From assembly GCF_000427965.1 (NCBI RefSeq), contig NZ_ATZA01000029.1, positions 1-36,795 on the forward strand: a DNA stretch of 36,795 nt, read 5' to 3'. The translations under genes were made by a program, and so were the position numbers. Under the pieces are notes generated by a model. That model saw only the letters and a list, made by a program, of their open reading frames with translations. It was not told where the DNA came from and ran no database searches. Positions 1-36,795 of this stretch are shown here, piece by piece. Source of the DNA: Olivibacter sitiensis DSM 17696 (GTDB taxonomy: Bacteria; Bacteroidota; Bacteroidia; Sphingobacteriales; Sphingobacteriaceae). Within the stretch, counting starts at the first letter, position 1. Each line of letters begins with the position of its first letter.

Positions 1-396
1 ATGCTCTTCATGCGCAAGCTGGAAGAGGGAAAGCAGGCCGATGGCCTGCGCAAGGCACTGGTGGAGATGCTCTTGCCCTACAGGGAATGCGTCCACACCA
101 TCACCTCCGACAACGGCACCGAGTTCGCCCGGCACAAGCTGATCGCAAAGAAACTGAAGGCCGATTTCTTCTTCGCACACCCCTATTCCTCCTGGGAAAG
201 GGGTACCAACGAGAACACCAACAAGCTCATCAGGCAGTACATACCAAAAAAACAGTCGTTTGACGACTTCAACTGGCAGGATATCAGAAATATACAGTAC
301 AAAATCAATGCAAGACCAAGAAAAAAACTAGATTACCAAAACCCCAAGAGCATTTTTTATGCTACCTTAGACCAAAATGTTGCATTGGTGAGTTGA
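1..396 (+). CDS. IS30-family transposase, C-terminal part (cut by window edge)
   Basis: This is the C-terminal 131 residues of a DDE transposase, which would catalyse cut or copy of its own IS element. Two catalytic acids of the DDE triad are visible: the Asp in TSDNGTEF (residue 37) and the Glu in ERGTNENTNK (residue 71). They have 33 residues between them, the D(33)E spacing typical of IS30. The N-terminal helix-turn-helix and the first Asp must lie upstream of the window, so the ATG at position 1 is probably internal. The first 250 bases are richer in G+C than the DNA that follows, which fits a mobile element. Whether the full element is intact cannot be seen. Confidence 0.88.
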   Translation: MLFMRKLEEGKQADGLRKALVEMLLPYRECVHTITSDNGTEFARHKLIAKKLKADFFFAHPYSSWERGTNENTNKLIRQYIPKKQSFDDFNWQDIRNIQYKINARPRKKLDYQNPKSIFYATLDQNVALVS

Positions 397-400
397 ATCT
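1..400 (+). mobile_element. 3' end of an IS30-family insertion sequence
   Basis: The transposase reading frame stops at 396. IS30-family elements usually end within a few bases to tens of bases of the transposase stop, so the right inverted repeat probably lies around 375-405, in or just after GTTGCATTGGTGAGTTGAAT. The left end is outside the window, so the terminal repeats cannot be compared and the boundary is approximate. Confidence 0.6.
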
Positions 401-425
401 ACCTACAAGGGGTTTTTTGTAAGTA

Positions 426-457
426 TTTGGTAGTTAGGTTTATAATTTGTATGTTTG
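426..457 (+). promoter_or_regulatory. Bacteroidota-type promoter for the lytic transglycosylase
   Basis: A TTTG at 426-429 is followed, after 20 bases, by TATGTTTG at 450-457. This matches the Bacteroidota primary sigma consensus TTTG-N19-21-TAnnTTTG in every fixed base. Transcription would begin about 462-464, giving a leader of roughly 35 bases before the ATG at 497. The promoter lies just outside the presumed IS30 end. Confidence 0.7.
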
Positions 458-496
458 CATCGCTTTTTTGCATAACCAAACAGGGAAAGGTAAAAA

Positions 497-1297
497 ATGA
501 TAAAAAAACACCTCTTAACATGTACGTTGGCGGTGCTTTGTTTGATAGTCTCCAAGCTATTTATGTATGGAGTTCCGGCAGATAGGAAAACTACAAAAGC
601 GAAGCTTACCAATGTTGCAGAGGTCGTCAAAATGGAAGATGAGGAAGAGGAGACTGAGGGGTCTACATCGTCCTTGAATTTTGCGGCCGAAGACATGCCT
701 ACGGGTGATGTTAAAATTGAAGGCAAGATGGAACGTATGCTACGTGCCCATTCGTTTGATAGGTTGAAAACACATAGGTTTCACCAGAAAGCCAAATCGT
801 GGTTCCCCATTATTGAGCCAGTGCTCAAAGCACATGGTATCCCAGACGACTTTAAGTATATCCCTTTAGTGGAGAGCGGTCTTCAACAAGGCGTGTCTCA
901 TAAAGGTGCTTCCGGGCATTGGCAGTTTATGCCGGCCACGGCTAGGGCTTTCGGTCTCAAGGTCAATGGTACTGTTGATGAGCGGAACAATCTGCACAAA
1001 TCGACAGTAGCAGCCTGCAAGTACCTGAAAGCACTGTACAAGGAGTTTGGGAATTGGACTTTGGTGGCTGCCGCTTATAATACGGGCGGAGGCAGCCTGC
1101 GCCGCGTAATGCGCCATCAAGGTGAGGACAACTACTATAAGTTGCAGCTGAACCGCGAAACAGGTAGCTATGTGTACAAATTGATTTCGGTAAAACAAAT
1201 CATCGAAAATCCTCAAGAACACGGATACAAAGCACGGAAGCCTTCATCCCTCATGGCAAACAACGCCGAAGGCGAGGAGTCAAACGATCAAATGTAA
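497..1297 (+). CDS. MltD-like lytic transglycosylase (SLT domain)
   Basis: This enzyme would cleave the MurNAc-GlcNAc bond of peptidoglycan, leaving 1,6-anhydro ends, in the periplasm. Residues 1-27 form a signal peptide or membrane anchor. Residues 30-75 are a low-complexity linker with an acidic run (EDEEEETE). The SLT domain covers about 95-235: the catalytic Glu is E126 in PLVESGLQ, followed by GASGHWQFMPATAR (137-150) and the AYN motif at 193-195. There is no LysM repeat, unlike E. coli MltD, so it is a short form of 266 residues. The start fits a promoter 35-70 bases upstream and a purine-rich stretch (GGGAAAGG) before the ATG. It stands alone between the IS30 end and a terminator. Confidence 0.9.
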   Translation: MIKKHLLTCTLAVLCLIVSKLFMYGVPADRKTTKAKLTNVAEVVKMEDEEEETEGSTSSLNFAAEDMPTGDVKIEGKMERMLRAHSFDRLKTHRFHQKAKSWFPIIEPVLKAHGIPDDFKYIPLVESGLQQGVSHKGASGHWQFMPATARAFGLKVNGTVDERNNLHKSTVAACKYLKALYKEFGNWTLVAAAYNTGGGSLRRVMRHQGEDNYYKLQLNRETGSYVYKLISVKQIIENPQEHGYKARKPSSLMANNAEGEESNDQM

Positions 1298-1329
1298 TGT
1301 AGTTTGGCCTTTGCGTAGCCTCTAAGATT

Positions 1330-1374
1330 AAGACCATCTTTTACGGATCTGCCCGTAAAGATGGTCTTTGTTTT
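1330..1374 (+). terminator. Rho-independent terminator after the lytic transglycosylase
   Basis: The arms AAGACCATCTTTTACGG (1330-1346) and CCGTAAAGATGGTCTT (1353-1368) pair over 16 bp with one bulged T. TTGTTTTTT follows directly. It ends the plus-strand gene and lies between two convergent genes. The minus strand has no matching U run, so it probably works in one direction only. Confidence 0.85.
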
Positions 1375-1396
1375 TTACAATAAGTGCAATCCCGTT

Positions 1397-2341
1397 TTAT
1401 TTGCTTGCCTCATCAAGTAGTTCCAAGTCTTCGCTATCCAAGTGCAATTTAGGAGCAGCAAACAAGGTCTCGAGCTGGCTTGGGCTGGTAGCACTGGCAA
1501 TGGGCGCGCCAATATGTGGCTGGGCCAATAGCCATGCCAGTGAAACTGTTGCCGGGTTGGAGCTGTGTTTTGCCGACACTCTGTCTAAAGCATTCAATAC
1601 AGCCAAACCTTTCTCGTTGAGGTACTGCTTGACACCTTGGCCTCGCTGACTTTTGCCCAAATCAGCTTCGGAACGGTATTTTCCCGTAAGGAAACCTGAT
1701 GCTAGGGACCAATATGGGAAGACTGTTAGTCCATATTTCTCGGCAATGGGAGCATATTCCTTTTCATATTTACCGCGCTCTACAAGGTTGTAATGTGGCT
1801 GTAGCGCCTGGTACTTCGGAAAGCCATTTTTTTCCGCTATTTCAAAAGATTCTACAATCCGTTCTGGCGAAACATTAGAAACGCCTATATAGCGTACTTT
1901 GCCTGCCTTGACGATTTCGTCATAAGCCGAAAGGGTTTCTTCCACTGGCGTTTTATTATCGTCGAAGTGGGTGTAGTACAGGTCAATATAATCTGTTTGC
2001 AAGCGTTGTAGGGATTCGTCGACGGATTTCAAAATGTGCTTTTTGCTAATGTCGAAGGGGTGTTCCTTGGTCTCGGATCCCACCTTAGTGGCGATAACTA
2101 CCTCACTGCGGTTGTTTCGGGATTTGATCCAGTTACCTATGATCGTCTCCGATTGCCCTCCTTTGCCATTGATCCACCACGCGTAGGTGTCTGCCGTGTC
2201 AATGAAATTAAAACCTCCGGCAGTGAAATCGTCCAGTATTTCAAAAGATTTTTTTTCGTCCAATGTCCAACCAAAGACATTGCCTCCAAGATTGATTGGG
2301 GCTACCTGTAGATCCGTATTACCTATCGTTACTTTTTTCAT
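1397..2341 (-). CDS. Aldo/keto reductase
   Basis: This is a soluble NADPH-dependent oxidoreductase of the AKR family (TIM barrel) that reduces aldehydes or ketones; its substrate is not evident. The catalytic tetrad is complete: D48 and Y53 in FIDTADTYAW, K86 in VIATKVG and H125 in LYYTHFDD. The length of 314 residues is usual. A short insert with two Trp residues follows the catalytic Tyr. It lies 47 bases downstream of a second, only distantly similar aldo/keto reductase on the same strand, so the two are probably co-transcribed. The start chosen is the first ATG, followed by MKKVTIGNTDLQV, a normal AKR N-terminus. Confidence 0.92.
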   Translation of the reverse strand: MKKVTIGNTDLQVAPINLGGNVFGWTLDEKKSFEILDDFTAGGFNFIDTADTYAWWINGKGGQSETIIGNWIKSRNNRSEVVIATKVGSETKEHPFDISKKHILKSVDESLQRLQTDYIDLYYTHFDDNKTPVEETLSAYDEIVKAGKVRYIGVSNVSPERIVESFEIAEKNGFPKYQALQPHYNLVERGKYEKEYAPIAEKYGLTVFPYWSLASGFLTGKYRSEADLGKSQRGQGVKQYLNEKGLAVLNALDRVSAKHSSNPATVSLAWLLAQPHIGAPIASATSPSQLETLFAAPKLHLDSEDLELLDEASK

Positions 2342-2388
2342 TTTTTTACTTGCGTTTCTGTATATAAAGTTGATGCATGGGCGCCTTT

Positions 2389-3372
2389 TTAAAAGGCATC
2401 CACACTCTGATTGATGAGTTTGAGTTCCTCCTCGTTAAGCTCAATATTCATTGACTTGGCATTTTGTACGGATTGTTCCGCATTTCTAGCTCCCGCTAAG
2501 GCGATCGTAATTCCTGGGCGTTCCACCGTCCATCGAAGTACTAGTTGGCCCAAGGAGGCGCCTTTTGCGTCGGCAATAGGCCTTATCTTGTTGAGTAAGG
2601 CATCTGTTCGTTCAATGAATTCTGGCGTAAAATGCGGATGGCTAGCTCGGTGATCTCCTTCCTGAAATTGATGTCCAGGTTTTATTTTGCCAGTTAGCAA
2701 ACCCCTTTCCAATGGGCTGTACGCCAATATCGCTTTATGGTGCTCAATACAGTAAGGTACCGTTTCTTCTTCTATACCGCGATTGACCATGCTAAACGGT
2801 ATTTGATTGGATGCCAACTTGACGGACTGTTCTGCTTCTGCCATCTGTGCGGCACTGTAGTTACAAACACCCGCATAGCGGACTTTGCCTTGTTCTATTA
2901 ATTTGGCCACCGCCTCGAATGTTTCTGAAATGGGAGTGGTACTGTCTGGCCAATGTATCTGATACAGGTCTATGTAGTCGGTTCCCAGCCTTTTCAAGCT
3001 GTCTTCACATTCCTTGATGATGCTTTCCTTACCCGCATACTTATAGATGTCTATCTCCTTGCCGTTGTTGTCCTTGCTGTGGAATCCAAAATCACCTTTT
3101 GCCAAATCCCATCGCATGCCAAATTTGGTGAGAATTTGCAGTTTGTCCCTTTGGATACCCTTTATGGCCTCTCCAACAATCTCTTCGCTAGTACCTTGCC
3201 CATAAATAGGGGCGGTATCAATGGACGTAACTCCTAAATCGTAAGCTGCTTTGATGGCTTCTACGGCATCTTTTCTTTCCGTTTTTCCCCACATCCATCC
3301 ACCGGCTGCCCAGGCTCCAAATGTGATAACCGATAGGGAAAGATCCGTGTCTCCTAATTTTCTGTATTTCAT
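2389..3372 (-). CDS. Aldo/keto reductase (second copy, different subfamily)
   Basis: This is an NADPH-dependent aldo/keto reductase of 327 residues. The tetrad is D52 and Y57 in SIDTAPIYGQG, K83 in ILTKFGM and H140 in LYQIHWPD. An insert around residues 88-113, rich in Lys, Asp and Gly, lengthens the loop after the catalytic Lys. The motif LAYSPLERGLLTGK and the C-terminal cofactor region around LAGARNAEQ are typical of the family that includes YajO- and Tas-like enzymes. It is the first gene of a probable two-gene transcript with the reductase at 1397-2341. I saw no clear promoter upstream. The substrate is unknown. Confidence 0.92.
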   Translation of the reverse strand: MKYRKLGDTDLSLSVITFGAWAAGGWMWGKTERKDAVEAIKAAYDLGVTSIDTAPIYGQGTSEEIVGEAIKGIQRDKLQILTKFGMRWDLAKGDFGFHSKDNNGKEIDIYKYAGKESIIKECEDSLKRLGTDYIDLYQIHWPDSTTPISETFEAVAKLIEQGKVRYAGVCNYSAAQMAEAEQSVKLASNQIPFSMVNRGIEEETVPYCIEHHKAILAYSPLERGLLTGKIKPGHQFQEGDHRASHPHFTPEFIERTDALLNKIRPIADAKGASLGQLVLRWTVERPGITIALAGARNAEQSVQNAKSMNIELNEEELKLINQSVDAF

Positions 3373-3533
3373 GATTATTTGTTTAATTAGCTTTTGGAAG
3401 AACTACAAAATAGAACGGAATATCGCAGAATTTGTGTTGTGAGAAGCAACAATATTTAAAAACAGAATATTCCATGACAAAAAAAGGCCAACTACATATA
3501 GATAGTTGGCCAATAATGTGGGTGTCGGAAGCC

Positions 3534-4637
3534 TTATACCCCTTTAAAATATACGGTACTTACGGTTTCTGCCTGCTGAGGGGTGCCGTTATAGCTGTAA
3601 TCCACTTTTTCTTTTGGATCGGCTATGCAAATACTGGTATAGGCATTGCCGATATCCAGCCCTATAGCTTGATTTGCCAAACCAGGGCCACACCACTCCG
3701 CAGATCGGAGGTAGTAGCCAATACTTGCTATTTGTTCGGCATTTTCCGGTACGATGACCTTCAATATGTCTTCAAACTCGGCCTTGAAGAGCTCGACCAA
3801 TTGCGGATAGCGTGCCCCACCACCTACCAAATAGATGCGGTCTGTCTTTTCAAAATCGAGATCGGTAAAGGCTTTCTTTAGGGTAGGTGAAATAACGTCA
3901 TTGTAGTAAGAGTCGATTTGCGTTCTCTTCAGTTCTACCAAATCCTTTTTCTTTCGGTTCAGCACTATGCTGCCCTGTTGAAAGTTTTGGTTGATCATAT
4001 GTTCGTTTTTCATGCCCAGGTTAAACTCGCGGCTTAGCTCGTTTTTTAGGCCGTTAACTGCGTAGCGAAGTCCAGCTACGCTCATACAGGTCCTTGTCAC
4101 TAGGTTACCACCCGCGCACAAACCCGTTTCGCAGGTGCCATAGCCCAAGCTGACAATGAAGAAATTACCTTTTTCTGCCGTGCTTCCTTTGCGAATGGCA
4201 TTGATACAGCCCATGATTTCGGGCATCACGTCCAGGTGCTTTACCGTTACCTGCATGCGCTTTTTGGTATTTGCAAGCCCGTCATAACTTCCAGCCGTAT
4301 AGTCGATGAAAAGATCCTTCTCGGTAAAAAATTTAACAGCTTGCTGTTTATATAGCTCATAAGTCGTATAGGGGAAGCCGGTGGTAATGGCCACTTCGCC
4401 AGATGTGCCAGCTAGTGCCAATAGGATGCCTGCCTTTGCCAGCAGTTGATAATCCGTGTCTTCTGGCGAGCTGTTTATATTGCGATAGGGCGAAAGACCT
4501 TCCGATAAAGCGAGCTCACCTACCAAATAAGTTTGACGATCCTCGATAAGCTCAATTTGCCTTTCTTCAATTTTTGGTTGCAATAATAGGGGCTGGTTAT
4601 GGTGTTCGATGACACTGGGAATGTTGAAAAACTTCAT
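3534..4637 (-). CDS. ParM/StbA-like actin-fold ATPase with circularly permuted motif order
   Basis: This 367-residue protein has the motifs of the ParM/Alp7 branch of bacterial actins, but in rotated order. It begins with IPSVIE (6-11) and TYLVGELA (36-43), which in normal relatives follow the first phosphate loop. Then come TTGFPY (85-90), a phosphate-2-like segment VSLGYGTCETG (162-172) and the adenosine motif YLVGGGARYP (269-278). The phosphate-1 loop GLDIGNAYTS (326-335), normally at the N-terminus, lies 32 residues before the C-terminus. An in-frame stop precedes the ATG, so no N-terminal loop has been missed. The phosphate-2 Asp is replaced by Ser163. By family knowledge it could form nucleotide-dependent filaments; whether it does is inference. 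It is divergent from the M23-bactofilin operon. Confidence 0.8.
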   Translation of the reverse strand: MKFFNIPSVIEHHNQPLLLQPKIEERQIELIEDRQTYLVGELALSEGLSPYRNINSSPEDTDYQLLAKAGILLALAGTSGEVAITTGFPYTTYELYKQQAVKFFTEKDLFIDYTAGSYDGLANTKKRMQVTVKHLDVMPEIMGCINAIRKGSTAEKGNFFIVSLGYGTCETGLCAGGNLVTRTCMSVAGLRYAVNGLKNELSREFNLGMKNEHMINQNFQQGSIVLNRKKKDLVELKRTQIDSYYNDVISPTLKKAFTDLDFEKTDRIYLVGGGARYPQLVELFKAEFEDILKVIVPENAEQIASIGYYLRSAEWCGPGLANQAIGLDIGNAYTSICIADPKEKVDYSYNGTPQQAETVSTVYFKGV

Positions 4638-4697
4638 TGATCTAGGGGTTTAGTTAAATAATCATTATCACCTAAGCCATATTACGATAGCAATATT

Positions 4698-4729
4698 CAA
4701 ATATAAAGGTCTTATATTACAAATACAAG
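4698..4729 (-). promoter_or_regulatory. Candidate promoter of the actin-like gene
   Basis: Read on the minus strand, CTTG (4729-4726) is followed after 20 bases by TATATTTG (4705-4698). The -7 box fits TAnnTTTG exactly and the -33 box differs from TTTG by one base. The leader to the ATG at 4637 would be about 55 bases. Confidence 0.5.
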
Positions 4730-4831
4730 TAAGTATTGTCATAAATGATCCCATGCGGACAATATGTCCCGAAGATAGTTGGTAGTTTGAAAGTTTTTTT
4801 CGTAAAGTCATGATTATTTACCGATTATTAT

Positions 4832-4839
4832 TAGATTTG
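4832..4839 (+). promoter_or_regulatory. Candidate -7 box for the M23-bactofilin operon
   Basis: TAGATTTG matches the Bacteroidota -7 consensus TAnnTTTG and lies 61 bases before the ATG at 4901. No TTTG is present 19-21 bases upstream, so the site is supported by the -7 box alone. Confidence 0.35.
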
Positions 4840-4900
4840 CCTAGATCTGCCTTTTTAACTTAGACACTAAACTTGGCTTGCAGCAGTTTTCTTATTAATT

Positions 4901-5761
4901 ATGAAGAACAACCCAAAGAGTTCAAAATCGAGTAAATTAACCGTTCTTATGCTGGATGATCACCTGGCATCGGAAAAAATGTTACAGGTGCCAAAAAAAA
5001 TGTTGCTTTACTGGAGGCACTACACCTTTGCGATAATCGGTATTTTTCTTTTTTTGGGTATTTCTATTGCATGGTGTACCAGCAGGCTTTTGAGCTTGCA
5101 TGAAGATAAAGAATTGTTGAGGAAAAAGTTGGAGTATGCCAAGGAAAAGAATAAGACGCCCAATATGGAGGAGGTGAGGAGCAAGATGGAAAAGCTGGAG
5201 TCGAAATTGGAAGGCGTTACGTCATATCTACGAGAACGAGGAGTGAAAAACAATGGGTTGGAAGGTGGAAAAGGAGGTGAATCCTTTGAACTTACCCTGG
5301 AAAATGTAGACGAAGTATTGGATAGTTATGGTTTTTATATTGATAATATCCACCATGATTTAGTTGGTATACCATTGGGTTTTCCCGTAAAGGGCGTGAT
5401 GACAAGTGGTTTCGGTGTAAGGAAGAATCCTTTTTCAGGCAGTGGCTATGAAGTTCATACTGGCGTAGACTTGAAGGCGAACAAGGGGGACAAGGTACGC
5501 TCCCCGGCCAATGGTAAGGTGGTGTTTGCTGGCTGGAAGGGGGGCTATGGCAATTGCGTAATTATTCAGCATACTCACGGGTATGAGACATTATATGGGC
5601 ATTTATCCAAAATTGAAGTGAAATCCGGTAAGCAGGTAAAGGTAGGGGAAACCATAGGCTTGGTCGGCTCTACAGGACGCTCTACCGGAGCACATCTCCA
5701 TTATGAGATAAGTAAACAAGGGAAAAGATTGAATGCTGCTACTTTTTTAAAGAACAATTAA
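4901..5761 (+). CDS. Membrane-anchored M23 family metallopeptidase
   Basis: This is a probable peptidoglycan endopeptidase of the LytM/M23 type that would cut peptide cross-links in the periplasm. It has a basic cytoplasmic N-terminus (1-38), one membrane segment (about 41-66), a charged coiled-coil region (67-112) and the M23 domain (about 160-282). The zinc ligands are all present: H186 and D190 in EVHTGVD, and H267 in AHLHYE, with H234 (YGHLS) and H265 as the usual catalytic histidines, so it is likely active rather than a degenerate LytM regulator. The bactofilin gene starts 2 bases after its stop, which implies one transcript. Pairs of M23 peptidases and bactofilins control local wall remodelling and cell shape in several bacteria. 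Confidence 0.92.
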   Translation: MKNNPKSSKSSKLTVLMLDDHLASEKMLQVPKKMLLYWRHYTFAIIGIFLFLGISIAWCTSRLLSLHEDKELLRKKLEYAKEKNKTPNMEEVRSKMEKLESKLEGVTSYLRERGVKNNGLEGGKGGESFELTLENVDEVLDSYGFYIDNIHHDLVGIPLGFPVKGVMTSGFGVRKNPFSGSGYEVHTGVDLKANKGDKVRSPANGKVVFAGWKGGYGNCVIIQHTHGYETLYGHLSKIEVKSGKQVKVGETIGLVGSTGRSTGAHLHYEISKQGKRLNAATFLKNN

Positions 5762-5763
5762 TT

Positions 5764-6168
5764 ATGCTATTGTCAAACAACGAAAAAAAACGAAGTAAAG
5801 ATCAAGGAAGCCATCAGGAATTGACGATTATTGGAAAAGATTGCCTTATTAAAGGCGACTTGTCATCGGATAAGCCTGTGCGTTTGGACGGAAAGGTAAT
5901 TGGACTTGTAAAGGTAGAGGAAAGTTTGATTGTTGGCTCAGAGGGTGTGATAGAGGGCGACGTTGCTGCCAAGCATGTTATTATCTTCGGAAAGGTTGCG
6001 GGCAACATTACATCCGAAAAATTGGAAATCCGTGCTGAAGGAAAAGTGCTCGGCAATATCGATAGCAAGTTGATTGAAATGGAGGCTGGCGCACATTATG
6101 TTGGCGAGATGAAAATTGGCGCTTCTGAAGACGTCTCCGAGCCCGGAGTTATTTCCTTGAATAAATAG
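5764..6168 (+). CDS. Bactofilin
   Basis: This 134-residue protein belongs to the bactofilin (DUF583/CcmA) family, nucleotide-independent cytoskeletal proteins that polymerise as stacked beta-helices. Residues about 20-120 show the repeating pattern of short beta strands separated by Gly and Asp/Asn, for example IKGDL, LDGKVIG, VIEGDVAA, IFGKVAGNI and KVLGNI. The first 18 residues are polar and disordered, rich in Lys and Ser, and may bind the membrane or the partner. It follows the M23 peptidase gene by 2 bases and is almost certainly co-translated with it. By comparison with Helicobacter CcmA and its M23 partner, it probably positions the peptidase; that role here is inferred. Confidence 0.9.
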   Translation: MLLSNNEKKRSKDQGSHQELTIIGKDCLIKGDLSSDKPVRLDGKVIGLVKVEESLIVGSEGVIEGDVAAKHVIIFGKVAGNITSEKLEIRAEGKVLGNIDSKLIEMEAGAHYVGEMKIGASEDVSEPGVISLNK

Positions 6169-6217
6169 CCTAAACACAACTGAGATTTTATCGAGCTAAT
6201 TAATCCATAATTATCCT

Positions 6218-6225
6218 TATTTTTG
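6218..6225 (+). promoter_or_regulatory. Candidate -7 box upstream of uvrA
   Basis: TATTTTTG fits TAnnTTTG and lies 57 bases before the uvrA ATG at 6283. No good -33 TTTG is seen at the right distance. I see no LexA-type palindrome here. Confidence 0.35.
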
Positions 6226-6270
6226 TTTGCGTTCGACGGGCAGGACCTTTGTTGAAGGTTGTCGAACATT

Positions 6271-6276
6271 AAGGAG
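6271..6276 (+). promoter_or_regulatory. Shine-Dalgarno site deciding the uvrA start
   Basis: AAGGAG lies 6 bases before the ATG at 6283. Good Shine-Dalgarno sequences are rare in this window, so this one favours 6283 over the in-frame TTG at 6259. Confidence 0.7.
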
Positions 6277-6282
6277 TATGGA

Positions 6283-9117
6283 ATGAGTAAAAAAGTAACG
6301 CCCGATCTGGGCGATCAGAGTGAGGTGGAGGTGTTTGGTGCACGCGTCCATAACCTCAAAAATATAGATGTCACTTTTCCTAGAAATGAGTTGGTAGTTA
6401 TCACTGGTTTGAGCGGTAGCGGCAAGTCGTCTTTGGCTTTTGATACCATATATGCCGAGGGGCAACGCCGGTACATGGAAACCTTCAGTGCCTATAGCCG
6501 CCAGTTTTTGGGAGGCTTGGAACGCCCAGATGTGGATAAGATATCTGGTCTCAGTCCCGTTATCGCTATTGAACAAAAAACCACGAGCAAAAATCCCCGA
6601 TCAACCGTAGGAACCATTACTGAGGTATATGATTTCATGCGCCTGCTGTTTGCCAGGGCAGGAGAGGCTTTTTCCTATGTAACGGGAAAGCGCATGGAGC
6701 GCATGTCCGAAGATCAAATAGTACAGCGCATATTGGATCAGTTCGATGGTCAGGCGCTCAATATCCTAGCGCCGGTGGTAAAGGGCCGTAAAGGGCATTA
6801 CCGCGAGTTGTTTGAGCAAATACGCAAACAAGGCTTCGTGAAGGTGCGTGTGGATGGTGAAATTTTGGACTTGGTGCCGAAAATGCAGGCCGATCGTTAC
6901 AAGGTACATGACATAGAAATGGTGATCGATAGGCTGATGGTGGGACAGAAAGACAGAAAGAGGTTGCAGACTTCTATCCAGCAGGCTATGAAGGTGGCCA
7001 AGGGCATTATTAAGGTGAGCGATCAAGACAACAACGAATTCTTCTTCAGCCGCTACCTGATGGATCCGGAAAGCGGTATTTCCTATGATGAACCACAGCC
7101 CAATACCTTTTCTTTCAACTCACCTTATGGTGCTTGCGAGCGCTGTGGGGGGCTAGGCTATATCTACGAAATGGACCAGGACACGATCATACCCGATCCG
7201 AAGCTGAGCATCCTCAAGGGAGGCATTGCCCCCTTGGGAGAGTATAAGGACAACTGGACTTTTCAACAGTTGAAGGCAGTAGGCAAAAAATACGGATTTG
7301 GTATGTCCACGCCTTTGAAAGACTTTACCGATGAGCAGCTCGACGTATTATTGAATGGCGCACCAGATCTCATTACCGTGCAAGTGACATATAGCAGCTG
7401 GAATGTGAAAGACTATAAGGTCACATTTGATGGGTTGTTCAAATTGCTGCAGCAGCAATCGGAAAATAAAGGGAATGACGAACTGGAGCAATTCATGTCC
7501 GTGAAGACTTGTCCCGAATGCCACGGTGCCCGTTTACGGAAAGAATCTTTGAATTTCAAGATAGATGGAAAGAATATTTACGAGCTTGCTTCTGTAGATA
7601 TACAATCTTTGGCACATTGGTTTGAAAACTTGGAATCTCGACTTTCGGAGAGGCAGAACACCATTGCGTCCGAAATTCTGAAAGAGATAAGAACCCGTTT
7701 GGGCTTCCTGTTGGATGTAGGGCTTTCATATCTTACCCTAGACCGTTCTGCAAGGACTCTTTCCGGTGGAGAGGCCCAACGTATCCGTTTGGCCACTCAA
7801 ATAGGTTCACAATTGGTCAACGTACTTTATATACTTGATGAACCAAGCATTGGCTTGCATCAGCGCGATAACGAGCGACTTATCAAATCGCTGAAGAACC
7901 TAAGGGACATAGGCAATTCCATTATCGTGGTAGAGCATGATAAGGATATGATCATGGAGTCCGACTATGTCATAGACATGGGACCGGCAGCCGGTCTCAA
8001 TGGGGGTATGGTAGTGGCGCAAGGTACGCCGGAAGAGATAAAGAAGTCAGAGTCGCTCACGGCCGAGTATTTAAATGGCAAGAAAGCGATAGACATCCCC
8101 AAGGCAAGACGCAAGGGGAACGGTCATGAGCTAAAAATAAAAGGCGTTACCGGCAATAACCTAAAAAATGTCTCGGTTGCTTTTCCTCTAGGTAAGCTAA
8201 TCGTTGTCTCTGGCGTATCGGGAAGTGGAAAGTCCACCTTGATATCGGAGACTCTGTATCCCATACTTAATCACCATTTCTTCAGGGCCAAGAAACAGCC
8301 CATGCCCTACAAAAAAATCGAAGGACTGGAACATATAGACAAAGTCATCGAGATAGACCAAAGCCCGATAGGGCGGACACCTCGTTCCAATCCATCTACC
8401 TATACTGGTGTGTTCTCGGATATCCGTGCACTTTTTGTTCAGCTTCCGGAGGCCAAGATACGCGGCTATAAGCCGGGACGGTTTTCGTTCAACGTGAAGG
8501 GGGGGAGATGCGAAACCTGTCAGGGGGCAGGTATGAAGGTAATTGAGATGAATTTTCTGCCAGATGTTCAGGTGCCTTGTGAGGCTTGTCAAGGAAAACG
8601 TTATAATCGGGAAACACTGGAGGTGCGCTATAGGGGTAAGTCCATCAGCGATGTGCTGGATATGAGCATCGATGAGGCCGTGAGTTTCTTCGAACCCATA
8701 CCATCCATTTATAGGAAAATAAAGACTTTGCAAGATGTTGGACTCGGTTATATCACTCTAGGGCAATCCTCAGTCACGCTGTCTGGCGGAGAGGCGCAGC
8801 GGGTGAAGCTTGCCACTGAGCTCTCGAAGAAAGATACGGGAAATACGTTCTACATCCTGGACGAGCCTACTACTGGCCTGCATTTTGAGGATGTAAATGT
8901 CTTGCTTGGTGTATTGAACAGGTTGGTAGACCGGGGAAACACGGTACTGGTAATAGAACATAACCTAGATGTGGTTAAGGTGGCCGATTGGGTGATCGAC
9001 CTAGGGCCGGAAGGAGGTTCCAGTGGCGGAGAAATACTGTTTAGCGGTACTCCCGAGGAACTTATAAAGGACAAGGAAAGCCAAACGGCCAGGTTTTTGA
9101 AAATGGAGATGAGTTAA
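6283..9117 (+). CDS. uvrA: Excinuclease ABC subunit A (UvrA)
   Basis: UvrA is the damage-recognition ATPase of nucleotide excision repair and loads UvrB at lesions. Two ABC modules are complete: Walker A GLSGSGKSSLA near the N-terminus and GVSGSGKSTL in the second half; two LSGGEAQR signatures; Walker B ILDEPSIGLH and ILDEPTTGLH. The zinc-binding Cys pairs CERCGG / CPECHG and CETCQG / CEACQG are present. The 944 residues match the usual length of about 940. The start at ATG 6283 is chosen because AAGGAG lies 6 bases upstream; an in-frame TTG at 6259 would add 8 residues. A heptad repeat array begins at the base after the stop. uvrC lies far away at 29464. Confidence 0.97.
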   Translation: MSKKVTPDLGDQSEVEVFGARVHNLKNIDVTFPRNELVVITGLSGSGKSSLAFDTIYAEGQRRYMETFSAYSRQFLGGLERPDVDKISGLSPVIAIEQKTTSKNPRSTVGTITEVYDFMRLLFARAGEAFSYVTGKRMERMSEDQIVQRILDQFDGQALNILAPVVKGRKGHYRELFEQIRKQGFVKVRVDGEILDLVPKMQADRYKVHDIEMVIDRLMVGQKDRKRLQTSIQQAMKVAKGIIKVSDQDNNEFFFSRYLMDPESGISYDEPQPNTFSFNSPYGACERCGGLGYIYEMDQDTIIPDPKLSILKGGIAPLGEYKDNWTFQQLKAVGKKYGFGMSTPLKDFTDEQLDVLLNGAPDLITVQVTYSSWNVKDYKVTFDGLFKLLQQQSENKGNDELEQFMSVKTCPECHGARLRKESLNFKIDGKNIYELASVDIQSLAHWFENLESRLSERQNTIASEILKEIRTRLGFLLDVGLSYLTLDRSARTLSGGEAQRIRLATQIGSQLVNVLYILDEPSIGLHQRDNERLIKSLKNLRDIGNSIIVVEHDKDMIMESDYVIDMGPAAGLNGGMVVAQGTPEEIKKSESLTAEYLNGKKAIDIPKARRKGNGHELKIKGVTGNNLKNVSVAFPLGKLIVVSGVSGSGKSTLISETLYPILNHHFFRAKKQPMPYKKIEGLEHIDKVIEIDQSPIGRTPRSNPSTYTGVFSDIRALFVQLPEAKIRGYKPGRFSFNVKGGRCETCQGAGMKVIEMNFLPDVQVPCEACQGKRYNRETLEVRYRGKSISDVLDMSIDEAVSFFEPIPSIYRKIKTLQDVGLGYITLGQSSVTLSGGEAQRVKLATELSKKDTGNTFYILDEPTTGLHFEDVNVLLGVLNRLVDRGNTVLVIEHNLDVVKVADWVIDLGPEGGSSGGEILFSGTPEELIKDKESQTARFLKMEMS

Positions 9118-9166
9118 GACGTCAGACACAAGACGTGAGATATGAGATGTCAGACTTGAGACTAAA
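9118..9166 (+). repeat. Imperfect 7-bp tandem repeat array (GACGTGA type), copy A
   Basis: Seven consecutive heptads follow the uvrA stop without a gap: GACGTCA, GACACAA, GACGTGA, GATATGA, GATGTCA, GACTTGA and GACTAAA. All begin with GA. The core GACGTGA-GATATGA recurs at 23091-23111 and 36639-36652. No open reading frame explains it. Confidence 0.8.
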
Positions 9167-9249
9167 GCCGGAAGTCGTACAGCGAAGCAGGGATTCAGAA
9201 GAATTTCGGGAATCAAAGGCTAAAGCGCCTTGGCAAGCCGGAAAGTCAG

Positions 9250-9291
9250 TCTTGATACTTAAGTCTTGATACTTGATACTAAATACTATGA
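9250..9291 (+). repeat. Imperfect 7-bp tandem repeat (TCTTGAT type) running into a start codon
   Basis: Six heptads TCTTGAT, ACTTAAG, TCTTGAT, ACTTGAT, ACTAAAT and ACTATGA run up to and over the ATG (9288-9290) of the DUF59 gene. They occupy the place where a ribosome-binding region would be. The consensus resembles the GACTTGA variant of the array at 9118. Confidence 0.75.
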
Positions 9292-9608
9292 TTATACTCG
9301 ATCAACTCGGCATAGCCGATAAAATAAAGGAAACGCTAGAAACGGTCTTCGACCCGGAGATTCCGGTCAATATCTGCGAACTGGGCTTGGTATACGAGAT
9401 TATTACCAAGGAAGACGGTACGGCAAAAATCGTGATGACCTTAACGGCTCCGGCCTGTCCGGTAGCTGGCGACATCATTGACGAGGTACAGCGCAAGGTG
9501 GCCGATGTGGAAGGGGTGAAAAATGCGCTAGTGGAACTTACCTTTGATCCCAAATGGGAAAAAAGCATGATGAGCGAAGAAGCTAAGCTGGAATTAGGTT
9601 TTTTGTAG
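9288..9608 (+). CDS. DUF59/MIP18-family iron-sulfur assembly factor
   Basis: This small cytosolic protein of 106 residues belongs to the MIP18/SufT/PaaD family, which helps insert iron-sulfur clusters into target proteins. The family hallmarks are clear: DPEIPVNICELGLVY near the N-terminus, then VMTLTAPACPVAGDI with the reactive Cys, and FDPKW near the end. The start is the ATG at 9288; an in-frame TTG at 9273 lies inside the heptad repeats and is less likely. No suf genes are next to it, unlike many relatives, so it stands alone between uvrA and a convergent antiporter gene. Its client proteins cannot be told from the sequence. Confidence 0.88.
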   Translation: MIILDQLGIADKIKETLETVFDPEIPVNICELGLVYEIITKEDGTAKIVMTLTAPACPVAGDIIDEVQRKVADVEGVKNALVELTFDPKWEKSMMSEEAKLELGFL

Positions 9609-9659
9609 GGTTAAGTTTGTTTCCCGAATGCGCCCAGCTGTTAATAGAATTCCATCTGT

Positions 9660-10931
9660 TCAACGTTCGATCTCATTATCCAGAGATTCTTTGCTTGCCG
9701 CTTCCAAGGCCTCTAAGGTTTTGGCTTCTTTCTTTATAGCTTTGTGACCACCTCCAAAGATAGCATGCCAGATATTTCTGGATTCCTTAGTGAGCAGTGG
9801 AGCTACAATGGAAAGGATGAGCACGTACACAACAACGAAAGATTGGATAATGGGATTAAGCCCTCCTGCTTTTCCGATGTTGGCCATCACTATTGAAAAC
9901 TCGCCCCTGGCGGAAAGCGTGAAACCAATATCGAATGAGGTCTTCTTTTTAAGCCCCGAAAATTTCGCAGCAAAGTATCCTGACGCGAGGTTGCCCAAGA
10001 CAGTTACCAGTGCTGCCAATGCTGCCCAGCCAATTGCGCCGCCCAACGTGGTGGGGTCTATAGTAAGTCCAAAACTAAAGAAAAACATAGCGCCAAAAAA
10101 ATCCTTGTATGGCAATACCATTGCTTCGATTTTTTTGATGTATTGCGAATCTGCCAGTACCAGCCCCGCCATGAGTGCGCCAATTGCTTCAGCTACATGT
10201 ATGGTCTCCGAAAAGCCAGCTATAGTGAATAGGAGTGCAAAAATGATGAGGATGAATAATTCGGAAGATTTTTCATTGAGCAACTTGTCTATAACGGGGA
10301 CTAATTTTCGTCCAAAAAACAGAAAAGTGAGTATAAAGCCCAAGGCCAAAGCAGAAGTGCCGATCACGCTCCACGCTGAGCCCCCCCCTGTAAGTACCAA
10401 GCCGGATAGGAAGGAGATATGCATGGCGATGAACAAATCATCGAACATAATCATGCCCATTATCACTTCAGTTTCGGGATTGGCCGTCCGCTTCAGGTCG
10501 GTAAGGACCTTTGCAACGATGGCCGTAGATGAGGAAGTCATAAGCCCGCAGAGTACCATCATCTCGGCAAAAGGCAGGTCCATGAGCCAGCCGATGAGCA
10601 AACCGGAAGTGAAGTTTAGGGCTACATAGGTAGTGCCACCAGTTACAATGGATTTTCCAGATTTTATAAGTCGACCTACCGAAAATTCCAAACCTAAATA
10701 GAAAAGTAAAAAGAGCACACCCAATCTACCCATGAATTCTATGAAGGGTAAGCTCTCGGTAAACTTGAAATCCAAAATACCAAAGGTAGGAGAGTTGTCA
10801 TTGCCAAGAAACATCCCAATGATAATGAAAAATGGGATGACAGAAAAGCGCAATTTATTGGCTATCAGGCCAACAAATGCTACAAGTGTCACGGCAATTC
10901 CAACTTCTAATACTAAGGTATTCAACTCCAT
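9660..10931 (-). CDS. khtU: Cation:proton antiporter (CPA2), KhtU-like
   Basis: This integral membrane protein of 423 residues is of the CPA2 type (KefB/KhtU) and would exchange K+ (or another monovalent cation) for H+. About 12 hydrophobic helices are visible from residue 5 to about 390. The motif MIMFDDLFIAMH carries the paired Asp that binds the transported ion, and SARGEFSIVMA is the other family signature. The C-terminal 40 residues are charged and cytoplasmic; there is no fused TrkA-N domain. The regulatory RCK_C protein is encoded separately just upstream at 11041-11526, as KhtT is for KhtU in Bacillus subtilis. The gap between them is 109 bases. Confidence 0.85.
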   Translation of the reverse strand: MELNTLVLEVGIAVTLVAFVGLIANKLRFSVIPFFIIIGMFLGNDNSPTFGILDFKFTESLPFIEFMGRLGVLFLLFYLGLEFSVGRLIKSGKSIVTGGTTYVALNFTSGLLIGWLMDLPFAEMMVLCGLMTSSSTAIVAKVLTDLKRTANPETEVIMGMIMFDDLFIAMHISFLSGLVLTGGGSAWSVIGTSALALGFILTFLFFGRKLVPVIDKLLNEKSSELFILIIFALLFTIAGFSETIHVAEAIGALMAGLVLADSQYIKKIEAMVLPYKDFFGAMFFFSFGLTIDPTTLGGAIGWAALAALVTVLGNLASGYFAAKFSGLKKKTSFDIGFTLSARGEFSIVMANIGKAGGLNPIIQSFVVVYVLILSIVAPLLTKESRNIWHAIFGGGHKAIKKEAKTLEALEAASKESLDNEIER

Positions 10932-11040
10932 ATTACATCGAGATCTTTGTTCAATTTACGGCTTCCATGGTAGAATAGATAGGTCCCCCGGACTGAGAGG
11001 GGTGCAACTTTGGTTAATGCAATAAAGGCAGATGGTTTGT

Positions 11041-11526
11041 CTAGCCTTTAAGTAAGATGTCCTTCAGTGCTTTGATATTGCTCCGTTTGCCCGCAACCAC
11101 CAATGTTGTACCAGCCGTAATGCGATAGTCAGGGCCTGGATTGATGACGGTTTCATCACCCTTGATTGCGGCTATGATGGATGCTCCAGTGTTCTGCCTC
11201 ACGCCCAGTTCGCCAATGGTCTTTTCCGAACCTGCCGCATTTTTTTCCACTTTGTGCCATTCGATGATCAGGTCATTAAGCGCTACATCTATGGTCTCCA
11301 AAGCTTTTGGCTTGAAGGACAAACCGCCTATGATGCCGGCAACTTGACGAGCCTCTTCATCATTCATGGTCATGACACATTTGGTGTCGTTGTCCTCATC
11401 ATCAAGCCTGTAGAGCTCACGCCTGCCATCGTTGTGGATGACAATGACCATATTGTCATCAGCACTTGTCTCTATTTGATACTTCTTGCCAATACCCGGC
11501 AATTCACTTTCCCTAACAATAGACAT
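11041..11526 (-). CDS. khtT: KhtT-like regulatory subunit with TrkA-C (RCK_C) domain
   Basis: This 161-residue soluble protein is the likely regulator of the antiporter encoded downstream. Residues 1-70 form the KhtT N-terminal domain: it starts with RESELPGIGKKYQIET and has HNDGRRELYRLDD, both very close to Bacillus KhtT as I remember it. Residues about 75-160 are the RCK_C/TrkA-C domain, with the linker LNDLIIEWHKVE and the core IGELGVRQNTGASIIAAI. In Bacillus this domain binds c-di-AMP and the protein responds to pH; binding here is inferred. A TACCTTTG box on the minus strand at 11645-11638 could be its -7 element, with a leader of about 105 bases. Confidence 0.88.
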   Translation of the reverse strand: MSIVRESELPGIGKKYQIETSADDNMVIVIHNDGRRELYRLDDEDNDTKCVMTMNDEEARQVAGIIGGLSFKPKALETIDVALNDLIIEWHKVEKNAAGSEKTIGELGVRQNTGASIIAAIKGDETVINPGPDYRITAGTTLVVAGKRSNIKALKDILLKG

Positions 11527-11694
11527 GCTAATCCTGTTGTTTAATGTAAAAAATGTGATTAAATATAAGGCACTTTGCTTGGCGTAATCCTATCTACCAA
11601 ATTCAATAATAGGCTCCTAGGAACTAAAAATGCAGTACAAAGGTATGTAATTTATTCCAATGCTGAAAGTTATTCCTATATTCGCGTCAAGTTC

Positions 11695-11905
11695 TGAATA
11701 TATACTCATATGGAGCGCCAAACGGTTTCCCTTGTCGGGAATTAATAAGGAACCGTGTGCAAATCACGGGCTGTCGCGCAACTGTAAGTGCTTTCTTTCC
11801 AACTCTCTGGAAGATAGGTCCGGCAATTAAGTCACTGCCCCGACGGATGTTGGGGTGGGAAGACGCCGAGGCCGATGGGCACAAGCCAGGAGACTTGCCA
11901 CTTTG
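11695..11905 (+). ncRNA. Cobalamin riboswitch (metE leader)
   Basis: The leader of metE has the conserved parts of the cobalamin aptamer in order: GGAACCGTGTGCAAATCACG (from about 11749), the core GCGCAACTGTAAG (11776-11788), and the B12 box AAGCCAGGAGACTTGCC (11883-11899). Placement before the B12-independent methionine synthase is the classical arrangement: cobalamin turns metE off when the B12-dependent enzyme can work. The ends are approximate. About 195 bases separate the B12 box from the ATG, including a hairpin with CAACA-GCTT and AAGC-TGTTG arms (about 11911-11943). No run of T follows it, so the expression platform is unresolved. A weak promoter-like TATATTCG lies at 11677-11684. Confidence 0.93.
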
Positions 11906-12097
11906 GTAGATTCAACAAGCTTTCGCGAGATGAAGCAATGTTGGGGCCTATACGAGCATGCTGCTTTTTACCGCATTTGAAACCGTTTTCTTTCGCGGGT
12001 AGATTGGAGTTGCCATGCCTTATCATTGTTTTTTCCTGTCGGTTAGTTTGAGTGAAAATTTGGACTGATTTAAATTATTCACATTAAACGTAAAAAC

Positions 12098-14428
12098 ATG
12101 TTGCGTACAAACAACTTGGGCTACCCGCGTATTGGTGCCCAGCGTGAACTGAAGAAAGCCAATGAGGCTTTCTGGAGCGGGAAAATCTCCCGCAGGGAAT
12201 TATTGGATGTCGGACTGAAAATCTGCCAGACTAATTGGGAAATCCAGCGATCGGTCGGTATAGATCTCATTCCCAGTAATGATTTTTCATTCTATGATCA
12301 AGTGTTGGACACATCGCTCACCTTTGGTGCCATTCCCCAGCGTTACCATGCCTTGGCAGATAAAAAGGGCGTGGAACACGAACTGGAACTCTATTTCGCC
12401 ATGGCCAGGGGCTATCAGCAGGAAGGCGTGGATGTGACCGCCATGGAGATGACCAAATGGTTCGATACCAATTACCATTACATCGTGCCGGAATTTGTCA
12501 AAAACCAATCCTTCAGCCTCTTTTCCGAAAAGGCCATCAACGAATTTTATGAAGCCAAGAAAATGGGCATCATCACTAAACCCGTATTGCTAGGCCCCAT
12601 CACTTATCTGTTGCTTGGAAAAGAAAAGGAAGCTGGATTTCATCGCTTGGATTTGATAGACAAGTTATTGCCGGTCTATAATCAACTTTTGTCCAAGTTG
12701 AAGGCGCATGGTGCAGAATGGGTGCAGATCGATGAACCGTTCTTGGCATTGGATTTGGATGACAAAACCAAGTCGCTGTACCCTAAGGTGTTCTCGCAAC
12801 TGAAACAGGCAAATCCGGGATTGAAGTTTGTTTTGACTACCTATTTCGAAGGCCTTCGGGACAATACAGATTTGGCATTCTCCCTCCCTGTCAACGCGCT
12901 ACACCTCGACTTGGTGAGGGGCGAGGGGCAACTGCAGTCTGTATTTCCTAAGCTGAAAAATAAGGACTTGGTGCTTTCGCTAGGTGTGGTGGATGGTCGC
13001 AATATCTGGAAAAATGACTATGAAAGCTCGTTGGGGCTGGTGCGGCCGGTTGTCGATGAGTTGGGAAGTAATCGTGTGTGGATAGCGCCATCCTGCTCCT
13101 TGCTGCACGTACCTTGCGATTTGGACCTGGAGACAGATGAAGCCATATTGCCTGCAACGGTGAAGAACTGGCTCGCCTTTGCCAAACAGAAACTGACCGA
13201 GGTGAAGGACATTGCGGTACTTGCGGAAGGACGGGTAGACGAGGCTACACAGGCCCGTGCCCTTGCCAACAAGGAAGCACAAGAAGATAGAAGTACATCC
13301 AAGTTGATCCATCACGATGCCGTAAAACAGCGTATAGCGAGCATCGGCAAAGGAGACGACCAACGCAAAAGTACGTTTGCTGTACGTAAGCAAAAGCAAC
13401 AGCAGGCACTGGGACTGCCCTTGTTTCCCACCACTACCATCGGTTCTTTTCCGCAAACGAAGGAAGTACGCAGTTGGCGCGCCCAATTGAAGAAAGGAAG
13501 TTTGACGGCAGAACAATATAACGACCTTATCCGCAAGGAAACTGAAGAGGCCGTTCATTGGCAAGAAAGCTTGGGAATCGATGTGCTGGTACATGGTGAG
13601 TTTGAGCGCAATGATATGGTGGAGTATTTCGGCGAGCAGTTGCAGGGTTATGCCTTTACCAAGAACGGGTGGGTGCAGAGCTACGGCTCGCGTTGCGTGA
13701 AGCCTCCCGTGCTCTATGGCGACGTGAGTAGACCAAAGGACATGACGGTATTTTGGACTGCTTTTGCGCAGTCGCTTACCAAGTTGCCTGTAAAAGGTAT
13801 GTTGACGGGGCCTGTTACCATACTGCAGTGGTCCTTCGTTCGCAACGATCAGCCTCGTTCGGAGACGGCATTCCAGATTGCGCTCGCTATTCGCGATGAG
13901 GTGGTCGCATTGGAGAAGGCAGGTATCAAAGTTATCCAAATCGATGAGCCTGCCATTCGTGAGGGCTTGCCTTTGCGCAAGGCTGACCAACAAAATTATC
14001 TGGAATGGGCAGTGAAGGCTTTCCGTTTGAGTGCTAGCGGGGTAGGGGACGACACGCAGATCCATACGCATATGTGCTATTCGGAGTTCAATGATATTAT
14101 TGCCCACATTGCCGCTATGGATGCCGATGTAATTACCATTGAGACTTCTCGCTCGCAGATGGAATTGCTGGATGCTTTTGCCGATTTCAGCTATCCCAAT
14201 GACATAGGTCCCGGTGTATATGACATCCACTCGCCACGTGTGCCCAGCAAGGAAGAGATGGTGTTCTTGCTGGAAAAGGCCAAGGCGGTCATTCCCGCCG
14301 AGCAGTTATGGGTCAATCCAGACTGTGGCCTGAAGACGCGTGCATGGCCAGAAACCAAGGCGGCCATAGAGGCCATGGTAGCCGCGGCAAAGACGCTCCG
14401 TGAAAGTGTGCAGGAAACGGTAGATTAG
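12098..14428 (+). CDS. metE: Cobalamin-independent methionine synthase (MetE)
   Basis: MetE transfers a methyl group from 5-methyltetrahydropteroyltri-glutamate to homocysteine, the last step of methionine synthesis, in the cytoplasm. The 776 residues contain both barrels: the N-terminal one starts with NNLGYPRIGAQRELKKA, and the C-terminal catalytic one with FPTTTIGSFPQT. The zinc site is complete: His and Cys in IHTHMCYSEF, the Glu in TIETSRS, and C743 in NPDCGLKTR. The homocysteine region VLVHGEFERNDMVEYF is intact. The cobalamin riboswitch upstream indicates repression by B12, which implies that the cell can obtain cobalamin and probably also has MetH elsewhere. Confidence 0.97.
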   Translation: MLRTNNLGYPRIGAQRELKKANEAFWSGKISRRELLDVGLKICQTNWEIQRSVGIDLIPSNDFSFYDQVLDTSLTFGAIPQRYHALADKKGVEHELELYFAMARGYQQEGVDVTAMEMTKWFDTNYHYIVPEFVKNQSFSLFSEKAINEFYEAKKMGIITKPVLLGPITYLLLGKEKEAGFHRLDLIDKLLPVYNQLLSKLKAHGAEWVQIDEPFLALDLDDKTKSLYPKVFSQLKQANPGLKFVLTTYFEGLRDNTDLAFSLPVNALHLDLVRGEGQLQSVFPKLKNKDLVLSLGVVDGRNIWKNDYESSLGLVRPVVDELGSNRVWIAPSCSLLHVPCDLDLETDEAILPATVKNWLAFAKQKLTEVKDIAVLAEGRVDEATQARALANKEAQEDRSTSKLIHHDAVKQRIASIGKGDDQRKSTFAVRKQKQQQALGLPLFPTTTIGSFPQTKEVRSWRAQLKKGSLTAEQYNDLIRKETEEAVHWQESLGIDVLVHGEFERNDMVEYFGEQLQGYAFTKNGWVQSYGSRCVKPPVLYGDVSRPKDMTVFWTAFAQSLTKLPVKGMLTGPVTILQWSFVRNDQPRSETAFQIALAIRDEVVALEKAGIKVIQIDEPAIREGLPLRKADQQNYLEWAVKAFRLSASGVGDDTQIHTHMCYSEFNDIIAHIAAMDADVITIETSRSQMELLDAFADFSYPNDIGPGVYDIHSPRVPSKEEMVFLLEKAKAVIPAEQLWVNPDCGLKTRAWPETKAAIEAMVAAAKTLRESVQETVD

Positions 14429-14442
14429 TGAATTAAAGATAA

Positions 14443-14479
14443 GATGGTAGGGGCGGGTGATTTATCGGCCTCTGCCATC
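14443..14479 (+). terminator. Stem-loop after metE
   Basis: GATGGTAGGGGC (14443-14454) pairs with GCCTCTGCCATC (14468-14479) over 12 bp with two G-U pairs and a 13-base loop. It lies 15 bases after the metE stop. No strong T run follows, so termination is plausible rather than clear. Its right arm is also the last coding part of the rhodanese pseudogene on the other strand. Confidence 0.45.
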
Positions 14480-14670
14480 TGTCACAATTGGTTTGTTATT
14501 TCTAGACCATTCGCTCCAAGAACCTACATATAGCTTTGGAATCTGCAATCCTGCATAAGCTATGGCCAAAAGTGAGTGGCATTGGAAGCGTCAATGATGG
14601 CTAAATCGCGTGTTGCGTACAAGTCCAATAGCTCATCGACTTGAATGATAGGTGATAAGTAATGATGCAT
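14462..14670 (-). pseudogene. Rhodanese (thiosulfate sulfurtransferase) gene collapsed by internal deletion
   Basis: Read on the minus strand from ATG 14670, about 30 codons give a normal rhodanese N-terminus, with SPIIQVDELLDLYATRDLAI then IDAS. After about 14581 the frame changes, and from TGC at 14581 a typical rhodanese C-terminus follows: CHSLLAIAYAGLQIPKLYVG then SWSEWSRNNKPIVTDG, ending at TAA 14462-14464. A full two-domain sulfurtransferase has about 280 residues, so some 210 central residues, including the active-site loop, are missing, and the two ends are out of frame. Both ends read cleanly, so the loss looks recent. No protein function is expected. Confidence 0.8.
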
Positions 14671-14798
14671 CCTTCTGTTTTTTTATAGCATTCGTATTGT
14701 TGTCTTTTGAAGAGGATTGTGGACGATGCAAATTAAAAATAATATTTTGAAACTATATTAGGAGAAGGATATTACTGGATTAATCAACATCTTCTCGT

Positions 14799-14806
14799 TA
14801 TATTTG
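14799..14806 (+). promoter_or_regulatory. Candidate -7 box for the DUF4112 gene
   Basis: TATATTTG fits TAnnTTTG and lies 22 bases before the ATG at 14829. No TTTG is found at the expected -33 position. The rest of the gap 14671-14798 is A+T rich and shows nothing else. Confidence 0.4.
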
Positions 14807-14828
14807 TTATCGGTGTGTAATCATTCAT

Positions 14829-15320
14829 ATGCAAGCAAACGACAAATCAATAAGGGCACAATCTGATTTACAATGGGTGGAGCGTGTATCCAAGTTGATG
14901 GATACACAATTTCGAATAGGGAATTTCCGTTTTGGACTGGATCCATTGATCAATTTAATGCCTTTTCTGGGCGATATGGCCGGTGCTTTTATCTCCATTC
15001 TATTGGTATATGTGATGGCTCGTAATGGAGTGAGCCGCAAAGTGGTCATTCTCATGTTATTGAACGTATTGGTCGATGCCGTGCTGGGGGCTATTCCTTT
15101 TATAGGTTGGGCAGCTGATTTTGTTTATAAGGCCAATGCAAAGAACGTCAGGCTTTTGCATGAGCATTATTACGAAAACAAGCATCAGGGTAAGGGAACA
15201 GGGATTTTGATCGCGATTTTTATCGTTTTTCTTCTTATCCTGCTTTTGATTTTCGGATTGTTATGGATGGTGACGTTTTGGTTGATTGATTTCATTAGCG
15301 GACGAGCATTGATTTATTGA
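14829..15320 (+). CDS. DUF4112 membrane protein
   Basis: This 163-residue protein matches the DUF4112 family, whose function is not known to me. The family hallmark is visible: FGLDPLINLMPFLGDMAGA (residues about 34-52), with a second related segment AVLGAIPFIGWAADFVYKAN (about 87-106). Both look like short re-entrant or amphipathic segments around conserved Pro, Gly and Asp. Hydrophobic helices occur at about 49-64, 72-86 and 119-145, so it is an inner membrane protein. It starts 22 bases after a -7 box and is followed after 36 bases by the NAD(P)H-hydrate repair gene, possibly on the same transcript. Confidence 0.85.
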   Translation: MQANDKSIRAQSDLQWVERVSKLMDTQFRIGNFRFGLDPLINLMPFLGDMAGAFISILLVYVMARNGVSRKVVILMLLNVLVDAVLGAIPFIGWAADFVYKANAKNVRLLHEHYYENKHQGKGTGILIAIFIVFLLILLLIFGLLWMVTFWLIDFISGRALIY

Positions 15321-15356
15321 TAGAGACAATTATATGTCTCCACATCCTTTTATATT

Positions 15357-16862
15357 ATGTTGAATATTCTTACAACGCAGCAAATGCGCGATACGGATCG
15401 GTACACTATTGCACATACTCCTATATCCTCCTTGGACTTGATGGAACGTGCCGCAGCGGCATTTGTGAGGAAGTTTGTCGAATTGTATCCAGACCGCAAT
15501 CAGGCCATTTTGGTATGCTGCGGCACAGGCAATAACGGTGGTGACGGATTGGCGATAGCCCGTTTGCTACATGAACGGCATTACGACCATATCCGTATAT
15601 GGGTAGCCCATTTTTCGGATAGCGAGAGCAATGATTTCAGAAGCAATTTAAAGAAATTGGCCTATACCTTCATTCCTGTGGAGATTTTCGTACATGCCGA
15701 TGAGCTGCCACGTATCACGGAACATATCGTCATAGATGCCCTGCTTGGATCGGGTCTCAATAAGCCTTTGGAAGGACTTTGGTTGGCACTGGCGAAGCAT
15801 ATCAATGAGGCAAATAGACCAGTTATAGCGGTAGATATGCCCACTGGCTTGTCGGCCGATGGGAAGATATACAAGGACTGGGAATGCCTAAGTGCAAAAG
15901 ATACCATTAGTTTTCAGAGGCCCAAGCTGTCTTTTTTCTTTCCGGAATCCGTACATGCTTCCCGTTTTTTCCATGTGGTGGATATTGGCTTGGACGAGGA
16001 TTATATGAGTGGGCTTGAAAGTGACTATTATTTGTTTGAGGAGGTGGATGCGCTGACTACGATAAAGGAAAGACTGCCTTTCTCCCATAAGGGAACTTAT
16101 GGTCACGCCCTGGTGATAGCCGGCAGCGCCAGAACCATGGGAGCGGCATTGATCTGTGCGGAGGCATGCTTGCGCACAGGGGCAGGACTTACCACCGCGT
16201 GTATACCCGCCAGTGGCCTAATAGCCTTAAATGCCAGGCTACCGGAGGTAATGGCGCTAGAGAGAGATAAATTAATAGAGAGTGAACTGCCTTACCAGGC
16301 AATTGCCTTTGGACCGGGCATAGGAACGGATGAAGAGAATAAGCACTTGCTGTTTCATATATTGCAGGAGTGCAAGAATGCCCTGGTATTGGATGCAGAT
16401 GCACTTAATATTCTGGCTGCCGACCCAAACTGGAAGGAACGGGTGCCGGCTGGCACGATAATCACACCTCATATGAAAGAATTTGATCGGCTATTTGGCC
16501 AATCTGAAAGTTGGTACGAACGCGTACAAAAGGCAAAGCACGCAGCGACTGAATGGAAGCTGGTCGTTGTACTTAAAAACCAGTACACATTCGTTGCCCT
16601 GCCAGACGGCAGGGTGATTATCAATACCACAGGTAATCCCGGAATGGCAAGTGGCGGGATGGGCGACGCGCTGACCGGCGTCATTGTTTCATTACTGGCG
16701 CAGGGATACGACTCTAAAGAGGCTGCCATGCTGGGGGTGTACCTGCATGGTAAGGCAGGAGATGAGTGGGCGAAGGATGGGTATGCCTTGATACATGCCA
16801 CGCAATTGATACAGAAGATACCAATGCTTTTGCAGGCTAGTTGTAGCTTGTGCAAAAAATAA
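15357..16862 (+). CDS. nnr: Bifunctional NAD(P)H-hydrate epimerase / ADP-dependent dehydratase
   Basis: This cytosolic repair enzyme converts damaged NADHX and NADPHX back to NAD(P)H. The N-terminal YjeF_N epimerase domain (about 1-210) shows MRDTDRYTI, SLDLMERAAAAF and the loop CCGTGNNGGDGLAIARLL. The C-terminal kinase-like dehydratase domain (about 230-495) shows KGTYGHALVIAGSARTMGAA, AIAFGPGIGTD, LDADALNILA, TPHMKEFDRL and NTTGNPGMASGGMGDALTGV, where the Asp is the catalytic base. The fused length of 501 residues is normal. The ATG lies 36 bases after the DUF4112 stop. It is a housekeeping gene with no special context. Confidence 0.95.
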   Translation: MLNILTTQQMRDTDRYTIAHTPISSLDLMERAAAAFVRKFVELYPDRNQAILVCCGTGNNGGDGLAIARLLHERHYDHIRIWVAHFSDSESNDFRSNLKKLAYTFIPVEIFVHADELPRITEHIVIDALLGSGLNKPLEGLWLALAKHINEANRPVIAVDMPTGLSADGKIYKDWECLSAKDTISFQRPKLSFFFPESVHASRFFHVVDIGLDEDYMSGLESDYYLFEEVDALTTIKERLPFSHKGTYGHALVIAGSARTMGAALICAEACLRTGAGLTTACIPASGLIALNARLPEVMALERDKLIESELPYQAIAFGPGIGTDEENKHLLFHILQECKNALVLDADALNILAADPNWKERVPAGTIITPHMKEFDRLFGQSESWYERVQKAKHAATEWKLVVVLKNQYTFVALPDGRVIINTTGNPGMASGGMGDALTGVIVSLLAQGYDSKEAAMLGVYLHGKAGDEWAKDGYALIHATQLIQKIPMLLQASCSLCKK

Positions 16863-16905
16863 AGCGAAGTCTGAAGATTCTGGTACCCGATATGGTAATA
16901 ATGGT

Positions 16906-16945
16906 ATATATACTTGTTTTGACATGTCCATTTTCAAGTATATAT
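16906..16945. repeat. Inverted repeat after nnr
   Basis: ATATATACTTG (16906-16916) and CAAGTATATAT (16935-16945) are perfect 11-bp arms around an 18-base loop. The loop itself holds the palindrome GACATGTC flanked by T runs. It lies 43 bases after the nnr stop. It could be an inefficient terminator or a protein-binding site. Confidence 0.7.
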
Positions 16946-17065
16946 TCGACAATCCAGCTAAATGAATTTAAAATATATCCTTTAAGGTAATAAACAACCA
17001 GTTTAACTAGCTTATGCTTGTCCGCTTCATCACTATTGTTTATGTAGGTATAAAAGATTCATCGG

Positions 17066-17081
17066 ATAAGAATATTCTTAT
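17066..17081. repeat. 16-bp perfect palindrome
   Basis: ATAAGAATATTCTTAT is its own reverse complement. It lies about 200 bases upstream of the ssb start. It has the size of a dimeric repressor operator, but no cognate regulator is encoded nearby. Confidence 0.7.
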
Positions 17082-17147
17082 GTTTAACTAATTTTAGGCT
17101 TTAAGCAGCTATAAAACTCACTAATTCCTTGTTGTAGCCGATTATAA

Positions 17148-17183
17148 ACGGATATAAACGTTTATATCCGTAAATATCCGTTT
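17148..17183. promoter_or_regulatory. 24-bp palindrome plus extra half-site, candidate operator of ssb
   Basis: ACGGATATAAAC at 17148-17159 is followed directly by its exact complement GTTTATATCCGT (17160-17171), a perfect 24-bp palindrome. A further half-site ATATCCGTTT (17174-17183) repeats the right arm and is the inverse of AAACGGATAT at 17146-17155. Three ATATCCG-type sites in 38 bases suggest cooperative binding of a regulator upstream of ssb. The regulator is unknown. Confidence 0.6.
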
Positions 17184-17282
17184 AATATACGACTAATTTT
17201 TTTAGTAAGACTCATCTTTGCATCGTCGGCATTAAGGGAAAAGCCGTTCGTTAAATATGTTTTACTTTTAAATTTTTTAGTC

Positions 17283-17633
17283 ATGAACAAAGCAATCAAA
17301 AACAGTGTACAATTAATCGGTTTTTTGGGTAGCGATCCAGAAGTACGCACATTCGGTGAGAACAAGAAAATGGCAAGAGTATCCATCGCTACCCGCGATA
17401 TCTATAAGAATAAATTGGGAGAGTGGCATACAGAGACACAGTGGCACAACCTAATATTCTGGGGTAAGAAAGCGATAGAAGCAGAGAAAGCACTGGTAAA
17501 AGGATTGGAAATAGCCGTCATGGGAAGATTGGTCAATAGGTCCTATATGGATAAGGAAGGTGTAACGCGTTTTGTTTCGGAGGTCGTGGTGGGTGAAATG
17601 GAAATCATCGTGAAGGAAAGCAAGGCGAGTTAG
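17283..17633 (+). CDS. ssb: Single-stranded DNA-binding protein, short form
   Basis: This 116-residue protein has one OB fold typical of bacterial SSB: VQLIGFLGSDPEVRTF, ARVSIATRD, the aromatic contacts in TETQWHNLIFWGKKA, and VMGRLVNRSYMDKEGV. It would bind ssDNA as a tetramer. It ends soon after the OB domain with MEIIVKESKAS, so both the flexible tail and the acidic DDDIPF-like tip that binds partner proteins are missing. It may therefore be an accessory SSB, with a full-length copy elsewhere; that is inferred. It is alone, with inverted repeats upstream and a bidirectional terminator downstream. Confidence 0.9.
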   Translation: MNKAIKNSVQLIGFLGSDPEVRTFGENKKMARVSIATRDIYKNKLGEWHTETQWHNLIFWGKKAIEAEKALVKGLEIAVMGRLVNRSYMDKEGVTRFVSEVVVGEMEIIVKESKAS

Positions 17634-17682
17634 TTCGTTGGTTGATTGGTCATTAGTTGGTTGGTCAATCGGTAGATTTGGT
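17634..17682 (+). repeat. Low-complexity TTGG/TTGA repeat after ssb
   Basis: Between the ssb stop and the terminator lies a run of near-tetrameric units: TTGG, TTGA, TTGG, TCAT, TAG, TTGG, TTGG, TCAA. The unit length is not strict. It resembles simple-sequence drift and differs from the heptad families elsewhere in this window. Confidence 0.5.
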
Positions 17683-17794
17683 CGCTTACTAGGTGCCGCT
17701 TTCCGAAACAAAGCTCTTTTTTGGCGTAACATGTAGCGTCAGTTTGGCTATTTCAATGGAAAAGCGAGTGTAAATGTCTGACGTATAAAAAAGC

Positions 17795-17827
17795 AAAGGC
17801 CCGTACCTTTTCGGTACGGGCCTTTTT
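17795..17827. terminator. Bidirectional terminator between ssb and clpB
   Basis: AAAGGCCCGTACC (17795-17807) and GGTACGGGCCTTT (17813-17825) pair perfectly over 13 bp with a 5-base loop. A T run follows on the plus strand, and TTTGCTTTTTT follows on the minus strand. It can therefore end both ssb and clpB. Confidence 0.93.
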
Positions 17828-17869
17828 ACTATAACTATCTAAGCAGTATATTAAGGTTTCAAAACATTC

Positions 17870-20482
17870 TTAGGCATGTTCTTCTTCCTCTTTTCGATTG
17901 AGGAATACAAACTTATTGTCAAATACATCAAGCTTGATCTTGCTGTCTTTATCCACCTTGCCTGCAAGGATTTCCTTTGACAATTCATTCAAGATGCGTT
18001 TTTGGATAACCCTTTTCAGCGGTCTGGCGCCAAATTGTGGGTCGTAGCCCAATTGAGCTAGCCAATCCAAAGCTTCTTCTGACGCTTCGAGCGTAATGCC
18101 CATTTCTGCCAACTGATTTTGAACGCTATGGAATTGCAATCTGACAATGTCGTGTATTTCGTCCCTGCTAAGTGGCGTAAACATGATCACTTCATCAATA
18201 CGGTTCAAGAACTCTGGCCGAATGGATTTTTTCAATAATTCGAATACCTCGGCTTTTGTCTTGGCAATGACGCTCTCCTTGTTGTTCTCATTTAGTTCAG
18301 CAAAGTTTTCCTGAATAAGGTGTGAACCGATATTGGAAGTCATGATAATGATGGTGTTCTTAAAGTTCACTACCCGACCTTTATTGTCCGTCAAGTGACC
18401 GTCGTCCAGTACCTGCAGGAGGATGTTGAACACATCTGGATGCGCTTTTTCAATTTCATCTAGCAATACCACGGAATAGGGACGCCTACGAACAGCTTCT
18501 GTCAACTGACCACCTTCATCGTAGCCCACATATCCTGGAGGCGCACCGATAAGGCGCGATACAGCGTGCCGTTCTTGGTACTCACTCATATCTATACGTA
18601 CCATGGATTGCTCGTCATTGAAGAGAAATTCTGCCAAGGCCTTTGCCAATTCAGTTTTACCTACACCAGTAGTTCCCAGGAAGATGAAGGAACCGATGGG
18701 CCTACGTTTGTCGCTCAAGCCCGCACGGGAACGCCTGATGGCATCCGAAATGGCCTCGATGGCTTCAGATTGCCCTGCTACGCGTTTGTGCAATTCCTCT
18801 TCCAAATGCAGGAGCTTCTCGCGCTCACTTTGCACCATTTTATTTACGGGAATGCCTGTCCAGCGAGATACCACATCGGCGATATCCTCAGCTGTTACTT
18901 CCTCTTTCAGCATACGGCCTTCGCCTTGCTTGCTTTCCAGTTCCTTTTTGAGCTTTTCTACTTCGTCTTGGGCTTCCTTGATGCGGCCATAGCGTATCTC
19001 AGCTACCTTGCCGTAGTCGCCCGAGCGTTCGGCCTGTTCGGCTTCGAGCTTGTAGTTCTCTATTTGTTCCACTTGGTGGTTCAGCTTGTCTACCAGTGAC
19101 TTCTCGCTTTGCCATGCGGCACGCAAGGAGTCACGTTTGGAAGCCAAATTGGCGATCTCACGACTGAGCTCTTCTACCTTGTGTTGGTCTTTTTCCCGTT
19201 TTATGGCCTCCCGTTCGATTTCCATCTGCATGATTTTGCGTTCGATTTCATCGACTTCTTCTGGCACGGAGTCCATCTCCAAGCGCAGCTTGGAAGCAGC
19301 TTCATCCATCAGGTCGATGGCCTTGTCTGGCAAGAAACGATCTGCAATGTAACGTTGCGACAATTCCACGGCAGCGATGATGGCTTCGTCCTTGATGCGG
19401 ACCTTATGGTGCGTTTCGTACCTTTCCTTGATACCACGCAAGATGGAGATGGCATCTTGGGTGTCTGGTTCATCCACCATGACCTTTTGGAAACGCCTTT
19501 CCAGCGCTTTGTCTTTTTCAAAATATTTCTGGAACTCGTTGAGCGTAGTGGCACCAATAGCCCTCAGTTCGCCCCTAGCTAGGGCAGGCTTCAAGATATT
19601 GGCCGCATCCATGGCGCCTTCGCCACCGCCGGCCCCCACGAGCGTGTGTATCTCGTCAATGAAAAGGATGATCTCTCCGTCGCTGTCCGTCACCTCTTTC
19701 ACCACGGCTTTCAGCCTTTCTTCAAACTCACCCTTGTATTTCGCTCCAGCAATCAATGCACCCATATCCAATGAGTAGACCGTTTTGGTCTTCAGGTTTT
19801 CGGGGACATCTTTTTTGATGATCCGGTGCGCAATGCCTTCTGCGATGGCCGTTTTACCCACACCTGGTTCGCCTACCAATATGGGGTTGTTCTTGGTACG
19901 TCGGGAAAGGATCTGGATAACACGCCTGATCTCTTCATCACGGCCTATGACGGGATCCAGTTTGCCCGATTCGGCAGCCTCATTGAGGTTGCGTGCGTAT
20001 TTGTTCAAGGCATTATAGGTGGCTTCGGCATTTTGATCGGTCACCCGATTGTTGCCCCGAAGCTCTGTAATGGCCTTTTTTAGATCTTTTTCGTTCACGC
20101 CTTGATCTTTTAGTAGAGAAGACGTTTTATCACCTACGGCCAATAGGCCCAAAAGCAGGTGTTCCACGGATACAAACTCGTCCTTGAACTCTTTCAAATA
20201 GCCGGTTGCCTTTTGCAGGGCGGTGTTGGCATTGTTGGAAAGATAGATGTTGCTACCACTGACTTTTGGGAAAGAGTTGATTTCCTGATCCAAGCTGTCG
20301 TTCAGGTGGTTGATGTTTACATTGAGTTTTTTTAGCAGATGGTTTATGACATTCTCGTCAACCAATAGTAGCGCTTTTAAGAGATGCGCCGTCTCTATAG
20401 CCTGTTGCTGGTTGCCGCTGGCTATTTCGGAAGCTTTCTGCACGGCTTCCTGGGCTTTGATGGTAAAGTTGTTAAAATTCAT
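17870..20482 (-). CDS. clpB: ATP-dependent chaperone ClpB
   Basis: ClpB is a cytosolic hexameric AAA+ disaggregase that rescues aggregated proteins together with DnaK. The 870 residues show the full layout: Clp_N repeats (1-145), first AAA+ module with Walker A GEPGVGKT (204-211) and Walker [16 protein letters not shown], the long coiled-coil middle domain (about 410-525), second AAA+ module with [14 protein letters not shown] and [16 protein letters not shown], then the D2 small domain with [10 protein letters not shown]. The middle domain and the absence of an IGF loop separate it from ClpA and ClpX. I found no CIRCE element or clear TAnnTTTG promoter in the 400 bases upstream, so its heat-shock control is not explained. 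Confidence 0.97.
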
Positions 20483-20879
20483 GCCTTTTATATTTTAGAG
20501 CATTTCGGTATTGGCCTAAAAGGTCTTTTCGATATTAGGAATACCTTAAAACGTCCCTTTTTGTTTTTGGTTATTTCTTCTAATTTTTGATTTATCATAT
20601 CAATAAAAAGGCCACCAATAGAAATGAGAGGAAAAGTGACAAAATGGCGTTAAATGATAAAAAGGGGTGAAAAATTGACATTTGTTGCTTCTGGGATTTT
20701 CTGATCGAAGGCGACTGCGTTTGTCTCCACGTTGTTTAATCTTTGAAATTGAATTTGGAGAAATATATCGTTTACTCAGATGAACTAAGAGTACAACAAG
20801 GCTATGCTATTGCGAAAGAAAGGGAACGTATAGCCCTGGTTTTTTTTGGGGAAAGGGGTGGGAGCATTCGCTCCCTTGG
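20483..20879. other. 397-bp gap upstream of clpB
   Basis: No convincing gene is present. A 42-codon plus-strand frame ends at TAA 20880-20882 and begins only at TTG codons after a stop, so it is not called. The clpB promoter must lie here, but no consensus box is visible. A small hairpin sits at its right end (20860-20875). Confidence 0.5.
20860..20875 (-). terminator. Possible terminator hairpin after the SRPBCC gene
   Basis: On the minus strand, GGGAGC-GAAT-GCTCCC lies 4 bases after the stop of the SRPBCC gene. The stem is only 6 bp and no T run follows directly, so the call is weak. Confidence 0.35.
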
Positions 20880-21284
20880 TTAATTTTTTTCCAATACTTT
20901 CTTCAACTCACCGGTTTCATGGTCTACCAGCTTTTGTAGCGGACCGCTGGCCAACATCTTCATCATCATGTTAAGATCGGCCTTGATGCGATAGGTCGCC
21001 TCTGTTTGGTTTTCGCCTTTGGTGTTGACCTCCCATTCTAGGCTCACGTCAAAAGGCGCTTTTTCGGCAGGTATAAAGATGATGCTGCTGTTTTCCGTAC
21101 GTTGATCCACTTTCAATGTCAGCTTTGCCATATTTTTTATGGTAAAGCTGGCTTCATCCGTGGTGGAAGACCAATTGTACACATTGTCTGGCATAAGCTG
21201 CTCGTGGTTATTGCAGTCGGCCAAGAATTGATAAACTTTTTCCACGGGAAGATTTATCACCGCTTTGCTTTCGATAATAGTCAT
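20880..21284 (-). CDS. SRPBCC family protein (START/Bet v1-like)
   Basis: This 134-residue protein has the pattern of the SRPBCC superfamily, a helix-grip fold with a deep hydrophobic pocket: it opens with ESKAVINLPVEKVYQFLADC, typical of polyketide cyclase/dehydrase-like members, and ends with a long amphipathic helix (GPLQKLVDHETGELKKVL). The ligand cannot be told. It starts 22 bases after the pyrE stop on the same strand and is probably co-transcribed with pyrE, although no link to pyrimidine synthesis is evident. Confidence 0.8.
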   Translation of the reverse strand: MTIIESKAVINLPVEKVYQFLADCNNHEQLMPDNVYNWSSTTDEASFTIKNMAKLTLKVDQRTENSSIIFIPAEKAPFDVSLEWEVNTKGENQTEATYRIKADLNMMMKMLASGPLQKLVDHETGELKKVLEKN

Positions 21285-21306
21285 AATTTTGGTGTCAAAT
21301 GGTTTT

Positions 21307-21957
21307 TTAGTCCTTCGTCGTCATCCAATTGGCCGGATCCCGGCGCCACTCGCGCAAGAGGTCCTCCTCTTCGTGCGTGATGTCGTTATGCTCGGCCGCA
21401 TATTTGATCAAGGCGTTGTAGTTGGACAAGGTGGCATATCGGCATTTGGCTTCCTTGAAGTTGGCCTCGGCCACATCAAAACCATAGCTGAAGATAGCAA
21501 CCAGGCCTACCACGTCGCAGCCAGCCTCGCGAAGGGCCTCAACGGCCTTGAGGCTGCTCTTGCCCGTAGAGATAAGGTCTTCCACTACCACTACACGTTG
21601 GCCGCTTATGACGTCGCCCTCAATCAAGTTCTGCCTGCCATGATCCTTGGCGCTGGAGCGCACGTATACGAAAGGCAGCCCCAAATCTTGGGCTACCAAC
21701 ACCCCTTGTGGGATGCCGGCAGTAGCTACGCCAGCAATCATCGCGACCGAACCAAACTCTTCTTGAATGAGGCTAGAAAGCTTTTGACGGATGTATGTTC
21801 TTACGGTAGGATGTGATAAGGTAATGCGATTATCACAATAAATTGGCGATTTCCATCCCGATGCCCAAGTAAAGGGTTTTGATGGTTGTAATTTAATTGC
21901 TTTTATTTGCAGAAGAAATTCAGCAACTTTTTGTTCAATCTCACTTTTGTGATCCAT
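21307..21957 (-). CDS. pyrE: Orotate phosphoribosyltransferase
   Basis: PyrE joins orotate and PRPP to make orotidine monophosphate in de novo pyrimidine synthesis, in the cytosol. The PRPP-binding signature VVVVEDLISTGKSS is intact, as are FTWASGWKSPIYCDNR and the loop YVRSSAKDHGRQN, with the catalytic Lys and His. The length of 216 residues is usual. The start codon (21957-21955) overlaps the start codon of the divergent NUDIX gene (21956-21958) by two bases. On the minus strand, TAAATTTG at 21969-21962 is a perfect -7 box only 4 bases before the ATG, so the transcript may be leaderless. The SRPBCC gene follows. Confidence 0.95.
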   Translation of the reverse strand: MDHKSEIEQKVAEFLLQIKAIKLQPSKPFTWASGWKSPIYCDNRITLSHPTVRTYIRQKLSSLIQEEFGSVAMIAGVATAGIPQGVLVAQDLGLPFVYVRSSAKDHGRQNLIEGDVISGQRVVVVEDLISTGKSSLKAVEALREAGCDVVGLVAIFSYGFDVAEANFKEAKCRYATLSNYNALIKYAAEHNDITHEEEDLLREWRRDPANWMTTKD

Positions 21958-22573
21958 GGCGCAAATTTATAAAATTTATATGAACGATTCGGTCCTCATT
22001 TTGGCCGATTTTGACTATCCCGAAAAGATAATTGTTCAAAATATTGATAGTGAGCTTTTTGATTTTAATGCCCTATGGGCATTAGTGAAAAAAAATCCTG
22101 CACCGTTAAATTATTTGATCAGGGTAGATGACCCCAAGTCCTATTTTAAAGAGTTGTTGAGCAAACAGCCCCTGATAAAGGCGGCAGGTGGCTTGGTACG
22201 AAACGGCCGTGGAGATTTCCTTTTTATTTATCGTCTCGGGAAATGGGACCTACCCAAAGGTAAACTGGAAGAGGGGGAGAAAATGCGTGAGACGGCTGTA
22301 CGTGAAGTAGAAGAGGAATGCGGCATTGCCGTTGACTACCTCGGACCGAAAATTATATCTGGCTATCACGTTTATGAAATCAAAGGCAAGATGGTGGTCA
22401 AGAAAACCAATTGGTATGAAATGGCCGTAAACAAAGTGCCCAAACTAAAACCGCAACTGAGCGAGGACATCACAAAGGCAAGGTGGATACCAGCCGAGGG
22501 TATTGGCAGCGTGATGACGGATACCTACCCGCTGATAAAGGATATTGTCAACGTATACCAAAGAAGAGCTTAG
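21956..22573 (+). CDS. NUDIX hydrolase
   Basis: This 205-residue enzyme hydrolyses a nucleoside diphosphate linked to another group; the exact substrate is unknown. The Nudix box is perfect: GKLEEGEKMRETAVREVEEECGI (residues about 103-125) fits G-x5-E-x7-REUxEExGU. An N-terminal domain of about 75 residues precedes the hydrolase core, as in some Bacteroidota members. The ATG at 21956 overlaps the pyrE start on the other strand; a second ATG at 21980 would remove the overlap but also the start of the first beta strand (QIYKIY). Its stop overlaps the coaD stop by 4 bases, so it touches opposite-strand genes at both ends. Confidence 0.9.
   Translation: MAQIYKIYMNDSVLILADFDYPEKIIVQNIDSELFDFNALWALVKKNPAPLNYLIRVDDPKSYFKELLSKQPLIKAAGGLVRNGRGDFLFIYRLGKWDLPKGKLEEGEKMRETAVREVEEECGIAVDYLGPKIISGYHVYEIKGKMVVKKTNWYEMAVNKVPKLKPQLSEDITKARWIPAEGIGSVMTDTYPLIKDIVNVYQRRA
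21962..21969 (-). promoter_or_regulatory. -7 box of pyrE, against the start codon
   Basis: Read on the minus strand this is TAAATTTG, a full match to TAnnTTTG, ending 4 bases before the pyrE ATG. It lies inside the NUDIX coding sequence. No TTTG is seen at -33. Confidence 0.45.
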
Positions 22574-23049
22574 GTTTTCTGTATGTATTCTAGCACCTCT
22601 TTGGGAACCAGGTGAGATACATCCCCATTGTTCTTGAGTATGTCTCTCACGATGGTGGAACTAATGTGTCCGTATCCGGGGCTGCTAAGCAGGAAGATAG
22701 ATTCTATTTCATTGTCTAGCTGCAAATTGTTCTGCGCAATGGCATTTTCAAACTCAAAATCATTTGTGTTGCGCATGCCGCGCAGTATATATTTGGCGTT
22801 TTTTTCTTTCGCATAGTGTACCGTTAGCCCACTATATGTTTCCACATGTATGCTCGGATGATTTGCAAATATGCGCTTCAGCATTAATAAACGGTCGTCG
22901 ATGGAAAAAAAAGGCGATTTGGAACTATTTGTTCCTATAGATACATAGATATGGTCAAATAATGGAACGGCCCTGTTTAGCAGCTCAAAATGAGCCAGGG
23001 TTAACGGATCGAATGAGCCCGGAAAGATAGCGATTCGCTTTTGTGACAT
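22570..23049 (-). CDS. coaD: Phosphopantetheine adenylyltransferase
   Basis: CoaD makes dephospho-CoA from 4'-phosphopantetheine and ATP, the fourth step of CoA synthesis, in the cytosol. The family motifs are present: FPGSFDPLTLAHFELLNRA (an HxGH-type nucleotidyl transfer site, here TLAH), YILRGMRNTNDFEFE, and the C-terminal ISSTIVRDI. At 159 residues it is of normal length. The start is placed at ATG 23049, because the frame upstream offers only TTG at 23055. A TACCTTTG box (minus strand, 23060-23053) ends 3 bases before the ATG. Its stop overlaps that of the convergent NUDIX gene (22570-22573). Confidence 0.95.
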   Translation of the reverse strand: MSQKRIAIFPGSFDPLTLAHFELLNRAVPLFDHIYVSIGTNSSKSPFFSIDDRLLMLKRIFANHPSIHVETYSGLTVHYAKEKNAKYILRGMRNTNDFEFENAIAQNNLQLDNEIESIFLLSSPGYGHISSTIVRDILKNNGDVSHLVPKEVLEYIQKT

Positions 23050-23052
23050 ATT

Positions 23053-23060
23053 CAAAGGTA
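23053..23060 (-). promoter_or_regulatory. -7 box of coaD, against the start codon
   Basis: On the minus strand this is TACCTTTG, a full -7 match, 3 bases before the coaD ATG. The same octamer occurs upstream of sprE (36393-36400). No TTTG lies at -33; the heptad repeats occupy that region. Confidence 0.4.
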
Positions 23061-23073
23061 ATCAATTTAATGT

Positions 23074-23111
23074 TTAGTAGGTAGTATTTAGACGTGAGAC
23101 GTGAGATATCG
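23074..23111 (+). repeat. Imperfect 7-bp tandem repeats (GACGTGA type), copy B
   Basis: The units TTAGTAG and GTAGTAT lead into GACGTGA (23091-23097), GACGTGA (23098-23104) and GATATCG (23105-23111). The core equals that of copies A (9118) and C (36632). It fills most of the gap between coaD and rsmD. Confidence 0.75.
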
Positions 23112-23152
23112 GGCTAGAAGTTGATTGCTGACGGCTAAAAGCAATATTCCAT

Positions 23153-23692
23153 CTAGTTTTGCCGTTCAAAGAAACTAAAAGAGGAATAACCGTACTTTCT
23201 TTGCTCCTTAAAATGTGGGTGGTGATCTACTTTTTTCATTGTAGGATGTTCCAATATGAAAATCCCGTTAGGGCTTAGCAGCTCCTTGTCAAAAATAAGT
23301 TGCGGCAATTGCGTTAGTTGGGGAAGGTCATAAGGGGGATCGGCGAAAATAAGATCATACTGTGCATGGCCTCGCTGCAAGAATTTGAATACGTCATCCT
23401 TGACTATCTGAATGTTTTTCAAATCGAATTTGCTTACAAGATTTTTCAAATGCGCACAGCACTTACCGCTTTTGTCTACAGCACAAATTGCTCCGGCTCC
23501 TCTAGAAGCAAGCTCCATCATGATATTGCCCGTGCCGCTAAAAAGGTCAAGCGCAGAACACCCTTCTATCTCCATGCGATTGTTTAGGATATTGAAGAGC
23601 GATTCCTTGGCCAGGTCCGTAGTGGGCCTCACAGGCAAACCTTTGGGGACATGCAGTACCAAGCCCCTGTATTTACCGCCTATTATACGCAT
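23153..23692 (-). CDS. rsmD: 16S rRNA (guanine966-N2)-methyltransferase RsmD
   Basis: RsmD methylates G966 of 16S rRNA on the assembled small subunit. The 179 residues show MRIIGGKYRGLVL, VRPTTDLAKESLFNIL, the SAM-binding ALDLFSGTGNIMMELASRGA, and the catalytic DPPY in DLIFADPPYDL. It overlaps the end of the upstream DUF3822 gene by 10 bases, so the two are translationally coupled. The grouping DUF3822-rsmD followed by coaD is, as I remember, common in this part of the Bacteroidota. Confidence 0.95.
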   Translation of the reverse strand: MRIIGGKYRGLVLHVPKGLPVRPTTDLAKESLFNILNNRMEIEGCSALDLFSGTGNIMMELASRGAGAICAVDKSGKCCAHLKNLVSKFDLKNIQIVKDDVFKFLQRGHAQYDLIFADPPYDLPQLTQLPQLIFDKELLSPNGIFILEHPTMKKVDHHPHFKEQRKYGYSSFSFFERQN

Positions 23693-24501
23693 AAGGTCAA
23701 GCCAAATAAACTGAAAAATCGATGCGGCTCTGGGAGTTGGCTCGGAAGCTCTTGGTCTATAAAAGCGTTGGGAGATGAAAACCGGACTTCTTTATTGTAT
23801 TTTTTGCAGCGGAGGTAGTACTCATCGCCAGAGGAAATGCTGCCAGAAAGTGAAAGTACGATGTCTTCGAGCTGGATGCCCAATTCTTGGGCGCAGCTTA
23901 GCAGGAAATAGTTGAACTCATCTACATCGTTGTTCGGAAACTGGGAGAAAAAGATCAATTGCCCATCTTGGATGTAGATAAACTCCGTGAATTTGCCTGC
24001 GAAATTGATGTAGAGCGAAGCTTGGTCATTGACCGACGATGCCAATACCGCATTCAGAAAGGCAGAAGCAGAAGCAACGATCTTTTCTTTGGGAAAGGCA
24101 TTGTGAACCTGATCTGAACGCTTGTTTTCAAGTCCAGAGATGACCACTATTTTCTCATGGGGAATGTGATCTACATGCAACAAATGCGTTGACTTATCAA
24201 GTCCGAGTATGGGGTAGAGGTCATCTAGATGTTCTAGGTCAAACAGGTCTTGAGGTACCAAGGTGCTCGGCTGTAGCTCCAAACTCACCTTCCTAGAGAC
24301 ATATTGGAGTGACAATATATGGTCCACCCGGGAGTCCCTATCCTCACCTTGCCATTGCAACATTAAGCGCAAATGTTGTTCTGGGCAAAAGATAGCCATA
24401 GAATAGGCGTCGCCAATCAATTGCAAGGCCAAATGGCAGTTTTCTGCGTGGCTTACGGAAAAGCCCTCGTCTATGTAAGGAATGTGTAAAGATTCGCTCA
24501 T
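23683..24501 (-). CDS. DUF3822 family protein
   Basis: This 272-residue protein matches DUF3822, a Bacteroidota family of unknown function. There is no signal peptide or membrane segment. Two similar halves can be seen: an N-terminal part with CHLALQLIGDAYSMAIFCP and a C-terminal part with ASLYINFAGKFTEFIYIQDG followed by IVLSLSGSI, a pattern that recalls the duplicated actin-like (ASKHA) fold of PilM-type proteins. That fold assignment is inferred. It overlaps rsmD by 10 bases, and a complete promoter (24509-24540) ends 7 bases before its ATG. It is divergent from the RecD-like helicase. Confidence 0.8.
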   Translation of the reverse strand: MSESLHIPYIDEGFSVSHAENCHLALQLIGDAYSMAIFCPEQHLRLMLQWQGEDRDSRVDHILSLQYVSRKVSLELQPSTLVPQDLFDLEHLDDLYPILGLDKSTHLLHVDHIPHEKIVVISGLENKRSDQVHNAFPKEKIVASASAFLNAVLASSVNDQASLYINFAGKFTEFIYIQDGQLIFFSQFPNNDVDEFNYFLLSCAQELGIQLEDIVLSLSGSISSGDEYYLRCKKYNKEVRFSSPNAFIDQELPSQLPEPHRFFSLFGLTLCV

Positions 24502-24508
24502 GATGAAG

Positions 24509-24540
24509 CAAAAGTACTTTATAGCATTGACATGAACAAA
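24509..24540 (-). promoter_or_regulatory. Full-consensus promoter of the DUF3822-rsmD operon, leaderless type
   Basis: On the minus strand TTTG (24540-24537) is followed after 20 bases by TACTTTTG (24516-24509), a perfect TTTG-N20-TAnnTTTG match. Only 7 bases separate it from the ATG at 24501, so transcription would start at or within a base or two of the start codon. Confidence 0.65.
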
Positions 24541-24633
24541 CTTCGCTAGGAGACAAATGGAGGACCAAGTTTTTTGTCAAACGAAACATCGAGCAGTCAT
24601 CGGCCGATAAAAGAAAAATAATTGGATGAAAAT

Positions 24634-26070
24634 ATGTTATTTTGGCACGTGGATATCGAAAAGCTATTCGAGCGAAAATTTCTCATGTCACCTACTGCGC
24701 AGCAGCGTGCAGTCTTTGGTGCACTGGCGAAGTTTTTGGAGCATATTGGCTATAGGCCTTGTTTTGTGTTGAAGGGCTATGCCGGTACGGGAAAGACGAC
24801 CATCATCAGTACCTTGGTTCAGGTGCTGCCTACTTTGCGAAAGCGTTCCGTATTGCTAGCACCTACGGGGAGGGCGGCAAAGGTAGTGAGTGCCTATTCG
24901 GGTATGGCAGCGCATACCATCCATAAGAAAATATACAAAAAAAAAATAGCTGGAACGCCCGATATGGCTTTTGTATTGGCCGATAACCTACATACAGATA
25001 CAGTCTTTGTTGTGGATGAAGCCTCCATGATTTCCAACGAAAGGCAGGGCTATCAAAACAGAAGCCTGTTGGAAGACCTTGTGGAATACGTGTTTTCTGG
25101 CAAGCGCTGTCAGCTCCTTTTTGTGGGCGATATGGCGCAGCTGCCTCCTGTAGGCCTTATGCAGAGTCCTGCCTTGGTACCATCCGCATTGGAAGCCGCT
25201 TTTGGCTTATCCGTCATGTGTTGTGAGCTGACAGATGTAGTACGGCAAGATAAAAGCTCGGGTATACTTTATAATGCTACTCGCATACGGGAGCAGATTC
25301 GTCTGGATGATAAACCGGTAGGAGTGAAGTTCCCCAAGCTTCGGGTAGATGGTTTTGCAGACGTTTATCGCATGACGGGCGAACGTCTGATTGAAGGGCT
25401 TCATTATGCTTATGGTAAATATGGAATGGAAAACACCTTAGTGATCTGTCGGTCCAATAAGCACGCCAACCTGTACAATCAGCATATTCGGCACCAGATA
25501 CTGTATCGGGAGGAAGAGCTGACGGGCGGGGACTCCATCATGGTGGTGCGCAACAATTATTATTGGGCAGCGGACGATGAACGAGCACAGAGCTTCATAG
25601 CAAATGGCGACATGGCTACGGTGCGTCGCGTAAGGAACGTGCATGAACAATACGGCTTTCGTTTTGCCGACGTGAGCTTATCGTTTATGGATAGGGAAGA
25701 AGAGGAGCCGATGAACTGCAGGGTACTCTTGGATACCTTACATACGGATAGCCCAAATTTACCTTATGCTTCCCAACAGGTGCTTTACGAGCAGGTGATG
25801 GCCGACTATGCGGATATTACGAGTAAGAAAGCAAGGCTAGAAGCTTTGAAGAAAGACCCTTACTACAATGCATTGCAGATTAAGTTTGCGATGGCCGTAA
25901 CTTGCCACAAGGCACAAGGAGGCCAGTGGGATGCCGTTTTTGTGGACCAAGGCTTTCTTACGGAAGAAATGCTCGACGTGGAATTTTTACGCTGGCTTTA
26001 TACAGCCTGTACACGTGCTACGAAAGAATTGTTTCTGGTCAATTTCAACGCCTTGTTTTATGAACAATAA
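24634..26070 (+). CDS. RecD-like superfamily 1 helicase / AAA ATPase
   Basis: This 478-residue protein has SF1B helicase motifs: Walker A GYAGTGKTTI, motif Ia LAPTGRAAKVV, Walker B VFVVDEASMI, motif III VGDMAQLPPVG, and the C-terminal ATCHKAQG-like VTCHKAQGGQWDAVFVD followed by LYTACTRATKELFLV. This is the RecD/TraA/Dda pattern, but it lacks the long N-terminal domain of RecD2, so it is a compact single-subunit helicase of unknown role in DNA repair or recombination. The start is the ATG at 24634; an in-frame TTG lies 12 bases upstream. It is divergent from DUF3822. Confidence 0.9.
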   Translation: MLFWHVDIEKLFERKFLMSPTAQQRAVFGALAKFLEHIGYRPCFVLKGYAGTGKTTIISTLVQVLPTLRKRSVLLAPTGRAAKVVSAYSGMAAHTIHKKIYKKKIAGTPDMAFVLADNLHTDTVFVVDEASMISNERQGYQNRSLLEDLVEYVFSGKRCQLLFVGDMAQLPPVGLMQSPALVPSALEAAFGLSVMCCELTDVVRQDKSSGILYNATRIREQIRLDDKPVGVKFPKLRVDGFADVYRMTGERLIEGLHYAYGKYGMENTLVICRSNKHANLYNQHIRHQILYREEELTGGDSIMVVRNNYYWAADDERAQSFIANGDMATVRRVRNVHEQYGFRFADVSLSFMDREEEEPMNCRVLLDTLHTDSPNLPYASQQVLYEQVMADYADITSKKARLEALKKDPYYNALQIKFAMAVTCHKAQGGQWDAVFVDQGFLTEEMLDVEFLRWLYTACTRATKELFLVNFNALFYEQ

Positions 26071-26127
26071 CGTCTCTGAATGCCCCATGCTTGCTCACGA
26101 CAGAAATCGCAATTGCAGTTTAGCGGT

Positions 26128-26958
26128 TCATTGTGGGGACGAAGCAAATAATTTTATGGTATAGTCCAAAAGTTCCGTTCCCCCGATTGCTCCATGTCCG
26201 GGAATGACCAATTTTATTTGTGGATACTGTTGTCTCAGTTTACCTACTGTCTCTGGCCAGGCCTGCACATTGGCATCCTCCAAATTGCCCTTGCCCGCTC
26301 CATCTTCTTTTATGAGGCAACCGCCAAACAATACCTTATCTTTGGGAAAATAACCGATGACATTGTCCTTCGTATGGCCTTCGCCCAAGAAACTGGCTAG
26401 CGTTTTCTGCGTTCCCACAGTTAATTCGAGCTGATCTTGAAATGTATGCTGAGGTAAGTCATAGCTATTATCCGCTTTTTTCTGCAATAAAGCTATCGTG
26501 CGTTCATGAGCATAGGAAGGGATGCCCCGCCGATGAAATACATTAAGCCCAGCTACGCAGTCGGCATGAAAATGTGTGGCTATTATCCCGTTGATGTGAA
26601 GCATATTGTCGTTGATGAGGAAATTCAACAATTCTTCCGTGCCTATTTCATCGGCAGGCGTGTCGAATATGAGACATTCTCCATCGCTTAGCACGACCAT
26701 GCCATTGCAGGGAACCTTACCAAAATCTTCCGTATTTAAATAAGAAGTATGCACATAAGTATTTGCCGCCACCTGTTTGATGATCAAATTTTCAGAGTGA
26801 TATAGGGTGGTAGAATCTGCATTTACGGCAATTCCCGAAGGTTCTTTATCGCCCATGGCACTACTTGTACTGCTCGAGCGTGAGCTACAAGCAAGCATCA
26901 GCAAGCAGCCGATCCAAGACAGTAGCATAGGTGGTAGGTGTTGTTTGTTCAATCCCAT
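26128..26958 (-). CDS. Subclass B1-type metallo-beta-lactamase, predicted lipoprotein
   Basis: All zinc ligands of a subclass B1 metallo-beta-lactamase are present: H129, H131 and D133 in THFHADCVAG, H195 in GEGHTKDN, C214 in FGGCLIKED, and H255 in IPGHGAIGG. K217 in the CLIK motif and the GNLEDA loop (224-229), which bind the beta-lactam carboxylate, are also there. C134 after the Asp resembles CfiA. It could hydrolyse beta-lactams including carbapenems; activity is inferred. Residues 1-24 are a lipoprotein signal with lipobox LMLAC (C24), so it is probably membrane-anchored. The start at 26958 is preferred: the longer frame from 27015 overlaps the upstream gene and puts 19 polar residues before the signal. 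It follows the peptidase gene by 25 bases. Confidence 0.88.
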   Translation of the reverse strand: MGLNKQHLPPMLLSWIGCLLMLACSSRSSSTSSAMGDKEPSGIAVNADSTTLYHSENLIIKQVAANTYVHTSYLNTEDFGKVPCNGMVVLSDGECLIFDTPADEIGTEELLNFLINDNMLHINGIIATHFHADCVAGLNVFHRRGIPSYAHERTIALLQKKADNSYDLPQHTFQDQLELTVGTQKTLASFLGEGHTKDNVIGYFPKDKVLFGGCLIKEDGAGKGNLEDANVQAWPETVGKLRQQYPQIKLVIPGHGAIGGTELLDYTIKLFASSPQ

Positions 26959-26983
26959 TTCCTCTCGGTTTAACACATCGCTG

Positions 26984-29344
26984 TTAGTCGATCTTATTCC
27001 TCTTATCCGAAGCACTTTTCAGCAGGTATTCATGTGGTGGCTCGGCCCCTTTCAAATGCCGCACAAAATAGTCCCAACGGCGGCGCATCATATAGGGCGA
27101 GAATTCGCCGAAGCCATGTGCACTATTGGGAAATACGATCAGGTCATAGTCTTTATTTGCCCTTTGCAGAGCTTCTATGACTAGGAATGTATTTACCGGG
27201 GGCACATTGTTGTCCATCAGGCCATGAGCGAGTAACAGCTTACCTTTTAGGTTCTTGGCATAGTTTTGATTGGCCTGTGCTTCGTAGTCGGAGTTTTCTA
27301 CCAGACCATTGTAACGTTCACCCCAGTCGTCTTCGTAATTTCTGTTATCGTGATTGCCCGACTCGGAGATGCCCACTTTGAAGAAATCAGGATAGCGAAA
27401 CATGGCGGCAGCCGTTGCAAAGCCGCCACCGGAATGGCCCCAGATGCCCACGCGATCTAGATCCATGAATGGGTAGCGCTGCGCCAGCTGGCGGATAGCC
27501 GTTATCTGATCGGGCAAGGTGTTCTCGGCCATATTGCCATAGCTCATGTCGTGGAAGCTTTTGGAGCGGTATGGATTGCTCGTTCCTTCAATAAGTACCA
27601 CCACGAAGCCCAGCTCTGCCAGCGCTTGGTGATCGCCTCTGGCAGAAGCAAAGGACCAATTGCCTATGCTGCCGCCCTGCGGTCCGGGGTAGATATAGTC
27701 AATGACGGGGTATTTCTTTCCGGGGTCAAGCCGAGTGGGCGTAAACATTAAGCCGTAAAGGTCGGTCTTGCCGTCATGTGCTTTCACGCTGACTGGCGTA
27801 GCGGGCTTCCAGCCAGTTGCGGCCAGGCGAGAAATGTCTGCTTGTTCCAAAGTATTCACTAACTTGCCATTTATACGGCGTAAGGTGATGACTGGAGGGA
27901 CATCCAATTTTGAGTAGCTGTCTATGAAATACTGTTCGGAAGGAGAGAGGCTAATGCTATGGTTGCCGGCTTCTGGAGTCAATACCTTGAAGTCCTTGCC
28001 GTCAAAACCAATTTGGCACAGTTGTGCATAGTATGGGTTTTCTTTTTGTAGCCCATTTGCCATGAAATAGATCGTACGCTTTTTTTCATCTATTTTGACC
28101 AAGCGGGATACAAGCCATTCCCCGGTAGTGATTTGATTTTTTAGTTGGCCTGTGGATGCATCGTACAGGTATAAGTGTCCCCAGTCATCGCGTTCGGAAA
28201 ACCATATAAACTCACCCGATCCGTGTAGATAGCGCCAGTTGCTGCCGCGCCAGCCCGACTCAAATTGGGTAGCTACAGTTTCTTCAAAAACTTCCCGTAC
28301 ATCGCCGGTAAGTGCATTGGCTATGCGTACCTTTTCTTGCTTGTGGTCCCGCGAGGTGGAAACAAATGCAAGGTAATCCCCATCGGGACTCCAGTTTACA
28401 TCGGCCAGCACACCGCCCGTGGCAATATCGTCACTGACGGTAGATCTGTGCGGATCTGGATCGACTTTCAGGGGGACGACTTTTTTGTTCTGGACATCAA
28501 TAATTACCCGATGGATCATGGCGACTTCCTTATCGCCAGCAAAAGGATATTTCCATGTTTTTAAGGTAGGCTTCCCAACGTTGGTGGGCACAAGATACAT
28601 ATCGCTCACCAGCCGTTGGTCTTGCTTGAAAGTGGCAATTTTTTTTGAGTCTGGCGACCACAAAAGGATGGGCCTGTCACTTGTCTTCCATCCCGCATTG
28701 TCGGTAGCATAACCGAAATCTTGAACTCCATCCGTCGTGAGCTGGCTTTCTTCTTTGCTTGCGATATCCTTTATCCACAGGTTATTGTTTTTGATGAAGA
28801 CGGCTTTCTTTCCGTCAGGTGAGCGCGATTCTGGCGTGGCACCTAAGCGGAAAGAACGAGCCTCGCCATTGGCATTCGCTTCCCTGTCCTGAATATTGCC
28901 CTCGCCTTCGGTACAGACATAGCTTTTCAGGTCGCACTTCCATTGTTTTCCCCCTACCTTAAAGAGGATGCTCTGGCCATCGGGAGAGAAGCTGAATGCA
29001 TGGAAAGGCAGCATGCTTGCTTGATACTGCTTGCCACTTGCAAGAGATAGGGCACTAGCAAGCCGCTGATGGTCAAAGGCTGCTTTGCGTGTCCCTTTTG
29101 CGGCATCTACCAAAACAAACTCACTTCCTTCCGCTGTCAGTACCCTATACCAAAAACGCTCGTTTGGAAGCCAATTAGGCGATACCGTCGCGCGATCGAC
29201 GTATTGCTCGGTATGGTATGCAAGAAACTTCTCGGCATGCTCGTAGTCCGAGGCGCTTATGTGCTTGGCCTGCTCCACCTGAGCAAATAGGGGGCTGCTA
29301 CAAGCTATCGACAGCGACAATAGGAAGGTTGTTGTTTTATTCAT
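26984..29344 (-). CDS. S9 family peptidase (dipeptidyl peptidase IV-like)
   Basis: This 786-residue secreted or periplasmic serine peptidase would remove dipeptides, usually after Pro, from peptide N-termini. Residues 1-21 are a signal peptide ending near PLFAQ. A beta-propeller (about 90-520, with repeats such as FSFSPDGQSILF and WSPDSKKIATF) precedes the alpha/beta hydrolase domain. The catalytic triad is S638 in WGHSGGGFA, D711 in HGLMDNNVPP and H743 in NSAHGFGE. These are the features of the DPP IV branch of family S9. It is the first gene of a probable pair with the metallo-beta-lactamase, 25 bases downstream. Such peptidases usually serve peptide nutrition in Bacteroidota. Confidence 0.93.
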   Translation of the reverse strand: MNKTTTFLLSLSIACSSPLFAQVEQAKHISASDYEHAEKFLAYHTEQYVDRATVSPNWLPNERFWYRVLTAEGSEFVLVDAAKGTRKAAFDHQRLASALSLASGKQYQASMLPFHAFSFSPDGQSILFKVGGKQWKCDLKSYVCTEGEGNIQDREANANGEARSFRLGATPESRSPDGKKAVFIKNNNLWIKDIASKEESQLTTDGVQDFGYATDNAGWKTSDRPILLWSPDSKKIATFKQDQRLVSDMYLVPTNVGKPTLKTWKYPFAGDKEVAMIHRVIIDVQNKKVVPLKVDPDPHRSTVSDDIATGGVLADVNWSPDGDYLAFVSTSRDHKQEKVRIANALTGDVREVFEETVATQFESGWRGSNWRYLHGSGEFIWFSERDDWGHLYLYDASTGQLKNQITTGEWLVSRLVKIDEKKRTIYFMANGLQKENPYYAQLCQIGFDGKDFKVLTPEAGNHSISLSPSEQYFIDSYSKLDVPPVITLRRINGKLVNTLEQADISRLAATGWKPATPVSVKAHDGKTDLYGLMFTPTRLDPGKKYPVIDYIYPGPQGGSIGNWSFASARGDHQALAELGFVVVLIEGTSNPYRSKSFHDMSYGNMAENTLPDQITAIRQLAQRYPFMDLDRVGIWGHSGGGFATAAAMFRYPDFFKVGISESGNHDNRNYEDDWGERYNGLVENSDYEAQANQNYAKNLKGKLLLAHGLMDNNVPPVNTFLVIEALQRANKDYDLIVFPNSAHGFGEFSPYMMRRRWDYFVRHLKGAEPPHEYLLKSASDKRNKID

Positions 29345-29463
29345 AAGATGGTGCTTATTACATTTTCACAGGCCAAATTAAGCAGAAAAAATGCTTTTTG
29401 AGGGCTGAAAAACGTAATATTTTTTTTATCCGCCTCGATGTGTTCGTTATTGCTTGCTCCACA

Positions 29464-31269
29464 TCAAACGGTTTCTGCGAAATACTCGCGCAAGGCAGCA
29501 ATTTGTGTTTTGTTTAGCACTTTTGCGAGTTCTTCCTCGCTTGCTTCCCTGATCTTCTTTACCGATTTGAATTTGCTCAGTAGTTTGTCTGCGCTCACTT
29601 TGCCAATTCCCTTAACCTGGTAAAGCTCTGTCTGAAAGGTCTTACGGCTGCGCTGGTTGCGGTGAAAGGTGATGCCGAAACGGTGTGCTTCATCGCGCAG
29701 GTGCTGAATGACCTTTAGCGTTTCCGATCGTTTGTCCAGGTACAAAGGATATTGATCTCCAGGATAAAAAAGCTCTTCTAGACGCTTGGCGATCCCAATG
29801 ACGGTCACTTTTGTGTCTATATGGAGTTTCTTGAGGCTCTTCATGGCGGAAGACAGCTGTCCTTTTCCTCCGTCGATGATGATGAGCTGGGGAAGAGGGG
29901 AGCCTTCGTCCAGCATCCTTTTGTATCGCCTGTAAACTGCTTCTTCCATGGTGGCAAAGTCATTGGGACCCTCTACGGTTTTCACGTTGAAATGGCGATA
30001 GTCTTTCTTGGATGGCTTGGCATCCTTGAATACCACAATGGCCGAAACAGGGTACTTGCCCTGGAAATTGGAATTGTCGAAACATTCAATATGCTTGGGC
30101 AGTACATTGAGCCTCAGGTCCTCTTTCATTTTGGTGAGGATGCGATCGGTTTTTAACTCCGGATTTAGTTTTTCGTATTGATCGAGTCGTTCTTTTTTGA
30201 AGAAGAGGACGTTCTTGTGCGAAAGGTCCAGCAGTTTTTTCTTATCACCCAGCTGAGGGATGGTTTGCTTGAACTCCTCGGTTTCGATAGCCAGTTTGAA
30301 AGGGACGATAATTTCCTTGGAACGGCTCTTATAGCGATGTCGAAACTCCAATATGGCTAGGGAGAGCAGCTCTTCGTCTGTCTCGTCGAGCTTCTTTTTC
30401 AGTTCGACGGTTTGCGTTTGTATTACCGTACCGTTCATCACTTTCAGGAAGTTAACGAAGGCATAATCCTTTTCGGATGCTATGCTGTAAACTTCCACAT
30501 CGTTGATGATATTACTCACGATGGTCGATTTGCTTTGGTAATTGGACAGCAGATCCAGTTTACGTTTCAGCTCATGGGCCTCTTCAAAATGGAGTTGTTC
30601 AATGGCTTGGTCCAAGTTTTCTTTCAGGCGTTTGAAGACGACGGCTGTCTTGCCGTTCAAAATATCCTTAATGCTATCTATGTTGGCGTTGTAGTCTTCT
30701 TCGCTTTGATAGTTTTCGCATGGGCCCGCACAGTTGCCTATCTGGTATTCCAGGCATATTTTGAACTTACCGCTGTTGACATTTTCCTTGGTGAGGGGCA
30801 GGTTGCAGGTCCGCAAGGGGAAAAGCTCCTTTATGACTTCCAGAATAGCGTGCATCATGCCCACCGAAGCATAGGGGCCAAAGTATTTGGAACCATCCCT
30901 GATGACTTTGCGTGTCCAGAAGATACGTGGAAAACGCTCGTGTTTGATGACAATCCAAGGGTATGTCTTGTCGTCCTTGAGCATCACGTTGTAACGCGGT
31001 TGATGCTTTTTGATGAGGCTGTTTTCCAACAGCCATGCATCTATCTCGGTATCGACAATAGTGAAGGAAATTTTGTTGATCTTCCTTACCAGCACCCTCG
31101 TTTTGGCATTGTAAAGGTGCTCATCCTTCACGAAATAGGAGCTGACGCGGTTTTTCAGGTCCTTTGCCTTGCCGATATAGATTAAAGTGCCTTGTTTATC
31201 GTAATACTGGTATACCCCAGGCTTGTGGGGGATTTTTTTCAGTGCTTCGCGATAATCAAATTTTTCCAT
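29464..31269 (-). CDS. uvrC: Excinuclease ABC subunit C (UvrC)
   Basis: UvrC makes both incisions around a lesion in nucleotide excision repair. The 601 residues contain the N-terminal GIY-YIG nuclease (PGVYQYY then LIYIGKAKDLKNRV), a Cys-rich segment (LPLTKEN, CLEYQIGNCAGPC), the UVR motif that binds UvrB (around EQLHFEEAHELKRKLDLL), the RNase H-like second nuclease (HIECFDNSNFQG to IIDGGKGQLSSA) and a C-terminal helix-hairpin-helix (LYQVKGIGKVSADKLL). Its ATG follows the PBP1A stop with no base between (TAAATG), so translation is probably coupled. It is the last gene of the sprE-PBP1A-uvrC operon. Confidence 0.96.
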   Translation of the reverse strand: MEKFDYREALKKIPHKPGVYQYYDKQGTLIYIGKAKDLKNRVSSYFVKDEHLYNAKTRVLVRKINKISFTIVDTEIDAWLLENSLIKKHQPRYNVMLKDDKTYPWIVIKHERFPRIFWTRKVIRDGSKYFGPYASVGMMHAILEVIKELFPLRTCNLPLTKENVNSGKFKICLEYQIGNCAGPCENYQSEEDYNANIDSIKDILNGKTAVVFKRLKENLDQAIEQLHFEEAHELKRKLDLLSNYQSKSTIVSNIINDVEVYSIASEKDYAFVNFLKVMNGTVIQTQTVELKKKLDETDEELLSLAILEFRHRYKSRSKEIIVPFKLAIETEEFKQTIPQLGDKKKLLDLSHKNVLFFKKERLDQYEKLNPELKTDRILTKMKEDLRLNVLPKHIECFDNSNFQGKYPVSAIVVFKDAKPSKKDYRHFNVKTVEGPNDFATMEEAVYRRYKRMLDEGSPLPQLIIIDGGKGQLSSAMKSLKKLHIDTKVTVIGIAKRLEELFYPGDQYPLYLDKRSETLKVIQHLRDEAHRFGITFHRNQRSRKTFQTELYQVKGIGKVSADKLLSKFKSVKKIREASEEELAKVLNKTQIAALREYFAETV

Positions 31270-33534
31270 TTAAAAATCCAACCTACTTTCATTCTCCTTT
31301 TTATTTTCCTCTTCTTCTGTCGGTGGCTGGTAATACTTGCTACAATCCAGTTCGCGCTGTAGTCCGCCTTGTGGCAATTCAAAATCGCCCTTGGAATATT
31401 GGAGATCTGGCGATTCGTACACCTTCTTCATATATAGCGCAAATATCGGCAATGCCGCATGAGCACCCTGTCCAAAGGCAGTGGAGCGGAAACGTATGCG
31501 CCGTTCGTCACCCCCAGTCCACACGCCCGTGACGAGTTGTGGCGTAATGCCTATGAACCAGGAATCCGAATTGCTATTGGAGGTACCTGTTTTTCCACCA
31601 ATGGGGTTGGTGAGGCCGTAGCGAAACCTGATACGCATGCCGCTTCCCTCGGTGACCACACTTTTGAGCATATCTACCATCACATAGGCAGACTGGTCGT
31701 TATAAACTGCTTTCACTTGAGGCGCATTGTTGTATATGACCGCTCCGTTCTTGTCTTCTATGCGCAGCAGGTAAATTGGCTTGTTCCATACGCCGTGGTT
31801 GACGAAAGTGGAATAGGCGCCCACCATATCGTATATCGATGCCTCAAAAGAGCCGAGAGATATGGAAGGGTAGGGAGGTACCTCGGTTGTCACTCCAAAG
31901 CTCTTAATCAGGTTTGCCACCTCCTGCGGTCCCACGCGGTTGATCATATCTGCCGTGGCGTAGTTTTGCGAATTGGCCAGGGCTTTTCTCAGCGTAATGG
32001 GGCCTGCTATGACATTCTCCCCCCGTGGGGTCCATTCGTTGGTAGCGCTCTTTATGGTAATAGGCGCGTTGGGCACCTGAAAGCAGGGCGAGTAACCGTT
32101 GTCTATCGCTACGGCATAGGTAAATGGCTTGGCCGTAGAGCCTACCTGGCGGGTACCCATTTTCACTTGGTCGTATTTGTAATGCTCAAAATTGATGCCG
32201 CCCACCCAGGCCCGTACATAGCCGGTTTGTGGCTCCATGCTCATGAGGGCATTGCGCAAGATCATCTTGTTGTATCTCACGGAATCCAGGGGAGTCATGG
32301 TGGTGTCTATATTGCCTTTCCAACTGAAGATGGTCATCTTGACAGGCGTGGCAAAGCTTTTGTCTATGTCACTATCCGAAGCCCCTTGCTGATTGAGGAT
32401 CCGATACCTGTCCGATTGCTTTATGCCGTTGGTTATGACGTCTTCGATCCCCTTGAAAGGATCTTTTACGCCTTTGAATTGGTTGTTGAACTGTACCTGT
32501 AGTTCCTGCATCCATTCCTTTTGTGCCTCCTCGGCAAAGGCCTGCATGCGGGAGTCGATGGTGGTGTAGATCTTCAATCCATCTCGATCCAGGTCATAGG
32601 GTGTGCCGTCTGCCTTGGTGATGGACAGTTCATTGAATATCCTTCTGATGTCGCTACGCAGGGTGGCCCTGAAATAAGGTGCCAGGCCTTCGCCATAGCT
32701 ATTTGGCCTAAAATCGAGTTCTATGGGTTCCTTTTTGAATGCTTCTGCCTCGGCAGCCGTAAGGAAACCATCCTTGCGCATGTTGTTAAGTACCGTATTG
32801 CGGCGGCGCAGGGCATTTTCTGGATAGCGTATGGGCGAATAGATACCGGGACCTTTCAGCATGCCCACCAGTACGGCGGCCTGTGGAGGAGTTAGCTTAG
32901 AAGGGGTGGTGTTGAAGTAGGTCTTGGCCGCTGATTTGATGCCGTAGGTATTGTAAGCGCCAAAATCTACCGTATTGAGATACATCGTCAATATCTCCTC
33001 CTTAGTGTAGTTTCGCTCCAGGCGCACTGCGGTAATGAGCTCCTTAAATTTCTGTATCACACGTTTTACGGTGCTGCGCGAACGGCCTTCTTCCGAGAAC
33101 AAGTTGAGCGCGAGCTGCTGTGTGATGGTACTGGCGCCCTGTTTTTTGCCTATCAAATTGTAGAAGAAAATCGTGAAGGTACGTCTGAAATCTACCCCCG
33201 AGTGGTTGTTGAAGCGCGTGTCCTCGGTAGCGATGAGTGCCTTGATGAGCGCTGGCGACAGTTCATTGTAGGTAACGTTGGAACGGTTTTGCACGTAATA
33301 GGTACCCAGCACCAGGCCGTCGTCCGAGATCACTTCCGAAGCCAGGTTGCTCTTAGGATTTTCCAGGTCCCTGAAAGAGGGCAATTTGCCAAACAAGCCG
33401 AAGCCTACGCACAGCAGGAACAGTGCGAAAAGCAGGCCAAGGCCCAAGAGTATCTTCCAGAAATTGAAGGTATACCTTCTGATGTCTTGTGCTGTTAATA
33501 CGGTTTTCTTATTGTTTTTTTTATTTCGTTGCAT
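31270..33534 (-). CDS. mrcA: Penicillin-binding protein 1A (bifunctional transglycosylase/transpeptidase)
   Basis: This class A PBP polymerises and cross-links peptidoglycan at the inner membrane. It has a basic cytoplasmic start, one membrane helix (about 25-47), a GT51 domain with the catalytic Glu E104 in ATEDTRFNNHSGVD and GASTITQQLA (133-142), and a transpeptidase domain with S466-xx-K469 (GSTAKPF), SQN (522-524) and KTGTS (648-652). All catalytic residues are present. The length of 754 residues is normal. It starts 8 bases after the sprE stop and its stop abuts the uvrC ATG, so it is the middle gene of the operon. Confidence 0.96.
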   Translation of the reverse strand: MQRNKKNNKKTVLTAQDIRRYTFNFWKILLGLGLLFALFLLCVGFGLFGKLPSFRDLENPKSNLASEVISDDGLVLGTYYVQNRSNVTYNELSPALIKALIATEDTRFNNHSGVDFRRTFTIFFYNLIGKKQGASTITQQLALNLFSEEGRSRSTVKRVIQKFKELITAVRLERNYTKEEILTMYLNTVDFGAYNTYGIKSAAKTYFNTTPSKLTPPQAAVLVGMLKGPGIYSPIRYPENALRRRNTVLNNMRKDGFLTAAEAEAFKKEPIELDFRPNSYGEGLAPYFRATLRSDIRRIFNELSITKADGTPYDLDRDGLKIYTTIDSRMQAFAEEAQKEWMQELQVQFNNQFKGVKDPFKGIEDVITNGIKQSDRYRILNQQGASDSDIDKSFATPVKMTIFSWKGNIDTTMTPLDSVRYNKMILRNALMSMEPQTGYVRAWVGGINFEHYKYDQVKMGTRQVGSTAKPFTYAVAIDNGYSPCFQVPNAPITIKSATNEWTPRGENVIAGPITLRKALANSQNYATADMINRVGPQEVANLIKSFGVTTEVPPYPSISLGSFEASIYDMVGAYSTFVNHGVWNKPIYLLRIEDKNGAVIYNNAPQVKAVYNDQSAYVMVDMLKSVVTEGSGMRIRFRYGLTNPIGGKTGTSNSNSDSWFIGITPQLVTGVWTGGDERRIRFRSTAFGQGAHAALPIFALYMKKVYESPDLQYSKGDFELPQGGLQRELDCSKYYQPPTEEEENKKENESRLDF

Positions 33535-33542
33535 GTGTTTTG

Positions 33543-36380
33543 CTATGGATTGCTCCTATTATATAGGTCAATATACGTATTTAATTTATTTCCATCCGTC
33601 AGCACTTCCAAATTTTGCTGTGTGATGATGAAGGTTTCGTATTTTTCCTGTGGCACCTTCATAATGTCTTTCATCAGGGGAGCAATGCGATTGGCATATG
33701 TCTTAACGTCATTGTAGCTTTCAAACTGGCCGATATAGATCAACTGTGAGGTGTCTAGCACGGTCATCAGTTGATGGCGCAGGTTTTTTGTGCTGTTTTG
33801 ACTGCGGTTGAACTGGCCTATACCATAGCGCGAGGGACTAAGGTTGGCAGTAGCAAGACGTACGTCTATCACAAAGTAATAGGTGCCTGTGTCTGGCAAT
33901 AAGTCCAAATTTCTATTACTCCCTATCGTTTTTATTTCATTAAACGGCATAAGGGCCGGTATAGTGTTGTCCTCATCTTTTACTTCAGCAACATTCACGG
34001 GCTCTTGTTGGGGCTCTGCTATGAGGGCCTGCCCATCGGCACGATAAACGAGCTCGGGCCACTTTGTCATGTTCGGCTCGTTCTCGAACCGCTCCCTGTT
34101 GGCATTGATCTCGGCTATGGCAACGGCCCGGCTTTGCAGGCTGTCGCGATTTTCCTGAATAAAATTAAGTTGTTGTTGTACGATGGGGGCCAATAGGGGA
34201 TCGTCTGGATAACGCAGCGATAGCTGCTTAAGTTCCTCTTCGTATTCACCAATGGAAGCTGTCCTACCCACGGCCAATGCTTTGAGATAGGCCAATTGGG
34301 CATGGATTCGCTGGGTGCTTTCTTCCGTCCCTGTGTTCTGCAGGCTATCTGCTATAGACTTTACTTCCTTAAAATCCTCTTTGGTATATGCCTCAAAAGC
34401 TTTGGTGTACAGACTATCTAATGCGGCTTTATCACGACGTACTGTTTGTAAGTAGTTGGGGTCCAGTATGGATCTGGTATAAGTAGATTTTGGGAACTCC
34501 TCCGCTAAAAGTTGGCCGTACAAGTTCTTTTTTTGCTGTTCATCGGCATCGGCATACAGCCTATATAAATAGTAATAGGTGACATCTCTGTCCGAAGCCT
34601 CTGGATACCTTTTCAGCAATTGTTCGTAGGTTTGAATAGCATGCTGCGGATCTTTCAGTACATCGCGGTAGAGATTTCCTATTTCCATTAACGAATTGCT
34701 TATCCTTTGGTCTGACTTGCGCCATTTTTCATCGTCATCTGGTATGGCTGCCAAGTAATCCGCCTTATTCCATAAGCTTTGTTGTCCTGCTGCGTTCGTT
34801 GCCGTGGCTAGGTCCGTCATTTCCGCTTCGTTGGACGGCATTCTCGTTCGAGAGGAAGACTTGTTGGGTTTACTGCTCCACCTCCAGTCATCTTCTAGCG
34901 GCCGATTGCCCCAACGGCGCCTAAAGGTAGACATTCCCGTACTTACGGCAGTGGGGTTGTTGAAATAGAAATGGTTGCCACTCGATGCATTGGCCAGGGT
35001 GGAGGCATCGCTATCGCCCGGGGACGATAGGCTGGCAAAAGCCCGGTTCACGGTGGGGGCTTGTTTCTTTTGCTCGGTCGTTGCGGCTGCCTTGCTGCTT
35101 ATCAAGCTGTCTATGAACTGCTCCCGCTGTTCAACAGGCATGCTTGCCAACAGGCGGAGCGTGTCTTCGTGTGCTATCGTAAGGTAGTTGCTCGTAAGCT
35201 CATCTACATGTGTTATCTTTTCGCTGATTTGCTTATAGGAGGGATAGCTGCTGTTTATAACGCTAGCCGTGCTGTCGTAATAGGACTTTGCCAGACCGTA
35301 TTGTTTCCTGTCGAAATAAAGGTCTGCCAAGGCCAAATAGCTTCCTGTACGCTGGAAGTCATTTTGTACGTTCTCTTGTAAGGATATTTTGAGCTGTGTG
35401 ATCGCATTGGCAGTGTCCCCGGCCTGAAGGTAACTCTGGGCAATGAGGTAATGGATTTGATCTTTAAAACCAATGCTTTTGTTGTTTCTGGCTAGTTTTT
35501 TCAACCGTTGGATATGGTTTTCGATATCCGGGTCGTGCAGGCTTACAATGGCCTCGCACCTTAAAGAGGCATTGAAGGCCAGCTCAAAAGCTGCATTGCT
35601 GTTCGCTACTTTGTTGAATGCCTTGTACGCTTCTTCATGCGCCTCTCCTTGCTCTAGCAATTGGGCATAAAGGTATTGCCAGCGCAATCTTTCCTTAGGG
35701 CTCTTACTTACGTTGATAGCTTGCTTTAGAAAGGGGAGTGATCCCGCTATTTCTCCCTGTTCCATTAGCCATAGTGCATTGGTGGCCTGAGTGAGGGCCA
35801 GCGGCACTTTGCGCCTAAATCTTGCTTGGGCAAAGGCAGAGTCCAACGATACGGAGGCTTGATTGAGACGGCCAGATAAAATGAGCATTCTGGCATGCCA
35901 GCTATATGCCTTTTCTTTTAGTTGGAAATCCTGCGGGTCGGCCGTTTGGCTTATGTAGCGAAACAGTTCGGATGCCTGGTAAAAGTTGGCTTTCTCATAT
36001 TGAGCCTGCGCCATCATGAAATAGGCCTGAGGAATGAAGCGGCTTTGGTCTTTGGTGTTGATAAGCGTGTTTGCCTTTTGTATTACGCTGTCCATCAGGT
36101 AAGCAGCACGTTCGCCGTCTTGCGTAGTGGGATCGACAAAGATGGGCAAGGTAGCTTGGAAGTTATCCCGATGGTCCAATAAGCGCTTCTTGGATATTTC
36201 TTCCAAAATCTGGTTGCCATTGAAAAGGATATTGTACCTAGCGCTCACATTTTGAAAAAAATTGGTGCCCTTGCGCTCTTTGTTTGTCTTACAGGCCCAT
36301 AATCCAGACATCAGAATCACCATCCCGTAGATAGAAAAACGCTTAGGGAGCAAAAAAAATGTCTTGAGATATCTGTCCAT
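33543..36380 (-). CDS. sprE: SprE/PorW-type TPR lipoprotein (type IX secretion/gliding)
   Basis: This 945-residue protein matches the SprE/PorW family, an outer-membrane-associated lipoprotein needed for type IX secretion and gliding in Bacteroidota. The signal ends in a lipobox GLWAC (C30). The next segment, NVSARYNILFNGNQILEE, is the family signature. Many TPR-like helix pairs fill about 100-420 and 550-720 (for example AYFMMAQAQYEKANFYQASELF), separated by a Ser/Asn-rich linker (about 440-520). The C-terminal 100 residues form a separate domain (YIGQFESYNDVKTYANRI). The start is ATG 36380, since the longer frame begins with TTG inside the promoter region. It leads the operon with PBP1A and uvrC. 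No other T9SS gene is in the window. Confidence 0.82.
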   Translation of the reverse strand: MDRYLKTFFLLPKRFSIYGMVILMSGLWACKTNKERKGTNFFQNVSARYNILFNGNQILEEISKKRLLDHRDNFQATLPIFVDPTTQDGERAAYLMDSVIQKANTLINTKDQSRFIPQAYFMMAQAQYEKANFYQASELFRYISQTADPQDFQLKEKAYSWHARMLILSGRLNQASVSLDSAFAQARFRRKVPLALTQATNALWLMEQGEIAGSLPFLKQAINVSKSPKERLRWQYLYAQLLEQGEAHEEAYKAFNKVANSNAAFELAFNASLRCEAIVSLHDPDIENHIQRLKKLARNNKSIGFKDQIHYLIAQSYLQAGDTANAITQLKISLQENVQNDFQRTGSYLALADLYFDRKQYGLAKSYYDSTASVINSSYPSYKQISEKITHVDELTSNYLTIAHEDTLRLLASMPVEQREQFIDSLISSKAAATTEQKKQAPTVNRAFASLSSPGDSDASTLANASSGNHFYFNNPTAVSTGMSTFRRRWGNRPLEDDWRWSSKPNKSSSRTRMPSNEAEMTDLATATNAAGQQSLWNKADYLAAIPDDDEKWRKSDQRISNSLMEIGNLYRDVLKDPQHAIQTYEQLLKRYPEASDRDVTYYYLYRLYADADEQQKKNLYGQLLAEEFPKSTYTRSILDPNYLQTVRRDKAALDSLYTKAFEAYTKEDFKEVKSIADSLQNTGTEESTQRIHAQLAYLKALAVGRTASIGEYEEELKQLSLRYPDDPLLAPIVQQQLNFIQENRDSLQSRAVAIAEINANRERFENEPNMTKWPELVYRADGQALIAEPQQEPVNVAEVKDEDNTIPALMPFNEIKTIGSNRNLDLLPDTGTYYFVIDVRLATANLSPSRYGIGQFNRSQNSTKNLRHQLMTVLDTSQLIYIGQFESYNDVKTYANRIAPLMKDIMKVPQEKYETFIITQQNLEVLTDGNKLNTYIDLYNRSNP

Positions 36381-36392
36381 GTTCAGTGCGTA

Positions 36393-36423
36393 CAAAGGTA
36401 ATTTCTTTTGATGAGCTTATAAA
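36393..36423 (-). promoter_or_regulatory. Promoter of the sprE-PBP1A-uvrC operon
   Basis: On the minus strand TTTA (36423-36420) is followed after 19 bases by TACCTTTG (36400-36393). The -7 box is a full match and the -33 box has one mismatch. The ATG lies 12 bases further, giving a leader of about 6-8 bases. Confidence 0.55.
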
Positions 36424-36631
36424 GTTCCACGCACGATAAAAATCAGGAGGCTATTCCATTCCCATCCCCATCTGAAACAGGGGAAGGTACATGGCGAGTT
36501 TTGCCCGTCAATCGATGTTTGAAAGGTGTCTGGATGGGAAAATTTTGAATAGCAGCAGTGATAGAGAAAAACCTTGCTATGCACGCATGTTCGGCCCCCA
36601 GCAATGGAGACAAGCAAAAAGGAAGCGGACC

Positions 36632-36666
36632 GTTATGAGACGTGAGATATGAGACGTGAGATTGAA
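36632..36666 (+). repeat. Imperfect 7-bp tandem repeats (GACGTGA type), copy C
   Basis: Five heptads GTTATGA, GACGTGA, GATATGA, GACGTGA and GATTGAA. The 14-mer GACGTGAGATATGA is identical to bases 9132-9145 in copy A. It lies in non-coding DNA upstream of the sprE operon. Confidence 0.78.
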
Positions 36667-36728
36667 CCATCATGCGGCGCTTGTAAGGCTTCCAGAGGGT
36701 AGTACGTTCATAGCAGCAGGAATGAAGG

Positions 36729-36794
36729 TTACGCATTGATAGTACGAGCGGCCTTGGAAAGTTTGCGTCTCGGGATTTTGGTGGCTTGTGGATC
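36729..36794 (-). CDS. Possible C-terminal end of a gene running off the window
   Basis: On the minus strand a frame enters from the window edge, reads DPQATKIPRRKLSKAARTIN then A, and stops at TAA (36731-36729). The basic, Ala-rich tail looks like a real protein end, but 22 codons are too few to name a family. It would be transcribed toward sprE, upstream of its promoter. Confidence 0.3.
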   Translation of the reverse strand, partial: DPQATKIPRRKLSKAARTINA

Positions 36795-36795
36795 A

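Follow-up and report, generated by a model that had tools for sequence, protein, structure and literature searches.

A circularly permuted family of actin-like proteins in Bacteroidota, often encoded next to a bactofilin

The 36,795-nucleotide stretch of Olivibacter sitiensis DSM 17696 analysed here (hereafter, the window; contig NZ_ATZA01000029.1, positions 1 to 36,795) encodes a circularly permuted actin-like protein, in which the hairpin that carries the phosphate-1 (P1) loop lies at the C-terminus of the chain. All actins known to us start with this hairpin. The permutation is well supported, and the evidence comes close to showing that the permuted chain rebuilds the actin nucleotide pocket. 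In the reading that we prefer and consider reasonably probable, the protein is an actin-like ATPase that polymerises and acts with bactofilin scaffolds.

The original prediction located the gene correctly at 3534-4637, and it is read on the minus strand, from 4637 down to 3534 (Table 1). In the 367-residue product, the P1 loop GLDIGNAYTS (residues 326-335) follows the adenosine motif, of which VGGGA forms residues 271-275, both exactly where they had been claimed to lie. The ATG is preceded by four open codons and then by a stop (stop-to-stop frame of 371 aa), in agreement with the earlier argument that an in-frame stop speaks against a missed N-terminal copy of the loop; this stop, together with the 46 relatives described below, rules out a truncated gene or a missed start. 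The permuted actin is single-copy in the genome (E 0.001 or better). Elsewhere in the window, on the minus strand at 23683-24501, a 272-aa protein resembles a degenerate actin fold by eye, with a look that we take to be of the DUF3822 type.

Table 1. Features of the permuted actin locus in the Olivibacter sitiensis window.
Feature	Position	Strand	Basis
Circularly permuted actin-like protein, 367 aa	3534..4637	-	ORF; ALP_N; AlphaFold2; Foldseek
New N-terminal strands, residues 2-13	4599..4634	-	match strands after canonical residue 20-25 in structure alignment
Glu140, putative catalytic glutamate	4218..4220	-	E in 46/46 members
Phosphate-2 loop SLGYGTCETGLC, residues 163-174	4116..4151	-	aligned with Hsp70 phosphate-2 loop
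Adenosine motif IYLVGGGA, residues 268-275	3813..3836	-	G272 and G273 in 46/46
Relocated β1/phosphate-1 loop/β2 hairpin, residues 324-338	3624..3668	-	model strands, invariant residues, ALP_N gain
Disordered C-terminal tail, residues 346-367	3537..3602	-	pLDDT <50
M23 peptidase, divergent from actin gene	4901..5761	+	PF01551, E 2.4e-36
Bactofilin	5764..6168	+	PF04519, E 1.6e-24; sole PF04519 match found in genome

The order of the motifs is the same throughout the family. G-x-D-x-G-N is C-terminal in all 46 non-identical relatives (49 family ORFs minus three identical ones), and a second, N-terminal P1 loop, which the original prediction had named as a feature that would speak against permutation, is present in none of them. 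Each chain starts just before the PS-x-x-E region, with merely 6-8 residues before the column of residue 7, and ends 2-29 residues after the residue-338 column. G326, D328, G330 and N331 of the hairpin, G272 and G273 of the adenosine motif, and the glutamates E140 and E170 are invariant in all 46. A recheck of all loci added two full-length members outside this set, L049 and L050, both of which are permuted as well, so that the homologues share the motif order; two pieces that end at a contig or locus end (L066 and L123) lie outside the permutation count.

A protein search found the family in 16 of 201 Sphingobacteriaceae genomes, the window's own included, with identities of 57-59% for one genus and 40-43% for other genera, and a scan of the contigs of named genomes, aimed at close relatives, gave six loci. 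A profile search detected the family in 17 of 300 genomes at the level of the order and in 24 of 395 at that of the phylum, the latter from 12 of 171 genera and including some outside the window's class; the matches cover nearly the whole permuted model, except for a contig-end piece in G674 (positions 6-48).

Rotation of the sequence provides a further line of evidence. The Pfam profile ALP_N matches the natural window protein with 40.9 bits (E 3e-10) over profile positions 21-148 of 148, and when the hairpin is moved to the front, the score rises by 11 bits to 52.1 and the match extends over positions 1-148. Ten control prefixes, namely, the shuffled hairpin (40.6 bits), a further six shuffles and three segments taken from elsewhere in the window protein, yield 40.1-41.1 bits, from profile position 16-18. 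The same holds for the relative L013 (43.8 bits natural, 52.8 rotated and 43.2 shuffled); another relative, L009, is not matched by ALP_N in any arrangement. Upon rotation, the MreB_Mbl score increases from 11.9 to 17.3 bits, and the shuffled hairpin leaves it at 11.9; the Hsp70 score is unmoved (16.6 natural, 16.6 rotated and 16.0 shuffled). MreB-like_C, Hsp70 and MreB_Mbl all match the natural protein more weakly than ALP_N, under their own cut-offs (27 bits in the case of MreB_Mbl). ALP_N is matched at E 0.001 or better by 35 of 40 members and missed by the other five. Among 198 genomes of the phylum, all seven ALP_N matches begin at profile position 16-21, such that no linear ALP_N protein was seen in a search that overlooks some members (it gave no match for the genome of the window, although hmmscan finds one); 14 named control genomes yielded one ALP_N match, under the cut-off. 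Against PDB sequences, the natural family profile gives weak matches (best E 0.01), and a rotated profile, for which 7 of the 19 aligned sequences were used, shows no gain (best E 0.043), an outcome of little information that weighs slightly against the permutation.

The moved part comprises just about 20 residues, so one could think instead of an actin-like protein that has lost its N-terminus and has a C-terminal GLDIGN by chance or as part of something unrelated. This explanation is largely refuted and appears highly improbable: none of the ten control prefixes reproduces the ALP_N gain, the C-terminal motif is kept in 46 of 46 members, and a confident C-terminal β-hairpin is present in both structural models.

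These AlphaFold2 models represent the window protein (pLDDT 84.4, pTM 0.84, from 19 aligned sequences) and a distant member, L070 (pLDDT 90.8, pTM 0.90, from 40 aligned sequences with 35-51% identity to L070); the hairpin consists of strands 324-329 and 333-338 in the former, and of strands 318-323 and 327-332 in the latter. The best Foldseek match of the window model in the PDB is Ta0583 (E 5.6e-16), and residue 1 of the model corresponds, in structure alignment, to residue 20-25 of Ta0583, ParMs, Alp7A and actin. With VIA-align, model residues 1..322 superimpose on residues 23..364 of Dh-cParM1 (Z 28.0, rmsd 3.0 Å over 306 residues), 1..315 on 20..325 of Ta0583 (Z 25.0), and 1..318 on 25..355 of actin (Z 21.3). 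The aligner is apparently sequential; with ParMs, Ta0583 and actin, the alignment halts before the C-terminal hairpin, and with some Hsp70 chains, it extends to residue 349-367. For the L070 model (Z 27.5), the alignments among the matches listed stop at model residue 309-316. Both models align with ParMs, Ta0583, MreB, Hsp70 and actin, with Z 20.6-28.0 among the matches listed. In the models, the C-terminal hairpin would occupy the place of β1-β2 in the fold. A search of BFVD with the L070 model recovered phage and other viral matches with an actin/Hsp70-like fold, the best structural neighbor being Gp506 of Bacillus phage G (BFVD G3MAP7, E 6.1e-19).

Thus, the rotation test, the 46 relatives and the two models bear out the central claim of the original prediction, that this is a ParM-like actin with the β1-P1-β2 hairpin at the C-terminus. 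Its corollary, that a difference in subdomain boundaries and filament contacts is unavoidable, is not supported: the cut falls in the short β2-β3 turn, and the rest of the chain can be aligned with most of the length of ParM, Ta0583, MreB and actin, so that the contacts could be kept.

The permuted protein most likely binds ATP. The catalytic role of Glu140 is presumed by analogy with ParM and MreB. In the phosphate-2 loop, positioned by alignment with Hsp70, G165, G167 and E170 are invariant. An actin-like phosphate-2 loop typically carries an Asp at the first acidic position; the window protein has Ser in this position (residue 163) and Glu at the last acidic position, and across the 46 members, residue 163 is S in 43, G in 2 and N in 1. 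The best row in the PDB profile search, 1nge, which we take to be a D199S mutant, also has Ser at this place, and the other Hsc70 row listed has Asp. Because the Asp is replaced in all members, ATP hydrolysis may be slow, weak or lost.

This replacement might also fit a slow or non-hydrolysing switch, that is, a non-polymerising, ATP-sensing protein with a permuted actin fold, used in the manner of Hsp70 or FtsA to recruit or load either bactofilins or enzymes of the envelope. Below the ParM-like rows, Hsp70 and actin obtain similar scores, and at four loci (L097 and L099-L101), the neighborhood has no bactofilin but, as named by eye, a response regulator, a membrane protein and a glycosyltransferase-like protein. 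However, judging by structure titles, the proteins with the nearest folds form filaments (ParM, CorM and BeeR), and no member varies in the P1 Asp, the putative catalytic Glu or the adenosine glycines; we therefore consider such a switch a minority option of some, rather low, probability.

The commonest gene following a permuted actin encodes a bactofilin: in 21 of the 41 neighborhoods, a bactofilin gene comes directly after the actin gene in the same orientation; in three more, a single TPR gene intervenes, and 17, the window's included, have no adjoining bactofilin. The 41 neighborhoods are 36 stretches plus six from named genomes, minus L020, which repeats L096; the count leaves aside G472, G704, G674 and several close Sphingobacteriaceae copies and includes a stretch of just 4.2 kb from G464. 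Bactofilins were called with a profile built from the clustered neighbors, and all seven of the 21 next-gene bactofilins that were scanned match Pfam PF04519. The distance from the actin stop to the nearest possible bactofilin start is at most 30 bp in 12 of the 21 and about 1 kb in L080. These bactofilins span seven family groups (f1, f8, f17, f22, f24, f35 and f36), and the last residue is W, F or Y in all 21, compared with none of 21 other bactofilins (nine from the same neighborhoods and 12 genome-wide); one further linked bactofilin, in G098, ends in WW.

Several linked bactofilins (L070, L091, L094, L095 and L102) start with an M-x-x-x-F-K-like stretch. These starts resemble the N-terminal membrane-targeting motif of bactofilins (PMC12448750), and with such a stretch at the N-terminus, the bactofilin tail would stay free; in the same paper, a bactofilin tail is the docking site of a client (BacP-PadC).

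Bactofilin neighbors occur in both deep and shallow branches of the actin tree, and the 18 of the 21 linked members that are on the tree require 4 changes, against a mean of 12.9 after shuffling. In four genomes carrying a permuted actin (G205, G252, G294 and G315), a genome-wide search found no bactofilin match, which, together with the 17 unlinked neighborhoods, indicates that bactofilin is not needed in every lineage. At L097 (2253-6653), L099, L100 and L101, the response regulator gene is upstream of the permuted actin, and the membrane protein, the glycosyltransferase-like protein and a TPR protein are encoded downstream, all named by eye; of the respective genomes, G205, G252 and G294 have no bactofilin match and G135 has one elsewhere. 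In L079, L081 and L085, a TPR gene separates the permuted actin from a bactofilin that lacks the aromatic end, and the genes after this bactofilin resemble, by size and order, an F-type ATP synthase operon. Two Parapedobacter genomes, G086 (L017 and L004) and G098 (L018 and L006), encode two permuted actins each, one window-like and the other flanked on both sides by bactofilins, the downstream one ending in WW.

The window protein belongs to a clade of eight rows (support 100/100), which also includes Parapedobacter, Sphingobacterium alkalisoli and G315 sequences and has no downstream bactofilin neighbor. Beside the actin gene of the window, an M23 peptidase gene and a bactofilin gene adjoin each other, and the same divergent pair flanks L089 and L104. 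The retention of this pair makes loss of the downstream bactofilin in the clade the simplest account on this unrooted tree. Elsewhere, an M23 peptidase/bactofilin pair is a local module for shaping the cell wall. The tail after the residue-338 column is 17-29 residues long in the eight members of the clade and 2-19 in the other 38. The disordered tails of the clade have a short hydrophobic end (SAFLSE, SEFLEG and STVYFKGV are examples), which perhaps replaces the missing bactofilin tail.

The fold likeness to ParMs (Dh-cParM1, with Z 28.0, being the closest) could mean that the protein is a chromosomal DNA segregation protein of the ParM type, permuted by happenstance, that moves DNA via an unrecognised adaptor; chromosomal ParMs exist (PMC12270681). 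Several observations make this unlikely. No match to the permuted actin was found among 72,556 plasmid and 50,697 phage records, and 27 stretches of viral contigs fitted the pattern, none of which was confirmed as a relative. Direct repeats are absent from four of five flanks, the fifth (L095) having three weak two-copy AT-rich families, and the commonest next gene is a bactofilin. A mobile-element origin was rejected on the basis of the same plasmid, phage and viral-contig searches.

We return to a permuted actin-like ATPase that polymerises and works with bactofilins, a reading suggested by the neighbors and the folds and limited by the genomes without bactofilin. The old C-terminal helix would lead through a short linker into β1-P1-β2, and the chain would now open at β3, so that the actin fold and its nucleotide pocket would be rebuilt with new ends in the β2-β3 turn of subdomain IA. 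The protein would bind ATP and polymerise as other actin-like proteins do. Its partner in the 21 neighborhoods would be the bactofilin encoded just downstream, the flexible tail of which would dock on the actin-like protein by its aromatic end and tie it to the membrane-bound bactofilin scaffold; in the clade of the window, this neighbor is absent, and the actin gene of the window lies divergent to the M23 peptidase/bactofilin pair. The data show the permuted sequence and its conservation, the predicted fold, the neighborhoods and the aromatic ends of the bactofilins; the position of the hairpin within the fold, ATP binding, polymerisation, contact with the tail and a function in shaping the cell or patterning its wall are what we infer. 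More tentatively, and with less than even confidence, we envisage a two-cytoskeleton machine, in which the permuted actin ATPase was ancestrally paired with a dedicated bactofilin, the aromatic C-terminal peptide serves as a docking or end-capping signal, and ATP-driven polar and nucleotide-free non-polar filaments jointly place cell-wall enzymes. Because the P1 hairpin forms a C-terminal arm on a short linker, its exchange between neighboring subunits is conceivable, and such exchange could make filament assembly and nucleotide binding a single event.

A widespread natural permutant implies that the P1-first order of actins is not needed. The permuted family is a natural experiment on the importance of particular ends and hairpins in assembly and hydrolysis and provides free termini, located at a new surface, to which tags can be attached; a recurrent pairing with bactofilin would join two cytoskeletons that are usually the subject of separate studies. 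Profile searches and sequential structure searches see permuted actins as truncated, so the family may have been overlooked. Neither a natural permuted actin nor an actin-bactofilin pair appears among the literature matches listed, which cover titles and abstracts of open-licence papers; a prior description is possible.

Among known systems, the bactofilin-M23 module in which LmdC is bound (BacA-LmdC; PMC10945521) resembles the adjoining M23 and bactofilin genes beside the actin gene of the window, but no actin-like member beyond the general actin (MreB) cytoskeleton is named in the accessible text of that paper. Strong MreB_Mbl matches to separate proteins are present in all seven genomes tested, so the permuted actin is an addition to MreB. 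BeeR of Verrucomicrobiota and CorM of Anabaena have the same fold as the window model (Z 22.0 and 25.1, respectively), and the alignment starts at their residue 60-61, so that both have residues upstream. ParM systems carry ParR, whereas the commonest next gene of the permuted family encodes a bactofilin. For a chromosomal ParM system, a cParR is described (PMC12270681). At the N-terminus, members of the permuted family lack the first 15-20 positions of the Pfam ALP_N profile (PF17989), and with the P1 loop N-terminal in 0 of 46, the family is classed as a permuted relative rather than an ordinary ALP/ParM member. With ParMs (Dh-cParM1, PDB 8x1i) and archaeal Ta0583 (2fsj), it shares the actin fold, beginning at canonical residue ~20 and continuing through the last helix, and retains the P1 loop, the adenosine motif and a conserved Glu; it differs from them in that the first ~20 canonical residues sit at the C-terminus and Ser, Gly or Asn takes the place of the phosphate-2 Asp.
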